From: Polycladidibacter hongkongensis
GTDB taxonomy: Bacteria > Pseudomonadota > Alphaproteobacteria > Rhizobiales > Stappiaceae
DNA length: 64,000 nt
Direction: 5' to 3'
NCBI RefSeq assembly: GCF_001561995.1
Contig: NZ_LLWC01000010.1
Location: 1-64,000, forward strand
The notes under the pieces are model-generated. The model did no database searches. It worked only from the letters and a program-made list of their open reading frames with translations, and was not told the origin of the DNA. Below are positions 1 to 64,000 of the stretch, piece by piece (within the stretch, counting starts at the first letter, position 1; every line of letters starts with the position of its first letter). The position numbers and the translations under genes were made by a program.

Positions 1-49
1 GCCGCTTTTCCGTCATCATCAATTGTTTTAGATATTCTGTTCTTATAGG

Positions 50-67
50 TGCCAGCTGCAGCTGGCA
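50..67. repeat. Perfect 18-bp palindrome near the left edge
   Basis: TGCCAGCTGCAGCTGGCA is its own reverse complement over all 18 bases. It lies just outside the G+C-rich remnant that starts near 95-110, where the sequence changes from A+T-rich to G+C-rich. As RNA it would fold to a 7-bp stem with a TGCA loop, and a T-run follows about 11 bases later, too far for a convincing terminator. A role as a recombination or binding site is possible but not shown. Confidence 0.5.
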
Positions 68-90
68 GCCCCTGCCTGTTTTTATAGTCT

Positions 91-394
91 TTATGCCGGT
101 TCTCCAGCGCCTCGGCCTGCGCCTCCACCTGCGCCGTTTGCGGGGAGCAGGGCGGGCTCGGGCACTTGGTTATCGGCCCAGGCGACAATATCAGCACTTT
201 CCGTGATGGGCGCCGCGTCGCCGCCAGACAGCAAAACAGGCACGATTCCGGCCGAGTATACCACCAGCCCCCCCCTTGCGGTCGGAGTAAGGCACGACGG
301 GATCTAGCGCATACCCGATCCCCTTCGCCTCGAGCGCCACGCGAACCTTCCGCACGAAGGGCGACACCGGATAGCCGACGCGTGTGATCGCCAT
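91..394 (-). pseudogene. Glutathione S-transferase (second of a coupled pair), frameshifted and 3'-truncated
   Basis: The reading frame opens at an ATG at 394 that shares its A with the stop codon of the upstream GST remnant (TGATG), so the two were translationally coupled. The first ~40 residues carry a GST thioredoxin-fold start with the active-site-like VGYPVSPFVRKVRVALE and then DPVVPY. At a run of eight C (268-275 on the plus strand) the frame shifts. With one base fewer it continues as a plausible GST N-domain (GIVPVLLSGGDAAPITESAD, then ADNQVPEPALLP) to a TAA at 91-93. A second shift near 130 would allow a different open frame to run to the window edge. The helical C-terminal domain is not recognisable. 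GSTs conjugate or reduce electrophiles with glutathione; this copy looks inactive unless the C-run is a sequencing error. Confidence 0.7.
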
Positions 395-920
395 CCCATC
401 ACCCTTTCTTGACGTCGCTTGCAAAGCGGGCGGCGTTTTCGGCAGCAATAGCCCTGTCATCGGCCTTGGCGTCCCAAAATTACGTTTGCGCCTTGGGGAT
501 GGTCAGGGCCTTTTGCACCGCAGGGCGGGCGTCGATGCGGTCGAACCACGTCTTGAGATGCGGCAGGTCGTCGACCTCTACCTTCGCCCAGACATAGGCG
601 CGTGCCCATGGATACGTCGCCATATCCGCGATCGAGTAGTCTCCGACAAGGAAGTCGCGTCCCTCAAGCCGGATGTTGAGCACCTCCATGAGACGACGGC
701 TCTCATCCACGTATCGCTTGATCGAGAACGGCTCCTCATGGCCGTTTGGCGCGGCGATGCGTTGGAAATACATCGCTTGCCCCATAATGAGTCCGACATG
801 GCCAACCTGGAAAAACAATCGTTGCAGCGTCTCGGAGCGTTCGACCAGATCGTCCGACAGGAACCTTCCGTATTTCTCGGCCAGATGCCACAGGATCGCG
901 CCGCGGTTTAGAGATGGATG
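394..920 (-). pseudogene. YfcG/YghU-like glutathione S-transferase, 5'-truncated with an internal stop
   Basis: Reading down from about 920, the frame gives AILWHLAEKYGRFLSDD, then GHVGLIMGQAMYFQRIAAP and DFLVGDYSIADMATYPW, the linker and helical C-domain of YfcG/YghU-type GSTs, which are glutathione-dependent disulfide reductases. The thioredoxin-like N-domain (about 80 residues) is missing and a TGA stands in frame at 921-923, so no normal start exists. The first ATG inside is at 818. A TAA at 480-482 interrupts the C-terminus; beyond it the frame continues (FWDAKADDRAIAAENAARFA) to a TGA at 394-396 that overlaps the next GST start. The 5' break lies where the divergent HxlR remnant also starts abruptly. 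Confidence 0.75.
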
Positions 921-1202
921 TCAGGCTGCGACATGGGAGGCCTCGGCGAAAACGGTTTCGAGGTGGGCGTCGAATCGAGCCAGATCAGGAGGGACATGCC
1001 GTGGAGGAACGAGTTGAAGAAGATGATCACCGAACGGCTGCGCCAGTTGGAAGTGCAAGGCCTGATGACTCGTGAAGTCATGGATACCGCGCCGGTCTCA
1101 GTGCAGTACCAGATCACCGAATTGGGCTGCACGGCGCTCGGGTTCCTCGACGAACTCAGGAAATGGAGCGAAAACCTGCCCAAGCATATCTCCGATGTTT
1201 AA
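918..1202 (+). pseudogene. HxlR-family winged-helix regulator, N-terminal part missing
   Basis: The C-terminal half is clear: KKMITERLRQLEVQGLMTRE, then VQYQITELGCTALGFLDELRKW, the recognition helix and wing of HxlR/DUF24 regulators. The usual start, with its conserved cysteine and the GGKWxxxIL helix, is absent; the first ~35 residues after the ATG at 918 do not resemble the family. The stop codon overlaps the start of the dehalogenase gene (ATG at 1195, TAA at 1200-1202), so the two were probably cotranslated. HxlR regulators commonly control a divergent detoxification gene, here presumably the broken GST. The truncated protein lacks part of the DNA-binding fold and is probably not functional. 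Confidence 0.7.
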
Positions 1203-1938
1203 ACTGCCGTGTCTGAAATCCGACCCGATTCCGGCCATTCATCCGGTACTGGAATACGCCGCAATGGGGGATCTGGCGGAGGACTACGAGCGGACCAAGG
1301 AGGACCTCGGGGTTCTCTGGATGGGTGTTGTTGCAATGGCCTTCGCCCACTATCCGCGATTTTACGAGACGCTCTGGTCGGCCCTGAAGCCACTTGTCGG
1401 CTCGGATGCTTTCACCCGCGCGTGCCACGACCTGCGCGATCAGGCCGAACGGGAGGCGGTCGCACTTTCGCCGCCGTCAATCCTGAGACAGCTCGACGAA
1501 ATAGGCTACGATCAGCATGAATTCGAGCAGATCCAAGCCCGCAATGAGATCTTCTCGGCCGGAAACATGCCATATCTTCTCATGGCGTCTCTCGCGCGCT
1601 TGGTCCTAGAGGGTGTTGAATGGCCCGTTGGTGCCGTCGCCCGCTGGCAGAGTTACTTCGCCCCTGCCTGAGCCGACCTGAAACGTGCCGTGGTAAGCGA
1701 TGACTACGAGCGTCACGTTGCCCGAGTCCACGACAGGACCGTCGTAATGGCCGCGGGTCTTCCGAACCCCACTGGGCTTTCGAGCGACGCGCTTCGCGAG
1801 GCTGCCGCGGCAGATTACACCTGCGAAGAAGTCTTGGCCGTCGTCCGCCTGTTCTATTGGCTGCTGCCCGGACTTGCACTCAACGTTGCCTTTTTAAGGG
1901 AGCAACTCATCGATCACCGTGTTCTCGAACAGAACTAG
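1195..1938 (+). pseudogene. dehI: DehI-family 2-haloacid dehalogenase, interrupted by one TGA and shortened
   Basis: The frame from the ATG at 1195 encodes a DehI-like protein (stereochemically non-selective hydrolytic removal of halogen from 2-haloalkanoic acids). First-repeat landmarks are HPVLEYAAMGDLAEDYE, LGVLWMGVVAMAFAHYPRF and GNMPYLLMASLARLVLEG. A TGA at 1669-1671 stops it after residue 158, but the same frame continues without a shift as ADLKRAVVSDDYERHVARV, AAGLPNPTGLSSDALREAA and VLAVVRLFYWLLPGLALNVA to a TAG at 1936-1938. The interrupted stretch reads FAPA-stop-ADLK, where relatives have a Trp, so TGG to TGA is the simplest change. Total length is about 247 codons against roughly 290 for DehI, and the region joining the two repeats (around residues 140-152) seems to have lost about 45 residues. 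Confidence 0.78.
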
Positions 1939-2585
1939 CGCTGAGGATAACCGCAAAAAACAAATAAAACTCTATATTTTCAAAGTCCTTTATGTTGGAG
2001 AAGGTTCGACATCAGGTCCGTTCCCACCGCCACTATCCTATTGATAGTAAACAAAGATAGCCCGCTTTCAAGTGGGCTTTTTTGTTGTTTGATAAAGAAC
2101 AAACCATGGCAGGTTTGGGTGATTTTACAACTCTATTGGGGATTCTTGTCAGAAAGTGCCAACAGATTACCAACAGGTATTCTTTGTTTGGTCCGCTTGA
2201 TCTCACCGCTTCTTGGCGATCATTCCACACCCATAAGACCATGCTAAGGCAGCAAACCTGACGAAAACTTTAGATCATTGCCATTGTTTTGCGCGGTTTA
2301 TATCGCACAATTTTTCATGAAATGTGGTTCTGAGCTTGACGATTTTAAACCTGAGTAGAAGCGCAATGCTGTGCGCTTTATCACCTCCAGGGAGAAGTTT
2401 AGTGCGCCTTCGCACTTTAGGTGCAGGCGGCTACCGAATGAGCAGCTGCTACAGCTCAACGGAGAAATGATCGCTCACCCATCCGACACCACCTGCAATT
2501 CATTCTTAATTGAATTTGACTTTTCGCAAACTAAGGCGTTTAAGCTGCGGCATAGTCGGCATAAATCATAAAAGGGAAGTGCCCC
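1939..2585. other. Intergenic stretch between the decayed island and nnrS
   Basis: Base composition drops to A+T-rich immediately after the dehI remnant. The stretch contains a small hairpin (ACTATC/GATAGT, 2032-2048), a clear rho-independent terminator at 2059-2083, and no convincing gene. Short open frames here have no family features. The terminator has no intact gene in front of it, which suggests that the 3' end of a native transcription unit lies between about 1945 and 2058. Confidence 0.5.
2059..2083 (+). terminator. Rho-independent terminator with no intact upstream gene
   Basis: AGCCCGCTT pairs with AAGTGGGCT (nine pairs including one G-T), followed by TTTTTT at 2078-2083. The nearest plus-strand gene upstream is the broken dehI, whose base composition differs, so the terminator probably belonged to a native gene or RNA displaced by the G+C-rich segment. 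Confidence 0.7.
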
Positions 2586-3785
2586 ATGGCTGACATGCAC
2601 ACGATGACACCTCGCGTTTGGTACACAGGCTTTTTTCAGGCCGGGTTTAAGTGCTTCTTTTTTAGCGCCGCTGTTTGGGCGGTTTTGGCCATGTTGCTTT
2701 GGATCCCGCTGGTTTCCGGCCATATCAGCCTGCCACTTGCTATGGATGCGGTGTCGTGGCATGCGCATGCTTTCTTGTTTGGCTATCTTTATGCGGTGCT
2801 TGCCGGTTTTCTACTCACAGCCATGCCAAACTGGACCGGGCGCCCTGCCCTGCATGGCCTTCCCCTTGCGGGGCTGTTTGCGCTGTGGCTTTGCGGCCGT
2901 CTAGGGTTTTTGCTCTCGCAGTACATAAGTCTTTGGCAACTGGCAGCACTTGAGCTTTCCATGCCACTTGCTCTGCTCGCCTTCTGTTTGCACGAGGTAA
3001 TCAAGGCGCGCAACTGGCGTAATCTGGTGGTTGCCGGGTTGATAGCGCTGCTGTTGTTGGCGGACGCCATGTATCTTGCGAACTTGTTTGCCGATGAGTA
3101 CGCCGCACAAGGAGTGGGTCAGCGGCTCGGGATTGCCGCCATGCTGCTCATGGTGGGGCTGATTGGCGGACGCATTATTCCCGCGTTTACCCGCAACTGG
3201 CTGACAAAACGCGGTGCAGGCAAGTTACCGACAGCGCCAATGCAAGGCTATGACAAGCTCAGCCTGCTTGTGTTGTTACTCAGTTTGATCTTGTGGGTAG
3301 CTGATGGATCTCAGAGCCTGGTTGCCGTCGGCCTGCTGCTTTCGAGCGTCCTACATTTGGGTCGGCTCTCGCGCTGGTGCGGCTTACAAACCCTTGCAGA
3401 GCCTTTACTGTTTGTGTTGCATGTGAGCTATTGCTTTTTGCCCTTAGGACTGGCTGCCATGGGGGTGAGTTTGCTGCTGCCTGATTTGATTGATGCCGTT
3501 GCCGCGCAGCACTTGGCCATGAGCGGCGTGATGGGTATGATTACGCTGGCGGTGATGAGCCGGGCCACACTCGGCCACAGCGGCGGAGCCCTTGTGGCAA
3601 GCAAGGGAACTGTCGCACTTTATCTGTCCATGTTCGCCAGCGTAACCTTACGGTTTGTTGCTGGATACTTTCCGGAGCATGCGCTGAGGTTCTACGAGAT
3701 CTCTGCCGTATTCTGGCTTGCAGCATTCTTTGGATTTTTGCTTGTTTATGGTGGCCGCCTGCTAAAGTCTTCTGGTTCGAGCTAG
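2586..3785 (+). CDS. nnrS: NnrS family haem/copper membrane protein
   Basis: A 399-residue polytopic inner-membrane protein of the NnrS family, linked to nitric oxide and nitrosative stress tolerance and often found beside denitrification genes. Family hallmarks are WHAH at residues 58-61, PNWTGR at 81-86 and GGRIIPAFTRNWL at 194-206; the histidines probably bind haem or metal. About twelve hydrophobic segments are visible. The start at 2586 follows an AAAGGGAAG-type ribosome site. No nitrite or nitric oxide reductase genes lie in the window, so a stand-alone role in NO stress defence is more likely than a place in a denitrification operon. The gene ends 8 bases before the convergent zinc-ribbon protein. 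Confidence 0.9.
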   Translation: MADMHTMTPRVWYTGFFQAGFKCFFFSAAVWAVLAMLLWIPLVSGHISLPLAMDAVSWHAHAFLFGYLYAVLAGFLLTAMPNWTGRPALHGLPLAGLFALWLCGRLGFLLSQYISLWQLAALELSMPLALLAFCLHEVIKARNWRNLVVAGLIALLLLADAMYLANLFADEYAAQGVGQRLGIAAMLLMVGLIGGRIIPAFTRNWLTKRGAGKLPTAPMQGYDKLSLLVLLLSLILWVADGSQSLVAVGLLLSSVLHLGRLSRWCGLQTLAEPLLFVLHVSYCFLPLGLAAMGVSLLLPDLIDAVAAQHLAMSGVMGMITLAVMSRATLGHSGGALVASKGTVALYLSMFASVTLRFVAGYFPEHALRFYEISAVFWLAAFFGFLLVYGGRLLKSSGSS

Positions 3786-3793
3786 ACCTCGCG

Positions 3794-4339
3794 CTAGCCA
3801 TCTAACGTGAACTTTTTGCTGTATCCGTGTTTGTTTTCCACCTCGAACACGCAGATTGCCGGGCTGGGGCGCCGCGCAATCAACGTGATATTGGCGCCCA
3901 ATGCGGGGACAATGTAGGCTTGATCATTGGCGCTAAAGGGCGCAACTTTTAATGAGTTGGCAGCGACCTGATACTGGTGGCGCTCTCCATTGATTTGGCA
4001 GGTCATAAAGCGGCGAAGTGTGATTTCACCATCACCGGCATTGCGCACCACAAACGAGAGTTGCCCCTCCTGCCCACTGCGACGCAGGTTTGAAAAACTC
4101 GCGCGAATTTCCTGTTTTTTCTCCAGTTCATGCAGGGTTGTGGAGAGTTCAAAATAGCCTGCGTAAAGCGCCAGCCCCCCGACTAGAATACCTATCAAGC
4201 CGCTGAACACTGAGAACAGGCCCGCATATGGGGCAACCAGACGCTGGCCCCGTCCCTGCCAATGATTGCAATTGGTACAAAAACGCTGACCTTCATGCGC
4301 AAAGGGCTCCTTGCAGGCCCAACAGTTCTTTTCGTTCAT
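3794..4339 (-). CDS. Zinc-ribbon membrane-anchored protein, function unknown
   Basis: A 181-residue protein with an N-terminal zinc ribbon (Cys6, Cys9, Cys21, Cys24; CWAC and CTNC), one hydrophobic segment at about residues 40-63, then a short charged helix and a beta-rich C-terminal domain with runs such as LSFVVRNAGDGEITLRRF that resemble an immunoglobulin-like fold. This layout predicts a cytoplasmic metal-binding knuckle and a periplasmic beta domain. I do not recognise a named family. It is convergent with nnrS. No signal for regulation is seen. Confidence 0.7.
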   Translation of the reverse strand: MNEKNCWACKEPFAHEGQRFCTNCNHWQGRGQRLVAPYAGLFSVFSGLIGILVGGLALYAGYFELSTTLHELEKKQEIRASFSNLRRSGQEGQLSFVVRNAGDGEITLRRFMTCQINGERHQYQVAANSLKVAPFSANDQAYIVPALGANITLIARRPSPAICVFEVENKHGYSKKFTLDG

Positions 4340-4417
4340 GACGTCCTGCCCGTTTGCCCCCGCTCTTGCTTACTGGCATTTACACTGAGGATTTCAAGTC
4401 CTAACAACAACTGCGAC

Positions 4418-4774
4418 CTAAGCAACAGCAGCGGGCGATTTAAACTCGATGCGATTGCCATCAGGATCAAAAACAGCGGCAATCGTCCCCCATTCAAACA
4501 CATGGGTCAGCGGCGATAACCCCCGGGATTTCAAGGTGTCGCAGATTTCAGCGAGATCGTCCGTGTTGAGCCGAAGGACATAATGCTGACGAGCGGATTG
4601 GGGTGTTTCAGAGGGGCGGAACTCGAGCATCAAATAGGCGCCGCCAAACTGATAACTGGCCAACTCCTGCGTGCGCTCAATGCAGGTCATGCCCAGCACA
4701 TCCTCGTAGAAACCGCAGCAGCGCTCCAGATTCTGTGTAAAGAGGATAATCCCTGTGGTTGCATTTGCCAACAC
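4418..4774 (-). CDS. VOC/glyoxalase-superfamily protein
   Basis: A protein of about 118 residues with the betaalphabetabetabeta layout of vicinal oxygen chelate proteins: ILFTQNLERCCGFYEDVLGM at the N-terminus and a second half ending VFDPDGNRIEF. I choose the GTG at 4774 because AAAGGAGGA lies nine bases upstream; an in-frame ATG at 4825 would add 17 residues unlike the family. The members include metal-dependent dioxygenases, lyases and antibiotic-binding proteins; a substrate cannot be assigned. It is transcribed away from katG. Confidence 0.8.
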   Translation of the reverse strand: MLANATTGIILFTQNLERCCGFYEDVLGMTCIERTQELASYQFGGAYLMLEFRPSETPQSARQHYVLRLNTDDLAEICDTLKSRGLSPLTHVFEWGTIAAVFDPDGNRIEFKSPAAVA

Positions 4775-5000
4775 GTCTTCATCCTCCTTTTGCGTTGCAT
4801 TCTGCGGAGGATGATAGCGCAACACGCCCGCACCTGCCGCGTGTCCAATAGGTGTAGAGCCAATTTACCTGTGCCCTTGACCCATCGGGGTTTGCGCAAA
4901 ACCCTTAAGGTTTGTCCAAGTGATTTCACCGGTTTTTAAGCGGCTCCAATGCAGCTTACCCTGAGGCATTACGTGCGTTTGTCAGAGGGAGGACAGCAAA

Positions 5001-7190
5001 ATGCAAACCGGAGGTTGCCCAGTGAGCGGAGCCGCGGCGAAACACGCCGCGGGTGGCGGGATGACCAACCAGAAATGGTGGCCCGAGCAGTTAAACTTAA
5101 GCATTTTGCATCAGCATAATCCGGCGGGAAACCCTATGGGCGCGCAGTTCGATTATGCCGCGGCGTTTCAGCACCTTGATCTGGAGGCTGTAAAGCAGGA
5201 TCTGATCGCCCTGATGAGCGACAGTCAAGACTGGTGGCCAGCAGATTATGGCCATTACGGTCCGTTTTTTATTCGCATGGCTTGGCACAGCGCGGGGACG
5301 TATCGCACCGCAGATGGTCGCGGCGGCGCTCGCAGCGGGGCTCAACGATTTGCACCGCTGAACTCGTGGCCCGACAATGTCAATCTAGACAAGGCCCGGC
5401 GATTGCTGTGGCCAGTGAAGCGCAAATATGGTGCGGCATTGTCATGGGCCGATCTGTTTATTCTGGCGGGCAACTGCGCGCTTCAATCCATGGGGCTTAA
5501 GCCTTTTGGCTTCGGCGGGGGGCGTGCTGATACCTACGAACCTCAGCAGGACATTTACTGGGGGTCGGAATCCGTCTGGCTTGAGGATGGCCGCTATTCT
5601 GGCGACCGTGAGCTGGAAGGTCCGCTTGCGGCGGTGCAGATGGGGCTTATCTACGTCAATCCGGAGGGGCCGAACGGCGTTCCCGATCCGCTTGCTTCCG
5701 CCCGTGATATTCGCGAGACATTCGCTCGCATGGCCATGGATGATGAGGAGACCGTGGCACTCACCGCTGGCGGGCACACATTTGGCAAATGCCACGGGGC
5801 GGGAGATGCGGCACTGGTGGGGCGAGAGCCAGAAGCCGCGCCACTTGAGGCGATGGGCTTTGGGTGGGCCTCGAGCTATAAAAGCGGCCATGGGGTTGAT
5901 ACGATCAGCTCGGGGATTGAAGGGGCGTGGACGCCGCAACCGACCCAATGGGATATGGGGTATTTTGACATGCTGTTCGGCTACGAATGGGAGCTGAGCA
6001 AAAGCCCCGCCGGTGCGTATCAATGGGTACCGATTGGGGTGAAACCAGCCGATTTGGCACCGCAAGTGGATGGCTCGGGACAGCGTGTCACCACAATTAT
6101 GACCACAGCTGATATGGCTATGCGCATGGATCCTGAGTATGAACGGATCTCAAGGCGCTATCATCAGGATCCAGAGGAGTTTGCTGATCGCTTTTCGCGG
6201 GCATGGTTTAAGTTAACCCATAGGGATATGGGGCCGCGCTGCCTGTATCTGGGGACAGACGTGCCCGATGAGGATTTGATCTGGCAAGACCCCCTACCCA
6301 CAACCCCTGCTCCGGCGCCTGAGGCCAGCGCGCTTGCAGGCCTCAGGCAGGACATTCTAGCGTGCGGCTGTAGCCTTACAGAGCTTGTCGAGACGGCATG
6401 GGCGTCGGCCTCCACCTTCCGCGGATCGGATTTGCGCGGCGGGGCCAATGGCGCACGCGTGCGCCTTTCACCGCAGAACAACTGGCGCGTGAACCGACCC
6501 GCACAGTTAGGGGTGGTACTTGATAAGCTGGAGCGCTTGCAAAACGCCTTCAATAAACTGAACACTGACTGTCATCTTTCACTTGCCGATATGGTTGTGT
6601 TTGCCGGCGGTGTAGCGGTGGAAGCTGCCAGTGATGAGGCAATCACTATTGCGTTTACGCCCGGCCGCGTCGATGCCACGCAAGCACAAACGGACATCCA
6701 CTCCTTTGATATGCTGCAACCGCAAAGCGACGGTTTTCGCAATTATCACGAGGATGGCCTTGCGGTTGCGGCGGAACATATGCTTATCGACAGGGCGCAA
6801 CTCTTGTGTCTGAGCGCACCAGAGATGGTGGTGCTTGTGGCTGGTTTGCGTTCACTTGGCATCACCCGCGAGGGCACCCGCCTCGGGCTTCTCAGCACAC
6901 AAACCGGCCAACTGAGCAATGAGGTGCTGTGTAAGCTGCTCGATACACGGCTGGTGTGGCATGAAAGGACGGCGCAATCAGGCATGTTCTCCGCACAAGA
7001 CCCAGAAAATCCCGCGGTACGTCATGAAGCTTCTCGGGTGGATCTTGCCCTCGCTTCAAACTCGCAGTTGCGCGCCATATGCGAGGTCTATGCCGCAGAT
7101 GATGGCAACGACAAGTTCCTGAGAGACTTTGGAAAGGCCTGGGAAAAAGTGATGAATTTGGATCGCTTTGATTTACACCGTCCGCAGTAA
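5001..7190 (+). CDS. katG: Catalase-peroxidase KatG
   Basis: A bifunctional haem enzyme that breaks down hydrogen peroxide as catalase and oxidises donors as peroxidase. At 729 residues it has the usual length and two tandem peroxidase domains. The distal triad Arg92-Trp95-His96 lies in [11 protein letters not shown]; Tyr218 ([12 protein letters not shown]) and Met244 ([10 protein letters not shown]) complete the Trp-Tyr-Met crosslink needed for catalase activity; the proximal haem ligand is His259 in [10 protein letters not shown]. No signal peptide is present, so it is cytoplasmic. A GGGAGGA ribosome site precedes the ATG. I saw no clear OxyR site. The gene is convergent with the alcohol dehydrogenase. 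Confidence 0.97.
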
Positions 7191-7215
7191 GGGCAAGGGT
7201 AAACCAGTCTGCGTG

Positions 7216-7271
7216 CCTCATCGCAGATGAGGCCAAAGACAGGACAAAGACCGGCGCGCTCCATGCGCCGG
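7216..7271. terminator. Two hairpins between katG and adh
   Basis: CCTCATC-GCA-GATGAGG (7216-7232) and CCGGCGC-gctccat-GCGCCGG (7251-7271) are perfect inverted repeats of seven bases between two convergent genes. There is no long T-run on either side, so they may act as bidirectional pause or 3'-end protection structures rather than as canonical terminators. Confidence 0.5.
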
Positions 7272-7304
7272 CCCGCTTATCTTCCTAGGTACGCGCTTTG
7301 GTGT

Positions 7305-8453
7305 TTACATTGCAGCTTGATAGATCCCGACAACCTCTTCAAACAGCGGCTGCTTTGGATTTGTTAGACCGCACGCGTCCATCATGGCATTCTTGGCAAG
7401 CGTTGGCAGGTCATCCTCTTTCACATCCAGCTCCCGAAGGCCTGCTGGTATACCTACATCTTGGGATAGTTGACGAATGGCGACCAAGGCAGCCTCGGCG
7501 CCCTCGCCAGCGCTCATATGCACCACATCAACGCCCATGGCTGCGGCCACATCTTTTAGACGTTTTGGACAGACCGCGGCGTTGAAGCGTTCCACATGCG
7601 GCAGTAATATGGCATTGCACACACCATGGGGCAGATCATAGAAGCCACCCAGTTGGTGTGCCATGGCATGCACATAACCAAGTGAGGCATTATTGAACGC
7701 CATGCCAGCCATGAACTGCGCGTAGGCCATTTGTTCGCGCGCATGAATGTTTTTGCCATCGCGCACTGCTGCGCGCAAATGTCTGGAAATCAACTCAATC
7801 GCCTTAATGGCCACAGCGTCAGTAATCGGCGTTGCCGCGGTGGAGACATAAGCCTCAATTGCATGGGTCAGCGCGTCCATGCCGGTTGCCGCGGTGAGCG
7901 CTGGCGGTTTGGCCAACATTAACTCGGGGTCGTTGACTGAAAGCACTGGGGTGGTGTTCTTGTCGACAATTGCCATTTTAATATGGCGGCTCTCATCGGT
8001 GATGATGCAAAACCGGGTCATCTCTGAGGCGGTTCCGGCGGTCGTGTTAATAGCAACCAGCGGCAATTGCGGTTTTGCCGATTGGTCAACGCCCTCATAA
8101 TCGGCAATCGAACCCCCATTGGTGGCCACCAGTGCGATGCCCTTGGCACAATCGATGGGAGACCCACCGCCCAAAGCAATAACAAAATCACAGTCGTGCT
8201 GCTTTAGCAGCGCGACACCCGCCTCAACATTGGCAATGGTCGGGTTGGGCTGCACTCCGGAGAACACATAGGTGGCGATGCCGCTGTCTGCAAATAGCGC
8301 GGCGACCGCATCGACAACGCCCATTTTCTTAAGCACTGGACCGCAAACAATTAGGCCGCTTTTGTGGCCGAGGCCTTTGGTATGGGTGACAGCCTCCTTC
8401 AGGCATCCCGCGCCCATCATATTGACACTTGGAATAAAGAAACAGCTGGTCAT
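7305..8453 (-). CDS. Iron-containing (type III) alcohol dehydrogenase, AdhB-like
   Basis: A 382-residue NAD(P)-dependent dehydrogenase very like Zymomonas ADH II and FucO. It carries [20 protein letters not shown] for nucleotide binding, [20 protein letters not shown], and metal-binding His residues in [38 protein letters not shown] and LPH. It interconverts primary alcohols and aldehydes in the cytoplasm. I choose the ATG at 8453, with AGGAG upstream and a family-like start ([14 protein letters not shown]); an upstream in-frame ATG at 8537 adds 28 unrelated residues. It is divergent from oppA across a 448-bp region with two dyads. Confidence 0.93.
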
Positions 8454-8901
8454 CTCAAACTCCTGGATCGCAGAAAAGGATTTTGCATGCCTCGCAGCCT
8501 CCCGCCTTTCAAGAGACATGCGATGGATGTGAAACACCTGAGCGGTGATATTTCAAAGCCTACTCCTGCTTCTGCTGCTATGGTTTGATTCACCGCAAAG
8601 AACGAATTTTCTTTTATCTGGCGAAAATTATTGAATTTCATTCCAAACAGATCGCAACTGTAAAAAGTTGCGCCAATAAAACCAAAAGATTAGAAATTTC
8701 TAAACTCCCTTAGATAAGGTATCGAATTTTTGGTGAAATACTCGTCAAAAGCATAGATTTAATCGTTTGCAGGAGAATAATTTCTTGCATACCCTAATAG
8801 ACTATATGTCGTTTGAAATAGTCATTTTTGTCTTTTGAGCATCGTGATTAAGGTTGTCACTGCGACATTGATCCTGCTCTTATTCTAGGGGGAGAATTAT
8901 C
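8454..8901. promoter_or_regulatory. Divergent adh-oppA control region with two dyads
   Basis: An A+T-rich region between divergent genes. CGCAACT-gtaaaa-AGTTGCG (8653-8672) and TTAGAAATTTCTAA (8690-8703) are perfect inverted repeats with centres about 34 bases apart, as expected for paired regulator sites. The oppA ribosome site (GGGGGAG) lies at 8889-8895. No gene is seen in the region; promoters cannot be placed with confidence. Confidence 0.45.
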
Positions 8902-10524
8902 ATGGTAAAGAGTGCTTTTATTGGCGGTGCATTAGCTTTTTCTTTGCTCAGCACATCAGCTCTTGCGGCCAATTTGCATCCGGAGACAGGGGAAAAATTG
9001 GCCGATGAGCAGGTGTTTACCTATCGCATTTTGGACGAGCATTCCTCGCTTGATCCGCAGATCGTGGAGGATGTGACAGGTTCAGAACTGATGCGGGATT
9101 TGTTCGAGGGGCTTTATAATCAGGATAATGACGGCAATCTGGAGCCGGGTGTGGCCACCCATCACGACTTAAGCGAGGACAAAACCGTCTATACCTTCCA
9201 CTTGCGTCCCGAGGCACGGTGGTCTGATGGCAAACCTGTCACGGCCCATGACTTTGTGTTTGCGTGGCAAAGGGCGGCAGATCCCAAAACAGCCTCACCC
9301 TATGCATGGTTTGTCGAGTTGATGTCGCTTAAAAACGCCAAGAAAATCGTTGCAGGTGACATGTCACCAAGTGATCTTGGCGTTAAAGCGCTGGATGACC
9401 ACCGCTTTGAAGTTACCCTTTCTGCGCCGCTTCCCTATTTCCCGCTGATGACGACCCATGCGACGACATTCCCGAGCCCCCAATGGGCCATTGAGGCCCA
9501 TGGCGATGCGTGGACCAAGCCGGAGAATATGGTTTCCAACGGTGCCTATGTGCTGGCCGAGCATGTTCCCAGCGAACGTTCTGTGCGCGTCCGTAACGCA
9601 AACTACTGGAATAATGAGGAGACAATCATCGAGAAAGTGGTGACGCTGGTCATTAATGACGAAAACGCGGCGTTGACGCGCTATCTTGCAGGCGAACTCG
9701 ATCGAACAGAAATTCCCTCGGGCCAATATCCTTCCTATAAGAAGTCACACCCAGAAGAAGCTGTGTCATTCCCGAGGCTCTGCAGCTATTACTATTGGTT
9801 CAATCACTCAGATAGTGGACCAGAGGCGTTTAATGACAAGCGTGTGCGCCAAGCATTATCCTTTGCGCTTGATCGCAACGTCATTACTGATCGCATCATG
9901 CAAGGCGGTCAATTCCCAGCTTACACATTCACTCCTGCGGTGACTGCAGGATTTGAAGTGCCTGAAGTGCCATTTGGACAGATGAGCCAAAAAGAGCGGG
10001 ATGCAAAGGCCAAGGATCTGTTGGCCGAGGCCGGTTATGGCGCGGAAAATCCGCTTGAGTTTACTATTGTTTACAATACCTCTGAAGGTCATAAGAAGAT
10101 CGCCATTGCCGCTTCACAGATGTGGAAGCAGAAGCTCGGGGCCAAGGTAACGCTGGAAAATCTTGAATGGAAAACGTTCCTAACGCGCAAACGCGCCCAG
10201 CAGTTTGACGTTTCCCGCAATGGTTGGTGTGGTGATTACAACGAGGCCTCCACTTTCCTCGATCTGATGCATAGCCAATCCAGCTACAATGATGGCAAAT
10301 ACGTCAATGAGGAGGTGGACAAGCTACTGAGTGAGGCCAAAACCGCTGAAAATCCGCAGGCTAACTACACCCGTATTGAAGAAATCATCGCGGATGAGAT
10401 GCCAATCATCCCGATTTATCACTACACGAATGTCTATATGTTGCGCGCCAATTTAAAAAATTGGCCGATCAACAATGCAGAGCAAAACTGGTATTCGCGT
10501 AATCTCTACAAGACCGCAGAATAA
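8902..10524 (+). CDS. oppA: Oligopeptide ABC transporter, periplasmic substrate-binding protein
   Basis: A 540-residue family-5 solute-binding protein that captures peptides in the periplasm for OppBCDF. The first 22 residues are a Sec signal peptide ending SALAA. The mature part has the OppA signature region, with YRILDEHSSLDPQIVEDVTG, LFEGLYNQDNDGNLEPGVA and LRPEARWSDGKPVTAHDFVF. There is no lipobox cysteine, as usual for Gram-negative periplasmic proteins. It is first in oppABCDF and is separated from oppB by 131 bases holding an attenuator-like hairpin, which would let the binding protein be made in excess of the permease. Confidence 0.95.
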   Translation: MVKSAFIGGALAFSLLSTSALAANLHPETGEKLADEQVFTYRILDEHSSLDPQIVEDVTGSELMRDLFEGLYNQDNDGNLEPGVATHHDLSEDKTVYTFHLRPEARWSDGKPVTAHDFVFAWQRAADPKTASPYAWFVELMSLKNAKKIVAGDMSPSDLGVKALDDHRFEVTLSAPLPYFPLMTTHATTFPSPQWAIEAHGDAWTKPENMVSNGAYVLAEHVPSERSVRVRNANYWNNEETIIEKVVTLVINDENAALTRYLAGELDRTEIPSGQYPSYKKSHPEEAVSFPRLCSYYYWFNHSDSGPEAFNDKRVRQALSFALDRNVITDRIMQGGQFPAYTFTPAVTAGFEVPEVPFGQMSQKERDAKAKDLLAEAGYGAENPLEFTIVYNTSEGHKKIAIAASQMWKQKLGAKVTLENLEWKTFLTRKRAQQFDVSRNGWCGDYNEASTFLDLMHSQSSYNDGKYVNEEVDKLLSEAKTAENPQANYTRIEEIIADEMPIIPIYHYTNVYMLRANLKNWPINNAEQNWYSRNLYKTAE

Positions 10525-10602
10525 CCATGCAAAACCTGTCACTCTGCCCGCTTTGCGGGTGGGGTGGCTGCTTTCCTAGACTCCCCTTTCGCTTTGGCTC
10601 AA

Positions 10603-10629
10603 ATGCCAGCGTTGGCGTGGCTTTTTTTT
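10603..10629 (+). terminator. oppA: Intra-operon terminator/attenuator between oppA and oppB
   Basis: GCCA at 10605-10608 can pair with TGGC at 10613-10616 or 10618-10621, followed by eight T (10622-10629). A second hairpin, CCCGC-TTT-GCGGG, lies at 10548-10560. Partial termination here would give more oppA than oppBCDF mRNA, a common arrangement for ABC importers. Confidence 0.6.
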
Positions 10630-10655
10630 GATCTTGTCAGGTTTGGACAGTTTGC

Positions 10656-11579
10656 ATGCTCTTTTACATTATAAGGCGCCTCGCGATCGCCTTGCCGACG
10701 TTGACGCTGCTTATCGTGTTTTCCTTTTTACTGATGCACATGGCGCCGGGCGGGCCGTTTACGGCGGAGCGCGAATTGCCGCCACAGGTGCTGGCCAATA
10801 TCGAGGCGAAGTACGGCCTTGATCAGCCGATATATATGCAAATGCTGGAATACATATATGGGCTTGTGGCGCATTTTGATTTCGGTCCGTCGTTTCAATA
10901 CAAAGACCGCGCAGTCAACGAGATTATTGCCACAGGATTTCCGGTGACGCTGACTTACGGGACGCTGTCCTTTATTGTCGCGGTGCTGTTGGGCGGGCTG
11001 CTTGGCATCACCGCTGCGATCCACCGAAACAGCTGGCTTGACTACTTTGCTGTTGGCCTTTCGATCGGGGCGCAGGTCCTGCCAAATTTTGTCATGGGTC
11101 CAATTCTGGTGCTGATTTTTGTTTTGTGGCTCAACCTGTTGCCCGGCGGTGGCTGGAACGGGGGGCAGTGGCAAAATCTGGTGCTGCCGGTCATTGCACT
11201 ATCGACAAGTTATATGGCGTCGATCACCCGCCTCACCCGTTCTTCCATGCTAGAGGTGCTGCACTCCGATTTTATCCGCACAGCGCGCGCCAAAGGCCTG
11301 CCTAAACGGGTGATAATCTTTAAGCACGCGCTCAAACCCGCCCTATTGCCATTATTTTCCTATTTGGGACCGATCTTTGTGTCCATGATTACCGGCTCGG
11401 TGGTGATCGATTACTACTTCAGCACCGGTGGTATTGGCATCGCCTTTGTGAACTCCGCGCTAAATCGCGACTACGCGGTGATGATGGGCGTCACGATCTT
11501 GATGGGTGGATTGACCATCCTGTTTAACCTGCTGGTTGATCTTGCTTATGCATGGATTGACCCAAAGATCCGATATTAG
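10656..11579 (+). CDS. oppB: Oligopeptide ABC transporter permease OppB
   Basis: A 307-residue inner-membrane permease with six predicted helices. It begins MLFYIIRRLAIALPTLTLL like OppB/DppB proteins and has the GPFTAERELPP loop after helix one. The EAA loop that contacts the ATPases is seen near DFIRTARAKGLPKRVIIFKH. It pairs with OppC to form the pore. It ends ten bases before oppC, with an AGGAGGG ribosome site between. Confidence 0.95.
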   Translation: MLFYIIRRLAIALPTLTLLIVFSFLLMHMAPGGPFTAERELPPQVLANIEAKYGLDQPIYMQMLEYIYGLVAHFDFGPSFQYKDRAVNEIIATGFPVTLTYGTLSFIVAVLLGGLLGITAAIHRNSWLDYFAVGLSIGAQVLPNFVMGPILVLIFVLWLNLLPGGGWNGGQWQNLVLPVIALSTSYMASITRLTRSSMLEVLHSDFIRTARAKGLPKRVIIFKHALKPALLPLFSYLGPIFVSMITGSVVIDYYFSTGGIGIAFVNSALNRDYAVMMGVTILMGGLTILFNLLVDLAYAWIDPKIRY

Positions 11580-11588
11580 GAGGGCGGG

Positions 11589-12536
11589 ATGTCAGTTCAT
11601 CTTGATAGATCAAAGATTACAGAAGATCCCGGCCATCATACCGCCGCCGGGCGGGCGGCGGAGGCTGTGGCCGGGCGTTCGCTCTACGCTGATGCGCGCG
11701 CGCGGTTTTTTGCCAACAAGGCGGCGATGGTTTCCGTGATTGTACTCCTTGCAGTGCTTGCCTTTGCGTTGTTTGGCAGTGTATTGGCCGTTTGGGACAA
11801 CGAGACAATCGATTGGGATTTGATCGGCGTAACCGCAGAGCATGGCGCGCCGTCACTGGCTAACGGGCATTATTTCGGTGTTGATGAATTGGGGCGGGAT
11901 TTGTTTGCCCGTACCGTGCAAGGGACCACAGTGTCACTCATGGTCGGCGTGGTTGGCGCGGCGATTGCCGTTATCGTCGGCACCATTTACGGGGCGATCT
12001 CCGGCTATGCGGGGGGGCGGATCGACAATCTGTTGATGCGCATCGTCGATATCCTGCAAGCTATTCCCTATATGTTTGTATTGATCCTGCTGCTGGTTGT
12101 GTTTGGACGTTCCATCGCCATGCTGTTTGTGGGCATCGGGCTGATATCATGGTTGGATATGGCGCGTATCGTGCGCGGGCAAACATTATCTTTAAAGAAC
12201 AAAGAGTTTATCGAGGCTGCCAAGACAACCGGCGTGCCGGGGCTAATTATCGTTTTTCGCCACATCGTCCCAAACTTAATCGGCATAACAATGGTTTACG
12301 CAACTTTGTTAATTCCGAATATGATCTTGGCGGAGAGCTTTATATCCTTCTTGGGTCTGGGTGTGCAGGAGCCCAACACCAGTTGGGGGGCGCTCATCAG
12401 TGAGGGTGCTTCGACTTTGCAATACGGAATGTATTGGCAGCTTGGTTTCCCGCTGTTTTTCTTTGTGGTGACGCTGTTCAGCTTCTTTTTTATCGGCGAT
12501 GGTCTGCGCGATGCGCTGGACCCGAAAGAACGTTAG
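11589..12536 (+). CDS. oppC: Oligopeptide ABC transporter permease OppC
   Basis: A 315-residue permease partner of OppB. A long hydrophilic N-terminus (about 45 residues) precedes the first helix, as is usual for OppC. The conserved periplasmic motif FGVDELGRDLFARTVQG follows, and the EAA loop reads EFIEAAKTTGVPGLIIVFRH. It ends DGLRDALDPKER, the standard OppC/DppC tail. The gene lies nine bases before oppD with an AGGAGAG ribosome site, so the genes form one operon. Confidence 0.95.
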   Translation: MSVHLDRSKITEDPGHHTAAGRAAEAVAGRSLYADARARFFANKAAMVSVIVLLAVLAFALFGSVLAVWDNETIDWDLIGVTAEHGAPSLANGHYFGVDELGRDLFARTVQGTTVSLMVGVVGAAIAVIVGTIYGAISGYAGGRIDNLLMRIVDILQAIPYMFVLILLLVVFGRSIAMLFVGIGLISWLDMARIVRGQTLSLKNKEFIEAAKTTGVPGLIIVFRHIVPNLIGITMVYATLLIPNMILAESFISFLGLGVQEPNTSWGALISEGASTLQYGMYWQLGFPLFFFVVTLFSFFFIGDGLRDALDPKER

Positions 12537-12545
12537 GAGAGACGC

Positions 12546-13373
12546 ATGAGCTTGTTGCAAGTCTCTAATCTTGCCGTGCATTACGACCTGCCAGATGGGC
12601 GCGTACATGCGGTGAAAGACCTGTCCTTTGTGCTAAGCGAAGGTGAAACACTGGCGATCGTTGGCGAAAGCGGCTCCGGTAAAAGCCAAAGTGCCTTTGC
12701 CATAATGGGCCTTTTGCCGGAAAACGCCAAGGTGAGCGGCACCGTGACCTATGAGGGGCACGAGCTGTTGGGCATGAAGGAAGAGCAGATAGCGCGGTTG
12801 CGATCGCGCGAGATTGCCATGATTTTCCAAGATCCCATGACCAGCCTTAACCCTTATTTGCGCATAGGAACGCAAATGGCGGAGGTGCTGCACTATCACC
12901 CGCCGCAGGGCAAGCGGTTGTCGCGCCGACAGATCCGCGATCAGGTGATCGCCATGCTGGAAGCCGTGCATATCAAGGATGCGGCACAGCGGTTCAACCA
13001 CTATCCCCACCAGTTTTCCGGAGGGATGCGCCAACGGGTGATGATTGCCATGGCGTTGCTGTGCCGGCCCAAGCTGCTGATCGCTGATGAACCCACCACG
13101 GCGTTAGATGTAACCGTTCAGGCCCGCATTATGGATTTGCTACTGGAACTGCAACAAAACATGGGCATGGCGGTGGTGTTTATTACTCACAATCTTGGCG
13201 TGGTGGCTGGTAGCTGCGCCCGTACCTTGGTGATGCGCCATGGCGAAATGGTGGAGACCGCGGCGACTGAGCAGCTGTTTGCCAAACCACAGCACCCCTA
13301 TACGCAAAAGCTTCTTGCCGCGGTGCCGCGGCTTGACCAGTCGGCCATTCGGCTTGAGGAGGTGTCGTCATGA
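12546..13373 (+). CDS. oppD: Oligopeptide ABC transporter ATP-binding protein OppD
   Basis: A 275-residue cytoplasmic ATPase. Walker A is GESGSGKS (about residues 40-47), the Q-loop region is [10 protein letters not shown], the signature is FSGGMRQR, Walker B is [12 protein letters not shown] and the H-switch is FITHN. It ends soon after [17 protein letters not shown] and so lacks the longer cysteine-rich extension found in many OppD/DppD proteins, which are about 320 residues or more. Its TGA overlaps the oppF ATG by four bases (ATGA), indicating translational coupling. Confidence 0.94.
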
Positions 13374-14230
13374 GCACACCATTGCTTGAACTGCGCGATA
13401 TTGAGGTGCGCTTTCGTCATAGTGTCGCCGGTGCGGCGCCATGGGCGCCCGCGGCCGTGCTCAAGGCCGTTGACGGGATTTCGCTACAGCTTGGCGCTGG
13501 TGAAACCCTTGGGATTGTAGGGGAAAGTGGCTCTGGCAAGTCAACCCTGTTGCGGGCGGTGACGCGCATGCAACCGCTGCACAGCGGGCAGGTGTTTTGG
13601 CAGGGACGCGATATCCACCTCCTGTCGCCCCGCGATATGCAAAAGCTGCGCGCCAAAATGCAAATGGTGTTTCAAGATCCCCTTGCCTCACTCAATCCAC
13701 GGCTCACCGCTGGCCAGATCATCGCAGAACCTGCCCGGACGCATTGGCCGCGCGGGCGGCGCGGGGATATCCGCCGCAAGGTGGCGGAGCTGCTGGAGCG
13801 GGTCGGGTTGTCGGCCACGATGATCAACCGATATCCCCACGAGTTTTCCGGGGGGCAATGCCAGCGCATTGGCATCGCAAGGGCGCTGATCAGCGAGCCG
13901 GATTTGTTGCTCTGCGATGAACCGGTGTCCGCACTGGATGTTTCGGTGCAGGCGCAAGTGGTTAACTTGCTGATGGACCTGCAGAAAGAACGGGGCATTG
14001 CCATGTTGTTCGTGGCGCATGATTTGGCAGTGGTTCGCCATATCAGCCAGCGTATACTTGTCATGAACCACGGGAAAATGGTGGAGTGTGGCAGCAGCGC
14101 GCAAGTGATCGACACGCCGCAACATGCTTACACCAAAGAGTTGATTGCCTCGGTGCCGATTCCCGATCCGGTTGCAGAAAAAGCGCGGCTGGCAGCACAT
14201 CGTAAGCTGGCAGCACACAATGCCGCCTAA
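13370..14230 (+). CDS. oppF: Oligopeptide ABC transporter ATP-binding protein OppF
   Basis: A 286-residue second ATPase of the peptide importer. It shows Walker [11 protein letters not shown]-loop FQDPLASLNPRL, signature FSGGQCQR, Walker B LLLCDEPVSALD and H-switch FVAHD. Like OppD it is a short form that ends shortly after PQHAYTKELIASVPIPDP. It is the last gene of the operon and is convergent with the BKACE gene across 73 bases that hold two hairpins. Confidence 0.94.
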   Translation: MSTPLLELRDIEVRFRHSVAGAAPWAPAAVLKAVDGISLQLGAGETLGIVGESGSGKSTLLRAVTRMQPLHSGQVFWQGRDIHLLSPRDMQKLRAKMQMVFQDPLASLNPRLTAGQIIAEPARTHWPRGRRGDIRRKVAELLERVGLSATMINRYPHEFSGGQCQRIGIARALISEPDLLLCDEPVSALDVSVQAQVVNLLMDLQKERGIAMLFVAHDLAVVRHISQRILVMNHGKMVECGSSAQVIDTPQHAYTKELIASVPIPDPVAEKARLAAHRKLAAHNAA

Positions 14231-14249
14231 GCCTTTAATGGAAAATACT

Positions 14250-14295
14250 GGTGGCCGCCGAAAATGGTGGCCACCTAGCTTCGCGCCGGGAAGCT
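14250..14295. terminator. Paired hairpins between oppF and the BKACE gene
   Basis: GGTGGCC (14250-14256) pairs with GGCCACC (14269-14275), and AGCTTC (14277-14282) pairs with GAAGCT (14290-14295). Both lie between convergent genes. Neither has a strong T-run, so the efficiency is uncertain. Confidence 0.5.
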
Positions 14296-14303
14296 GAAAC
14301 TCG

Positions 14304-15140
14304 TTACACCGGTTTGCCAAGTATGGTGAGGACTTGTTCGGCGCTATAGGCAGCGCTGAAACCCATGGTGCGGCGCAGCTGGGCAACCTCGGCTATGCGC
14401 TGGGCATTATCGCGCGCGCGTTCGCCATCGCCGTTCCACAGGCTGTTTTCAAAGCCTATGCGCCCATGTCCGCCAACAGCCATCGTGGCGGCGATACTTG
14501 CCGTCTCCATCGTGCCGAAAGCGCAGGTCATGAATGCAGGCGCATCGGCCTGAACACTGCGCTGATGCAAAAAGCCCACCAGATCAGCTGGGTCACTTTG
14601 TTGATCCTTGGCATAGCGCCCCAGCACATAAAGATGGGAGCCATAGTTGGCGGGCAGTTGGCCGGTCGCCTGCAAGTGTTGCAGGCGGGCGAAGTCTTCA
14701 GGGGCATAAAGGATATGCTGCAAGGCAATACCCGCCTCCTTGGCGAAGGCATAAAAGCGCTTGCCGACGTCCGCATCACCGCCTTCTGGCAGCATTTCAC
14801 GCAGGGCGACAGACACAGCGCGCGGCATAACAGCTTGCACCAATTCCGCTTGCTGCTGCGGGGTATAGCGGCCCACGGCCTCGGTGGTGATCTGCACTAC
14901 CAAGTCTTTTTGCTGCTGCGAAAGCTCTTGTAAAAGCTCGCCATAAAGTCCGGCATCCAACACATGTTCGCCATTTGCGTCGCGCACGTGGGCGTGCAGC
15001 GCATCCGCTCCTGCTGCTCGCACCTGCGCGGCGCATTCGACAGTCTCGGCAATGCTAACCGGCAGCGCGGCGTGATCCGCCTTGCCCCGACGAGCGCCGT
15101 TGGGGGCACTCATGAGAATGCGCGGTAAACTCTCAGACAT
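14304..15140 (-). CDS. Beta-keto acid cleavage enzyme (BKACE, DUF849)
   Basis: A 278-residue TIM-barrel enzyme of the BKACE family, which uses acetyl-CoA to cleave a beta-keto acid into acetoacetate and a new acyl-CoA. The zinc-binding HAHVRD motif (His49, His51) and a late acidic residue in GHGRIGFENSLWN match the family. The N-terminus (ILMSAPNGARRGKADHAALP) is also typical. Its start overlaps the stop of the aminotransferase upstream by eight bases, so the two are translationally coupled. The natural substrate within this broad family cannot be read from sequence; the transaminase partner suggests a beta-keto acid formed from a beta-amino acid. Confidence 0.88.
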   Translation of the reverse strand: MSESLPRILMSAPNGARRGKADHAALPVSIAETVECAAQVRAAGADALHAHVRDANGEHVLDAGLYGELLQELSQQQKDLVVQITTEAVGRYTPQQQAELVQAVMPRAVSVALREMLPEGGDADVGKRFYAFAKEAGIALQHILYAPEDFARLQHLQATGQLPANYGSHLYVLGRYAKDQQSDPADLVGFLHQRSVQADAPAFMTCAFGTMETASIAATMAVGGHGRIGFENSLWNGDGERARDNAQRIAEVAQLRRTMGFSAAYSAEQVLTILGKPV

Positions 15141-16479
15141 CGGTGTTAATCCCCGCTTGTTGCAAGGCAGCGATGAGCGCCATGTCGAGCTTGTCTACGA
15201 TCTCTGTTACTTGCTCCTCTTCGATGATAAAAGGTGGTGCAAGCAGCACGTGATCGCCGTGCTTGCCATCAAGCGTTCCGCCCATGGGGTAGCACATCAG
15301 CCCCGCCGCCATGGCCTGCTTTTTCACAAGTGCATTGAGTTTTAGCGCAGGGTTAAATGGCTTTTTGCAGCTGCGATCCTCAACCAATTCAAGGCCAATA
15401 AACAGACCGCGCCCGCGGATGTCGCCGACAAATGGATGTTGGCCAAATCGTTTATCCAACGCACTGCGCAGCTTTTCACCCATGATACTTATATGTTGCA
15501 AGCGTTCCGGTGTGCTGATTTGTTGCAGGACGGCAAGTGCGGCTGCGGCGGCTGTCGGATGCCCGATATAGGTATGACCGTGCTGAAAGAAGCCGCTGCC
15601 GTTCTTGATAGTCTCGTAGATTTTACCCGATGCCAACATAGCTCCAATTGGCTGGTAACCGGCACCTAGACCTTTGGCAATGCAAAGAATATCCGGTGAG
15701 ATTCCATCGGCCTCGCATGCGAAAAGGTGGCCGGTGCGGCCCATGCCGCACATGACTTCATCAAGAATAAGCAGCACGCCGTACTTATTGCAGATCTCGC
15801 GGATTCTTTTGTAGTAGCCAGCTTCAGCAGGAACGGCACCCATAGTTGCGCCGACGACGGGCTCAGCGATGAAGGCGGCCACATTTTCAGCGCCAAGGCG
15901 CAGGATTTCGTCCTCCAATGACTGTGCCGCGCGCAAGGCGTAGGCCTCGATGCTTTCCTCTTCGCGTTGATGGCGGTAGGCGTAGCACGGTTCGATGTGT
16001 GACATCTCGATGAGCAACGGCTCGAATGGTTCCCGGCGCCACATGTTCCCGCCAGCGGAGAGCGCGCCAAGGGTGTTGCCATGGTAGCTTTGTAGGCGGG
16101 CTATAATGTGCTTGCGGCTGGGCTCGCCTCGCTCCACATGATACTGGCGGGCAAGTTTTAGTGCGGCTTCCGTGGCTTCGCTGCCACCAGAGACAAGGTA
16201 TACACGCTCCAGACCTTCCGGAGCCTTTTCGATTAGCGCGGCGGCAAGATCTTCTGCGGGCTGGGAGGTAAAGAAGCCGGTATGAGCGAAAGCGATCGCA
16301 TTCATTTGCGTTTGCATGGCAGTCAGCACCGCCTCGTTTGAATGCCCAAGGCAGGATACGGCGGCGCCGCCACAGGCATCTAGGTAGCGTTTGCCTTCGC
16401 TATCGATGATGTAGCAGCCCTCACCTTTAACGGCGGTTGGGAGGTTGGCTGCGCAGTGGCGGGGAAATACGTTGCTCAT
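15133..16479 (-). CDS. Class III (PLP) aminotransferase, coupled to BKACE
   Basis: A protein of about 448 residues of the omega-aminotransferase/AGAT subgroup. It has GCYIIDSEGKRYLDACGGAA near the start, YLVSGGSEATEAALKLARQY for cofactor phosphate, LILDEVMCGMGRTG with the PLP-binding Asp, and LCIAKGLGAGYQPIGAMLA with the Schiff-base Lys. The ATG at 16479 (MSNVFPRH) gives a family-like start, although its ribosome site is weak; in-frame ATGs at 16533 and 16551 are alternatives. It would move an amino group from an omega- or beta-amino compound to a keto acceptor. Overlap with the BKACE start implies that the keto product is handed on. Confidence 0.88.
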   Translation of the reverse strand: MSNVFPRHCAANLPTAVKGEGCYIIDSEGKRYLDACGGAAVSCLGHSNEAVLTAMQTQMNAIAFAHTGFFTSQPAEDLAAALIEKAPEGLERVYLVSGGSEATEAALKLARQYHVERGEPSRKHIIARLQSYHGNTLGALSAGGNMWRREPFEPLLIEMSHIEPCYAYRHQREEESIEAYALRAAQSLEDEILRLGAENVAAFIAEPVVGATMGAVPAEAGYYKRIREICNKYGVLLILDEVMCGMGRTGHLFACEADGISPDILCIAKGLGAGYQPIGAMLASGKIYETIKNGSGFFQHGHTYIGHPTAAAAALAVLQQISTPERLQHISIMGEKLRSALDKRFGQHPFVGDIRGRGLFIGLELVEDRSCKKPFNPALKLNALVKKQAMAAGLMCYPMGGTLDGKHGDHVLLAPPFIIEEEQVTEIVDKLDMALIAALQQAGINTDV

Positions 16480-16807
16480 CGGCTTGATCCGAACTGGTTT
16501 GTAAGGTAGTTGGCGCGACCTTTCGTCGCCCATCTTTGATGCTCTAGCCATATTCTTGGCAAAAGAACAGATGATATTTCATAGGTTCTAGCTTTTTCTA
16601 GTGCTAAAGTAGGGCACGCTCACTTGCCGGGAACCGCAGTTTATCAACGGGATTGGCAGGGGCACTGGCTTGCTCTGTCAGCTTGCATTGCCCATTATAG
16701 ATTTGTAGTTTTTTCGCTTTCAAAGCGAAGGCTGCGACTCTTTTTCGCTGGTAATGCATACAGTGTTCCAGCCGATGCAAATACTCATAAAAACGGATGG
16801 TTGTGGC
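16480..16807. promoter_or_regulatory. Divergent aminotransferase-aroQ region with a 17-bp inverted repeat
   Basis: The 328-bp gap between divergent genes contains TTCGCTTT-C-AAAGCGAA (16713-16729), a perfect inverted repeat of eight bases about 80 bases upstream of aroQ. It looks like a dimeric operator. No gene or RNA is recognised in the rest. Confidence 0.4.
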
Positions 16808-17254
16808 ATGAGCAAAAAGATCCTGATTTTGAATGGACCAAACCTCAATTTGCTAGGCATGCGCCAGCCGGAGGTTTACGGTGACACCTCGCTTGCCGAA
16901 CTGGACGAGCATTGCCGTGTGCATGGGGCTACACTGGGCTTTGAGGTGGATTGCCGCCAGTCTAATTGCGAGGGAACGCTGATTGACTGGCTGCACGAGA
17001 TGCGCGGCACGAAAAACGGCATTGTGTTAAATGCTGGCGCCTACTCGCATACTTCCGTGGCGATCATGGATGCCATTGCCTCGGTTGAGCGTCCCCTTAT
17101 CGAGGTGCACCTTTCCAATATCCATGCGCGGGAGCGGTTTCGGCACCATTCCTACATTTCCAAGGTAGCAACAGGCACGATCTGCGGGCTGGGCACCACA
17201 GGCTATATGCTCGCGATTGATGCGCTTGCGGATATTCTGGACCAAGAAGGGTAA
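16808..17254 (+). CDS. aroQ: Type II 3-dehydroquinate dehydratase
   Basis: A 148-residue enzyme of the shikimate pathway that dehydrates 3-dehydroquinate to 3-dehydroshikimate. The start MSKKILILNGPNLNLLG is diagnostic. Catalytic and substrate residues are visible as Tyr24 (PEVYG), Asn75 and His81 (NAGAYSHTS), His101 (EVHLSNIHARE) and Arg112. The 16808 start is chosen because the family begins here; an upstream in-frame ATG at 16754 would add 18 unrelated residues. In many alphaproteobacteria accB-accC follows aroQ; here the next gene is arfB on the other strand. Confidence 0.96.
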   Translation: MSKKILILNGPNLNLLGMRQPEVYGDTSLAELDEHCRVHGATLGFEVDCRQSNCEGTLIDWLHEMRGTKNGIVLNAGAYSHTSVAIMDAIASVERPLIEVHLSNIHARERFRHHSYISKVATGTICGLGTTGYMLAIDALADILDQEG

Positions 17255-17266
17255 GACAGGCTCAGG

Positions 17267-17701
17267 CTAATCGAAGCTGCGCTGTGCGCGCAGCTTCTTG
17301 TTTTGTCCGTGCTTTTTCTTGGTATCTAAGCGGCGGCGCTGCGATGCCTTAGTTGGTTTTGTTGCTCGGCGGGTTTTGGGCACGAAAAGCGCCTCGCGCA
17401 GCATAGCAAGCAGCCGTTCCAGTGCGTCTTGCCGATTGCGCTCTTGGGTGCGAAAGCGATCTGCGAACAGGACCACCTCGCCGCCTTTGGTGAGGCGGGA
17501 GCCTGCGATCTTCACCAGTTTGGTTTTGGCGTGTTCCGGTAGGCTGGTATTTCGTTCCAAGGCGAAGCGTAGTTGCACTGCACTTGATACCTTATTGACA
17601 TTCTGGCCACCCGGGCCCGTGGCGCGCACGAAATCTTCGCGCAAATCCTCTTTTGGCAGGTACACAGCGCCTTGCACGTGAATGTGTTTTGGTAATTCCA
17701 T
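17267..17701 (-). CDS. arfB: Alternative ribosome-rescue factor ArfB (YaeJ-type peptidyl-tRNA hydrolase)
   Basis: A 144-residue release-factor-like protein that frees stalled ribosomes by hydrolysing peptidyl-tRNA. The GGQ motif is at residues 31-33 (ATGPGGQNVNKVSSAVQLRF), and the C-terminal ~30 residues are a strongly basic tail (RRATKPTKASQRRRLDTKKK) that inserts in the empty mRNA channel. The length matches the family. It is convergent with aroQ and divergent from mazG. Confidence 0.95.
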   Translation of the reverse strand: MELPKHIHVQGAVYLPKEDLREDFVRATGPGGQNVNKVSSAVQLRFALERNTSLPEHAKTKLVKIAGSRLTKGGEVVLFADRFRTQERNRQDALERLLAMLREALFVPKTRRATKPTKASQRRRLDTKKKHGQNKKLRAQRSFD

Positions 17702-17869
17702 TGCCCGCCTCCCTGACTAACCTGCATAATGAAAATGATGGATTGGCGCTTGCAGCAGAGTGCTGACACCCTTAAGAAACACGAGACATTTAAAAGCACG
17801 GGCACCTTCACAACGCAAGGGTTTGCTTGAGATTTTTCGCTGTTCCCGACATTCACCTGAGAGACACGC

Positions 17870-18733
17870 ATGAGCCAGATCGCCCCCAAGCCAAGCAAGG
17901 ATATTACAGAACTGCTAAGAATTATGGAGGCGCTGCGTACCCCTGTTACCGGCTGTCCGTGGGATCTAGAGCAAGACTTTGCTTCGATCGTACCCTACAC
18001 CATCGAAGAGGCCTACGAGGTGGCCGAGGCGATCCGCATTGGTGACAAGGTTGAGCTGAAGGAGGAGCTGGGCGACTTGTTGCTGCAAGTGGTTTATCAT
18101 GCGCAAATGGCACAAGAGGAAGGTTCCTTTGATTTTGGCGATGTGGTTGAGGCGATCACTCGCAAAATGATTGGCCGGCACCCGCATGTGTTTGGCAGTG
18201 CGGAGGAACGCACGCGGGGCTTGGAGAAAGGCGCTTGGGACCGGATAAAATCCGCTGAAAAAGCCCAGAAGGCCGCCGAGCGGCTGGCGCTTGGCATTCC
18301 TGCACCTGAGAAGCAGTTTCTTGATGATGTTCCGGCAAGTTTTCCGGCGCTGCTGGAAGCTGAGAAGCTGCAAAGGCAGGCAGCACGGGTTGGCTTTGAC
18401 TGGGGTGCCGCGGCGCCTGTTTTGGCGAAGATAAAAGAGGAAATTAGCGAGCTGGAGGCAGAGCTGCATGCTGGGGAGATCGCGCGTGAAGCGATGGAGG
18501 ACGAGCTTGGCGACGTGTTGTTTGCAGTGGCCAACCTCGCCCGACATCTGGACATTTTACCCGAGGCGGCGCTGAAGCGCACCAATGATAAGTTCCGCCG
18601 TCGCTTTGCGCATATAGAAGCAGGTGCGCAGCAGGAGGGACGCCCTCTTGATGACCTTAGCCTTGAGGAAATGGAAGCCTACTGGCAAGCGGCAAAAGCC
18701 TTTGACCCCAAACGGCAAGCGCATAAACGATAA
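17870..18733 (+). CDS. mazG: Nucleoside triphosphate pyrophosphohydrolase MazG
   Basis: A 287-residue protein with two tandem MazG folds. The first has RTPVTGCPWDLEQDFASIVP, then EEAYEVAEAI and ELGDLLLQVVYHAQMA; the second has EISELEAEL and DELGDVLFAVANLARHL. These acidic motifs bind magnesium. It hydrolyses (d)NTPs to monophosphates and pyrophosphate, cleaning the nucleotide pool. In related genomes it sits next to hflX-hfq, as here, except that a Sel1 gene is inserted. It is convergent with that Sel1 gene. Confidence 0.95.
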   Translation: MSQIAPKPSKDITELLRIMEALRTPVTGCPWDLEQDFASIVPYTIEEAYEVAEAIRIGDKVELKEELGDLLLQVVYHAQMAQEEGSFDFGDVVEAITRKMIGRHPHVFGSAEERTRGLEKGAWDRIKSAEKAQKAAERLALGIPAPEKQFLDDVPASFPALLEAEKLQRQAARVGFDWGAAAPVLAKIKEEISELEAELHAGEIAREAMEDELGDVLFAVANLARHLDILPEAALKRTNDKFRRRFAHIEAGAQQEGRPLDDLSLEEMEAYWQAAKAFDPKRQAHKR

Positions 18734-18767
18734 TCGACCGACGGAGCATTGCTCGTTTGTTGCGAAA

Positions 18768-18809
18768 TTTGCGTCAGAACCTACTTAGATTAAGTAAGTC
18801 CGACGCAAA
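18768..18809. terminator. Bidirectional terminator between mazG and the Sel1 gene
   Basis: TTTGCGTC at 18768-18775 pairs with GACGCAAA at 18802-18809, and the inner ACTTA/TAAGT extends the stem with bulges. Flanking A and T runs suit termination in both directions between convergent genes. Confidence 0.65.
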
Positions 18810-18821
18810 ATTAACGTTTTG

Positions 18822-19532
18822 TTAATATCCGGCGTCAGTGATGGTTTTTAGCTCGGGGCACGCTTCGCTAATGCCTTCCTCGCACGCATCCTGCAAATAG
18901 GTTTTCGCCGCCTTATAGTTTTGTTTCGCACCGACCCCATTGGCATACATTATGCCAACAACACGCATTGCTGTCGGTTCGCCATTGTCTGCCGCTGTTT
19001 TAAGCAAGCGGAATGCCGCCTTATGATCCGGCTCTATGCCAGCACCATTGATCAGCATCATACCCGCGTTTAGGCGGGCCATATCATCCCCCTTATCGGC
19101 ACCCTCCATAAAGTAGGTGAAGGCTTTCTTCATATCCTTTTTGACACCCAGACCGTTCTCGTAAAGAACACCAAGACCATTGGGTGCGCTAGAATCCCCT
19201 TGTTTATAGGCCTTAAGCATCAGCTCCCTCGCCTTGGCATAGTCGCGCTTAACGCCCTTGCCGTCTTGGTACATATTGGCAAGGTTGAACTGTGCAGGGG
19301 CAAAGCCCTTATCTGCCGCGCGCGAAAGCCACTTGATAGACTTCTCGTAGTCAACTGCGACGCCATCGCCAACAGCATAGCGGTGCCCCAGATTGTTTTG
19401 CGCGATCAGATCACCCTTTTGCGCTTTAAGAATGAGCCCCAGAACAGCCGGCTTTAGCTTTGGCGCTGCGTAGAGGGGGGCATTCAAAGCAAAGAGCGTG
19501 AAGATCAATGCAAAAACTGCTGTAAATCTCAT
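18822..19532 (-). CDS. Exported Sel1-repeat protein
   Basis: A 236-residue protein. A signal peptide (about residues 1-22, ending LYAA) is followed by five or so Sel1-like repeats of 36 residues: GDLIAQNNLGHRYAVGDGV, FAPAQFNLANMYQDGKGV, DSSAPNGLGVLYENGLGV, GDDMARLNAGMMLINGAGI and GEPTAMRVVGIMYANGVGA. Such alpha-alpha repeats mediate protein-protein contacts in the periplasm. Two Cys near the C-terminus (DACEEGISEACPEL) may form a disulfide. A specific role is not known. It interrupts the usual mazG-hflX neighbourhood. Confidence 0.85.
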   Translation of the reverse strand: MRFTAVFALIFTLFALNAPLYAAPKLKPAVLGLILKAQKGDLIAQNNLGHRYAVGDGVAVDYEKSIKWLSRAADKGFAPAQFNLANMYQDGKGVKRDYAKARELMLKAYKQGDSSAPNGLGVLYENGLGVKKDMKKAFTYFMEGADKGDDMARLNAGMMLINGAGIEPDHKAAFRLLKTAADNGEPTAMRVVGIMYANGVGAKQNYKAAKTYLQDACEEGISEACPELKTITDAGY

Positions 19533-19635
19533 TATATTTCCACATTTGTTTAAATAAATGTTGATTTAGAAAGTATACAGCGAGAAGCCTATCGCAAAGA
19601 TGAAAGATTTGGCGGCGTGAGTTTTAATTTCATAT

Positions 19636-19669
19636 AAAAAACAAGCCCCGCTCAAAGCTTGAGCGAGGC
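19636..19669 (-). terminator. Terminator downstream of hflX
   Basis: On the minus strand, a stem built from GCCTCGCTCAA and TTGAGCGGGGC is followed by TTGTTTTTT (plus-strand A-run at 19636-19641). It ends the hfq-hflX unit. Confidence 0.8.
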
Positions 19670-19694
19670 TGAATAATTCTAGTTGTACTGAAAT

Positions 19695-21173
19695 TTAAAT
19701 TGGCGAGTAGCCGCCAATGTCTGGCGCATCCTCGTCATTCGCCGATCGGGTGGATGAGCTGAGCGTTTCCCCCTCGATAAAAAACTTACCAAAGCGCTGA
19801 CGCACCGGTTCGCGCAGGCTATCAGGAACGCGCACTTGCATGGTGATGCCTTCCTCGCCATCAAGACGTTCGAGTACCTCGCAATGCTGATAAAGCCAGG
19901 CCAACTCGGCGCCGGCTTCAAGCGGCAACAACAAGCGCACAGCATCCAGCTTTTCTGCAAGGCGGGTTTCGATGCGTTCAAGCAGCGCCTCAAGCCCCTC
20001 ACCGCTCATTGCAGAAAGGGCAATTGGCCCTTCATCTGGGCGGTTATCACCAAGCAGCTTTTCACGGTAGCCGTCTTCCAGCCGGTCAATCTTGTTCCAA
20101 ACCTCGATCACCCGATCACTTTCAGAGACCTTTAGGCCAAGCAGCTGCAAGGTGTCATCAACATCCGCAGCTTGTGCCTTGGTGTCTTCATGAGAGATGT
20201 CGCGCACATGCAGGATAATGTCGGCCCCGATCACCTCTTCAAGCGTTGCACGGAATGCAGCCACCAGATTGTGTGGCAGATCAGAGACAAAGCCCACCGT
20301 ATCGGAGAGGATGACCTCGCGGCCATGGGGCAGTTTTAGCCGCCGCAATGTGGGGTCGAGAGTGGCGAACAAGAGATCCTTGGCAAAGACTTCGGAATTT
20401 GTCAGCCGGTTAAACAATGTGGATTTGCCCGCATTTGTATAGCCTACAAACGCGATGACCGGATGGGGGACCTTCTTGCGTTGCTTGCGATGCAACGCGC
20501 GGGTGCGCTGCACCTGCTCCAACATGCCACGCACGCGAGATATGCGATCTTGAATGATGCGGCGGTCCGCCTCGATCTGGGTTTCACCGGGACCGCCGAC
20601 AAATCCAAGCCCGCCACGCTGACGCTCAAGGTGCGTCCATGAGCGAACCAGACGGCTTTTCTGCCACGTCAGGTGCGCAAGTTCCACTTGCAAGCGGCCT
20701 TCGCGGGTTTGTGCCCGTTCACCGAAGATTTCCAGAATAAGGCCGGTGCGATCGATAACCTTACACTTCCAGTCACGCTCCAAGTTGCGTTGCTGGATGG
20801 GGGTCAGTGCATGATCAACCACCACAAGCTCGATGTCCTCGCCCTCCACACGAGCGGCAATTTCCTCCACTTTACCAGAGCCGAACAGGGTGCCGGGCTT
20901 GATGGTGTTGAGGCGGACAAGTTGTGAGCCGATGATATCAAGCTCGATGGCAGCAGCAAGGCCAATGGCCTCTTCCATGCGCGCATTGTCGCTCCGCTCA
21001 GCGGCAAATGCCCGCTCACCGCCAGTGTTGGCGCGGGACAAAGCTCTTGCCGAGATTATTGGAACTATGACAAGGGACCGGGTTCCCCGGGTCACCTCAA
21101 TTTCACCGGCCTCAAGATTGGCGTCGAGTTCGTCTTTCTTGAGACCAGTGGATTTTTCGTCTTGGGGCTTCAA
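19695..21173 (-). CDS. hflX: GTPase HflX, TTG start directly abutting hfq
   Basis: A 492-residue ribosome-associated GTPase that splits stalled 70S particles. It has the N-terminal HflX domain (SQLVRLNTIKPGTLFGSGKV), a coiled region with LERQRGGLGFVGGPGETQIE, and the G domain with G1 GYTNAGKST (244-252), G3 DTVGFVSDLP and G4 NKID. The open frame starts at TTG 21173, the base after the hfq stop codon, so translation probably reinitiates after hfq. An upstream ATG is not possible without running into hfq. A terminator follows at 19636-19669. Confidence 0.94.
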   Translation of the reverse strand: MKPQDEKSTGLKKDELDANLEAGEIEVTRGTRSLVIVPIISARALSRANTGGERAFAAERSDNARMEEAIGLAAAIELDIIGSQLVRLNTIKPGTLFGSGKVEEIAARVEGEDIELVVVDHALTPIQQRNLERDWKCKVIDRTGLILEIFGERAQTREGRLQVELAHLTWQKSRLVRSWTHLERQRGGLGFVGGPGETQIEADRRIIQDRISRVRGMLEQVQRTRALHRKQRKKVPHPVIAFVGYTNAGKSTLFNRLTNSEVFAKDLLFATLDPTLRRLKLPHGREVILSDTVGFVSDLPHNLVAAFRATLEEVIGADIILHVRDISHEDTKAQAADVDDTLQLLGLKVSESDRVIEVWNKIDRLEDGYREKLLGDNRPDEGPIALSAMSGEGLEALLERIETRLAEKLDAVRLLLPLEAGAELAWLYQHCEVLERLDGEEGITMQVRVPDSLREPVRQRFGKFFIEGETLSSSTRSANDEDAPDIGGYSPI

Positions 21174-21431
21174 TCAGCTTCCTGTTTTTTCTGTTTCTTG
21201 TTCTTGTGGCTCAAACAGCTGCACCGGGCCATTTGGCATAATAGTGGAAATTGCATGTTTATAAACCAGTTGGGAGTGGCCATCGCGGCGCAGCAACACG
21301 CAGAAATTGTCAAACCAAGTCACGACGCCTTGCAGCTTGACCCCATTAATGAGGAAAATCGTGAGTGGAATCTTGTTTTTGCGCAGGTGGTTTAAAAATG
21401 TATCTTGAAGATTTTGAGCGCGGTCAGCCAT
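21174..21431 (-). CDS. hfq: RNA chaperone Hfq
   Basis: An 85-residue Sm-like hexameric RNA chaperone that pairs small RNAs with mRNAs. The Sm1 motif is [20 protein letters not shown] and the Sm2 motif contains YKHAIST. Its N-terminus ([20 protein letters not shown]) is typical. The C-terminal tail is short, as in alphaproteobacteria. It is cotranscribed with hflX, whose start follows its stop without a gap. Confidence 0.98.
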
Positions 21432-21601
21432 AACTGTTTTTTTCCTGTTTTCGTGGACGCGGCCGCGGCATCCAACCGTGTTTGATTAAGTGTTGTCTTA
21501 CAATTGGCAGCACCGTTTGCGAGAGCAGGCACTGCAACTACTTGGGAAGCGACAAAACAATTCTCAAACTGCATTCTACCGATCCCTTACAATCGAGCAA
21601 C

Positions 21602-22465
21602 CTACAGTTTAGTTCGTTCTGCCCTTTCATGAAATTCTTTTCGCAATTCTCTAGATAAATGACCTGGACGCCCATCCCCAATTAGCACTTTGTCTATTTC
21701 AACTACTGGCATAACCAAGGCGGACGCGCTGGTGACAAATGCCTCGACTGCCTCTTGCGCCTCGCGAATTGAAAATGACCGTTCCTCAACGATAATCTGA
21801 CGTTTCTGGGCAACTTGCAAGACACCTTCACGGGTGATCCCGCGCAAAATGCCGCAGTCTGCCTGCCGTGTGACCAAGCGATTGTCCTTGGTCAGGATCC
21901 AGGCATTTGTTGAGCCACCTTCGGTTACCATACCGGAATTATCCACAAACCATGCTTCGGTAGCCCCGGCTTCACGGGCGGCTTGCTTAGCCAGTACGTT
22001 GGGAAGAAGACCTACAGTCTTGATATCTACGCGTTCCCAACGATTCTCCGGCACCGAAATGACCTTGATACCGTTATCAGCTTTTGCTTCAAGTGTGCGC
22101 GGGTCTATGCGCTTTGCGGTGACGACGATCGAGGCGCGCACCGGCTTGCTTGGGAAATAGTGCTCGCGCGCGGCTACACCGCGACTGATCTGTATGTACA
22201 CAAGCCCATTACGTACTCGGTTCAAGTTTGCCACTTCACGCAGGATGCGGATGAGCGGCATACGCGCCATTGGGGCGGTGATGCGTAACTCATGTAGGGA
22301 CCGGTCCAAACGATCCAAGTGCGGGCCCATATCAATAATGTAACCCTCTTTGATCTCGCAGACCTCGTAGATCGCATCGGCGAACTGGTAGCCTCGATCC
22401 TCAATGTGGACAGCAGCCCTTGCGTGCGGCACATACTGGCCATTTACATAGGCTATGCGGCTCAT
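21602..22465 (-). CDS. dat: D-amino acid aminotransferase
   Basis: A fold-type IV PLP enzyme of 287 residues that makes D-amino acids such as D-glutamate or D-alanine for peptidoglycan. It opens RIAYVNGQYVPHARAAVHIE, has the PLP-lysine region VDIKTVGLLPNVLAKQAARE, and the cofactor-phosphate region MVTEGGSTNAWIL. Two ATGs, at 22471 and 22465, are in frame. AGGAG abuts the first but is six bases from the second, so I use 22465. It sits between trkA and hfq, a common alphaproteobacterial order. Confidence 0.92.
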   Translation of the reverse strand: MSRIAYVNGQYVPHARAAVHIEDRGYQFADAIYEVCEIKEGYIIDMGPHLDRLDRSLHELRITAPMARMPLIRILREVANLNRVRNGLVYIQISRGVAAREHYFPSKPVRASIVVTAKRIDPRTLEAKADNGIKVISVPENRWERVDIKTVGLLPNVLAKQAAREAGATEAWFVDNSGMVTEGGSTNAWILTKDNRLVTRQADCGILRGITREGVLQVAQKRQIIVEERSFSIREAQEAVEAFVTSASALVMPVVEIDKVLIGDGRPGHLSRELRKEFHERAERTKL

Positions 22466-22541
22466 AGACATCTCCTTAGAAGTGATGTTAGGGCACTTTA
22501 TCTGGTGCCTCTTTGTTTTCGTTTGTAGCTTTGAATTGCTA

Positions 22542-23918
22542 TCAGAAGAACTCTAGCGAAACACGGAACAGGCGGCCGATTTGCTGCACGTCCTTGGCAA
22601 GGGCAAAGACAACAACCCGGTCATTGAGTTGAAAGACATCGTCGCCTTTTGGCGTGATCGCTTCGCCGCGCCGATAGATAGCCCCGACGCGCACTCCATC
22701 AGCAATCTCGACCTCGCGCAGCGTGCGCCCAAGCAGCGGAGATGTTTCCAAAATTTCCGCCTCAAAAATTTCCGCCATGCCGTTTTGCAGCGTATGGACC
22801 TGCCGAATACGACCGCGGCGCAGTTGCTGCAAGACTTTGGATACCGTGACCTGACGCGGGTTTACAAAACTATCTATGCCCAGTGAACGGGCAAAGCCGG
22901 GATAGCTGGCATTGTTCAGCAGCGTCAAATTCCGTTGACACCCAAGCTGTTTAGCCATCACCGACGACAGAATATTAACCTCGTCATCATTGGTCAGTGC
23001 CACCATGATATCCGTGTCGGAGACGTCCGCCTCGCGCAAAATTCCTTGATCCAGCGCGTTGCCGTTCAGCACCACTGTGCCGGTAAGCTCTTCGGCGATC
23101 TTCATCGCCCGATCACGCTTCTGCTCGACGATCACAACATTGGAACGACTGCCTTGTTGCTCCAAGCGGCGGGCCACATATAGGCCAATGTTGCCACCAC
23201 CGGCGATGAGAATGCGGCGAGCCTCTGGTTCTTCATGACCGAAAATACCGAGGGTACGCTTAACCTGACCGCGTTTGGCGCAGATATAGGCAAGATCCCC
23301 TTCCCTCAATGTGTCGGCACTGCGAGGCACCAGCATTACGCCTTCTCGCAGCACACCGACAACAACGGCTGACAGATCGGGAAACAACTCAGTAAGCTGG
23401 CGCAAAGGCGTGTTCAGCACCGGGCAATTTTCATCACAGTGAATGCCGACGAGCACCACTTCATCATCGGCAAAGCGGATGGTTTCCATAGCGCCAGGCA
23501 AAGAAAGGCGGCGCAAAATCATTTCGCCAACCTCGATCTCGGGCGAAATCACCACATCGATCGGAATACCCTCTTTGGAATAAAGGTGTTTGACCGATTC
23601 AGACAGGTAGCTTTGCGCGCGTACCCTTGCGATTTTTGTCGGGGTTTGGAACAGCTGGTGGGCGATCTGGCAGGCGATCATGTTGATTTCGTCATGCAAG
23701 GTGACCGCGATAATCATATCCGCCGTATCGCACCCCGCATCACGCAGTACATCGGGGTGGGCCCCGTGGCCGACAAAGCCGCGAACGTCCAGTTGGTCCT
23801 GAATTTGCTTGATCAGTTCCGCCGAGGTGTCAAGCACGGAAACATCGTGCTGTTCGGCGGCGAGTTGCTCGGCAATGCCATAGCCCACTTTACCTGCGCC
23901 GCAGATGACAACTTTCAT
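22542..23918 (-). CDS. trkA: Trk potassium uptake regulator TrkA
   Basis: A 458-residue cytoplasmic ring protein that gates Trk potassium channels in response to NAD(H)/ATP. It has two RCK-N nucleotide-binding halves: CGAGKVGYGIAEQL at residue 6, and RILIAGGGNIGLYVARRLE near 230. Each is followed by an RCK-C domain. It lies 77 bases downstream of ntrX on the same strand and may be cotranscribed with it. The membrane subunit TrkH is not in the window. Confidence 0.96.
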   Translation of the reverse strand: MKVVICGAGKVGYGIAEQLAAEQHDVSVLDTSAELIKQIQDQLDVRGFVGHGAHPDVLRDAGCDTADMIIAVTLHDEINMIACQIAHQLFQTPTKIARVRAQSYLSESVKHLYSKEGIPIDVVISPEIEVGEMILRRLSLPGAMETIRFADDEVVLVGIHCDENCPVLNTPLRQLTELFPDLSAVVVGVLREGVMLVPRSADTLREGDLAYICAKRGQVKRTLGIFGHEEPEARRILIAGGGNIGLYVARRLEQQGSRSNVVIVEQKRDRAMKIAEELTGTVVLNGNALDQGILREADVSDTDIMVALTNDDEVNILSSVMAKQLGCQRNLTLLNNASYPGFARSLGIDSFVNPRQVTVSKVLQQLRRGRIRQVHTLQNGMAEIFEAEILETSPLLGRTLREVEIADGVRVGAIYRRGEAITPKGDDVFQLNDRVVVFALAKDVQQIGRLFRVSLEFF

Positions 23919-23995
23919 CGGTTCGATCCTTTTTCTTTGGCGCTTGACATCATAGTCAAGCCACCCTTGCTCTCGGATTTCTTAGTGCTGCCTGC

Positions 23996-25363
23996 TTAGT
24001 TCAGGCCCAGTGATTTCAGCTTACGGTGCAGCGCCGAACGCTCCATACCTACGAATTCCGCTGTACGGGAGATATTGCCACCAAAGCGCTTAACCTGCGC
24101 TTTCAGGTATTCACGCTCGAATTGCTCGCGCGCTTCGCGCAGCGGCAGGCTCATGAGCTCTTCGCCGCCACCTGCACCGGGCATATTGGGAATTGTGGAC
24201 GCAACTTCTGCGGGCAACAGATCAGCCGTGATCACAGCCTCCTGATCTCCTCTGGTGAGGATCATCAAGCGTTCCACATTGTTGCGCAACTGGCGCAGAT
24301 TGCCCGGCCAATCATGGGTTTGCAGGATCGCCATGGCGTCTTCCCCGATGCGGCGCATTGGCAGGCCGGAGGCGGTGGAGATTTGCTGCATGAAGTAGTG
24401 GATAAGCTGCGGAATATCCTCACGCCGTTCCTCCAAGGCCGGTACTCGGATCGGCACCACGCCGAGGCGGTGGTACAGATCCTCGCGCAGATTGCCAAGC
24501 GCGACCTCCTGCTCCAGATTGCGGGCAGAGGAGGAGAGAATGCGCACATCCACCTTCACTCTTGTGCCGCCGCCCACGCGATTAAACGCCTGATCCACCA
24601 GCACCCGCAGGATTTTGTTCTGGGTTTCGCGAGGCATATCGGCGATTTCATCGAGATAAAGCGTGCCGCCGTGAGCTTCTTCCAACGCCCCGATTTTGCG
24701 CGGCTCCTTTTCGTTACCCTCAATACCAAAGAGCGCCTCTTCCATGCGCTCGGGGGTGATGGTGGCCGCCGAGAGCACCACAAAGGGCGACTTGGCGCGC
24801 GGGGAATTATCGTGAATTGTCCGTGCCACCAACTCCTTACCAGAGCCGGAGGGACCGGTGATCAACACGCGCGAGTTTGTCAGGCAGATGCGTTCCAGCG
24901 ATAGGCGTAGCTGGTTCATGGCGCTTGAGGAGCCCACCAGTTGTTCCGCATCGGCAGAGCGCTGCTTGAGGTCCTTGATTTCCCTTTTCAGAGACGAGGA
25001 TTCCAGCGCCCGATCCACCACCAGAACCAGCTTGTCGGCGTTGAATGGCTTTTCGATGTATTCGTAGGCGCCCTTTTTGATCGCGGCGACGGCGGTTTCA
25101 ATATTGCCGTGGCCAGAGATAATCACCACTGGTACGTCTGGGTTTTGTTCGCGGATTATCTCCAACAATTCCAGACCATCCAGCTTGGAGCCTTGCAGCC
25201 AGATATCCAACACCACCAACGATGGGCGGCGATCGGCGATGGCGGCCAGTGCGGTGTCGCTGTCCCCCGCCATACGGGTGTCGTAGCCCTCGTCCTCCAA
25301 GATGCCGGAGATCAATTCGCGGATGTCGGCTTCATCATCAATTACCAGAATATCACTTGCCAC
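23996..25363 (-). CDS. ntrX: Nitrogen regulation response regulator NtrX
   Basis: A protein of about 455 residues with receiver (ILVIDDEADIRELISGILED; phospho-Asp in LVVLDIWLQGS), AAA+ (Walker A GPSGSGKE, Walker B GGTLYLDEIADM) and a Fis-type HTH (ISRTAEFVGMERSALHRKL). The sigma-54 contact loop GAFTGA is absent; the stretch after ALFG reads IEGNEKEPRKIGALEEA, as in other alphaproteobacterial NtrX, so it may work without sigma-54. The GTG start at 25363 with GAGGG eight bases upstream overlaps the ntrY stop by 11 bases. An ATG at 25378 is possible. Confidence 0.93.
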   Translation of the reverse strand: MASDILVIDDEADIRELISGILEDEGYDTRMAGDSDTALAAIADRRPSLVVLDIWLQGSKLDGLELLEIIREQNPDVPVVIISGHGNIETAVAAIKKGAYEYIEKPFNADKLVLVVDRALESSSLKREIKDLKQRSADAEQLVGSSSAMNQLRLSLERICLTNSRVLITGPSGSGKELVARTIHDNSPRAKSPFVVLSAATITPERMEEALFGIEGNEKEPRKIGALEEAHGGTLYLDEIADMPRETQNKILRVLVDQAFNRVGGGTRVKVDVRILSSSARNLEQEVALGNLREDLYHRLGVVPIRVPALEERREDIPQLIHYFMQQISTASGLPMRRIGEDAMAILQTHDWPGNLRQLRNNVERLMILTRGDQEAVITADLLPAEVASTIPNMPGAGGGEELMSLPLREAREQFEREYLKAQVKRFGGNISRTAEFVGMERSALHRKLKSLGLN

Positions 25364-27626
25364 GTTCAAGTCCCTCATCGTTTGCAGAGGCATTTTCTTC
25401 AATAGGAGCGCGTGTATCACGCAGGATCAGGCGAACCAATGCACCGTGGCCGCCTTCGGCAACGGCCGGGCTATCGAGCAGCTCGATACCGCCGCCATGA
25501 TCCTCCATTATCTTGCGCACAATGGCCAGACCAAGGCCTGTGCCCTTCTCTCGCGTTGTCATGTAAGGTTCCAGCAGGCGCTGACGGTTTTCCTTGGGCA
25601 GGCCTACGCCGCTGTCAATCACATCAAGCTGGATATTGGCGCCGTAGCGATGCAGGTTGACCTGAATGGTCCCCTCACCGCCGCCATTGGCTGCCAGATA
25701 GGCTTCCACTGCTTCACCTGCGTTTTTAATGGTGTTGCCAAGCGCCTGCCCCACAAGGCGGCTGTCGTACAGCACTTCAACCGGCTCATCAGGCAGGTTG
25801 CAACTGATTTTCACCGCTTCGGAGGTGACAGCGCGCATAAAGGCAACTTCCTTTACTGTGTCTCGCAGGTCGCCCTGTTCTTTGCGCGGCTTGGGCATGC
25901 GGGCAAACGAGGAAAACTCGTCAACCATGCGGCCAATGTCGCCCACTTGACGGACGATGGTGTCGACGCAGCGGTCAAAGACTTCCTTGTCGTCCGCATC
26001 GATGCGCTTGCCATAGCGGCGGCGAATACGCTCGGCAGAAAGCTGAATTGGGGTCAATGGATTCTTGATTTCATGTGCGATCCGCCGGGCAACGTCAGCC
26101 CATGCGGAGTTGCGCTGTGCTGCCACCAGATCTGTGATATCATCCAGCGTGACCACAAAGCCGTGCTCGGTTCTGTTCGCCTCTTCGGTGGTCACACGCA
26201 CATTGATGGTGCGTTCACGCCCGCGCCGCTGCAGGGTTACCTGCCCTTCACTGCCGTCCAAAGCACCTTGCTGGAGTGCCTTTTTCACAAGTTCACTGAG
26301 TTCGGGGATGGCATGATAGATGCTCTGTCCATGGAGCACCTCTGCTGAGCTTCCAAGCATTTCGGTCGCATACCGGTTTACTAGCGAAATTTCGCCATCG
26401 TCATCAAGGCCGATAACACCGGAAGATACGCCAGACAAAACTGCCTCGGTAAAGCGGCGGCGGCGGTCGATCTGGTCGTTGGCGGCCAGCAGTGCGTCAC
26501 GTTGGCCGCGCAGCTGGCCGGTCATGTTGTTGAAGGTTTGACCAAGATTACCGAGATCACCACTGGCTTTGTCGACCTCAACCTCCACATAATAATTTCC
26601 CTTTGAGACTTGATCAGCTGCGCCAATGAGGTTTCGAATGGGGCGCACCAACTGGTTGGCAAAGCCAAAGCCACCCCACATGGCAGAAAGCAGCAGCACA
26701 AGGGCAACACCTACATAGACAATGGCAAAAGCGAGCTGTACGCCAACGCGGCGGCGCTCCAACTCGGCATATTCGCTTACCCCTGCTTCTGCAAGTCGCT
26801 GGTACTCCACGACGCGCGGATCCAGCGCGCGCGAAACGTAGAGATACAATTCGTCAAAATCGGTCAGTTTGGTTACGCCGCCAACAAGGTTGGACACCCC
26901 CGGCGCGATGAGGACTGCTGTGCCCTCCTCCGCTTGGCGCATGGCAATTTCCGGTGGGAGCAGCGGCTCCACATCCGGATCGCGCAGCACACGCATAACC
27001 ACCGTGCCATCACGCTTGAGTATATATGCCCCTAAGAAACCGCGGATCCATGTCTGTGTCTCGAAGAAACGGTCAAAGCGGGTTGGGTCGTAATAGTAGG
27101 AATTGCGGTTGGAATTGACATCTTTGGCCATGGCAATCAGGCCGGAGCGCAGGATATTGCCGTGCTCTTGCACATAGGCAGCGGCGACGGATTGCGCATT
27201 GGAGATAATCTGGCGGGTGCGCTTTTCAAACCAGCGATCAAGGCCCTGATCAAGGGTAATGGTGGCGGCAACCGCAACCAAAATGGCAGGTACCGCTGCA
27301 ACAATGGAGAACAGCGCCACAATCCGCACATGCAGGCGAGCTGCTGCGCGCCCCTTACGGCGGGCTTTTAAAAGCTTATGAAACTCCCAGAGGATCAGAC
27401 CCAGAAGAAGAAGCACAAAGCCGGAGTTGATAGCCAGCGCCGTGTAGACAACGTCTTGTGTGGGCTGAATGGGAGAGAGCCCCATCAAAATAACAAAGGA
27501 GACAACGATAGAGACCAGTGACAGCAGCACCACAAGAAAACCAAGGACACGGGAGCGGTGGTTTTGCAGAGCTGCCAGAAGGCCACGCGGGCCTGCTGGC
27601 GCAGCTTTACCGGTTTTTGAAATCAT
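25353..27626 (-). CDS. ntrY: Nitrogen regulation sensor histidine kinase NtrY
   Basis: A sensor kinase of about 757 residues. Several N-terminal hydrophobic helices (within residues 20-140 and near 305-330) flank a periplasmic region, followed by HAMP, PAS, HisKA ([20 protein letters not shown], phospho-His) and HATPase (GTGLGLAIVRKIMEDHGG). It senses nitrogen or redox status and phosphorylates NtrX. I place the start at ATG 27626 (MISKTGKAA); an alternative start at 27692 adds 22 non-conserved residues. A structured 211-bp gap separates it from ntrC. Confidence 0.94.
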   Translation of the reverse strand: MISKTGKAAPAGPRGLLAALQNHRSRVLGFLVVLLSLVSIVVSFVILMGLSPIQPTQDVVYTALAINSGFVLLLLGLILWEFHKLLKARRKGRAAARLHVRIVALFSIVAAVPAILVAVAATITLDQGLDRWFEKRTRQIISNAQSVAAAYVQEHGNILRSGLIAMAKDVNSNRNSYYYDPTRFDRFFETQTWIRGFLGAYILKRDGTVVMRVLRDPDVEPLLPPEIAMRQAEEGTAVLIAPGVSNLVGGVTKLTDFDELYLYVSRALDPRVVEYQRLAEAGVSEYAELERRRVGVQLAFAIVYVGVALVLLLSAMWGGFGFANQLVRPIRNLIGAADQVSKGNYYVEVEVDKASGDLGNLGQTFNNMTGQLRGQRDALLAANDQIDRRRRFTEAVLSGVSSGVIGLDDDGEISLVNRYATEMLGSSAEVLHGQSIYHAIPELSELVKKALQQGALDGSEGQVTLQRRGRERTINVRVTTEEANRTEHGFVVTLDDITDLVAAQRNSAWADVARRIAHEIKNPLTPIQLSAERIRRRYGKRIDADDKEVFDRCVDTIVRQVGDIGRMVDEFSSFARMPKPRKEQGDLRDTVKEVAFMRAVTSEAVKISCNLPDEPVEVLYDSRLVGQALGNTIKNAGEAVEAYLAANGGGEGTIQVNLHRYGANIQLDVIDSGVGLPKENRQRLLEPYMTTREKGTGLGLAIVRKIMEDHGGGIELLDSPAVAEGGHGALVRLILRDTRAPIEENASANDEGLERGK

Positions 27627-27741
27627 CTGGTTGGTCCAAATCAACAAAGCACTTGGTGTGAAGCGTTGCAGTCTTAGCACACCTTGTTGCAATCATGCCA
27701 CAAACAATTTTAGGAGGTTTTGCAACTGCGGAAAACCGAGA

Positions 27742-27816
27742 AAACCCATAGACTAGGGTTTTATAGAGCAAAACCCAGCCACACCGCACAAGGTGACGCC
27801 GGGTTCCTATGGGTTT
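27742..27816 (-). terminator. Nested hairpins between ntrC and ntrY
   Basis: An inner stem pairs AACCC-GC-CACC with GGTG-GC-GGGTT (27772-27805), with a T-rich stretch following on the minus strand. An outer perfect ten-base inverted repeat, AAACCCATAG (27742-27751) and CTATGGGTTT (27807-27816), encloses it. This could be a plain terminator of ntrBC or a switching structure. Confidence 0.6.
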
Positions 27817-27837
27817 ATGGCGAGAAGGGAAGCCCTG

Positions 27838-29292
27838 TTAGCGCGAAGAACGGAACACGGGGATTTCCAGATCGCGGATTTTCTTGCGCAAGGTGTTGCG
27901 ATTTAGGCCAAGCAGCTCAGCCGCTTTGATCTGGTTGCCACGGGTGGCCGCTAGGCTTGCACTGATAAGGGGTAGTTCGACCTCTCGCAGAATGCGGTGA
28001 TACAGGCCGGGGGGCGGTAGATCATCACCAAACTCTGAAAAGTAAGAGGACAAGTTGTGCTCCATCGCCTCGCTGATGCTTGGGATTTCTCCCGTTCCGT
28101 TCCCCTCGCTAGCGGCAACGGCCTGATCTGCGGCGGGCTGGGACAGCTCCATTTCTATTAGATTTGCGGTAATGACTTCTTGCGGATAAAGCGCGGTAAG
28201 GCGGCGCACCATGTTTTCCAGCTCGCGCACGTTGCCACTCCAGCGATAACGCCGCAGGCGATCAAGAGCCGCTGGTTCGATTTGCTTGGCAGGCAAGCCT
28301 TCCTTTTCGGCCTGCGCGAAAAAGTGCCGCACCAGATCCGGAATATCCTCTGTGCGTTCGCGCAGCGGCGGCAAGCGAATGGGCACCACGTTAAGGCGGA
28401 AGTACAAATCTTCGCGGAACAAGCCCTGATTGATGGCCTGACGCAGATCCTTGTGAGTTGCGGCGATGATGCGCACATCGGTTTTGATGGGATTGCGGCC
28501 GCCCACAGTTGTGTATTCCCCCTGCTGCAACACCCGTAGCAGACGGGTTTGGGCCTCCATGGGCATGTCGCCGATCTCGTCCAAGAACAACGTGCCACCA
28601 TCGGCCTGTTCAAAACGGCCGGACATGCGCGCCTGTGCGCCTGTAAAAGCCCCTTTTTCGTGGCCGAACAACTCAGACTCGATAAGATCACGAGGGATTG
28701 CGGCCATATTCACGGCGACGAAGGGTCCGTTGCGCCGTTTGCCAAAGTCATGCAGCGCTCTTGCCACCAGCTCTTTGCCGGTGCCGCTTTCCCCGTTGAT
28801 CATCACTGTGAGATCGGTCTGCATCAACCGGGCAAGAATGCGGTAAACCTCTTGCATGGCAGGTGAGCGGCCAACGAGGGGGATGTTGTCCGCGCCTTCT
28901 TGTGCACCGGTGATTTGCCGCGCCTGCTTTTCAGAAACGGCGCGGCCGGCGATGCCAACCACCTCTTTTAGGTCAAACGGTTTTGGCAGGTATTCATAGG
29001 CGCCAAGCTCCGACGCTTTGATGGCGGTCATGAAGGTGTTTTGCGCGCTCATCACCACGATTGGAAGATCGGGGCGCAGATTGCGAATGCGGGGGATGAC
29101 ATCAAAGGCATTTTCATCGGGCATGATCACATCGGTGATCACCAGATCCCCTTCGCCTGAAGAGACCCAGCGCCACAGAGTAGCGGCGTTGGACGTGAGG
29201 CGCACGGTAAATCCAGCGCGGGAGAGCGCCTGATTGAGAACGGTGCGGATGGCGGCATCATCATCGGCAATAAGTATGGTTCCATTAGGCAT
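27838..29292 (-). CDS. ntrC: Nitrogen regulation response regulator NtrC
   Basis: A sigma-54-dependent activator of about 484 residues. The receiver domain starts [20 protein letters not shown] with phospho-Asp in [13 protein letters not shown]; the AAA+ domain has Walker A GESGTGKE, the intact GAFTGA loop ([20 protein letters not shown]) and Walker [13 protein letters not shown]; the C-terminal Fis HTH reads [20 protein letters not shown]. Start candidates ATG 29295 and 29292 both overlap the end of ntrB, so the pair is translationally coupled. It activates nitrogen-limitation genes such as glnA and amtB-type genes, none of which are in the window. Confidence 0.96.
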
Positions 29293-30403
29293 CATCAACA
29301 CCCTTTTGCTCTAGGGCCTCACTGCGGGGGGAGGCAGGCATCAAAACACGGAAAGTGGTGGCGTTTGGCGTGCTGTCGCACTCAATCACGCCGCCATGGT
29401 CGCCAACAATTTTGGCGACCAGCGCAAGACCAAGGCCCGAGCCATTGGTCTTGGTGGTAATAAAAGGTTCAAACAAATGCGGCAGCAGATCATCGGGTAC
29501 CCCCGGACCATTGTCGCAGATACAAAACTCCAGCGGCAGCGTGACACGCTCTTGAGCACCGGGTACGGAAAGGCGAACTCCGGGCCGGAAGGCGGTCGTC
29601 AAGGTGATTTGTGGCGCGGCGTGCCCCTCCAGTGCCTCGGCTGCATTCTTCACCAGATTGAGAAACACCTGAATGAGCTGGTCGCGATTGGCGTAGACTG
29701 GCGGCAGGGAGGGGTCGTATTGCTCTTTGATCTTGATATGGCGGGCAAAGCCGTTTTCCGCCAGCCGTTTTACATGATCCAGCACACCGTGAATATTAAC
29801 TGGGTCGCGGTCTATGGGGCGCTCGTCGGAAAACACTTCCATGCGATCGACGAGCTTCACGATGCGGTCAGTTTCCTCCATAATAAGGCGGGTTAGCGCG
29901 CGATCTTCATCGCTAGCCTCTGTTTCTAAAAGTTGTGCAGCACCGCGTATGCCGGAAAGCGGATTTTTGATCTCGTGGGCCAACATGGCAGCAAGGCCAG
30001 TGACGGTGCGCGCAGCCCCGCGTGAGGTGAGTTGTTTATCCAGTTTTTCCGCAATGGAGCGCTCTTGAAACAGCAGCACGACGGCGTCGGGGCGCTCACT
30101 CATGGGCGATGCGTGTACATCCACGAGCTTTTCCTGACCGATGCGCGGGGAGGAAATATCAATTTTGTATTCGTTTACCGCGCCGCCGCGCTGGCGCACC
30201 TGTTCCAGCAAGGAAAGCAGCGGGCTACCAAAGGGTACAAACCACGACAAGACATGTCGCCGCATGACCTGAAAGCTGGCTTGGAAGAAGTTCTCCGCAG
30301 CGCTGTTGGCAGCAATAATATGATTATCAGCGCCGATGACAATCACCGGGTGGGGCAAAGAATCCAGCACCAGTTGCCCCTCTCCACTTGCGTTGATTGT
30401 CAT
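29285..30403 (-). CDS. ntrB: Nitrogen regulation sensor histidine kinase NtrB
   Basis: A 372-residue cytoplasmic kinase/phosphatase. It has a PAS domain at about residues 10-110, HisKA with [20 protein letters not shown] (phospho-His) and HATPase with [10 protein letters not shown] and [18 protein letters not shown]. In enteric relatives PII protein controls its switch between kinase and phosphatase. Its 3' end overlaps ntrC. dusB ends 39 bases upstream on the same strand, giving the conserved dusB-ntrB-ntrC unit. Confidence 0.96.
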
Positions 30404-30442
30404 CGATCTTGCTCCTTTATTTAAATAAACGAATTGCTTGCG

Positions 30443-31471
30443 TTAATCGGCGGCGCCATCACCTTGAAACCACTCGCGGATGGTTGTGGTGACAACCTTC
30501 GGCTCCAGCGAGGTTTGCAGTTTGCGCATAAACCCATCGGGCGCATGTTGCAGGGTACCACTTGCCTCCAGATACCAGCCAATGTGCTTGCGCGCCGCTT
30601 TCAGGCCAACATCTAAGCCGTAATGGGCCAGCATGGCCTCGTAGTGCTCGCAGATCAGCTCGCCGAGCTGCGCCCCCTTGGGCGCAGCAAGTTTTTCACC
30701 TGTTGCCAGATAGTGGGCGATGTGGCCGGGTAACCAAGGGCGGCCATAAGCCCCGCGTCCGACCATCACCAGATCAGCCCCAGAGGCGGCGATCATGGCA
30801 TCTGCATCGCCAAAATCGGTCAAATCACCATTGGCGACCAAAGGCACAGTGACCACGTCACGCACGGCCTTGATGGCCTGCCAGTCCGCTTTGCCTTTGT
30901 AGAACTGGCTACGGGTCCGGCCATGTACGGTAATCATCTGCACTCCGGCAGCCTCGGCGCGCTGCGCAAGCTCCGGGGCATTGATCGAGGTTTCATCCCA
31001 GCCAAGACGCATTTTTAGGGTAACCGGCACACTCACAGCGCCAATTGTTGCCTCGATCAAGGTCAGGGCGTGATCCAGATCTTTCATGAGTGCGGAGCCG
31101 GAATAGCCGGAGGTCACCTTTTTAGCCGGACAGCCCATATTGATATCGATCACATCCGCGCCAGCGCTTTGGGCAATCCTTGCGCCCTCTGCCATCCACT
31201 GGGCGTCCTTACCGGCAAGCTGGATGACATGTGGTTTGATGCCCTCACCTTCTGCGCGCATCAGGCTTTCAGGGTGGCCCGTCACCAAAGCGTCGCTGGC
31301 AACCATCTCGCTGACCACCAGCCCGGCGCCGAAACGCAGCGCCAAACGACGAAACGGCAGGTCCGTCACCCCGGACATGGGGGCGAGAATAACTTTATTG
31401 CGCAGCGGCACGGGGCCGATTGATAACATCTTCTGGGTCACTCGCGATATATCTGCCTTAAACTTAGGCAT
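30443..31471 (-). CDS. dusB: tRNA-dihydrouridine synthase DusB
   Basis: A 342-residue FMN- and NADPH-dependent enzyme reducing uridines in the tRNA D-loop. Landmarks are LAPMSGVTDLPFRRLALRFG, the active-site NMGCPAKKVTSGYSGSALMK with the proton-donating Cys, TVHGRTRSQFYKGKADW and VANGDLTDF for FMN phosphate. It heads the dusB-ntrBC operon as in enteric bacteria (nifR3). It is divergent from ispDF across a 145-bp gap. Confidence 0.96.
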   Translation of the reverse strand: MPKFKADISRVTQKMLSIGPVPLRNKVILAPMSGVTDLPFRRLALRFGAGLVVSEMVASDALVTGHPESLMRAEGEGIKPHVIQLAGKDAQWMAEGARIAQSAGADVIDINMGCPAKKVTSGYSGSALMKDLDHALTLIEATIGAVSVPVTLKMRLGWDETSINAPELAQRAEAAGVQMITVHGRTRSQFYKGKADWQAIKAVRDVVTVPLVANGDLTDFGDADAMIAASGADLVMVGRGAYGRPWLPGHIAHYLATGEKLAAPKGAQLGELICEHYEAMLAHYGLDVGLKAARKHIGWYLEASGTLQHAPDGFMRKLQTSLEPKVVTTTIREWFQGDGAAD

Positions 31472-31508
31472 AAAATTTCTTGCCTATATACTAGTCATTA
31501 TACCAGCG

Positions 31509-31529
31509 CCCGCAAGCAAATATTGCGGG
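31509..31529. promoter_or_regulatory. Inverted repeat in the dusB-ispDF divergent promoter region
   Basis: CCCGCAA-gcaaata-TTGCGGG is a perfect seven-base inverted repeat in the gap between divergent genes. It could be a regulator site for one or both. No known consensus is recognised. Confidence 0.35.
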
Positions 31530-31616
31530 AAAAGCACGGCATTTGCTTGTGAGACCGTGTCGGATAAGATTACAACAGCGCTGAACCTCCATCTTTGGCC
31601 AGTAAAAGAGTGAGCG

Positions 31617-32864
31617 ATGCACGCCCCCCCTATTGACCCAGCCCCTTACACTGACGTTGCGGTTTTGGTTGTTGCCGCAGGGCGCGGGGAGCGCTTGGTA
31701 GACCCGGCGAACCGCGGCCCCAAGCAATACAAAGATCTTGGGGGAAAACCAGTTTTACATCATACGCTGGCAGCGCTGGCAAAGGCCCTACCCGGCGCTA
31801 CGCTGACACCAGTGATTCACGGCGACGACACAGCGCTTTACGCCTCAGCAATAGCAGAGTTAGAATTACCGGCACTGCGCACGCCAGTTGTCGGCGGTGC
31901 GACACGCCAACAATCTGTCTTGAATGGTTTGCGGGCCCTACAAAACAGAAGCACGCCACGCCTTGTCCTTATTCATGATGGGGTACGCCCGTTTGTTGAC
32001 GCCGCCGTTTGCAAGGCGGTGCTGAAAGCACTTAATGACGGCGCTCAGGCGGCATTACCGGCGATTGCAATCAGCGATAGCCTGAAGCGCGCCGGGCCAG
32101 ACCATCACGTACAGGAAAGCGTTGCGCGTGATGGGCTCTTTGCCGCACAAACGCCGCAAGGCTTTTCTTTTGCGGCGATTTTGCGCGCCCATGAGCGGGC
32201 CGCCGAGGCGCAGCGCTTCGATTTTACCGATGATACCGCGCTCATCGAGTGGAACGGAGGTATGGTTCGGCTGGTAGAGGGATCAGCGGAGAATGTCAAA
32301 ATTACGCAATACGCAGATCTGGAGCGCGCCCGAATGAAAGTTGAGAGAGAAACACTTCTCGCCCAGGCGGATGTGCGGGTGGGCACCGGCTATGACGTGC
32401 ATGCCTTTGAAGACGGCGACCATGCGATGCTGTGCGGCGTGAAAGTGCCCCACACGCAAACGCTCAAAGGGCATTCTGATGCGGATGTTGGTTTGCATGC
32501 GCTTACCGATGCCATTTTTGCCGCTTTAGCGGACGGGGATATTGGCAGTCATTTCCCGCCCTCTGATCCGCAGTGGAGGGGCGCTGCCTCCGACCAGTTC
32601 CTGCGCTATGCTACCGACAAGGTGCGCGCACGGGGCGGACGCATCGCCCATCTGGATGTTACCCTGATCTGCGAGGCCCCTAAAGTTGGCCCGCACCGCG
32701 AAGCCATGCGCCAAAGCATCGCCAAGATTTGCGATGTGCCCCTTGGCAGAGTTGCCGTGAAGGCGACCACTTCCGAGCGCCTTGGCTTTACCGGCAGAGA
32801 AGAAGGTATTGCTGCCATGGCAAGCGCAACGCTGCGGCTGCCCTTTGAAGACGAACTACGCTGA
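31617..32864 (+). CDS. ispDF: Bifunctional IspD/IspF isoprenoid enzyme
   Basis: A 415-residue fusion catalysing two non-consecutive steps of the MEP pathway: CTP-dependent cytidylylation of MEP (IspD, residues ~15-240) and cyclisation to MEcPP (IspF, residues ~255-415). IspD shows VLVVAAGRGERL, PKQYKDLGGKPVLHHTL and LIHDGVRPFVD. IspF shows the zinc-site GTGYDVHAFEDGD, LKGHSDADVGLHALTDAIF and DIGSHFPPSDPQW. Such fusions are typical of alphaproteobacteria and epsilonproteobacteria. cinA follows 17 bases after its stop. Confidence 0.97.
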   Translation: MHAPPIDPAPYTDVAVLVVAAGRGERLVDPANRGPKQYKDLGGKPVLHHTLAALAKALPGATLTPVIHGDDTALYASAIAELELPALRTPVVGGATRQQSVLNGLRALQNRSTPRLVLIHDGVRPFVDAAVCKAVLKALNDGAQAALPAIAISDSLKRAGPDHHVQESVARDGLFAAQTPQGFSFAAILRAHERAAEAQRFDFTDDTALIEWNGGMVRLVEGSAENVKITQYADLERARMKVERETLLAQADVRVGTGYDVHAFEDGDHAMLCGVKVPHTQTLKGHSDADVGLHALTDAIFAALADGDIGSHFPPSDPQWRGAASDQFLRYATDKVRARGGRIAHLDVTLICEAPKVGPHREAMRQSIAKICDVPLGRVAVKATTSERLGFTGREEGIAAMASATLRLPFEDELR

Positions 32865-32881
32865 ACGCCTTGGAGGCCACT

Positions 32882-33376
32882 ATGTTTTCACAGGAATTGA
32901 CTGACCGCGCTTCGGCTTTACTTGACATCTACAAGGCACGGGGCTGGCACCTTGCGACAGCGGAGAGTTGCACTGGCGGAGCTCTTTGCGGCCTTTTGAC
33001 CGATATTTCCGGCTCCTCTGCCGTGGTTGAGCGTGGCTTTGTCACTTACACCAATCAATCAAAGGCAGAAATGCTGGGCGTGCCGGAGTGGCTGTTAGCA
33101 AGTTACGGCGCTGTAAGTGCCCCTGTTGCAATGGCGATGGCCCGCGGGGCACTCGCGCATGCGCCGGTAGAAGCTGCCTTGTCCATAACAGGTATCGCCG
33201 GACCCGGTGGAGGCAGCACAATCAAACCGGTTGGCACAGTACATCTTTGCGCAGCAACAACCAGCGGCCTCTTGTTTTCAAAGCGTATTTGCAACACAAA
33301 TCTAGACCGCAACGGAGTGCGCGAAGCAGCGATCTTCACTGCGCTGGAGATGTTGCGGACTATAGGGCATACATAA
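32882..33376 (+). CDS. cinA: CinA C-terminal-domain protein (nicotinamide-nucleotide amidase type)
   Basis: A 164-residue stand-alone CinA C-terminal domain (PncC type) that deamidates nicotinamide mononucleotide to nicotinate mononucleotide in NAD salvage. Motifs are LATAESCTGGALCGLLTDI, VERGFVTYTNQSKAEMLGV and ALSITGIAGPGGG. I use the ATG at 32882, with GGAGG seven bases upstream; an ATG at 32870 overlaps that ribosome site. The MoaB-like N-terminal domain of full CinA is absent, the common state in proteobacteria. Confidence 0.92.
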   Translation: MFSQELTDRASALLDIYKARGWHLATAESCTGGALCGLLTDISGSSAVVERGFVTYTNQSKAEMLGVPEWLLASYGAVSAPVAMAMARGALAHAPVEAALSITGIAGPGGGSTIKPVGTVHLCAATTSGLLFSKRICNTNLDRNGVREAAIFTALEMLRTIGHT

Positions 33377-33469
33377 GGCTAGCTCCTCCCACAAAACTCT
33401 GATAGTTCTAGATAAAGTTGCAAACACGCGCCGTAAAATCTTTTGCGCGAGAGCCTATTGGGGGGAGCA

Positions 33470-33961
33470 ATGAATGCCATCAGCCTTGCCGCTTTGCTTC
33501 TGCTTTTGCCCGGCTCTGTTGCTGCGCAAGATTTTTATCTGGTTGCACGGGATCGAAATGGTGGTTTTTTTGAGGGGCACCAGCTGCAAAGCCACGCAAA
33601 AATCGGCTTCCGTTATGTACAGTTCTGCGGCAAAAGCTACTATGTGCGACCTCGCTCGGTCGTCTGGGCAAAAGATCTGGATATAAAAGGCTATCACACC
33701 GCAGTGGAACGCAATAGCGCGGATGGCTGGATCGAAGTCTGCGCGTTTCCAAATCGCCAAGTCACATTGCGGCAAGTCGGCATTAAAACCACCCTGCAGG
33801 AAGCCATCGAAGGACCGAAGCAAAGCCAGACGATGGCGCGCCGCTTTGACCAAATTCGCGAAACATTCAATAAACGTAATGAGGAAACTGGCTTGCTTAG
33901 CCTGTTCCGCAAAGAAAAGCCGTTACGAGGCTTACTTCCACCGGCTGAAAGCGCCGAGTAG
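33470..33961 (+). CDS. Small exported protein, function unknown
   Basis: A 163-residue protein with a clear signal peptide (MNAISLAALLLLLPGSVAAQ, cleavage near residue 20). The mature part has two Cys (FCGKSYYVRP and IEVCAFPN) and a charged C-terminal helix. I use ATG 33470 because GGGGGGAG lies just upstream; ATG 33443 would place a polar stretch before the signal. It lies convergent to ratA. I do not recognise the family; position between cinA and ratA is shared by many alphaproteobacterial SH3-like or hypothetical exported proteins. Confidence 0.7.
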   Translation: MNAISLAALLLLLPGSVAAQDFYLVARDRNGGFFEGHQLQSHAKIGFRYVQFCGKSYYVRPRSVVWAKDLDIKGYHTAVERNSADGWIEVCAFPNRQVTLRQVGIKTTLQEAIEGPKQSQTMARRFDQIRETFNKRNEETGLLSLFRKEKPLRGLLPPAESAE

Positions 33962-33966
33962 CTGCC

Positions 33967-34434
33967 TTAAGAGGTACCCATTGCAGGTTTGTATATTAGG
34001 TTTGCACGCGCTTCAAATGCCTCGGAGAACTTAGCAAAAGCGCGATCAAACATGGCGCCCATCATCGCCCCCAAGGTGCGGCTTTTAAACTCGTAGTTTA
34101 TGTAGAAGTGCACGTCACACGCTTTTTCACCAACCTCAATAAATTGCCAGTGGTTTTCTAAGTGTTTAAATGGACCATCCAGATATTCTACCAGTATCTT
34201 ACTGCTTTCTGGATCTAGCAGAACGCGGCTGGAGAACGTCTCCTTGAATACTTTATAGGCTGCGGTCATATCTGCAACCAGCACCTCACGACCGTCGGTT
34301 AAGGGCTTTCGCCCCCGCACCACCAGCGCCTGACACAACGGTACGAAGTGCGGATAATTCTCCACATCAGCCACAAGACGAAACATATCTTGCGCGTTAT
34401 GAGCGACGCGGCGGGTGTTCTCAAAGGACGGCAT
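33967..34434 (-). CDS. RatA/Coq10-type START-domain protein
   Basis: A 155-residue member of the polyketide cyclase/START group that includes RatA and the ubiquinone-binding Coq10. It begins MPSFENTRRVAHNAQDMFRL and has LVADVENYPHFVPLC and a C-terminal amphipathic helix around MMGAMFDRAFAKFSEAFEAR. In alphaproteobacteria the gene sits between cinA and lipA and is thought to aid ubiquinone function in respiration. A toxin role is not implied. Confidence 0.85.
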   Translation of the reverse strand: MPSFENTRRVAHNAQDMFRLVADVENYPHFVPLCQALVVRGRKPLTDGREVLVADMTAAYKVFKETFSSRVLLDPESSKILVEYLDGPFKHLENHWQFIEVGEKACDVHFYINYEFKSRTLGAMMGAMFDRAFAKFSEAFEARANLIYKPAMGTS

Positions 34435-34700
34435 TTAATTCCCTGCACTTTCAATTATCCGCTGGTTTTAGTGCGCAAGCCTTTATATGTCCAGTCGTTG
34501 ATGACACTTGGTTGCAGTCTGGCAAGCGCGTAACATAAATCTGTACAACCCGTGGCAAAAACAGCGCCGCTCGCCCCTAAATTACCTCAGGTTAGATATT
34601 GCGTATATTTTCAGTTCTTTACAAAGTGCCGTAGGGCACAATTGGATTTTCCTGTAGCAACTAATCAACCCTACGTTAGTTACTATAAGGAATTACCACT

Positions 34701-35354
34701 GTGAAAACACTCGCTATTGCCGCGGCGCTCTCCATTGCCGCAACCAGTGCTGTCTTGGCGAATGAAGGCTCTACTGCCGCTGAAAAATGGCAGGGCTCCT
34801 ACGTTGGTGTAAAAGCCGACTACAACAATATGACCACCAAATTGCCAGAGGTTGTGAGAGACGAAGGCACCCTAAAGGGAACGAAAAGCTACTTTAGCGG
34901 TAGCCTTTACGCCGGTTATAACCACGTCTTCAACGACTACTTGGTGACAGGCCTGGAAACCACATTTTCCGTCAACAACACCTCAGCCAAAAAGGCTATG
35001 AAAGGCGATAATGTAGACTTTGGCGTACAAAACCGCTTTGGCGGTGATGTTGGGCTGCGTGTTGGTGTTGCCGTTGGCGACTTTATGCCATTTGCCAAAG
35101 CAAGCTTTGGTATGGAGCGCGTAAATGTGCGCCAGAACTATTTTAAACTGGATAAGACCTATAATAAGTTCTACTACGGCGTTGGCGGTGGTGTTGAGTG
35201 GAAAGTGACAGATAATGTCTCTATTCGCGGCGAATACCAGTATAAGAAATACAACAAGGGATCGTATCATCTAAACCGCGACATAGTTAACAAGACCGTG
35301 AAGGATGATACCGGTCAGCACACCTACGGTGTCGGCGTCGCCTACCATTTCTAA
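34701..35354 (+). CDS. Outer-membrane beta-barrel protein
   Basis: A 217-residue small porin-like (OmpA/Omp25-type) barrel. It starts with GTG at 34701, preceded by ATAAGGA. A signal peptide covers about 20 residues (MKTLAIAAALSIAATSAVLA). The mature part alternates polar and aromatic residues in strands such as WQGSYVGVKADYNN, GSLYAGYNHVFNDYLVTGLE and VSIRGEYQYKKYN, and ends with the Phe-terminated strand GVGVAYHF needed for BAM insertion. It is probably a surface-stabilising protein. A strong terminator follows. Confidence 0.85.
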   Translation: MKTLAIAAALSIAATSAVLANEGSTAAEKWQGSYVGVKADYNNMTTKLPEVVRDEGTLKGTKSYFSGSLYAGYNHVFNDYLVTGLETTFSVNNTSAKKAMKGDNVDFGVQNRFGGDVGLRVGVAVGDFMPFAKASFGMERVNVRQNYFKLDKTYNKFYYGVGGGVEWKVTDNVSIRGEYQYKKYNKGSYHLNRDIVNKTVKDDTGQHTYGVGVAYHF

Positions 35355-35374
35355 TGGGGTGATTGCAAAACAAG

Positions 35375-35403
35375 AAAGGCCGGGGCATTTGCTCCGGCCT
35401 TTT
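35375..35403. terminator. Bidirectional terminator between the barrel gene and lipA
   Basis: AAAGGCCGG (35375-35383) pairs with CCGGCCTTT (35394-35402), giving a nine-base perfect stem with A-rich and T-rich flanks on the two sides, between convergent genes. Confidence 0.85.
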
Positions 35404-35423
35404 ATATTCAGTATGCCAATAGA

Positions 35424-36464
35424 TTAGGCGACCTGCCCCATTTTGGCCGCACGGGCCTTTTTCAGATCATTGAAATCGTCTCCCGCGTGATGCGAGGAGC
35501 GCGTGAGCGGGCTCGAGGACACTTTGAGGAAGCCTTTGGTATAGGCGATACGCTCATAGGCCTTGAACTCTTCCGGTGTAGGGAAGTTCATCACGGGATG
35601 GTGTTTCTTGGTTGGCTGTAGATACTGACCAATGGTTAGGAAATCCACATCAGCTGTGCGTAAGTCATCCATCAACTGCAGGACTTCGTTACGCTCCTCA
35701 CCCAAGCCAACCATGATACCCGACTTAGTGAACATGTCCGGGTCGATTTCCTTCACCTGCTGCAACAGGCGGATTGAGTGGAAGTAACGCGCACCCGGAC
35801 GCACCTTCAGGTAATTGGATGGCACGGTTTCCATATTGTGGTTGAACACATCCGGCTTGGCCTTAACGACAATCTCAAGCGCGCCCTCTTTCCGCAGGAA
35901 ATCTGGGGTTAGTACCTCAATGGTGGTACTTGGTGATTTTTCGCGGATCGCCTTGATGACATTGGCAAAGTGGGTGGCGCCGCCATCCTCAAGATCATCA
36001 CGATCCACGGAGGTTATCACGACGTGCTCCAAGCCCATGGCGGCTACGGCCTCTGCAATGCCGCCGGGTTCATTTTGATCAACTGGCCCGGGCATCCCGG
36101 TGCGTACATTACAAAAAGCGCAGGCACGGGTACAGGTATCTCCAAGGATCATAAAGCTGGCGTGTTTCTTCGACCAGCATTCCCCGATGTTGGGGCAGCC
36201 CGCCTCTTCACAAACGGTAACCAGATTGTTCTGGCGAACCACTTCGTGGGTTTCTTTGTAAACCGGCGAAGTTGGTGCCTTAACGCGGATCCATTTCGGC
36301 TTGCGGGCCACTTGCTGATCCGGACGATGGGCTTTTTCGGGATGGCGCGGACGTGCCTTCTCCGCAATTGGCTCCGCCGCAGGTGGCGGCGTGGCCGGGG
36401 CAGCGGCTGCGGCTGCACTCACAAGATCTTTTGGGCGATTGAGTGTGTTTACGATTGTAACCAT
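35424..36464 (-). CDS. lipA: Lipoyl synthase LipA with an Ala/Pro-rich N-terminal extension
   Basis: A radical-SAM enzyme of about 346 residues that inserts two sulfurs into octanoyl-lysine to finish the lipoyl cofactor. Both 4Fe-4S clusters are visible: the auxiliary motif [12 protein letters not shown] and the radical-SAM motif CTRACAFC. The C-terminal RSSHHAG completes the family. The first ~55 residues are unusual for E. coli LipA: an Ala/Pro run ([17 protein letters not shown]) resembling lipoyl-domain linkers. The start ATG 36464 gives [11 protein letters not shown] 36473 is an alternative. It serves the lipoylated E1 beta and E2 encoded upstream. Confidence 0.95.
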
Positions 36465-36596
36465 TTGGTCCACATGGAGCTTTGTATCGATAAATCAAGT
36501 TTCGGGCGCTGCCCGGTGCTTGCCTGCGACACTTTATGTTTTGCCAAGCAGTATGGCAGTTGCATCCAAAAAGCAAATACAACAGCGATATTGCCC

Positions 36597-36634
36597 AAAA
36601 AGGATAGGGTACAGCCCGCAGGCTGCACCCCTAT
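36597..36634 (-). terminator. Terminator downstream of lpd
   Basis: A stem of about 13 pairs (ATAGGGTACAGCC with GGCTGCACCCCTAT, one bulge or mismatch) around a CGCA loop, followed on the minus strand by CCTTTTTGG. It separates lpd from lipA. Confidence 0.75.
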
Positions 36635-36638
36635 TTGC

Positions 36639-38081
36639 CTACATGTTCAGTGCACGGTCATAGGCATCGAGCACGCTTTCCTTCATCATTTCAGAAAGAG
36701 TTGGATGCGGGAAGACCGTGTGCATGAGCTCTTCCTCGGTGGTCTCAAGACCCATCGCAACCACAAAGCCCTGAATAAGCTCGGTTACTTCAGCGCCAAC
36801 CATATGGGCACCCAAAAGCTGACCAGTTTTCTTGTCGAAAATGGTTTTGACAAGACCCTCCGGCTCACCAAGCGCAATTGCCTTGCCATTGCCCATGAAC
36901 GGGAAGCGACCTACGCGGATTTCATAGCCCGCATCTTTCGCTTTTTGTTCAGTGAGGCCAACAGAAGCTACCTGCGGGTTACAGTAGGTGCAGCCCGGGA
37001 TTTGCTCTTTTTTCATTGGATGGGCATCAAGACCGGCAATTTTTTCAACACAGATCACGCCTTCATGCTCGGCTTTGTGCGCCAACATTGGCGGCCCCGC
37101 CACATCACCAATGGCGTAGATGCCCGGTACATTGGTGCGGCCAAAGCCATCAATGACAACGCAGCCACGGTCAGTTTTCACGCCAACATTTTCAAGCCCG
37201 ATGTTTTCGATATTGCCGACAACACCCACAGCAGAAATCAGCTTTTCCGCTTCCAGCTGCTGGGTTTTGCCGTCTTTGGTTTCAACAGCAGCGGTAACTT
37301 TACCGCCGCCCTTCACCACCTTGGAGACTTTTGCCTCGGTAATGAATTTGATGCCCTGCTTTTCCATCTGCTTTTTAGCAATAGCGGAGATTTCGACATC
37401 TTCCACTGGCATGATGTTCTTCATCATTTCGATGACGGTCACATCAACACCCATGGTGTTGTAGAAGGACGCAAACTCAATACCAATGGCGCCGGACCCC
37501 ATGACGATCAGGGATTTTGGCATTTTTTCCGGAACCATGGCTTCAAAGTAGGTCCAGATGTTTTCTTTATCTGGCTCAATGCCCGGAATAACGCGCGGCT
37601 TGGCGCCGGTGGCAATGATAATGTGCTTGGCAGAATAGGTGCCATGCCCTTTGGTGCCCTTTGGCGCCGGGTGCTGCGGCTGGTAGGCTGCGCGTGACGG
37701 AGCACCAACAGAGATCTCGCCCGGCTTGGTGATTTTCGCTTCACCCCAGATAATGTCGACCTTGTTCTTCTTCATCAAGAAGCCAATGCCGCCATTGAGC
37801 TGGCCAGACACACCGCGGGAGCGTTTCACCACGGCTGCGGCATCAAAGCTGATATTTTCCGCAGACAGGCCGTAGTTCTTTGCGTGCGCCATATTATGGT
37901 AGACTTCGGCAGAGCGCAGCAGAGCCTTTGTCGGGATACAGCCCCAGTTGAGGCAGATGCCGCCCATGTGCTCGCGCTCGACAATCGCGGTTTTCAGGCC
38001 CAGCTGGGAAGCGCGAATGGCGGTGACATAACCGCCCGGGCCAGAGCCGATAATGATGACGTCGTAATTGGTGCCACTCAT
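36639..38081 (-). CDS. lpd: Dihydrolipoamide dehydrogenase (E3)
   Basis: A 480-residue FAD flavoprotein that reoxidises the dihydrolipoyl arm with NAD. It has the FAD motif YDVIIIGSGPGGYVTAIRA, the redox disulfide GGICLNWGCIPTKALL, the NAD motif IVMGSGAIGIEFASF, FAD motif VPGIYAIGDVAG, and the catalytic HPTLSE at the dimer interface. ATG 38081 is favoured over 38084 by spacing from GAGGATAGC. It lies downstream of pdhC with its own gap and a hairpin, so it may also be read from a separate promoter. Confidence 0.97.
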   Translation of the reverse strand: MSGTNYDVIIIGSGPGGYVTAIRASQLGLKTAIVEREHMGGICLNWGCIPTKALLRSAEVYHNMAHAKNYGLSAENISFDAAAVVKRSRGVSGQLNGGIGFLMKKNKVDIIWGEAKITKPGEISVGAPSRAAYQPQHPAPKGTKGHGTYSAKHIIIATGAKPRVIPGIEPDKENIWTYFEAMVPEKMPKSLIVMGSGAIGIEFASFYNTMGVDVTVIEMMKNIMPVEDVEISAIAKKQMEKQGIKFITEAKVSKVVKGGGKVTAAVETKDGKTQQLEAEKLISAVGVVGNIENIGLENVGVKTDRGCVVIDGFGRTNVPGIYAIGDVAGPPMLAHKAEHEGVICVEKIAGLDAHPMKKEQIPGCTYCNPQVASVGLTEQKAKDAGYEIRVGRFPFMGNGKAIALGEPEGLVKTIFDKKTGQLLGAHMVGAEVTELIQGFVVAMGLETTEEELMHTVFPHPTLSEMMKESVLDAYDRALNM

Positions 38082-38185
38082 CATGCTATCCTCAAATACG
38101 GTGGGCAGGCTCTTTGCAGGCGCCACCGGTGTTGTTCAAGGTGCCGGGAGAAACGGGCGCTCAACCGGCTTGGTTCTATGCAAAA

Positions 38186-38205
38186 CAGGGGGCGCGGGCC
38201 CCCTG
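38186..38205 (-). terminator. Hairpin downstream of pdhC
   Basis: CAGGGGGC pairs with GCCCCCTG around a four-base loop, followed by TTTT on the minus strand. It may attenuate transcription from pdhABC into lpd. Confidence 0.7.
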
Positions 38206-38217
38206 CTCTTGTCTGGA

Positions 38218-39549
38218 TTAGACCAGCATGGACATCGGGTTTTCGATGTAGCCTTTAAAGGCCTGCAGCAGCTCTGCGCCCAATGCACCGTCTACCGCGC
38301 GGTGATCTGTTGATATGGTCACAGACATCACGGTGGCAGGCACAATCTCGCCCTCGGCATTCACAACCGGCTGCTTGACGCCAGCGCCAACGGCCAGAAT
38401 GGTTGCATGCGGGGGGTTCACAATGGCAGAGAAGTTCTTCACGCCGAACATGCCAAGGTTGGAAACCGCAGTGGTGCCGCCTTGGAACTCTTGCGGTGCC
38501 AGTTTGCGCTCACGCGCCCGCTTGGCCAAGTCCTTCATCTCGATGGAGATGGTGGAGAGGGTCTTTTCCTCTGCGCGGCGCACGATTGGCGTAATCAAGC
38601 CACCATCGATGGAAACCGCAACACCCACATCCGCATGTTTGTGCAACAGCATACCGCCATCTGTCCAAGACGCGTTGGCCGCCGGTACCGCTTTCAGCGC
38701 CAAGGCATGGGCTTTGATGACCATGTCATTGACCGAGAGCTTGTAGGCTGGCTTGCCGTCTTTATCCACTGGTGCGGATTTGTTGAGCTGCGCGCGCAGG
38801 GCGAGCAAAGCATCGAGCTGGCACTCTACAGTGAGGTAGAAATGCGGCACTGTTTGCTTGGATTCGGTCAGGCGCTTGGCGATGACCTTGCGCATGCCAT
38901 CATGGGGCACAAGCTCATAGGAGCCTTCGTCAAACAGCTTGAGGATCGCTTCGTCAGACTGACCAGCAGGGGCAACCGCCTTTGGTGCTTCCGCAGCTTC
39001 TGGTGCCTGCGCAGCAGGAGCAGCGGCAGGCTTGCCAGTGCCAGCTGCAAGCGCAGCCTCAACATCTCGCTTGACAACACGGCCTTTAGGGCCGGAGCCG
39101 GAAATCAGCGCCACATCCAAACCGTTTTGCTTGGCAATACGGCGGGCCAAAGGAGAGGAGAACACGCGCTCACCAGTTGCTGCCGGAGTTGCCGCAGCAG
39201 GCGCTGCTGCTGGCGTTGCAGCAGGAGCTTCTGCGACTGGTGCGGGTGCAGCCGCTGCCGCAGGTGCCGGCGCACTGCCCACATTGTCTGCAGCAGATGC
39301 GTCTTCGCCATCTTCCAGAAGCACGGCGATCAGCTCGTTCACTTTTACGCCCTGCGTCCCTTCAGCAACGAGGATCTTGCCAACAACACCCTCGTCGATG
39401 CTTTCAACTTCCATGGTTGCTTTATCGGTTTCGATTTCAGCAATCACATCACCGGCAGAAACCGTATCGCCCTCTTTCACCAGCCACTTGGCAAGGTTGC
39501 CCTCTTCCATGGTTGGGGAAAGCGCTGGCATCAAAATTTGAATAGCCAT
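38218..39549 (-). CDS. pdhC: Pyruvate dehydrogenase E2, dihydrolipoamide acetyltransferase
   Basis: A 443-residue core subunit moving acetyl groups from lipoyl to CoA. It has one lipoyl domain (residues 1-80, lipoyl Lys in [12 protein letters not shown]), an Ala/Pro linker, the E3-binding domain ([20 protein letters not shown]), a second linker and the catalytic domain ending with the active-site [17 protein letters not shown]. The catalytic motif and final ENPMSMLV match alphaproteobacterial E2. The lipoyl domain is close to the one on PdhB. The start lies 18 bases after the pdhB stop. Confidence 0.97.
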
Positions 39550-39567
39550 TGATTTCTCTTCCTTGCC

Positions 39568-40956
39568 TTAAGCGGTGTAGGTCACGGCTTTCACCGCGTC
39601 GATGACTTCGCCAACATTTGGCAGCGCCAGCTTTTCAAGGTTGGCAGCGTATGGCATTGGCACGTCTTTACCGGTAATCCGCAGAATAGGCGCATCAAGG
39701 TAATCGAAGGCATCGCGCTGCACCTGGAAGGCGATTTCAGAAGACACCGAACAGATCGGGAAAGCTTCTTCAACGGTTACCAAACGTCCGGTTTTGCGAA
39801 CCGATTTAAGGATCGTTTCCATATCAAGCGGGCGAATGGTGCGCAGATCAATCAGCTCAACAGAAATGCCCTGGGCTGCCAACTCATCGGCTGCCTTGGT
39901 GGCGTAGGTCATACCGATGCTCCAAGAAACCATGGTTACATCGGTGCCCTCACGCACAACTTTCGCCTTGCCAATCGGCACGATGTAGTCGTCCATAACC
40001 GGCACGTCGAAGCTTTGGCCGTAGAGAATCTCGTTCTCAAGGAAGATAACCGGGTTATCATCGCGGATCGCGGCTTTCAGCAGGCCTTTTGCATCGGCTG
40101 CGGAGTAAGGCTGAACAACCTTCAGGCCCGGAATGGAGGCGTACCATGCAGCATAGTCTTGCGAGTGCTGCGCACCCACACGCGCTGCTGCACCGTTTGC
40201 CCCACGGAACACCATCGGCGCACCCATCTGGCCGCCAGACATGTAAAGGGTTTTGGCTGCGGAGTTGATGATATGGTCAATTGCCTGCATGGCAAAGTTG
40301 AAGGTCATATATTCAACAATCGGGCGCAGACCTGCCATCGCCGCCCCAACGCCAAGGCCGGTAAAGCCGTGCTCGGTGATCGGGGTGTCAATCACACGCT
40401 TGTCGCCGAATTCGTCTAAAAGGCCCTGCGAGATCTTGTAGGCGCCTTGGTACTGGGCCACTTCCTCACCCATGAGGAACACGGTCTCGTCGCGGCGCAT
40501 TTCTTCGGCCATAGCATCACGCAGTGCTTCACGCACGGTGGTCTGGCGCATCTCGGTGCCCGCCGGAATTTCCGGATCAGCCAACTTGACAACTTCAACC
40601 GGCGCTTTAGGGGCAGCAGGTGCCGTTGGTGCGGCTTCTGCGGTCACTGGCGCTTCAGCAGCTGGTGCTGCGACTGGGGCACTGCCAGCGCTATCTGCGG
40701 CAGAGGCGTCTTCGCCTTCTTCCAGCAGAACTGCAATCGGGGTGTTGACCTTTACTTCCTCGGTGCCTTCGGCAATGAGGATTTTGCCAAGAATGCCCTC
40801 GTCAACCGCTTCCACTTCCATGGTCGCTTTATCGGTTTCGATTTCTGCAATCACGTCGCCGGCAGAGACGGCATCGCCTTCTTGCTTGACCCACTTGGAA
40901 AGGTTGCCCTCTTCCATGGTTGGCGAAAGAGCCGGCATCAAAATCTGGATAGCCAT
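39568..40956 (-). CDS. pdhB: Pyruvate dehydrogenase E1 beta with a fused lipoyl domain
   Basis: A 462-residue protein whose first ~80 residues are a lipoyl domain ([20 protein letters not shown], with [12 protein letters not shown] carrying the lipoyl Lys), followed by an Ala/Pro linker and the E1 beta transketolase fold ([39 protein letters not shown]). E1 beta of E1p with its own lipoyl arm is known from alphaproteobacteria such as Sinorhizobium. With PdhA it decarboxylates pyruvate using thiamine diphosphate. It lies between pdhA (18-base gap) and pdhC. Confidence 0.97.
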
Positions 40957-40974
40957 GAGTTACCTGTCCCCGCC

Positions 40975-42024
40975 TTATAGAATGATATCTGTGTAGAGCT
41001 CGGAAGCATCCGGCTCTGGATCGGTTTGGGCAAACTCGGCGGAAGCTGCCACAACAGCGCGAACCTCTTTATCGATGGCTTTGAGGTCTTCCTCAGAGGC
41101 CCAGCTCTGCTCCAGCAGGCGGGCGCGAACCTGTTCGATCGGATCATGCTCGGAGCGCATTTTCTGCACTTCATCTTTAGAGCGGTACTTGGCCGGGTCG
41201 GACATGGAGTGGCCACGGTAGCGGTAGGTAATCATCTCTAGGATGTAAGGACCGTTGCCTTCACGGCACCACTTCATGGCGTAGTCGGTCGCAGCCTTAA
41301 CCGCGCGCACGTCCATGCCATCAACCTGAACGCCCGGGATGCCGAAGGAGGCACCGCGCTGAGACAAATCGGTGGTGGAAGAGGCGCGCTCGATAGAGGT
41401 GCCCATGCCATACTTGTTGTTTTCAATCACGTAGATCACAGGCAAATCCCAGAGCTTTGCCATGTTGAAGCTCTCGTAAACCTGACCTTGGTTTGCGGCG
41501 CCATCGCCAAAGAAGGCCATGGAGACTTTGCCGTTTTCTTTATAACGGTTGGCGAAGGCAAGCCCGGTTCCCAGCGCCACCTGTGCGCCAACGATACCAT
41601 GACCACCGTAAAACTCTTTTTCTTTAGAGAACATGTGCATGGAACCGCCCTTACCTTTGGACAGCCCGCCCTGACGGCCAGTGAGTTCGGCCATCACGCC
41701 GTTAGGATCCATGCCACATGCCAGCATATGGCCGTGGTCGCGATAGGAGGTGATCATCTGATCGCCCTGCTCTTTCGCCATTTCCATACCAACAACAACG
41801 GCTTCCTGACCGATGTAGAGGTGGCAGAAGCCGCCGATCAGGCCCATGCCGTAGAGCTGCCCAGCTTTTTCTTCAAAGCGGCGGATCATTAGCATTTCGC
41901 GGTAGGCTTTGAGTTCTTCCTCTTTGGTGAACTCGACGGTCTTCGGTACGTTCTTCAACGCGCCTGCTGCCTTGGACGGTCCCTTGGAGCGACCACCAGA
42001 AGACTTAGATTGTGTTCCAGCCAT
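40975..42024 (-). CDS. pdhA: Pyruvate dehydrogenase E1 alpha
   Basis: A 349-residue thiamine-diphosphate subunit. The TPP-binding motif GDGAANQG...NN is seen in MAFFGDGAANQGQVYESFNM and IENNKYGMGT, and the active-site loop reads YRYRGHSMSDPAKYRS. An early charged, Gly/Ser-rich tail (about residues 1-28) precedes the family-like EELKAYREMLMIRRFEEKAG. It is the first gene of the pdhABC unit, and an A+T-rich upstream region with evenly spaced TTAA motifs may control it. Confidence 0.97.
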   Translation of the reverse strand: MAGTQSKSSGGRSKGPSKAAGALKNVPKTVEFTKEEELKAYREMLMIRRFEEKAGQLYGMGLIGGFCHLYIGQEAVVVGMEMAKEQGDQMITSYRDHGHMLACGMDPNGVMAELTGRQGGLSKGKGGSMHMFSKEKEFYGGHGIVGAQVALGTGLAFANRYKENGKVSMAFFGDGAANQGQVYESFNMAKLWDLPVIYVIENNKYGMGTSIERASSTTDLSQRGASFGIPGVQVDGMDVRAVKAATDYAMKWCREGNGPYILEMITYRYRGHSMSDPAKYRSKDEVQKMRSEHDPIEQVRARLLEQSWASEEDLKAIDKEVRAVVAASAEFAQTDPEPDASELYTDIIL

Positions 42025-42674
42025 ATGCTCTCGTCTCTTTTGACGTTATACTCAAGGCCTGACACTACTCTGTGCGACAATAGATGCCAAGCCGCGCAAA
42101 ACTACGAAGTTAATCAGATAACTAATTGTATTTATTAATATATTGAATTTAACCTATTTTCAGTTAATTTGTATAATTTAACACATATCAAGTTAATTTA
42201 AGATGATATTTTGCTTTTCGACCTCCGCATAGAAAACGATTTTGGCAGATTCTACCGCACCACTGCATTAGGTCGATCTAATTTAATCAGCCCACAAGCT
42301 TGGAGGTTTACTACTGGGCTTGTAGGCGAGAGGGCTCTACCGGATCAAGCGGCGGCGATGGTCAGGGTCAATAAAACGTCAATATTCTTGCCAGTTCTGC
42401 TGATAATACAAGTGGCAGAGGCGGTGTCTGTTGCCTTCTGTCGCTTGCTTTTTTGGCGAGCCGACGCTTGTCTTGCTGCATTTAGTTGCATTGGCAGTGC
42501 TTTACAACACTACGTTTGATTCGTGCGCAAAGAGCGCATTAAAGTGCTGCGCACTTGTTGGCTCATCACGTTTAAACCGGCGCCACGTGTGCCCTATTCC
42601 GGTTTAATAAAATTGGGAGGTCCGGCGGCGACAGTTAAGTGCAACCATGCCTGCCGGACTTGAATTTATCTTGC
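42025..42674. promoter_or_regulatory. A+T-rich region upstream of pdhA with regularly spaced TTAA motifs
   Basis: A 650-bp stretch without a convincing gene. TTAA tetranucleotides start at 42135, 42149, 42164, 42178 and 42193 (steps of 14, 15, 14 and 15 bases), with more at 42110 and 42198. At the far end, GTCCGGC (42620-42626) pairs with GCCGGAC (42653-42659) downstream of the methyltransferase gene and may be its terminator. A 102-codon frame at 42211-42519 has no family-like features. Confidence 0.5.
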
Positions 42675-43727
42675 CTAGAGGGGCAAACGGGCGACGACTA
42701 GGTCACGGTTGATCGATTGGTCAACGCGGTGGGCGTAGCCGGCAAAGGGTGCCTCTGTCAGTACTTGCAGCCCTGCCTGTGTGCACAGTTCAGCTGCCCT
42801 ATCCGTTTTCAATGTAAAGGCATTAAAAGAGATCACCAGCGAGGCACCGGGCTTCATTGCGCGTACCCAGCCTGGCAAGGCTTCGGCAAGCAGCTCATCG
42901 GGTCGGCGCGTGATCGTGCCTTTAGCCGGTGTTGCTTTTGCTGCGGTCTTGCTGCCATGCTGAACGCCATAGGGCAGATCCGAGACGATCATATCACAGC
43001 TTTGTTTGCGCAGCAGCCGATCACAATTGCGGGTATCACTGGCAAAGACCTGCAGCTTCTGGCGCGCATCGGCGACAAAGTCATCACGGGTTGCTGCGGT
43101 TTCGATAAGGAAACCATCCGCCAACTTACGCCCTCTCTCATCTGAGCGTTTCTCTTTCTTAATGCGATGCTTAAAACGTCCGGTTTTTAAGTAGCGGATT
43201 AAATAGGCCTGCATATCGGTGAGCCATTTGTCGTTGATCTCAACGCCAACGACATTGTCTCCGCGGATCAGACCTTCAAGCAAGGTTGTGCCCTTGCCGC
43301 ACATGGGGTCGAGCAGTGTTTTTTGTGCGCCTTCACTCAGACATGCGCTTTTGGCAAGGTTGACCATGAGCCGGGTAAACTGCTCGTTGGTTTTACCTGA
43401 ATAGCGAAGAATCTGGTTCATGCCTTCAGGGAAGGTGCCGATCTGAGGCAAGGCAACCGGGCGCAGCAAGTCTTGCTCGATCACTTGAAACAGGCCAAGG
43501 CAGGACGAAGAGCACGCGATGGCCGCAAGCGTCTGGGCCATTGCCTCGCCTTCCAATGAAAACCGTAGCGTAGTTGGAATGCCCGCTTGTGCAACGATTT
43601 CCATGCCCTGCGGGGCTTGGCCCGCAGCTTGCAATAGGGCAGTCAGCTCCAGCTGGGAAATGGCAAGGGCGGTTTCAAAGTAAATTCGATTGTGTCCGGG
43701 ATGGACAAGAAGCGCATAGCGGGGCAC
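42675..43727 (-). CDS. Trm11-like SAM-dependent methyltransferase
   Basis: A 350-residue protein. The C-terminal half has a Rossmann methyltransferase fold: SAM-binding DPMCGKGTTLLEGLIRGDNV with VGVEIND, and catalytic SDLPYG, an (N/D/S)-L/P-P-Y/F motif typical of N2-guanosine or N6-adenine amino-methyltransferases. The N-terminal ~120 residues (RYALLVHPGHNRIYFETALAI) may be a substrate-binding domain. Relatives include Trm11/TrmN tRNA methylases and uncharacterised bacterial DNA-methylase-like proteins; target is unknown. It lies between pdhA and a VOC gene, all on the minus strand. Confidence 0.82.
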   Translation of the reverse strand: MPRYALLVHPGHNRIYFETALAISQLELTALLQAAGQAPQGMEIVAQAGIPTTLRFSLEGEAMAQTLAAIACSSSCLGLFQVIEQDLLRPVALPQIGTFPEGMNQILRYSGKTNEQFTRLMVNLAKSACLSEGAQKTLLDPMCGKGTTLLEGLIRGDNVVGVEINDKWLTDMQAYLIRYLKTGRFKHRIKKEKRSDERGRKLADGFLIETAATRDDFVADARQKLQVFASDTRNCDRLLRKQSCDMIVSDLPYGVQHGSKTAAKATPAKGTITRRPDELLAEALPGWVRAMKPGASLVISFNAFTLKTDRAAELCTQAGLQVLTEAPFAGYAHRVDQSINRDLVVARLPL

Positions 43728-43835
43728 GGGCTAATCCTAGTGATGTGTTTGCCGCGCTGTTTAACGCAAAGCACGGCCCCTGCCTATCAAAAAGGTGGTC
43801 CAGAAAAAAGTGACCAACAAAACAACATCAGGTGC

Positions 43836-43862
43836 GCGCCTTGTCCGGCTATGTCAAGGCGC
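43836..43862 (-). terminator. Hairpin between the VOC gene and the methyltransferase
   Basis: GCGCCTTG (43836-43843) and CAAGGCGC (43855-43862) form a perfect eight-base stem. On the minus strand TTTTGTT follows after about 15 bases, so termination is possible but not canonical. Confidence 0.45.
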
Positions 43863-43880
43863 TGTTCGGCACGTCTTGCG

Positions 43881-44384
43881 TCATGAATAGGCGCCGCTTG
43901 AATAGTGAAGCTCGTAGCTATGGCTATATAGCTCTAGAATGTTTCCGAATGGATCCTCCATGTAGATCATGCGGTAGGGTTTTTCCCCCGGATAGTAATA
44001 GCGCGGCTCTGGCATGCGTTTTTTGCCGCCGGCTTCGACGATCCGTTCCACCAAATCTTCCAGATTGGGGTCTTGAATACAAAAGTGAAAGATGCCGCTC
44101 TTCCAATATTCAAAATTGTCTTCGCGGTCTTGTTGATTGGCAAACTGGAACAGTTCCACGCCGATCCGATCGCCGGTGGAGAGATGTGCAATATGAAAAT
44201 GCCCCCAGCCTGTGCCGAAAACATCCTTGCACATTTGACCGATGGCACTGTCATCCTCGACGACCTTTGTCGCTGGCATTATGACGTACCAACCTAGAAC
44301 CTTGTGGTAGAACTCTACCGCGGCGGCGACATCGCGCACGGAAATGCCAATATGGGAAAAGCTGCGAGGATAGGGCGTGATCAT
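43881..44384 (-). CDS. Glyoxalase/VOC-family protein, lactoylglutathione lyase-like
   Basis: A protein of 167 residues with VOC motifs: FSHIGISVRDVAAAVEFYHK at the start, GHFHIAHLSTGDRIGVELFQ in the middle, GIFHFCIQDPNL in the second repeat and IYMEDPFGNILELYSHS at the end, with His and Glu metal ligands. ATG 44384 (MITPYPRSF), with TTGGAG upstream, is preferred to 44420, which adds 12 residues. Lyase or dioxygenase activity is possible; the substrate is unknown. It is downstream of ftsB. Confidence 0.85.
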   Translation of the reverse strand: MITPYPRSFSHIGISVRDVAAAVEFYHKVLGWYVIMPATKVVEDDSAIGQMCKDVFGTGWGHFHIAHLSTGDRIGVELFQFANQQDREDNFEYWKSGIFHFCIQDPNLEDLVERIVEAGGKKRMPEPRYYYPGEKPYRMIYMEDPFGNILELYSHSYELHYSSGAYS

Positions 44385-44466
44385 GCAAAAGCTCCAAAGC
44401 ACAGGTTGCGGTGGAACCAAGATAGCGGCAGTGTGCTACAGGGCGATTAATGTGTGCCTATAGTTT

Positions 44467-44826
44467 TTAAGGTGTCGTTTTGGCGGCTTGTTCACGATGG
44501 ATGATGATGGCCACTTCATTGGGGTGCGCCAGATTAAGCGATGCGCGTGCACGCTCGTCCACCAAGTCAGGGTCGAGGCTATCTGGTGAGAGCAGCTGCA
44601 CGCGACGCTGCAACGTGACCCGTTCCGCATGCAAGCGATCTCTTTCCAACTCCAGGCGCATGATTTCTTTTTCAATCTGCGCCTTGCCTACCAGACCGAA
44701 TTGCCCGTTGAGGGCCTGAAAGCCAAAATAGACAATCGAAGCCAACGTCAATGTCGGTCCGATAAAGGTTTTGATAAAAGAGGTTTGCCGCCGTTGGCGG
44801 GTGCGGGCGCTACTCAAAACAAACAA
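44467..44826 (-). CDS. ftsB: FtsB/DivIC-family septum formation initiator
   Basis: A 119-residue bitopic protein of the divisome. A short basic N-terminus precedes one transmembrane helix (about residues 20-40, TFIGPTLTLASIVYFGFQAL), then a coiled coil (IEKEIMRLELERDRLHAERV) and a C-terminal part with DPDLVDERARASLNLAHPNE. It joins FtsL and FtsQ to recruit septal synthesis. The gene lies upstream of pdhA in most Hyphomicrobiales; here a VOC gene and a methyltransferase are inserted. Confidence 0.92.
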   Translation of the reverse strand: MFVLSSARTRQRRQTSFIKTFIGPTLTLASIVYFGFQALNGQFGLVGKAQIEKEIMRLELERDRLHAERVTLQRRVQLLSPDSLDPDLVDERARASLNLAHPNEVAIIIHREQAAKTTP

Positions 44827-45064
44827 TCACCTTTGCACTGCGTAGAGCCATTTTGCATCTACTTCAGTTTCCTTGGAAGCGCACTATCGCCGATTTTGCT
44901 TAATAGTGTGTTTCCGCATCTTGATTAGTTCGAGTTACCCGTGCCGCACTGCTGCTTTTCCCCGCTGAACACTCGACATAAAGAGAAGAAGCAATATGTC
45001 GAATCTTGTTGACATATTACTATATAATCGTACTTTAGCGATCAATAACAAAAAGGAGGCACCA

Positions 45065-46123
45065 ATGCCCGCACCCTTGATCGCCTTTTTCGAGATGTTC
45101 GCATTTCTGTTTGTCGAGCTGACGCTGCTCTTTCTTGCGATCAGCTTTGTCGTCGCGCTGTTGCAGCACTATATCCCGCCTGAGAAAATAGAGCGGCTGC
45201 TCTCCTCCAAATACAAGCACGGCTATGTGATCGCTGCGTTATTGGGGGCCATCACTCCGTTTTGCTCTTGCTCGACCATTCCCTTTCTTAAGGGATTGAT
45301 GCGCGCCAAGGCCGGATTTGGTACCATCTTGGTATTTTTGTTCGCCTCGCCGTTGTTGAACCCGATTATCATCGGCCTATTTGCCGTGACCTTTGGCTGG
45401 AAGATCGCGCTCTACTATTTCTGCGTGGCTATGGTTGTATCAGTTCTTGCCGGTTTCACCCTCGAAAAGCTGGGGTTTGAACGTTATGTCCGCAGCGAGA
45501 GCGCCACAGCAAAAACAAACTGCGGCGGGGCGAGTTGCTCCGGTTCGGCTCATGAGCCGCAATCCAGTTGTTGCGGCGCGCCAGCACCAGTAGCCGAAAA
45601 GGAGGCCCCCGCCTCTTCATCGTGCTGCGAGACTGCCAAGCCTGTTCAAAGCAAGGCAACAACCTGCTGTGGTTCGGCAACATCCACCAAGGCCGCCAAC
45701 GGATCAGAGCGGCTGCACGTTGTGCGCGAGGCATGGCAGCAGAGTTGGAAGGATTTCAAGCAGGTATTGCCTTATCTGGCGCTTGGCATATCCATTGGCT
45801 CGCTGATCTATGGTTTCCTGCCTGCCGATTTTATCGCCCGGTACGCCGGAGCGGACAATCCTGCAGCCATTCCCATTGCTGCGGTGATTGGTGTGCCGCT
45901 GTACATCCGCGCCGAAGCTGTCATTCCTATTAGCAGTGCCTTGATGGCCAAAGGTATGGGACTTGGCGCTGTTATGGCTCTGATTATCGGTAGTGCCGGG
46001 GCGAGCCTCACAGAAGTGATCCTGCTGCGTTCGATCTTTAAATCGCGGTTAATCCTCGCTTTCCTACTAGTGATTTTCACCATGGCGGTTGGCGCGGGTT
46101 ACCTGCTCGACTTCTTTATGTAA
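45065..46123 (+). CDS. ArsP/SO_0444-type permease with a cysteine-rich loop
   Basis: A 352-residue membrane permease of the ArsP_1 family (DUF318), involved in efflux of organoarsenicals or Cu/Zn. Two four-helix halves flank a cytosolic loop. The first half has PFCSCSTIPF and LLNPIIIGLF; the second has YIRAEAVIPISSALMAKGMG. The loop, about residues 145-215, has nine Cys, including three CC pairs (SSCCGAP, SSSCCETA, TTCCGSA) and CGGASCSGS, likely to bind metal. AAAGGAGG lies just upstream of ATG 45065; an earlier ATG at 44996 lacks a fitting ribosome site. No arsR or arsH gene is adjacent. Confidence 0.88.
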   Translation: MPAPLIAFFEMFAFLFVELTLLFLAISFVVALLQHYIPPEKIERLLSSKYKHGYVIAALLGAITPFCSCSTIPFLKGLMRAKAGFGTILVFLFASPLLNPIIIGLFAVTFGWKIALYYFCVAMVVSVLAGFTLEKLGFERYVRSESATAKTNCGGASCSGSAHEPQSSCCGAPAPVAEKEAPASSSCCETAKPVQSKATTCCGSATSTKAANGSERLHVVREAWQQSWKDFKQVLPYLALGISIGSLIYGFLPADFIARYAGADNPAAIPIAAVIGVPLYIRAEAVIPISSALMAKGMGLGAVMALIIGSAGASLTEVILLRSIFKSRLILAFLLVIFTMAVGAGYLLDFFM

Positions 46124-46129
46124 CGTGCG

Positions 46130-46160
46130 ATAGCGGGTCGGCTTTGCGCCAGCCCGCTAT
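46130..46160. terminator. Terminator between the permease and mfd
   Basis: ATAGCGGG (46130-46137) pairs with CCCGCTAT (46153-46160), followed on the plus strand by TTGTTTT. It lies between convergent genes and mainly ends the permease transcript. Confidence 0.8.
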
Positions 46161-46175
46161 TTGTTTTGGAACGGG

Positions 46176-49100
46176 TTAAGCCGCCTCTGCCATCTTCGCA
46201 AGTTTTAGCAATATGGCGGCAGTGCCTTTCAAGCGTTCTTCCGCCGTTGGCCAATCGCGGGTAAGCACAATCTTTTGATCCGGGCGCACCTTGGCGAGGA
46301 TGGTTTGCTCGGCGATGTAGGCCATCAGCCCTGCCGGATTGGAAAAGGTGTTGTCGCGGAATGCGACTACCGCGCCCTTCGGGCCAGCGTCGATCTTCTC
46401 CACATTGGCTTTGCGGCAAAGTGACTTAATGTAGACGATCTTGAGAAGGTGCGTCACTTCCTGCGGCAGCGGCCCGAAGCGATCGATCAGCTCCGCGCCA
46501 AAGGCATCAATCTCGGCGGCGGCATCCAGATCAGCCAAGCGGCGGTAGAGCTCCAAGCGTAGCTGTAGATCTGGCACATAGCCTTCAGGGATCAGTACCG
46601 GCGTTCCCACAGTAATCTGCGGCGACCACTGCTCCTCAATCTCCTCATCCCCGCCTGCTTTCAGCTGCGCCACAGCTTCCTCCAGCATTTGCTGGTAAAG
46701 CTCATAGCCAACTTCCTTGATGTGGCCGGACTGCTCCTCCCCAAGCAGATTGCCCGCGCCGCGAATATCCAGATCATGGCTGGCAAGCTGGAAGCCGGCC
46801 CCCAAATTTTCAAGAGATTGCAACACCTTCAAGCGGCGCTGTGCCGTGGGTGTCAGGGTTTTATTCGCCGGGGTGGTAAACAGCGCATAGGCGCGGGTTT
46901 TTGAGCGGCCAACCCGGCCACGGATCTGGTAGAGCTGGGCAAGGCCGAACATCTCGGCACGGTGCACCACCAACGTGTTGGCATTGGGGATATCAAGCCC
47001 GGATTCCACAATGGTGGTGGCCAACAGCACATCATATTTGCCCTCGTAAAAGGCGTTCATGATGTCGTCCAGCTCGCCTGCGGGCATTTGCCCATGCGCG
47101 GCAACCACCTTGACCTCAGGCACCTGCTCTTCCAAAAAGCGTTTGACTTCGGCCAGATCGGCAAGGCGGGGGCAAACGTAAAAGCTCTGGCCGCCACGAT
47201 AATGCTCGCGCAGCAGAGTTTCGCGCACCACCATGGCATCAAAGGGCGAAATAAATGTACGAACGGCAAGCCGGTCCACTGGCGCTGTGGTGATCAGCGA
47301 AAGCTCCCGCACGCCGGTGAGCGCCAATTGCAAGGTTCGCGGGATTGGTGTTGCCGACAGTGTGAGCACATGCACATCGCTTTTCAGCTCTTTAAGGCGC
47401 TCTTTGTGCTTCACGCCGAAATGCTGCTCCTCATCGATAATCAGCAGTCCAAGATCGCGAAAGCCGATGGTTTTGCCAAGCAGCGCGTGGGTGCCCACAA
47501 CAATATCAACCGAACCATCTTTCAAGCCCTGCTTGGTTTGCGAAAGCTCCTTGCCACTGACAAGGCGGGAGGCTTGACGGATGTTTACAGGCAGGCCCTG
47601 AAACCGCTCGGCAAAGGTGCGGTAATGCTGGCGGGCAAGCAGCGTTGTGGGGACAACCACCGCCACCTGACGGCCACTCATAGCGGCGAGGAAGGCAGCC
47701 CGCAAGGCAACCTCGGTTTTACCAAAACCCACATCACCGCAAACAAGCCGGTCCATCGGCTGGCCCGACGCCAGATCTGCAAACACTGCATCAATGGCGG
47801 TGAGCTGATCCTCTGTTTCATCATAGGCAAAGCGGGCGGAGAATTCGTCGTAAACCCCATCGGGCACTGTGACCGCCGGAGCGGTGCGCAGGGCGCGTGC
47901 CGCAGCGGTTTTTATCAACCCGTCGGCGATCTCCAAGATGCGTTTCTTCATCTTGGCTTTGCGCGCCTGCCATGCCCCGCCGCCCAATTTGTCGAGCTGG
48001 GCCTCTTGGTCTGCAGAGCCGTAGCGGGTGAGCAGCTCGATATTCTCTACCGGCAAGTACAGCTTGTCGGATCCGGCATATTGTAGCTCAAGGCAGTCAT
48101 GGGGCGCCCCCATGGCCTCGATTGATTTCAGGCCGATAAAACGGCCAATGCCGTGCTCCACATGGACGACCAGATCGCCGGGCGACAGGCTGGAGGCTTC
48201 GGTGAGAACGTTTTTGCCTTTGGAGGATTTGCGGCGCTGACGCACCAAGCGATCACCGAGAATATCCTGCTCGCCAATGAAGGCGGTGCCTTCTACCTCG
48301 AAGCCATGCTCCAGCCCCAATAGCACAAGCGTGGTGAGGTGCGCTGGCACCTGCGCAAGTTCAAGCGCATTGCCTGCAAAGCCGGTCTGTTCCAAGCCGT
48401 GATCGGCCAGCACCTGCGCCAAGCGATCGCGTGAACCTTCCGACCAGCAGCAAATAACCGCTCGCTTTTCTTGCTTGCGTAGATCTGCCACATGCGCGGC
48501 CAAGGCATCAAAAATATTGATGGTGCCTGCGGACCGTTCGGCGGCAAAGTTGCGGCCAACCCGTCCACCCAAATCCGCCTCCTGCTGGCCCGAGCCCGGC
48601 GGTACTGCGAAGGGTGAGATGCGGGCGCAGGCGCGGTCTGCAAGCCGGTCGCGCCACTCGTTTGGCGTGAGATACTGCGCCGATGGTTTCACCGGTTTGT
48701 AAGGCACGCCAGAACTGATGGCCTTGCTGGTGAGCGCTTCCTCGCGTGATTTGAAGTGATCTTGCACTTGCGAAATACGTTCGCTGGCGGCGTCGTCTAC
48801 CTGCGGATCAAGCAGTAAGGGCGCCTCGCCAATAAACTCGAACAACGTCTCCAGATCATCATGGAACAGCGGCAGCCAATGCTCCATGCCCGCATAGCGG
48901 CGCCCCTCAGAGATGGATTGATACAGCACATCATCGCGATCCGTCGCGCCAAAGGTGGTGACGTAGTTGCGGCGAAAGCGGGAGATGCTGTCCTCATCCA
49001 GCGTTACCTCGCTCATAGGCAGCAAGGTGAGCCCTTTTTTCTGTGCAAGGGTGCGCTGGTTATCGCGGTCAAAGGTACGTACGGACTCAAGGGTATCGCC

Positions 49101-49676
49101 GAAGAAATCAAGACGAACAGGTTCATTGGCGCCGGGGGCAAACAGGTCAACAATACCACCGCGGACAGCGTACTCGCCGGTTTCGCGCACCGTCGGTGTG
49201 CGGGCAAAGCCGTTTATCTCCAGCCAATTGATGATCCTCTTGAGATCGCGACGATTGCCGGGCACAAGGTTTATGGAATTGGCTTTAACCCACGCGCGCG
49301 ACGGCAACTTTTGTGTTGCCGCGTTCACCGTGGTCAACAACACCCATTTGCGCTCGTTGTTCAGGCCTTTGGCAAGGCGGCGCAAAGTGGCGAGACGGCG
49401 GGCGACAATCGCCGGATTTGGCGATACACGATCGTAAGGTAGGCAATCCCATCCTGGCAGCTGAATGACCTTCACTTGCGGCGCGAAGAAGCTGAGCCCC
49501 TCGGCAATCGCTGCCATGCGCGCCGCATCACGGACGACATAACAACAGGCTAGCCCTCCGTCCTTCACATCATCCACAAGCTTGGCAATGGCAAGTGCCT
49601 CGGCTCCATCTGGTACGGAGGCGATTGTCAGATTGGCGTGTTGGCGCAGCAGAGGATCAAACACGGGGGAACGCAT
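46176..49676 (-). CDS. mfd: Transcription-repair coupling factor Mfd
   Basis: A 1166-residue translocase that removes stalled RNA polymerase and recruits UvrA. The N-terminal UvrB-homology modules include GWDCLPYDRVSPNP; the RNA polymerase-interacting domain is near GDLVVHVEHGIGRFIGLKSI; the RecG-like motor has Walker A GDVGFGKTEVALRAAF, DEEQ box LLIIDEEQHFGVKHKERLK, motif III LSATPIPRTLQLAL and TRG region RGRVGRSKTRAYALF. A full C-terminal TRCF domain follows. Length is standard. It lies 48 bases downstream of sdhE. Confidence 0.98.
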   Translation of the reverse strand: MRSPVFDPLLRQHANLTIASVPDGAEALAIAKLVDDVKDGGLACCYVVRDAARMAAIAEGLSFFAPQVKVIQLPGWDCLPYDRVSPNPAIVARRLATLRRLAKGLNNERKWVLLTTVNAATQKLPSRAWVKANSINLVPGNRRDLKRIINWLEINGFARTPTVRETGEYAVRGGIVDLFAPGANEPVRLDFFGDTLESVRTFDRDNQRTLAQKKGLTLLPMSEVTLDEDSISRFRRNYVTTFGATDRDDVLYQSISEGRRYAGMEHWLPLFHDDLETLFEFIGEAPLLLDPQVDDAASERISQVQDHFKSREEALTSKAISSGVPYKPVKPSAQYLTPNEWRDRLADRACARISPFAVPPGSGQQEADLGGRVGRNFAAERSAGTINIFDALAAHVADLRKQEKRAVICCWSEGSRDRLAQVLADHGLEQTGFAGNALELAQVPAHLTTLVLLGLEHGFEVEGTAFIGEQDILGDRLVRQRRKSSKGKNVLTEASSLSPGDLVVHVEHGIGRFIGLKSIEAMGAPHDCLELQYAGSDKLYLPVENIELLTRYGSADQEAQLDKLGGGAWQARKAKMKKRILEIADGLIKTAAARALRTAPAVTVPDGVYDEFSARFAYDETEDQLTAIDAVFADLASGQPMDRLVCGDVGFGKTEVALRAAFLAAMSGRQVAVVVPTTLLARQHYRTFAERFQGLPVNIRQASRLVSGKELSQTKQGLKDGSVDIVVGTHALLGKTIGFRDLGLLIIDEEQHFGVKHKERLKELKSDVHVLTLSATPIPRTLQLALTGVRELSLITTAPVDRLAVRTFISPFDAMVVRETLLREHYRGGQSFYVCPRLADLAEVKRFLEEQVPEVKVVAAHGQMPAGELDDIMNAFYEGKYDVLLATTIVESGLDIPNANTLVVHRAEMFGLAQLYQIRGRVGRSKTRAYALFTTPANKTLTPTAQRRLKVLQSLENLGAGFQLASHDLDIRGAGNLLGEEQSGHIKEVGYELYQQMLEEAVAQLKAGGDEEIEEQWSPQITVGTPVLIPEGYVPDLQLRLELYRRLADLDAAAEIDAFGAELIDRFGPLPQEVTHLLKIVYIKSLCRKANVEKIDAGPKGAVVAFRDNTFSNPAGLMAYIAEQTILAKVRPDQKIVLTRDWPTAEERLKGTAAILLKLAKMAEAA

Positions 49677-49724
49677 CCTTGATTTTTGCTCGTTTTGTTG
49701 TGGTCGAAGGATTGAACGCTTGCC

Positions 49725-50009
49725 TTAAACGTCCAGCGTGGAGCGGTAAAACGCCAGAATTTCCTTAAACAACGGGGAATTGTGCTCTTCCGGCACCGGC
49801 TTTGAACCGATGAACCATGCATATAGATCCTGATCCTGCAGGCTCATGAAAGCCTCGAACCGGTCCAGCTCCGTCGCTGTCATCTTATCAAGATGTGCGC
49901 GGGCGTAGCGCCCCATAAGCAGGTCCATTTCTTTCATTCCGCGGTGCTCACACCGGTAAATCATGCGTTTACGACGGGTTTGCAGCTCTTCGTTCACGTT
50001 TTGGCCCAT
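49725..50009 (-). CDS. sdhE: SdhE-type FAD assembly factor (DUF339)
   Basis: A 94-residue protein that helps flavinylate succinate dehydrogenase. It has the conserved RRKRMIYRCEHRGMKEMDLL with the essential RGxxE-type motif, and ends EILAFYRSTLDV. ATG 50009 with AGGAG upstream gives the family length; a longer frame to 50102 overlaps the recG promoter region. It is divergent from recG and upstream of mfd, the usual alphaproteobacterial order. Confidence 0.93.
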   Translation of the reverse strand: MGQNVNEELQTRRKRMIYRCEHRGMKEMDLLMGRYARAHLDKMTATELDRFEAFMSLQDQDLYAWFIGSKPVPEEHNSPLFKEILAFYRSTLDV

Positions 50010-50213
50010 GCGCCTTGCTCCTGAAAACCATGCGCTCACAGCACTGGGCGTGCCCTTGCCTTGCGCACCTATACAAATGTTCTGGCCCATATACCTGTTC
50101 ATGCGGCTTGTGTCAGTGTTTTATCTGCTGAGACTTGCACAATTTGCGCGAGTGTGCCAAATCTCTTGGGGAATGTTCTTGTTTCAGTCCAACCGATTGC
50201 CACAATCACTGCC

Positions 50214-52334
50214 ATGCGCCCTACCCGCCTTGATAGTCTTTTTATGCCGGTGTCGGCTCTGCCGGGAATCGGCCCGAAAATCGCCAAGTTGCTTTCCGGT
50301 CTCCTGACCGGAACGCAGGAGCGCGAGGCGCGGGTGGTGGACTTGTTGATGCATGCGCCTTCTTCGGTGATCGACCGGCGGTTGCGACCCGGCATCGCCC
50401 GTGCACCTGATGGCGCCATTGTCACGTTGGAATTGGTGATTGATGAACACCGGCCGCCGCCGCGCAACTCCCGTGCGCCCTATAAGATCCTTGCCCATGA
50501 CGAGAGCGGTATTATCGAGCTGGTGTTTTTCCGCGCCCGCGGTGACTTTCTTGCGCGCACCCTCCCCCTTGGGGAGATGCGGCTAGTTTCTGGCAAGGTG
50601 GAGTGGTTCAACGAGCGGGCACAAATGGTGCATCCCGATTATGTGGTCTCGCCCGAAGATGCGCAAGGCCTGCCGGCTGTCGAGCCGGTGTATCCACTAA
50701 CAGCCGGACTGTCGCCCAAAACCTTGCGCAAAGCGATGAAGGCAGCGCTCAAGCTGCTGCCCACCTTACCCGAATGGCAGGACGGCGCGTTTGTTCAGCA
50801 GCAGAGGTTTGCCAGCTTTACAGAGGCGCTACACGCGCTGCACTACCCGGAAACGGCAGAAGACGGGGCGCTAGAGGGAAAGGCCCGACAACGGCTCGCC
50901 TATGATGAATTTCTGGCCAACCAATTGGCGCTGGCATTGGTCCGCGCCTCTATCCGCGACCATGGCGGTATCTCCCGGCCCGGCACAGGTGATCTGCGAC
51001 AGAAGATTCTCGCTGCCCTGCCCTTTGAGCTGACAGAAGCGCAAAATACCGCGCTTGACGAAATCGGCGCCGACCTTGCCAGCGACAAGAAGATGCTTCG
51101 CCTGTTGCAAGGGGATGTGGGCGCGGGCAAAACCATTGTGGCGCTGATGGCCATGGCACAAGTTGCCGAATCTGGCGGGCAAAGCGCACTTATGGCGCCC
51201 ACAGACATTCTCGCGCGGCAGCACTACGCCTCCATGCTGCCGCTTTGCGAAGCAGCTGGCCTGCGTATTGCCGTACTCTCTGGCAAAGACACCGCCAAGA
51301 CAAAACGGGAGATAGGCGCTGCACTGGCAAGCGGCGAGATTGATGTGATTGTTGGCACCCATGCCCTGTTTCAAAGCACAGTGGAATTCGCCCTCCTTGG
51401 GCTAGTGGTGGTGGATGAGCAGCATCGATTTGGGGTGCATCAACGGCTCGCCCTTTCGCAAAAGGGCCAAGGGGTAGATGTGCTGGTGATGACAGCAACG
51501 CCGATCCCGCGCACGCTGGTACTCTCTTACTTTGGCGATATGGATGTCTCGCGATTGCTGGGTAAACCCGCCGGCCGACAACCGATTAAAACCGTCAGTG
51601 TCTCGCTTGACAGGATTGGCGAGATTGTCGGGCGGATTAAAGCTGCGGTGGCGCAGGGGCAAAAAGTCTATTGGGTGTGCCCGCTGGTCGAGGAATCTGA
51701 AAAGATCGACTTGGCAGCAGCTGAGGAACGCTTTGGCGATTTGGTTCACTCGCTGGGGCCGGTAGTGTCGCTGGTACATGGGCGCCAAAGCGCTGATGAG
51801 AAACAATCCGCGATGACCGACTTTAAAGAAGGTCGCACCAGAGTGCTGGTGGCCACCACGGTTATCGAGGTGGGCGTTGATGTGCCCGATGCAACGATTA
51901 TCGTTATCGAGCATGCAGAGCGCTTTGGCCTTGCCCAGTTACACCAGTTGCGTGGGCGGGTTGGCCGCGGCGACGGCGCCTCCTCTTGTGTGTTGTTGTA
52001 TAAAGGGCCATTGTCTGAAAGCGGGGCCGCACGGCTAAATATTCTGCGCCAAACCAATGATGGTTTCCTCATTGCAGAAGAAGATTTGCGGCTGCGCGGC
52101 GAAGGCGAGCTGCTCGGCACGCGGCAGTCTGGTACGCCCGGGTTCCGGCTGGCATCGCTTGAGGCGCATGGAGATTTGATGGCCGCAGCGCGCGATGATG
52201 CCCGCCTTGTGCTGGCAAATGCTGAAGCGCAAAGCGGCGGCGCGCAGCTTAGCGGCCCGCGCGGTGAAGCGCTGCGCCTGTTGCTTTATCTATTTGGCCG
52301 CGACGCAGCTATTCAGCTTTTGCGCGCAGGCTAA
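50214..52334 (+). CDS. recG: ATP-dependent DNA helicase RecG
   Basis: A helicase of about 706 residues that rewinds and regresses stalled replication forks. The start MRPTRLDSLFMPVSALPGIG is family-like; upstream in-frame ATGs from 50061 lie in the sdhE leader. It has the wedge/OB domain (GIIELVFFRARGDFLARTLP), Walker A GDVGAGKTIVALMAM, DEQH box VVDEQHRFGVHQRLALS, motif III TATPIPRTLVLSYFGD, and motif VI LRGRVGRGDGASSC. It is convergent with the DUF502 gene. Confidence 0.97.
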   Translation: MRPTRLDSLFMPVSALPGIGPKIAKLLSGLLTGTQEREARVVDLLMHAPSSVIDRRLRPGIARAPDGAIVTLELVIDEHRPPPRNSRAPYKILAHDESGIIELVFFRARGDFLARTLPLGEMRLVSGKVEWFNERAQMVHPDYVVSPEDAQGLPAVEPVYPLTAGLSPKTLRKAMKAALKLLPTLPEWQDGAFVQQQRFASFTEALHALHYPETAEDGALEGKARQRLAYDEFLANQLALALVRASIRDHGGISRPGTGDLRQKILAALPFELTEAQNTALDEIGADLASDKKMLRLLQGDVGAGKTIVALMAMAQVAESGGQSALMAPTDILARQHYASMLPLCEAAGLRIAVLSGKDTAKTKREIGAALASGEIDVIVGTHALFQSTVEFALLGLVVVDEQHRFGVHQRLALSQKGQGVDVLVMTATPIPRTLVLSYFGDMDVSRLLGKPAGRQPIKTVSVSLDRIGEIVGRIKAAVAQGQKVYWVCPLVEESEKIDLAAAEERFGDLVHSLGPVVSLVHGRQSADEKQSAMTDFKEGRTRVLVATTVIEVGVDVPDATIIVIEHAERFGLAQLHQLRGRVGRGDGASSCVLLYKGPLSESGAARLNILRQTNDGFLIAEEDLRLRGEGELLGTRQSGTPGFRLASLEAHGDLMAAARDDARLVLANAEAQSGGAQLSGPRGEALRLLLYLFGRDAAIQLLRAG

Positions 52335-52450
52335 CATGAACACGCCTTGCAATCGATCCTTGGTCTCCCAGGTCAACAAATGACTGCGGGCTGAAACATA
52401 TACAATGCGAGCGGGCACTTGCCCCCCCCCATCACAAAGACCCCAGAAAG

Positions 52451-52471
52451 CTCCTAGTTTAAACTGGGGAG
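52451..52471. terminator. Possible hairpin between recG and the DUF502 gene
   Basis: CTCC-T-AGTTTAAACT-G-GGGAG is a near-palindrome between convergent genes. A run of nine C (52422-52430) lies beside it. There is no strong T-run, so a termination role is only plausible. Confidence 0.35.
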
Positions 52472-52499
52472 TTCACAAAGGGTGGTGTTTCTCTAGGGG

Positions 52500-53237
52500 T
52501 TACTCGGCATCAACGCTCTGGCTTTCGAGCGCCTTTGCTTTCCTTTCAACGCCCAATTTCTTTGGGTATTCAGGGTTTACGAGCCCTGCTGAAATAACAA
52601 GCTTTGCGGCATCTTCAACGCCCATCTCAAGTTCTATTATCTGAGATTTCGGCACAAACAGGAGGAAACCAGAGGTCGGGTTTGGTGTTGTAGGCAAAAA
52701 CACAGAGGCCATTTCTTCGCCCGTGTGCAGTTTGGCCGCTACCTCGCCCTTGGTGTTGGTTGCAAGGAACACTATCGCCCAGAGTCCTCTGCGCGGGTAT
52801 TCGATCAGACCCGCCTTGGTGAAGGTTTGCCCTTTTTCGTTTAGTACCGTCTCAAATATCTGCTTCAAGGCGGAATAAACATTGCGCACCAGCGGCATTC
52901 TGGCGACGAACGCTTCGCCAATGCCCAACAGACTGCGCCCGGCAATGTTGGCTGTCAAAAATCCGATTAGCGTTACTGCCAGTAGCGCAACAATGAGACC
53001 AACACCTGGAACTTCCATATGGACGTAGGTGTCGGGATTGTACATTTCCGGTAGAAATGGCTTGACCCATCCATCGACAAGCTGAATTAAAGTCCAGCTC
53101 AGATATACAGTGATGCCGATGGGCCCGGTAATGACAAGACCGGTAAAAAAGTAGTTGCGCAGCCGTGTCATCGGCCCACGTTTTTGCGGTGCGACCAATG
53201 GTATAGGCGCCTCTTCACGTTTTTCAGGATCAGACAT
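52500..53237 (-). CDS. DUF502 family inner-membrane protein
   Basis: A 245-residue membrane protein. A polar N-terminus leads to RLRNYFFTGLVITGPIGITV, a first helix, a loop with DTYVHMEVPGVGLIV and a second helix; the rest is a mixed alpha/beta domain with PTTPNPTSGFLLFVPKSQII, the most conserved family stretch. ATG 53237 (MSDPEKREEAP) is preferred to 53288. The family is widespread beside recG in alphaproteobacteria; its function is not established. Confidence 0.88.
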   Translation of the reverse strand: MSDPEKREEAPIPLVAPQKRGPMTRLRNYFFTGLVITGPIGITVYLSWTLIQLVDGWVKPFLPEMYNPDTYVHMEVPGVGLIVALLAVTLIGFLTANIAGRSLLGIGEAFVARMPLVRNVYSALKQIFETVLNEKGQTFTKAGLIEYPRRGLWAIVFLATNTKGEVAAKLHTGEEMASVFLPTTPNPTSGFLLFVPKSQIIELEMGVEDAAKLVISAGLVNPEYPKKLGVERKAKALESQSVDAE

Positions 53238-53402
53238 TACATATTCCAGTAAAAAGCGGGTTCCAGTATAAAGGGGAGTGACCCACAAGTCGCAATAGCA
53301 GGATTCGATGTCTATTAGTTAGTGGATCACCAAAAAATCGCAAGCGCTTGAGGGCGTATTTTTCGTTGATTTGTCGTAGGCCGACAACAGGCAGTAAGAA
53401 CA

Positions 53403-53786
53403 ATGCGCCGACATTTTTATAGCATTTTGGGTTTTCTATTGGTGGGTATCGGACTTGTTGGTGCCGTGCTGCCCCTTCTGCCCACCACAATTTTTTTCAT
53501 CGCGGCGGCGGGCTGTTTTGCAAAATCAAACGAGAAATTCGAGCGCTGGATTTTGCAGCATAAAACCTTTGGGAAACATGTTCGGCTCTGGCGACAGCAC
53601 CGGGCAATTTCGCGCCGATCAAAGCAGGTTGCCTGCAGTGGCATGGCGATGGGTTATGTGCTGTTCTGGTTTTCTGCGTCACCGGGCCCGTTACTGGCGA
53701 TTGTTGTGGCCTGTGTGCTGCTCTTATGTGCCTACTATGTCAGCAGCCGTCCGAATGAACACAGCGCCAATCTATCCGAACTATAG
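53403..53786 (+). CDS. YbaN family (DUF454) inner-membrane protein
   Basis: A 127-residue protein with an N-terminal helix (YSILGFLLVGIGLVGAVLPL), then LPTTIFFIAAAGCFAKSNEK, and FERWILQHKTFGKHVRLWRQ, the family signature, followed by two C-terminal helices. DUF454 proteins are small inner-membrane proteins of unknown function. The start follows a weak ribosome site. It is followed on the same strand by a short exported protein. Confidence 0.85.
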   Translation: MRRHFYSILGFLLVGIGLVGAVLPLLPTTIFFIAAAGCFAKSNEKFERWILQHKTFGKHVRLWRQHRAISRRSKQVACSGMAMGYVLFWFSASPGPLLAIVVACVLLLCAYYVSSRPNEHSANLSEL

Positions 53787-53863
53787 AATTGAAGTTCCAT
53801 ATACAAGAAACGATGGATGTGCATTGTAGCATATGTCCAAATGATTTCTTAATGGAGACTTGT

Positions 53864-54178
53864 ATGAATATTGTAAAAAGCCTTTACGCCTTCCTTTTTG
53901 TCATCGCGGCGCTTCCTGCATCCGCACTTGAAGTGGGTACTTCAAGCTTTAAGTTCCTCTCTGATCTTGCCATTGCCGGCTATGAACCATTTGCGGTGAA
54001 CGCAACTGCAAAAGCGAGTTTTGGCATGAAGCGCGGCGAAAACATGTATCTATGCTTTATTGCGGACACAGATAGGAACGCTAACATACGAAAAAATGTT
54101 TTGTACCTTGCTCTTGGCGACAACAATGCTTCGCGCGAGCAGCCAAATATACCGGTTGTTTGCGTGTTGGCACAATAG
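53864..54178 (+). CDS. Small exported protein, function unknown
   Basis: A 104-residue protein. The signal peptide MNIVKSLYAFLFVIAALPAS is clear, with cleavage near residue 20-22. The mature region has two Cys (LCFIADTD and VVCVLAQ at the very C-terminus) that could form a disulfide. GGAG precedes ATG 53864; the frame remains open upstream to 53789 but lacks a ribosome site and a signal-like start there. No family recognised. Confidence 0.65.
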   Translation: MNIVKSLYAFLFVIAALPASALEVGTSSFKFLSDLAIAGYEPFAVNATAKASFGMKRGENMYLCFIADTDRNANIRKNVLYLALGDNNASREQPNIPVVCVLAQ

Positions 54179-54190
54179 ATGAGTGAGTAC

Positions 54191-54221
54191 GCCGCAGTGC
54201 GCGGCTTCGCGCGCTGTGGTG
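54191..54221. terminator. Long G+C-rich hairpin between convergent genes
   Basis: GCCGCAGTGCGCG pairs with CGCGCGCTGTGGT over about 13 positions, with G-T pairs, around a GCTT loop. No T-run follows, so it may be a bidirectional 3'-end structure rather than a standard terminator. Confidence 0.5.
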
Positions 54222-54273
54222 TTCTGCTCTGGCGTTGGGTTTTACTTTGACGCACTTTTTATTTCGGAGCGCT

Positions 54274-54615
54274 TCAAGTAAGCGGTTTCGCGACAAGCGC
54301 ATAAACATATGCTGGCACGATAGAACCATTTTCTAATGCCACATTCACAAGCTTGCGCTCGTAGTCTTCACCTTCATAGGCATCGATTTCGGCCCAGAAT
54401 GGCGATAGGTTGCTGGAGGTAAGCAGCATTCCTTGCACAACCTCCCCACTCTCGCCGGGAATAACACCCGGATAGCCCTCGCCATTTGACCAGCCACGAT
54501 CATAATAGGTGCCACGCATCTGAGCCTTTTGCCAAGTGCCGCCGACTTGTTCCAAAAGACGGCCCATGGATGCGCCGGGAGCAAGCGATCCGTAGACAAA
54601 CAAGTTCTCAGACAT
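54274..54615 (-). CDS. Gamma-glutamylcyclotransferase-like (AIG2) protein
   Basis: A 113-residue protein with the GGCT fold. The YGSL motif that binds substrate is in LFVYGSLAPGASMGRL, and the catalytic Glu is likely in AEIDAYEGEDYERKLV. Members cleave gamma-glutamyl amines or act in glutathione-related metabolism. The specific substrate is not clear. It is convergent with the small exported protein and sits downstream of glmS on the same strand. Confidence 0.88.
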   Translation of the reverse strand: MSENLFVYGSLAPGASMGRLLEQVGGTWQKAQMRGTYYDRGWSNGEGYPGVIPGESGEVVQGMLLTSSNLSPFWAEIDAYEGEDYERKLVNVALENGSIVPAYVYALVAKPLT

Positions 54616-54768
54616 ATGGCCGCGTTACCCCTTTTAATATTTTTCAGGCGATGACTTTAGGACAGCCTAGCTCTCATGGAAAACCTATCTGAGGTCAAGC
54701 CCTGCGAACTGAAAGCTCACAGGGTGCGCAGCATTCACAACACCGCGCAACATGCGAAAGGCAATGCG

Positions 54769-56595
54769 CTACTCCACAGTTACGGATTTTGCCAGATTTC
54801 GGGGCTGGTCGACATCAGTGCCCATGAAGACAGCTGTATGATAGGACAGCAGCTGGAGCGGGATCGCGTAGGCTATGGGGCTGACAAGCTCTCCCATGGA
54901 CGGCATCGAGATCACTTCTCCCTGTTCCAAGCCAGAAGCCGCAGCACCCGCCTCGTCTGTAAGCAACAAAATGCGCCCACCGCGCGCGGCGACCTCCTGC
55001 ATGTTCGACACAGTCTTGTCGTAGATGCCATCATGCGGTGCGACGACAATAACTGGCATATCCTCATCGATGAGTGCGATCGGCCCGTGCTTTAGCTCAC
55101 CGGCAGCGTAACCTTCCGCATGGATATAAGAAATCTCTTTTAGCTTTATCGCGCCCTCCAGCGCCAAGGGGTAGTTGGTGCCGCGGCCAAGATAAAGCGC
55201 ATTTTTCGCCTTAGACATGGCCTGCGCCAGTTTCTCGATTGCGGCTTCACTCTTCAGCGCTTGCAAACACAAGGTTGGCGCTTCGATAAGCTGGGCGACC
55301 AGCTTCTGTTCCTCTTCTTGGCTCAGTACGCCGCGCTGACGCCCGGCATGGATGGCGAGCGCTGCAAGAACGGTAAGCTGGCAGGTGAATGCCTTGGTGG
55401 AAGCAACACCGATCTCTGGACCTGCGATGGTTGGAAACACCACATTCGCTTCGCGGGCAATGGTGGATTCTGGCACGTTGACAACCGCGCCGATTTGCAT
55501 GCCTTCTTGCTTGCAGTAGCGCAGCGAGGCCAGCGTGTCCGCTGTTTCCCCGGATTGGGAAACGAAAAGCGCCAGATCACCTGCCTTTAGTGGCATTTCA
55601 CGGTAGCGGAATTCGGAGGCGATATCGATATCAACGGGCAGCCTTGCGTATTTTTCGAACCAGTATTTTGCTGTCAGGCCTGCATAATAGGCTGTGCCGC
55701 ATGCACAAATGACAAGCCGGTCGATCGCGGCAAAGTCAAAGGATGTGCCTTCTGGAAGCTTTGTGGATTTGCTGGCAAAATCCACATAGGCGGTCAGCGA
55801 ATGACCAATGACCTCGGGCTGCTCGTGGATTTCCTTGGCCATAAAGTGGCGATAATTGCCTTTGTCCATCATTGAGGCCGAGACCATGGACGTTTGCACT
55901 GCACGCGCAACCTGCTGGCCAGCGGCATTATAGATCTGCGCGCCTGCCCGCGTCAGCACGGCATAATCCCCTTCTTCAAGGTAGCAGACCTTGTCGGTAA
56001 AGGGAGACAACGCGATTGCATCGGAACCGAGGAACATTTCCCCCTCGCCATAGCCCACTGCCAGTGGCGAGCCGCGCCGGGCACCAATCAATAGATTGTC
56101 TTCCCCTTCAAACAGGATTGCCAGCGAGAACGCGCCTTTGAGACGGGCAAGAACGCTTTCCACCGCCGCTTGTGGCGTTTTTCCGGCTGCGCGCTCGGCC
56201 GCAATCAAGTGCACCACCACTTCGGTATCAGTATCACTGCTCAATTGCGCACCGGCAGCCAACACCTCAGCGCGCAACTCAAGATAGTTTTCGATAATGC
56301 CGTTGTGAACCAAGGCAACGCCATCAGCCATGTGCGGATGGGCGTTTTCCACGGACGGGGCGCCATGGGTGGCCCAACGGGTGTGGCCAATGCCGCTTTT
56401 GCCAGCACATGGGTCACCTTCAAGCACAGCTTGAAGATTACGCAGTTTTCCTTTTGCGCGCAGGCGCTTGAGCTGCCCGGTCTCCAAAGTGGCGATACCG
56501 GCTGAATCATAGCCGCGATATTCCAAACGTTTGAGCGCATCGACCAGCAATGGGGCGACGAGGGTTTGCCCAAGAATACCAATAATTCCGCACAT
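54769..56595 (-). CDS. glmS: Glutamine-fructose-6-phosphate aminotransferase GlmS
   Basis: A 608-residue enzyme making glucosamine-6-phosphate, the first committed step to UDP-GlcNAc. The nucleophile Cys2 is exposed in MCGIIGILG (ATG at 56595); the glutaminase domain has GHTRWATHGAPSVENAHPH; two SIS domains hold ICACGTAYYAGLTAKYWFE and FVSQSGETADTLASLRYCK. It ends QPRNLAKSVTVE, the catalytic C-tail. glmU lies upstream on the same strand across about 180 bases. No glmS ribozyme is seen. Confidence 0.98.
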   Translation of the reverse strand: MCGIIGILGQTLVAPLLVDALKRLEYRGYDSAGIATLETGQLKRLRAKGKLRNLQAVLEGDPCAGKSGIGHTRWATHGAPSVENAHPHMADGVALVHNGIIENYLELRAEVLAAGAQLSSDTDTEVVVHLIAAERAAGKTPQAAVESVLARLKGAFSLAILFEGEDNLLIGARRGSPLAVGYGEGEMFLGSDAIALSPFTDKVCYLEEGDYAVLTRAGAQIYNAAGQQVARAVQTSMVSASMMDKGNYRHFMAKEIHEQPEVIGHSLTAYVDFASKSTKLPEGTSFDFAAIDRLVICACGTAYYAGLTAKYWFEKYARLPVDIDIASEFRYREMPLKAGDLALFVSQSGETADTLASLRYCKQEGMQIGAVVNVPESTIAREANVVFPTIAGPEIGVASTKAFTCQLTVLAALAIHAGRQRGVLSQEEEQKLVAQLIEAPTLCLQALKSEAAIEKLAQAMSKAKNALYLGRGTNYPLALEGAIKLKEISYIHAEGYAAGELKHGPIALIDEDMPVIVVAPHDGIYDKTVSNMQEVAARGGRILLLTDEAGAAASGLEQGEVISMPSMGELVSPIAYAIPLQLLSYHTAVFMGTDVDQPRNLAKSVTVE

Positions 56596-56774
56596 AGGAA
56601 GCTCCAACTAAAATAAAGCGCGTCGGCTCGCGCCATAAGACCAATTTTGTTTTTTGTTAGTGCAGGTCTTTGCACAAAGCTAATCAATCAATCTTGCGGT
56701 TTCTTACAGAAGCAACAAAGCGCCATATCAGGCGCCTTGTTCATGCTTTGCTATAGAGTCCGCTTTCCGTGTTA

Positions 56775-58136
56775 TTATTTTGTTTTTGCGCGCTTTTTTG
56801 CCTCAAGCCTTGCGCGAATGCGCGGGGCGGCCCCCTCTTTGTTCTCTTGCTGCGGGCGGGCGATTGCCAAAGCATCCTGTGGAACATTGCGGGTTAGCGT
56901 AGAGCCAGCTGCGGAGGTTACGCCATCACCGATGCTTAACGGCGCTACCAAAATCGAGTTAGAGCCGATAAAGCAATTCTCGCCTATCTGGGTTTTGTGT
57001 TTCAGATAGCCATCATAGTTGCAGGTGATTGTGCCGGCACCAATATTGGTCTTACTGCCAATACTCGCATCACCGATATACGAGAGGTGATTGACTTTGG
57101 CTCCTTGTGCAATCTCGGCGTTCTTGATCTCGACAAAATTACCGATGCGCGCACCTTCTCCGATGTTTGCGCCGGGACGCAGGCGTGCATAAGGGCCGAT
57201 GGTCGCCTGCGCAGCGACGTTGCAGTGTTCTAGATGTGAGAATGCACGGATCGAAGCGCCGCTGGCCACCTCTACGGCAGGACCAAACACCACATTCGGC
57301 TCTACTAGGACATCCGGGGCGAGCTGCGTATCATATGAGAAATAGACCGTCTCTGGCGCTTGCAAGGTGACGCCACCAAGCATGGCTGCAGTTCGTTTGC
57401 GCGTTTGGAAGACAGCTTCACAGGCGGCAAGCTGTGCGCGGTTATTGATGCCCTGCACCTCCTCTTCCGGTGCTGTGGCGACGACAACGGATAGCCCAAG
57501 ATTGACCGCGTGCTCTACCGCGTCTGTGAGGTAAAACTCTTCATTGGCGTTGTCATTGGTGATCATGGCCAGCAGTTTTTGCAAGTGCTCTGCCTTAAAG
57601 GCCATGATTCCCGCATTACAGAGGGTGACTTGGCGCTCTGCTTCACTGGCGTCCTTGTGCTCACGAATGGCAACCAGCTCATCGCCTTGCATAAGAAGGC
57701 GGCCATAGCCGGTTGGGTCTTTTGCCTCAAACCCCAGTACGGCAAGCGCTGCGCCTTGACTCAGCTTTTCCCGCAGCAAAGCAAAGCTCTGTGCCTGCAC
57801 CAAGGGCGTATCGCCAAAAACAACAAGGACATCGCCCTGAAACCCGCTAAACGCAGGCTCTGCCGCGCGTAAAGCATCGGCGGTGCCTTGCCGGTTGACC
57901 TGCACATAGGTAGAGGCTGCATGATCCATCTGGGCAACCACAGCCTCAAGCTGCGGCATATCCGGGCCCACAACAACTGCTGTTCTATCTGCCCCTGCCG
58001 CATTGACCGCCTGCATAACATGACCAACAAGTGGTAAGCCGCCAATTTCGTGGAGTACTTTTGGCAGCTCGGATTTCATTCGAGTGCCAAGCCCGGCGGC
58101 TAATACAACAGCGAGGCAATGCGGTTTTTGCGCCAT
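56775..58136 (-). CDS. glmU: Bifunctional UDP-GlcNAc pyrophosphorylase GlmU
   Basis: A 453-residue enzyme acetylating glucosamine-1-phosphate and adding UMP. The uridyltransferase half has VVLAAGLGTRMKSELPKVLH and the substrate loop GYGRLLMQGDELVAIREHKD; the C-terminal left-handed beta-helix carries hexapeptide repeats (IGPYARLRPGANIGEGARIG), NHLSYIGDASIGSKTNIGAG and TITCNYDGYLKHKT for acetyltransfer. It is upstream of glmS and ends with a short basic tail. Confidence 0.97.
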   Translation of the reverse strand: MAQKPHCLAVVLAAGLGTRMKSELPKVLHEIGGLPLVGHVMQAVNAAGADRTAVVVGPDMPQLEAVVAQMDHAASTYVQVNRQGTADALRAAEPAFSGFQGDVLVVFGDTPLVQAQSFALLREKLSQGAALAVLGFEAKDPTGYGRLLMQGDELVAIREHKDASEAERQVTLCNAGIMAFKAEHLQKLLAMITNDNANEEFYLTDAVEHAVNLGLSVVVATAPEEEVQGINNRAQLAACEAVFQTRKRTAAMLGGVTLQAPETVYFSYDTQLAPDVLVEPNVVFGPAVEVASGASIRAFSHLEHCNVAAQATIGPYARLRPGANIGEGARIGNFVEIKNAEIAQGAKVNHLSYIGDASIGSKTNIGAGTITCNYDGYLKHKTQIGENCFIGSNSILVAPLSIGDGVTSAAGSTLTRNVPQDALAIARPQQENKEGAAPRIRARLEAKKRAKTK

Positions 58137-58457
58137 GATCAGGTCTTTCTAAATCTTATGCTGAGGGAGCTCACGAGTCAGCTGGAGCCTTGATGATCTT
58201 CTTAGCAAATATTGGTCTACATACCAGTGTTTGCAGTGCATTCCTAATTGCCTGAGAGGCCGTACTCTCACTTTTTTCACTGTATTATCTCGGTAAATCT
58301 AGCAGCAGGCGGCTTTCTGCGCGCTCCTTCTGGTTTACCACCGATTAAAAACAGGATACCAATAGGCCGTTAACCATACCTAGAGATTCTTGAGATGATA
58401 CAGTTTCTAAGAGGCTCTCGGTTGGCAGTGTGGATTTGGCATCGCTCGTTATCCTGA
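58137..58457. other. Intergenic stretch between glmU and the SPOR-like gene
   Basis: Divergent promoter space of 321 bases. It contains GAGAG-gccgta-CTCTC (58254-58269) followed by TTTTTT on the plus strand, a small terminator-like hairpin that precedes no known plus-strand gene end. The minus-strand sequence CTCTCAGGCAATTAGGA at 58242-58258 resembles the 3' half of a glycine-riboswitch core, but the rest of the aptamer is absent. No gene seen. Confidence 0.4.
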
Positions 58458-59429
58458 GTGCAGCTGACTTGTTGTCAGGATAAAGAGGCTGGTGGATTGA
58501 GTATTCGTTGGAAAGCAGTCACAAGCGTGATTTCGGATAGGTTTGTCACCCTTCTGCGCGGTCTTCAAGACTTCGCCAAGCACCAACCGGTTGTTGCCGG
58601 ATGGGGAGCTGGAGCGGCTTGTTGCGGTTTGACTTGCTTGCTGATCATTGCGTATTCAAGTTCAACTCAGACACAGCCTCTTGAACGCGCCCCTCGTGCG
58701 GCTGCGGTGGTTACCCTGCCTGCTGCCGGAGACGTTCACATCACAGGCGGCGTCGCCCCCACGGACGATTTCATACCCGAGACAACAGCGGCGCGCGCGG
58801 CAAGCATCGGGTTAACACATGCGGCGCCAGCAGGCGCAGTACCTTCCGGGGCAGAGCAGTTTTCAGCTGAAGTTGAAGCGCTGCGGTTTGCCTTGGTGAA
58901 CCTTCGGCTTGAGATCGAGCAGTTGCAACAGCAAAACCAGCAGCTCTCCTCACAATTGCAAGATAAAACAAGGCAGCCGGCGGAAAGCGGCGCGCTTTCA
59001 CAATCGAGCCAACGCGGACAGAGCCTCAGCCCCACACCACCGGCACAAGTGGATGAAGGGAGCGGCGTCGGTCGCGCAGCAAAAAGCAGCATGACGAACA
59101 GCAATTTGCTGACGCTGGCAAGCTTTAAACCCGCTGCCTCAAGCAGTCAGGTTGCTCTTGGAGCCACAAAAATCAAGCGGACGCGCTTCGCGCTTGATCT
59201 CGGGACCTTTACAAATCTCAAGGCTCTGCAACTGCACTGGAACAAGCTACAGCAGCTGCATGCAGAAATGCTTAGCGATCTAGCATTGGATGCTCGCCCA
59301 TTAGGCGCCTTTGAAGGCAGTCCCGGCTATCGGCTGGTGGCAGGGCCACTTTACAACGCGGCAGATGCTGCATTGCTGTGCGCGACGCTTGGCAAAAGCG
59401 GTGAGGATTGCAAGCCAACAGCTTTTTGA
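58458..59429 (+). CDS. Membrane-anchored coiled-coil protein with a SPOR-like C-terminus
   Basis: A protein of about 323 residues. A single helix near residues 48-66 (AGAACCGLTCLLIIAYSSST) is followed by an Ala/Pro-rich region, a coiled coil at about 135-170 (RLEIEQLQQQNQQLSSQLQD), a disordered Ser/Gln linker, and a C-terminal domain (FALDLGTFTNLKALQLHWNK, PGYRLVAGPLYNAADAALLC) similar in pattern to SPOR peptidoglycan-binding domains. The start is unclear: GTG 58458, or TTG 58497 with GAGGCTGGTGGA upstream. This makes it a candidate envelope or septal protein; no family can be named. Confidence 0.65.
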   Translation: MQLTCCQDKEAGGLSIRWKAVTSVISDRFVTLLRGLQDFAKHQPVVAGWGAGAACCGLTCLLIIAYSSSTQTQPLERAPRAAAVVTLPAAGDVHITGGVAPTDDFIPETTAARAASIGLTHAAPAGAVPSGAEQFSAEVEALRFALVNLRLEIEQLQQQNQQLSSQLQDKTRQPAESGALSQSSQRGQSLSPTPPAQVDEGSGVGRAAKSSMTNSNLLTLASFKPAASSSQVALGATKIKRTRFALDLGTFTNLKALQLHWNKLQQLHAEMLSDLALDARPLGAFEGSPGYRLVAGPLYNAADAALLCATLGKSGEDCKPTAF

Positions 59430-59655
59430 CTTGGTGGTACACTTCATTTTATCCACTCCACATCATTTCAATATTACTCAATTATATGGCTCTTTCTTTT
59501 TAGAGGCACACGTACGGCAACATATTGCCTCTATTGCACTTTTCAGGGTTTATCCTGATTATACAACGATCTTGAAGTTGATTATTCCACAGTAGTCGCA
59601 TCAAGCCATTGCAACGTATGCTGCTGCTACTAAATCAGATAGAAAGCTTAGTCTA

Positions 59656-60585
59656 ATGATCGCCGCACAATCGCCATTCTTGCGAACCTTGCCAATTTTG
59701 CTCGTTATGCCTTTGTTTATGAGCAGCAACCTCGTCGTTGGTCGCGCTGCGGTTGAGGCCACCGGCCCGTTTGCTCTTGCCTTTTTTCGCTGGCTGTTTG
59801 CCCTAATCATTCTCGCACCATTTATCATCGGCGACTTGAAACGCGATTGGGCGCTGTTGCTACGAAATTGGGGGGAACTGCTTTTCCTCGGATTTTTGGC
59901 AATGTGGATTTGTGGGGCACTGGTTTATGTGGGCCTTGCCCGCACCACGGCAACCAACGCAACATTGATCTATTCCAGCGCGCCGGTGGCCATTTTGTTT
60001 CTCGATTGGCTGATAAACAGACGTGCTATCAAGCTGCGTGAAGGGATTGGCATTGTTGCAGCGCTATTGGGTGTAACCATCATCGTTGCAAAAGGTGAGT
60101 TAGGGGCTTTGCTGCAACTACGTTTGGGGGGCGGCGATGCGCTTATCGTTTTGGCAACAGTTTGTTGGGCTCTTTATTCCATTCGCCTTAAAGGCAGCGA
60201 GCTGGGTAGCGCAGCCACCACATCCGTTTTTTTTGCTGTGGCTTCATTTGGCGTTGTCTTGCTGGCCCCATTTATGCTTTATGAGGCATTCGTCCCAACA
60301 AGTGCGATGCACGTGCCCTTGCCATCTTCGCCAAGTGTTTGGATTTCAATCAGTGCGCTGGCGTTGTTTGCCTCTGTGTTGGCATTTTTAAGCTACCAGT
60401 ACGGAATTAAACAGGTTGGAGCGTCAGTTGCGGGATTGTTTATGTACCTCATGCCACCTTATGGCGTTGGCATGTCACTTATATTTCTTGAGGAGCAAGC
60501 GCACGCCTATCACCTTGCAGGTTTTGCCGGGGTGATGATAGGGCTGCTGCTTGCCACGTTACCAGCACGTTTTTTTAGGCACTAA
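59656..60585 (+). CDS. EamA-type (DMT superfamily) transporter
   Basis: A 309-residue membrane protein with ten predicted helices in two EamA repeats. The first repeat has LVVGRAAVEATGPFALAFFR, the typical EamA helix; the second repeat has FLSYQYGIKQVGASVAGLFM and YLMPPYGVGMSLIFLEEQ. Relatives export amino acids, nucleosides or other metabolites. The substrate is unknown. It is convergent with ccdA, 11 bases away. Confidence 0.9.
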   Translation: MIAAQSPFLRTLPILLVMPLFMSSNLVVGRAAVEATGPFALAFFRWLFALIILAPFIIGDLKRDWALLLRNWGELLFLGFLAMWICGALVYVGLARTTATNATLIYSSAPVAILFLDWLINRRAIKLREGIGIVAALLGVTIIVAKGELGALLQLRLGGGDALIVLATVCWALYSIRLKGSELGSAATTSVFFAVASFGVVLLAPFMLYEAFVPTSAMHVPLPSSPSVWISISALALFASVLAFLSYQYGIKQVGASVAGLFMYLMPPYGVGMSLIFLEEQAHAYHLAGFAGVMIGLLLATLPARFFRH

Positions 60586-60596
60586 GCAAGCCCAAA

Positions 60597-61331
60597 CTAC
60601 CCCACCTGAGATAGCGCCGGGAACCATTCAAGTAACTGAAAAGACAGCCATTGAATGGCTCCCGTCAAAAAGGCAATTCCCGTAAGCACGAGGACGCCGC
60701 CCATAACCTTCTCAACGGTTTCCAAATGACGGCGAAAACGGACCATAAAGCCAAGAAATGCGCGCGCGAACAGTGCTGCAAGCAGGAACGGCAGGCCAAT
60801 ACCCAATGAATATGCGGAAAGCAGTATTGCCCCCTGCCCTACAGTCTCTTTCGCCCCGGCAACAAACAGCACCGATGACAAGACCGGCCCGATGCAGGGC
60901 GTCCACCCAAAGCCGAACGCCAGCCCCATGGCGTAGGCACCCAGCAAATTGCCACGGCTGGAGACTTGCAGGCGCGCTTCGCGGTAGAACAAACCAATGC
61001 GGAAGACACCAAGAAAATGCAGCCCCATTACGATTATGAACACCCCAGCGACCTTCGCCAGAACATCAGAATAGGCAAGCAGGCTTTGACCGATAACAGA
61101 GGCCGTGGCGCCTAGAGACACAAAGACCGTTGAAAAGCCCAGAACAAATACAAGTGCTGCCATAAACACCTTGGCACTGGTGCCGGCACTGCGCGTATCG
61201 GCCTGCATGTCTTCCGCAGAAAGGCCCGCAACATAACCAAGGTAAGGTGGGACAAGTGGTAAGACACAAGGGGAAATAAAAGATAACACCCCGCCTAAAA
61301 AGGCTCCAAATAGACTGACTTGCTCAAGCAT
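60597..61331 (-). CDS. ccdA: Cytochrome c biogenesis protein CcdA
   Basis: A 244-residue six-helix membrane protein that carries reducing equivalents from cytoplasmic thioredoxin to periplasmic thiol proteins for haem attachment to cytochrome c. The two redox Cys sit in SFISPCVLPLVPPYLGYVAG and FGFGWTPCIGPVLSSVLFVA. The length and layout match CcdA rather than the longer DsbD. No ccm genes are adjacent, so it stands alone here. Confidence 0.95.
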   Translation of the reverse strand: MLEQVSLFGAFLGGVLSFISPCVLPLVPPYLGYVAGLSAEDMQADTRSAGTSAKVFMAALVFVLGFSTVFVSLGATASVIGQSLLAYSDVLAKVAGVFIIVMGLHFLGVFRIGLFYREARLQVSSRGNLLGAYAMGLAFGFGWTPCIGPVLSSVLFVAGAKETVGQGAILLSAYSLGIGLPFLLAALFARAFLGFMVRFRRHLETVEKVMGGVLVLTGIAFLTGAIQWLSFQLLEWFPALSQVG

Positions 61332-61547
61332 AATTGTTTTTTCGCATCCTCTTGCAAGGCACCGCGATGCCTCTAGCTTGAAAGCTCTATAACAAAAAAG
61401 ACACGGGCTTCACAGAGAAAAGCAACAGAGCAGCAAGCGCGTGAATACGCTTTACACTCACATCTTTGCGAACGCGCAATGACCATGGCTCGCTGGAAAC
61501 TAAGGGGAACAGTTGCTAGCGGGTACAAACAATGCTGAAACAATGAA

Positions 61548-61572
61548 AAAGGCCCGACTAGATGCCGGGCCT
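61548..61572 (-). terminator. Terminator downstream of the universal stress protein gene
   Basis: On the minus strand GGCCCGGCATC...TCGGGCC forms a six-base or longer stem (GGCCCG/CGGGCC) followed by TTTTTC. It ends the TRAP permease-usp unit. Confidence 0.8.
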
Positions 61573-61584
61573 TCGTTCTTGCGG

Positions 61585-62022
61585 TTAGGTTTCTTCGCGA
61601 ACCACCATGACCGATTGCTTCGCATGCCGGACTACTCGGGCAGCGTTCGGCCCGAGTAGATAGTCCTTAAGCTCGGGCCGGTGCGAGGACAATACGATCA
61701 GATCGCACGCAAGCTTATCTGCTGCGTTAATGATCTCCTCGTAAATCGTCCCGTGAGCCACATGCCCCTGCACATCCATACCTTCTTCGGGTAACTCAGC
61801 ATCAAGCAGTTCTTCCAGTGCCTGCCGGGTACGTTCAAGAGCCTTTGCTTCAAACTCCTTCCCAAAGTACCCGCCAACCAGCGCCTTACCAAAACTTGGG
61901 ACGACTGCCACGATGTGCAGCTGCGCCTCGTAGTTTTTTGCCATATCAAGCGCGACAGGCAACGCCCGCTTGCACACGGTTTCCTCATTTAAATCAAGAG
62001 GAAGTAGGATCTTTTTGAACAT
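61585..62022 (-). CDS. Universal stress protein paired with a TRAP transporter (TeaD-like)
   Basis: A 145-residue UspA-fold protein: FKKILLPLDLNEETVCKRAL at the start and DLIVLSSHRPELKDYLLGPN then ARVVRHAKQSVMVVRE at the end, an ATP-binding motif of the kind seen in TeaD. In Halomonas, TeaD is encoded with the ectoine TRAP transporter TeaABC and tunes its activity. Here the gene starts 20 bases after the stop of a fused TRAP permease, so the same control role is a fair inference. Confidence 0.9.
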   Translation of the reverse strand: MFKKILLPLDLNEETVCKRALPVALDMAKNYEAQLHIVAVVPSFGKALVGGYFGKEFEAKALERTRQALEELLDAELPEEGMDVQGHVAHGTIYEEIINAADKLACDLIVLSSHRPELKDYLLGPNAARVVRHAKQSVMVVREET

Positions 62023-62042
62023 ATCTGTTCCCGTTCCTTTGC

Positions 62043-64000
62043 TTAGAAGGCTGGCTGCGTTTGCCGCCGACGCTGAACCATAATGACCAACGCCAACAAC
62101 AGTAGTGCAGGAATATAGAACAATTCCCGAGCCATACGCTGAGCCTTCACCTCAGTACGCGCAAGTGTCACAGGGGTATCCCCGTAAAAATCGAAGACCT
62201 GTAACTCTTCCGCATGCTGTGTACCTGGGAATGGCTCTTCAAACACCATCACACCGTCTTCCTCAAAGACAGACAGGCCTGCGGCTGCAAGGCGCGCCTC
62301 CGCATCCCCTTCAGCCACGGTAAGTGGCAGTGTCCACGTGATTGTTTTGTCCGGATTATCAAAATCCGGTCCCTGCAAGCGAAGACGAACCTCTTCTTCT
62401 TTTGGCGCTTCACTCAGCATCTGCATAGTTGCTGTCCCTGTTGCCTGATGGAATGGCGGCTCCACCATGTCGAGCCAGAAGCCCGGACGGAACAGAGTGA
62501 ATGCAATTAACAGCAGCGTGAGAGACTCCCACATTTTGGAGCGGGCAAAGAAGTAGCCCTGCGTTGCAGCGGCAAACAGCATCATCGCGACAACAGCCAC
62601 AGCAAAGACGAAAATCGCGTGATTGAAAGTCACATCAATCAGCAACAGGTCTGTGTTGAAAATGAACAGGAACGGCAACAGGGCTGTACGGATGGAGTAA
62701 ATGAAGCCCTGCACACCTGTTTTGATCGGATCGCCACGGCTGATCGCAGCGGCGGCGAAGGCCGCAAGCCCGACCGGCGGTGTGACATCAGCCAAAATGC
62801 CAAAGTAGAACACAAAGAAGTGCACTGCGATAATTGGCACAACAAAACCGTTCTGCGCCCCCAGATCGACGATGACCTGCGCCATAAGGGAAGACACCAC
62901 AAGGTAGTTTGCAGTGGTTGGCAAGCCCATGCCTAGGATTAGACTCATTATGGCGACCAGCACCAGCATAAGCAACAGATTGCCGCCCGACAGGTATTCT
63001 ACCAACTCACCAATCATCTGGTGTGCGCCGGTGATCGATACGGTGCCAACAATCACCCCAGCTGCCGCGGTTGCAACAGCAATACCGATCATATTGCGTG
63101 CGCCACCAATCATTCCCTCAACGAAGTCATTGAAACCACGCTTGAACGTGCCGGCGATGTCCTGTGCGCGGAAAAAAGCTTTAAGCGGATGCTGGGTCAG
63201 AACGATGAAGATCATCGCCATCGTTGCATAGAAGGCAGAAAGCGAAGGCGAGAAACGCTCCAACAAGATACACCAGATCAACACCACGATCGGCAGGATG
63301 AAGTAGTAGCCGGTTTTGCCCACATCAGAGGCGAGCGGCAATTCTTTAATCGGCGCGTTTGGATCGTCAACTTCCAGATCTGGCATCTTGGATGCGATGC
63401 GGACGAGGAAGACATAAATCACCGCAAATATTGCCATCACCACCGGGAAGGTTAGGCCCGGGATGTTCGCCTTAAAGAAGCCAAGGACGTAGTAAACTGC
63501 CATACCAAGCAGTGAGATGCCGATAAAGCCGGTGAGCACGCCAATGAGTCGCTGCATCAGAGTGACCCGCGCAGGTGGCTTGGGCAGACCCTTGAGGTTC
63601 ATTTTCAACGCTTCCAAATGCACAATGTACACCAGAGCGATGTAAGAAATGACGGCAGGGACAAATGCATGCTTCACCACCTCGTGATAGCCGACACCCG
63701 TAAACTCGGCAATGAGGAACGCCGCTGCGCCCATTACCGGGGGCATCAACTGGCCATTAACCGAAGAGGCAACCTCAACAGCGCCGGACTTTTCCGCGGG
63801 AAAACCCGTCCGCTTCATAAGTGGGATGGTGAAAGTGCCGGTGGTGACCACATTGGCGATGGAGGAGCCGGAGTAAAGGCCGCTCATGGCCGAGGCGACA
63901 ACCGCGGCTTTTGCTGGTCCACCACGCAAGTGACCAAGCAGCGCGAAAGCGGATTTGATGAAATAGTTCCCTGCCCCGGCCTTCTCCAAGAGAGAACCGA
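62043..64000 (-). CDS. TRAP transporter fused permease (4TM/12TM), 5' end outside the window
   Basis: A partial frame of at least 652 codons that stays open to the right edge. It holds most of the large DctM-like part: GGPAKAAVVASAMSGLYSGS, GTFTIPLMKRTGFPAEKSGA, VASSVNGQLMPPVMGAAAFL, then ILGMGLPTTANYLVVSSLMA and GILADVTPPVGLAAFAAAAI, all typical of fused permeases of TAXI-type TRAP systems. The N-terminal small-subunit (DctQ-like) part and the true start lie beyond base 64000. A C-terminal ~150-residue soluble domain (VEPPFHQATGTATMQMLSEA) ends with a final helix. The substrate-binding TAXI protein is not visible; it may be upstream. Confidence 0.92.
   Translation of the reverse strand, partial: GSLLEKAGAGNYFIKSAFALLGHLRGGPAKAAVVASAMSGLYSGSSIANVVTTGTFTIPLMKRTGFPAEKSGAVEVASSVNGQLMPPVMGAAAFLIAEFTGVGYHEVVKHAFVPAVISYIALVYIVHLEALKMNLKGLPKPPARVTLMQRLIGVLTGFIGISLLGMAVYYVLGFFKANIPGLTFPVVMAIFAVIYVFLVRIASKMPDLEVDDPNAPIKELPLASDVGKTGYYFILPIVVLIWCILLERFSPSLSAFYATMAMIFIVLTQHPLKAFFRAQDIAGTFKRGFNDFVEGMIGGARNMIGIAVATAAAGVIVGTVSITGAHQMIGELVEYLSGGNLLLMLVLVAIMSLILGMGLPTTANYLVVSSLMAQVIVDLGAQNGFVVPIIAVHFFVFYFGILADVTPPVGLAAFAAAAISRGDPIKTGVQGFIYSIRTALLPFLFIFNTDLLLIDVTFNHAIFVFAVAVVAMMLFAAATQGYFFARSKMWESLTLLLIAFTLFRPGFWLDMVEPPFHQATGTATMQMLSEAPKEEEVRLRLQGPDFDNPDKTITWTLPLTVAEGDAEARLAAAGLSVFEEDGVMVFEEPFPGTQHAEELQVFDFYGDTPVTLARTEVKAQRMARELFYIPALLLLALVIMVQRRRQTQPAF

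Follow-up and report, generated by a model that had tools for sequence, protein, structure and literature searches.

Remains of a probably imported detoxification cassette beside an att-like tRNA-Ser motif in Polycladidibacter hongkongensis

A group of broken genes at the edge of a contig raises the questions of what the genes once formed, where they came from, and how they are being lost. Polycladidibacter hongkongensis – a member of the Stappiaceae (Hyphomicrobiales), a family shared with Hongsoonwoonella zoysiae (G026) – carries such a group at the start of contig C37 (183 kb, in a genome of 3.74 Mb), the first 64 kb of which (64,000 nucleotides) form the window, i.e. the whole stretch of DNA analysed here. 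An earlier sequence-only reading placed four broken genes within about 1.8 kb, at 95-1938. Pfam matches in 142-1938 to parts of the N- and C-domains of GST, of HxlR and of DehI, together with DNA comparison to an intact counterpart (L051), identify this stretch as the wreck of a divergent cassette. All four genes are broken, but an NAD(P)H-dependent oxidoreductase between GST1 and HxlR, nearly all of it deleted, had been missed; with this fifth gene, the broken genes are GST2, GST1, the oxidoreductase, HxlR and DehI. The gene remains lie about where they had been placed, but the match to L051 gives the true extent of the cassette as 131/142-2033, with positions 1-141 foreign to it (Table 1).

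Table 1. Features of the cassette remains and their flanks in the window, and recombinase genes of related elements in other genomes
Feature	Position	Strand	Evidence
Phage-type replication-initiation gene fragment, contig edge to the left, cassette to the right	1..141	-	98% to C35:2626-2766
Left junction, 11 bases fitting both partners	131..141	.	partners agree at 9/11
GST2 remnant, N-terminal part only, frameshifted	142..394	-	Pfam GST_N_3 E 7.8e-6; intact 228-codon relative L051:2314-3000
GST1 remnant, 8 first codons kept, 181-bp deletion near 900-910, one nonsense codon	399..934	-	Pfam GST_C E 4.5e-7; L051:3005-3721
NAD(P)H-dependent oxidoreductase, last 21 codons and stop	921..986	-	intact L051:3711-4316 is Flavodoxin_2, E 7e-32
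Remains of the HxlR regulator with its start region; 170-bp deletion that shifts the frame	1001..1202	+	Pfam HxlR E 5.7e-12; L051 alignment
Remains of DehI (2-haloacid dehalogenase); 147 bp lost in frame near 1633-1640, one nonsense codon	1195..1938	+	Pfam, fragment below curated cut-off; L051 alignment
Att-like tail motif, 36 bp, tRNA-Ser-like 3' end (CCGCCA)	1997..2032	+	also in L051; L050 with 4 mismatches
Diverged copy of the tRNA-Ser(TGA) 3' flank, down to a neighbouring gene fragment	2027..2480	+	C5 comparison
Serine recombinases, G017, 441 codons	L161:827-2152 and L163:1931-3256		Resolvase, Recombinase and zinc-ribbon domains
Shortened Resolvase frame, G025, 227 codons, beside an IS4/5-family transposase	L162:1592-2275		

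The intact counterpart belongs to Pseudorhodobacter sp. E13, a member of another order (Rhodobacterales), and matches window DNA from 131 to 2033 in blocks of 87% identity over 774 bp, 89% over 625 bp, 87% over 403 bp, 94% over 93 bp and 92% over 38 bp. The two cassettes are alike in gene order, overlaps, the 36-bp motif that follows, and DNA identity (87-94% in the larger blocks). They differ in that L051 is intact and runs on, its operon reading oxidoreductase – GST1 – GST2 – KefF-like – KefB/C-like with HxlR – DehI on the opposite strand, whereas the window copy is broken and, up to the contig edge, has neither a KefF-like nor a KefB/C-like gene. The Kef names denote best matches; the curated cut-offs for these particular models are not reached, but that for the CPA2 antiporter is. 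A divergent locus was also found on a Roseovarius plasmid among plasmid records. A pattern scan of species genomes, drawn from the DehI alignment, kept 32 loci from 121 candidate stretches; among these 32, some of which are cut by contig ends, HxlR lies directly upstream of DehI in 14, an oxidoreductase is a neighbour in 13, GST1 is on the opposite strand in 12, and GST2 adjoins GST1 in four. Literature searches on the gene set in Rhodobacteraceae, Pseudorhodobacter, Rhodobacterales islands and KefB/HxlR yielded no description, as judged from the search results. Plasmid near matches of window positions 1-24000 comprised nine records, with none over the cassette among the matches listed.

Relative to L051, the window copy has lost 181, 660, 170 and 147 bp through four internal deletions, GST2 is cut short, and one frameshift and two nonsense codons have been acquired. 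This agrees with the decay proposed earlier, although the individual lesions are partly different. GST2 is frameshifted and has lost its 3' part, as described, and stops at the junction with the phage-type gene. GST1 had been thought to lack its 5' end and to contain an internal stop; the nonsense codon is there, but so is the 5' end, with the first eight codons (MSQPDIHL) surviving and the 181-bp deletion then taking most of the N domain. The 660-bp deletion removed the rest of the oxidoreductase together with the divergent promoter region. HxlR has not suffered the 5' loss attributed to it; it retains its start region and instead has the 170-bp deletion internally, at an exact 8-bp direct repeat (1016-1023), after which the start and the body stand in different frames. 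The internal deletion and nonsense codon of DehI were read correctly, the deletion being the one of 147 bp, in frame and located at an imperfect 8-bp repeat. The left junction coincides with an imperfect 11-bp repeat, the 181-bp deletion has few shared bases at its ends, and the 660-bp deletion has about one. Two coupled starts had been proposed: the HxlR/DehI overlap ATGTTTAA is real and recurs in L051, again 8 bases long, with one base changed, but the ATG of 'TGATG' is not the start of GST2, which by comparison with L051 lies 5 bases beyond it in another frame.

The segment is richer in G+C than both flanks, as had been noticed, with 60.0% in 141-1938 compared to 53.6% in 1-140 and 44% immediately to the right. 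Comparison windows of 1798 bp from 2601 onward average 54.6% (sd 2.7), and 60.0% is reached by one of 1193. The G+C evidence is weak by itself, because 14 larger ORFs of the window span 50 to 60%, and composition was set aside as proof of foreign origin, true as the difference is.

The distribution of the genes is more informative about origin. A DehI profile search of 15 congeners gave no match in any of them, which makes horizontal gain – as suggested earlier, and in keeping with the closely similar intact copy in another order – the best reading; for the same 15 genomes, identically shortened frames in relatives were not seen. Across the family, 35 of 87 genomes (the window's own counted) have DehI profile matches, but, apart from the window's own genome, near-full-length DehI is present in only three (G026, G062 and G068). 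In G110 a piece of 47 residues matches, along with a weak second match, and in the remaining 30 the profile matches weakly, over about 90-120 residues of the C-terminal half. A DNA search of the 15 congeners (E 0.001, up to four candidates scored per genome) found no cassette match outside G008, which has a GST/HxlR pair with 69% and 82% DNA identity to the window. This intact divergent HxlR/GST1 pair (locus L018), and the near-full-length DehI genes in three other family genomes, could be taken to mean that the genus inherited the cassette from its ancestor and that the other lineages have since lost it, with a remnant here only. We regard such an ancestry as unlikely, in view of the DehI null result across the congeners, the GST1 of G008 being 69% identical to window DNA where that of L051 is 87% identical, and its being followed by a DsbA-like gene and not by GST2. 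The cassette was thus likely gained horizontally, as judged from these comparisons. Further to the right, the surroundings of nnrS (2586-3785) were compared with those in seven congeners to locate the empty site. The gene is 47-56% identical to their copies, and no neighbour within ~9 kb is shared (E 1e-15), apart from two ORFs that match weakly (29-32%) in two loci.

Homology predicts that the cassette handled haloacids and other electrophiles. This detoxification role, proposed in the sequence-only reading, is supported by the Kef-like genes in the L051 operon and by the L051 DehI protein, which aligns over its full length with a proven D-2-haloacid dehalogenase in the PDB, HadD AJ1 (5gzy and others; PF10778), at E 4.5e-57. 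Trp48, Asn131 and Asp205 of HadD are matched in the intact L051 protein, and Ser204 corresponds to Thr in intact relatives (numbering counted on the alignment, residues named after PMC5780510, in excerpt). The catalytic Asp (HadD Asp205, DehI Asp189) is found as NTDY in the aligned intact relatives and lies inside the 147-bp deletion of the window copy; changing HadD Asp205 to Asn abolished activity (PMC5780510, in excerpt). Because the region of the catalytic Asp is deleted, the window DehI is a pseudogene of this family and no working member of it. Consistent with its family assignment, three intact DehI relatives score 34-47 bits with PF10778 (cut-off 28.9); the window fragment 1195-1671 alone scores 25.4 bits, below the cut-off, and 1690-1938 gives no match.

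Open stretches of 94 and 158 codons remain, and dN/dS is below 1 against L051, so it could be argued that some shortened frames – the C-terminal half of HxlR and the N-terminal half of DehI – are still made and functional. This is very improbable, given the frame break between the HxlR start and body, the loss from DehI of the region of the Asp essential in HadD, and the replacements that DehI has accumulated at otherwise invariant columns. Private replacements of this kind number eight in the window DehI (the stop included) compared to 0-5 in 17 intact relatives; GST1 has four compared to 0-3 in 13 relatives, and HxlR has one compared to 0-3 in 13 relatives and shows no such signal. The counts used closer relatives only, which for DehI are 17 of the 34 loci L047-L080, leaving out L048 (a fragment), L063, L064 and L067-L080; L060, L064, L079 and remote matches were omitted for GST1, and L018, L019, L064 and L079 for HxlR.

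The cassette is thus best regarded as dead, and its in-frame blocks give an indication of when it decayed. Against L051, dN/dS is 0.34 and 0.61 in DehI, 0.20 in HxlR, 0.08 in GST1 and 0.18 in GST2 (35 codons). Values below 1 throughout this range (0.08-0.61) indicate that most of the divergence arose under selection, before the decay, which is more recent than the split from L051. In GST1 dS is much higher (0.69, versus 0.13-0.28 in the other blocks), which hints at a mosaic cassette for which L051 may not represent a single donor line.

The right end of the cassette bears on how it may have arrived. Homology with L051 runs beyond DehI and stops at 2033, in the 36-bp tail motif. The motif lies about 55-85 bp after DehI in the window, in L051 and, as a variant, in L050 (Pseudoponticoccus, also Rhodobacterales); at up to six mismatches it was found at no other of the 34 DehI loci. 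At up to two mismatches it occurs at 18 places in 11 of 121 genomes (the window's own included), compared to none for a reversed-pattern control, and exact copies are present on four viral contigs. Searched with its surroundings, it matched one plasmid record at E 1e-3; 14 phage records matched at E 0.2-0.7 and were judged to be chance. The AT-rich stretch preceding the motif is, by eye, common to only part of its occurrences and missing in G025. Rfam gave nothing at gathering scores on the window, and Trp_leader, the best sub-threshold match over 1900-2600 (25.1 bits versus 41, E 0.0095), was also judged to be chance.

Beyond the motif is the diverged flank copy, 75% identical to C5:17256-17606 over 355 columns (window 2027-2369), with window 2431-2480 80% identical over 50 columns to the end of the next gene on C5. 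The genuine tRNA-Ser(TGA) is intact on C5. Because the flank copy is 25% diverged and this tRNA gene is intact, the arrangement is not a simple insertion at tRNA-Ser(TGA), and the copy would have arisen through an earlier duplication or a rearrangement, or would derive from a related strain. Two small features lie within this flank: 49 bp at 2278-2326, within the C5-flank stretch, recur at 86% on C34 and are possibly a small intergenic repeat, and about 60 bp at 2370-2430, with short inverted-repeat-like stretches by eye, are missing from the C5 flank.

Elsewhere, the tail can be paired with a head sequence, which is present in 16 of 101 genomes. The head stands directly after an intact tRNA-Ser in five loci (GCT in three, GGA and TGA in one each) and by coordinates in three more; at locus L142 it has no tRNA. 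Head and tail occur in order, on the same strand and 43-56 kb apart, in G008, G025 and G017, and a second span in G017 (4378555-4446813) has weaker ends. Terminase, phage tail and type I restriction families are among the matches of nine proteins tested from the G008 span. No PF00589 integrase was found in the four head-tail spans (G008, G025 and two in G017); PF00239 matches are present in three of them, 9-12 kb from the head (G025 and both G017 spans), and the G008 span contains neither family, the serine recombinase of G008 lying on another contig. A large serine recombinase would be an unusual route for targeting a tRNA gene. That the cassette was terminal cargo of phage-like islands entering the 3' ends of several tRNA-Ser isoacceptors via such a recombinase is a tentative and rather doubtful idea; the recombinase findings are leads on the element family, with no direct tie to the window and no proof for it.

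The window itself would hold one end of such an arrangement. A displaced tRNA 3'-end fragment is present at the far end, as the motif at 1997-2032 followed by the tRNA-Ser(TGA) flank copy, and in having a tRNA 3'-end-like motif at the element end the locus resembles the tRNA-targeted genomic islands collected in Islander (PMC4383910, in excerpt). It differs from them in that the contig has no integrase and the genome no partner end: a head search of the window's own genome found none, with only the tail matching, and the absence of an integrase reported earlier extends to the whole of contig C37 for both PF00589 tyrosine integrases and PF00239 serine recombinases. The element's left end has either been lost or lies past the contig edge. 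Elsewhere in this genome, on C7, a phage integrase gene (PF00589, L149:7303-8337) ends beside tRNA-Ser(GCT), with a long run of ORFs past it that were taken by eye as phage genes; this would be another integration at a tRNA-Ser gene in P. hongkongensis.

At the left, the junction at 131-141 fuses GST2 to a phage-type replication gene. The C35 counterpart of this gene fragment sits in a 396-codon ORF whose product resembles PHROG replication families (E 5.5e-7 for the best match), and its neighbourhood includes a tyrosine integrase adjoining tRNA-Gln. The order on C35 (L022:21-479, 2094-6896) is a transposase-like ORF (by eye), then the replication gene, the integrase and tRNA-Gln. The C35 stretch probably represents an integrated element, and a portion of it is duplicated at window position 1. 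With the contig beginning inside a near-identical C35 repeat, the junction might be an assembly artefact that joins two unrelated pieces; however, with three differences from C35 in its 141 bases, the fragment looks like a distinct copy, and the lesions within the cassette are independent of the junction. We consider an artefact quite unlikely.

Taken together, it is quite probable that the locus is an imported compact detoxification cassette, carried as cargo at one end of a tRNA-Ser 3'-end element, that has decayed and has lost its left part by fusion to a phage gene. A compact divergent cassette (oxidoreductase – GST1 – GST2 / HxlR – DehI) would have arrived from another organism, riding near one end of an element that targets tRNA-Ser 3' ends for integration. 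Once it was no longer useful it would have decayed, chiefly through deletions, several of which fall at short direct repeats, until all of its genes were broken, and its left part would have been cut off through fusion with the phage-type replication gene.

The finding is real but mostly ordinary, a case of decayed island cargo, and the small genome (3.7 Mb, as in one congener, with 4.2-6.5 Mb in 14 of the 15) fits ordinary genome turnover. What it offers is an apparently imported detoxification cargo caught during its loss, and the intact reference is similar enough for every deletion to be mapped. The link to the att-like end is the part worth keeping, and a tail common to two orders provides a handle for finding further such cargo.
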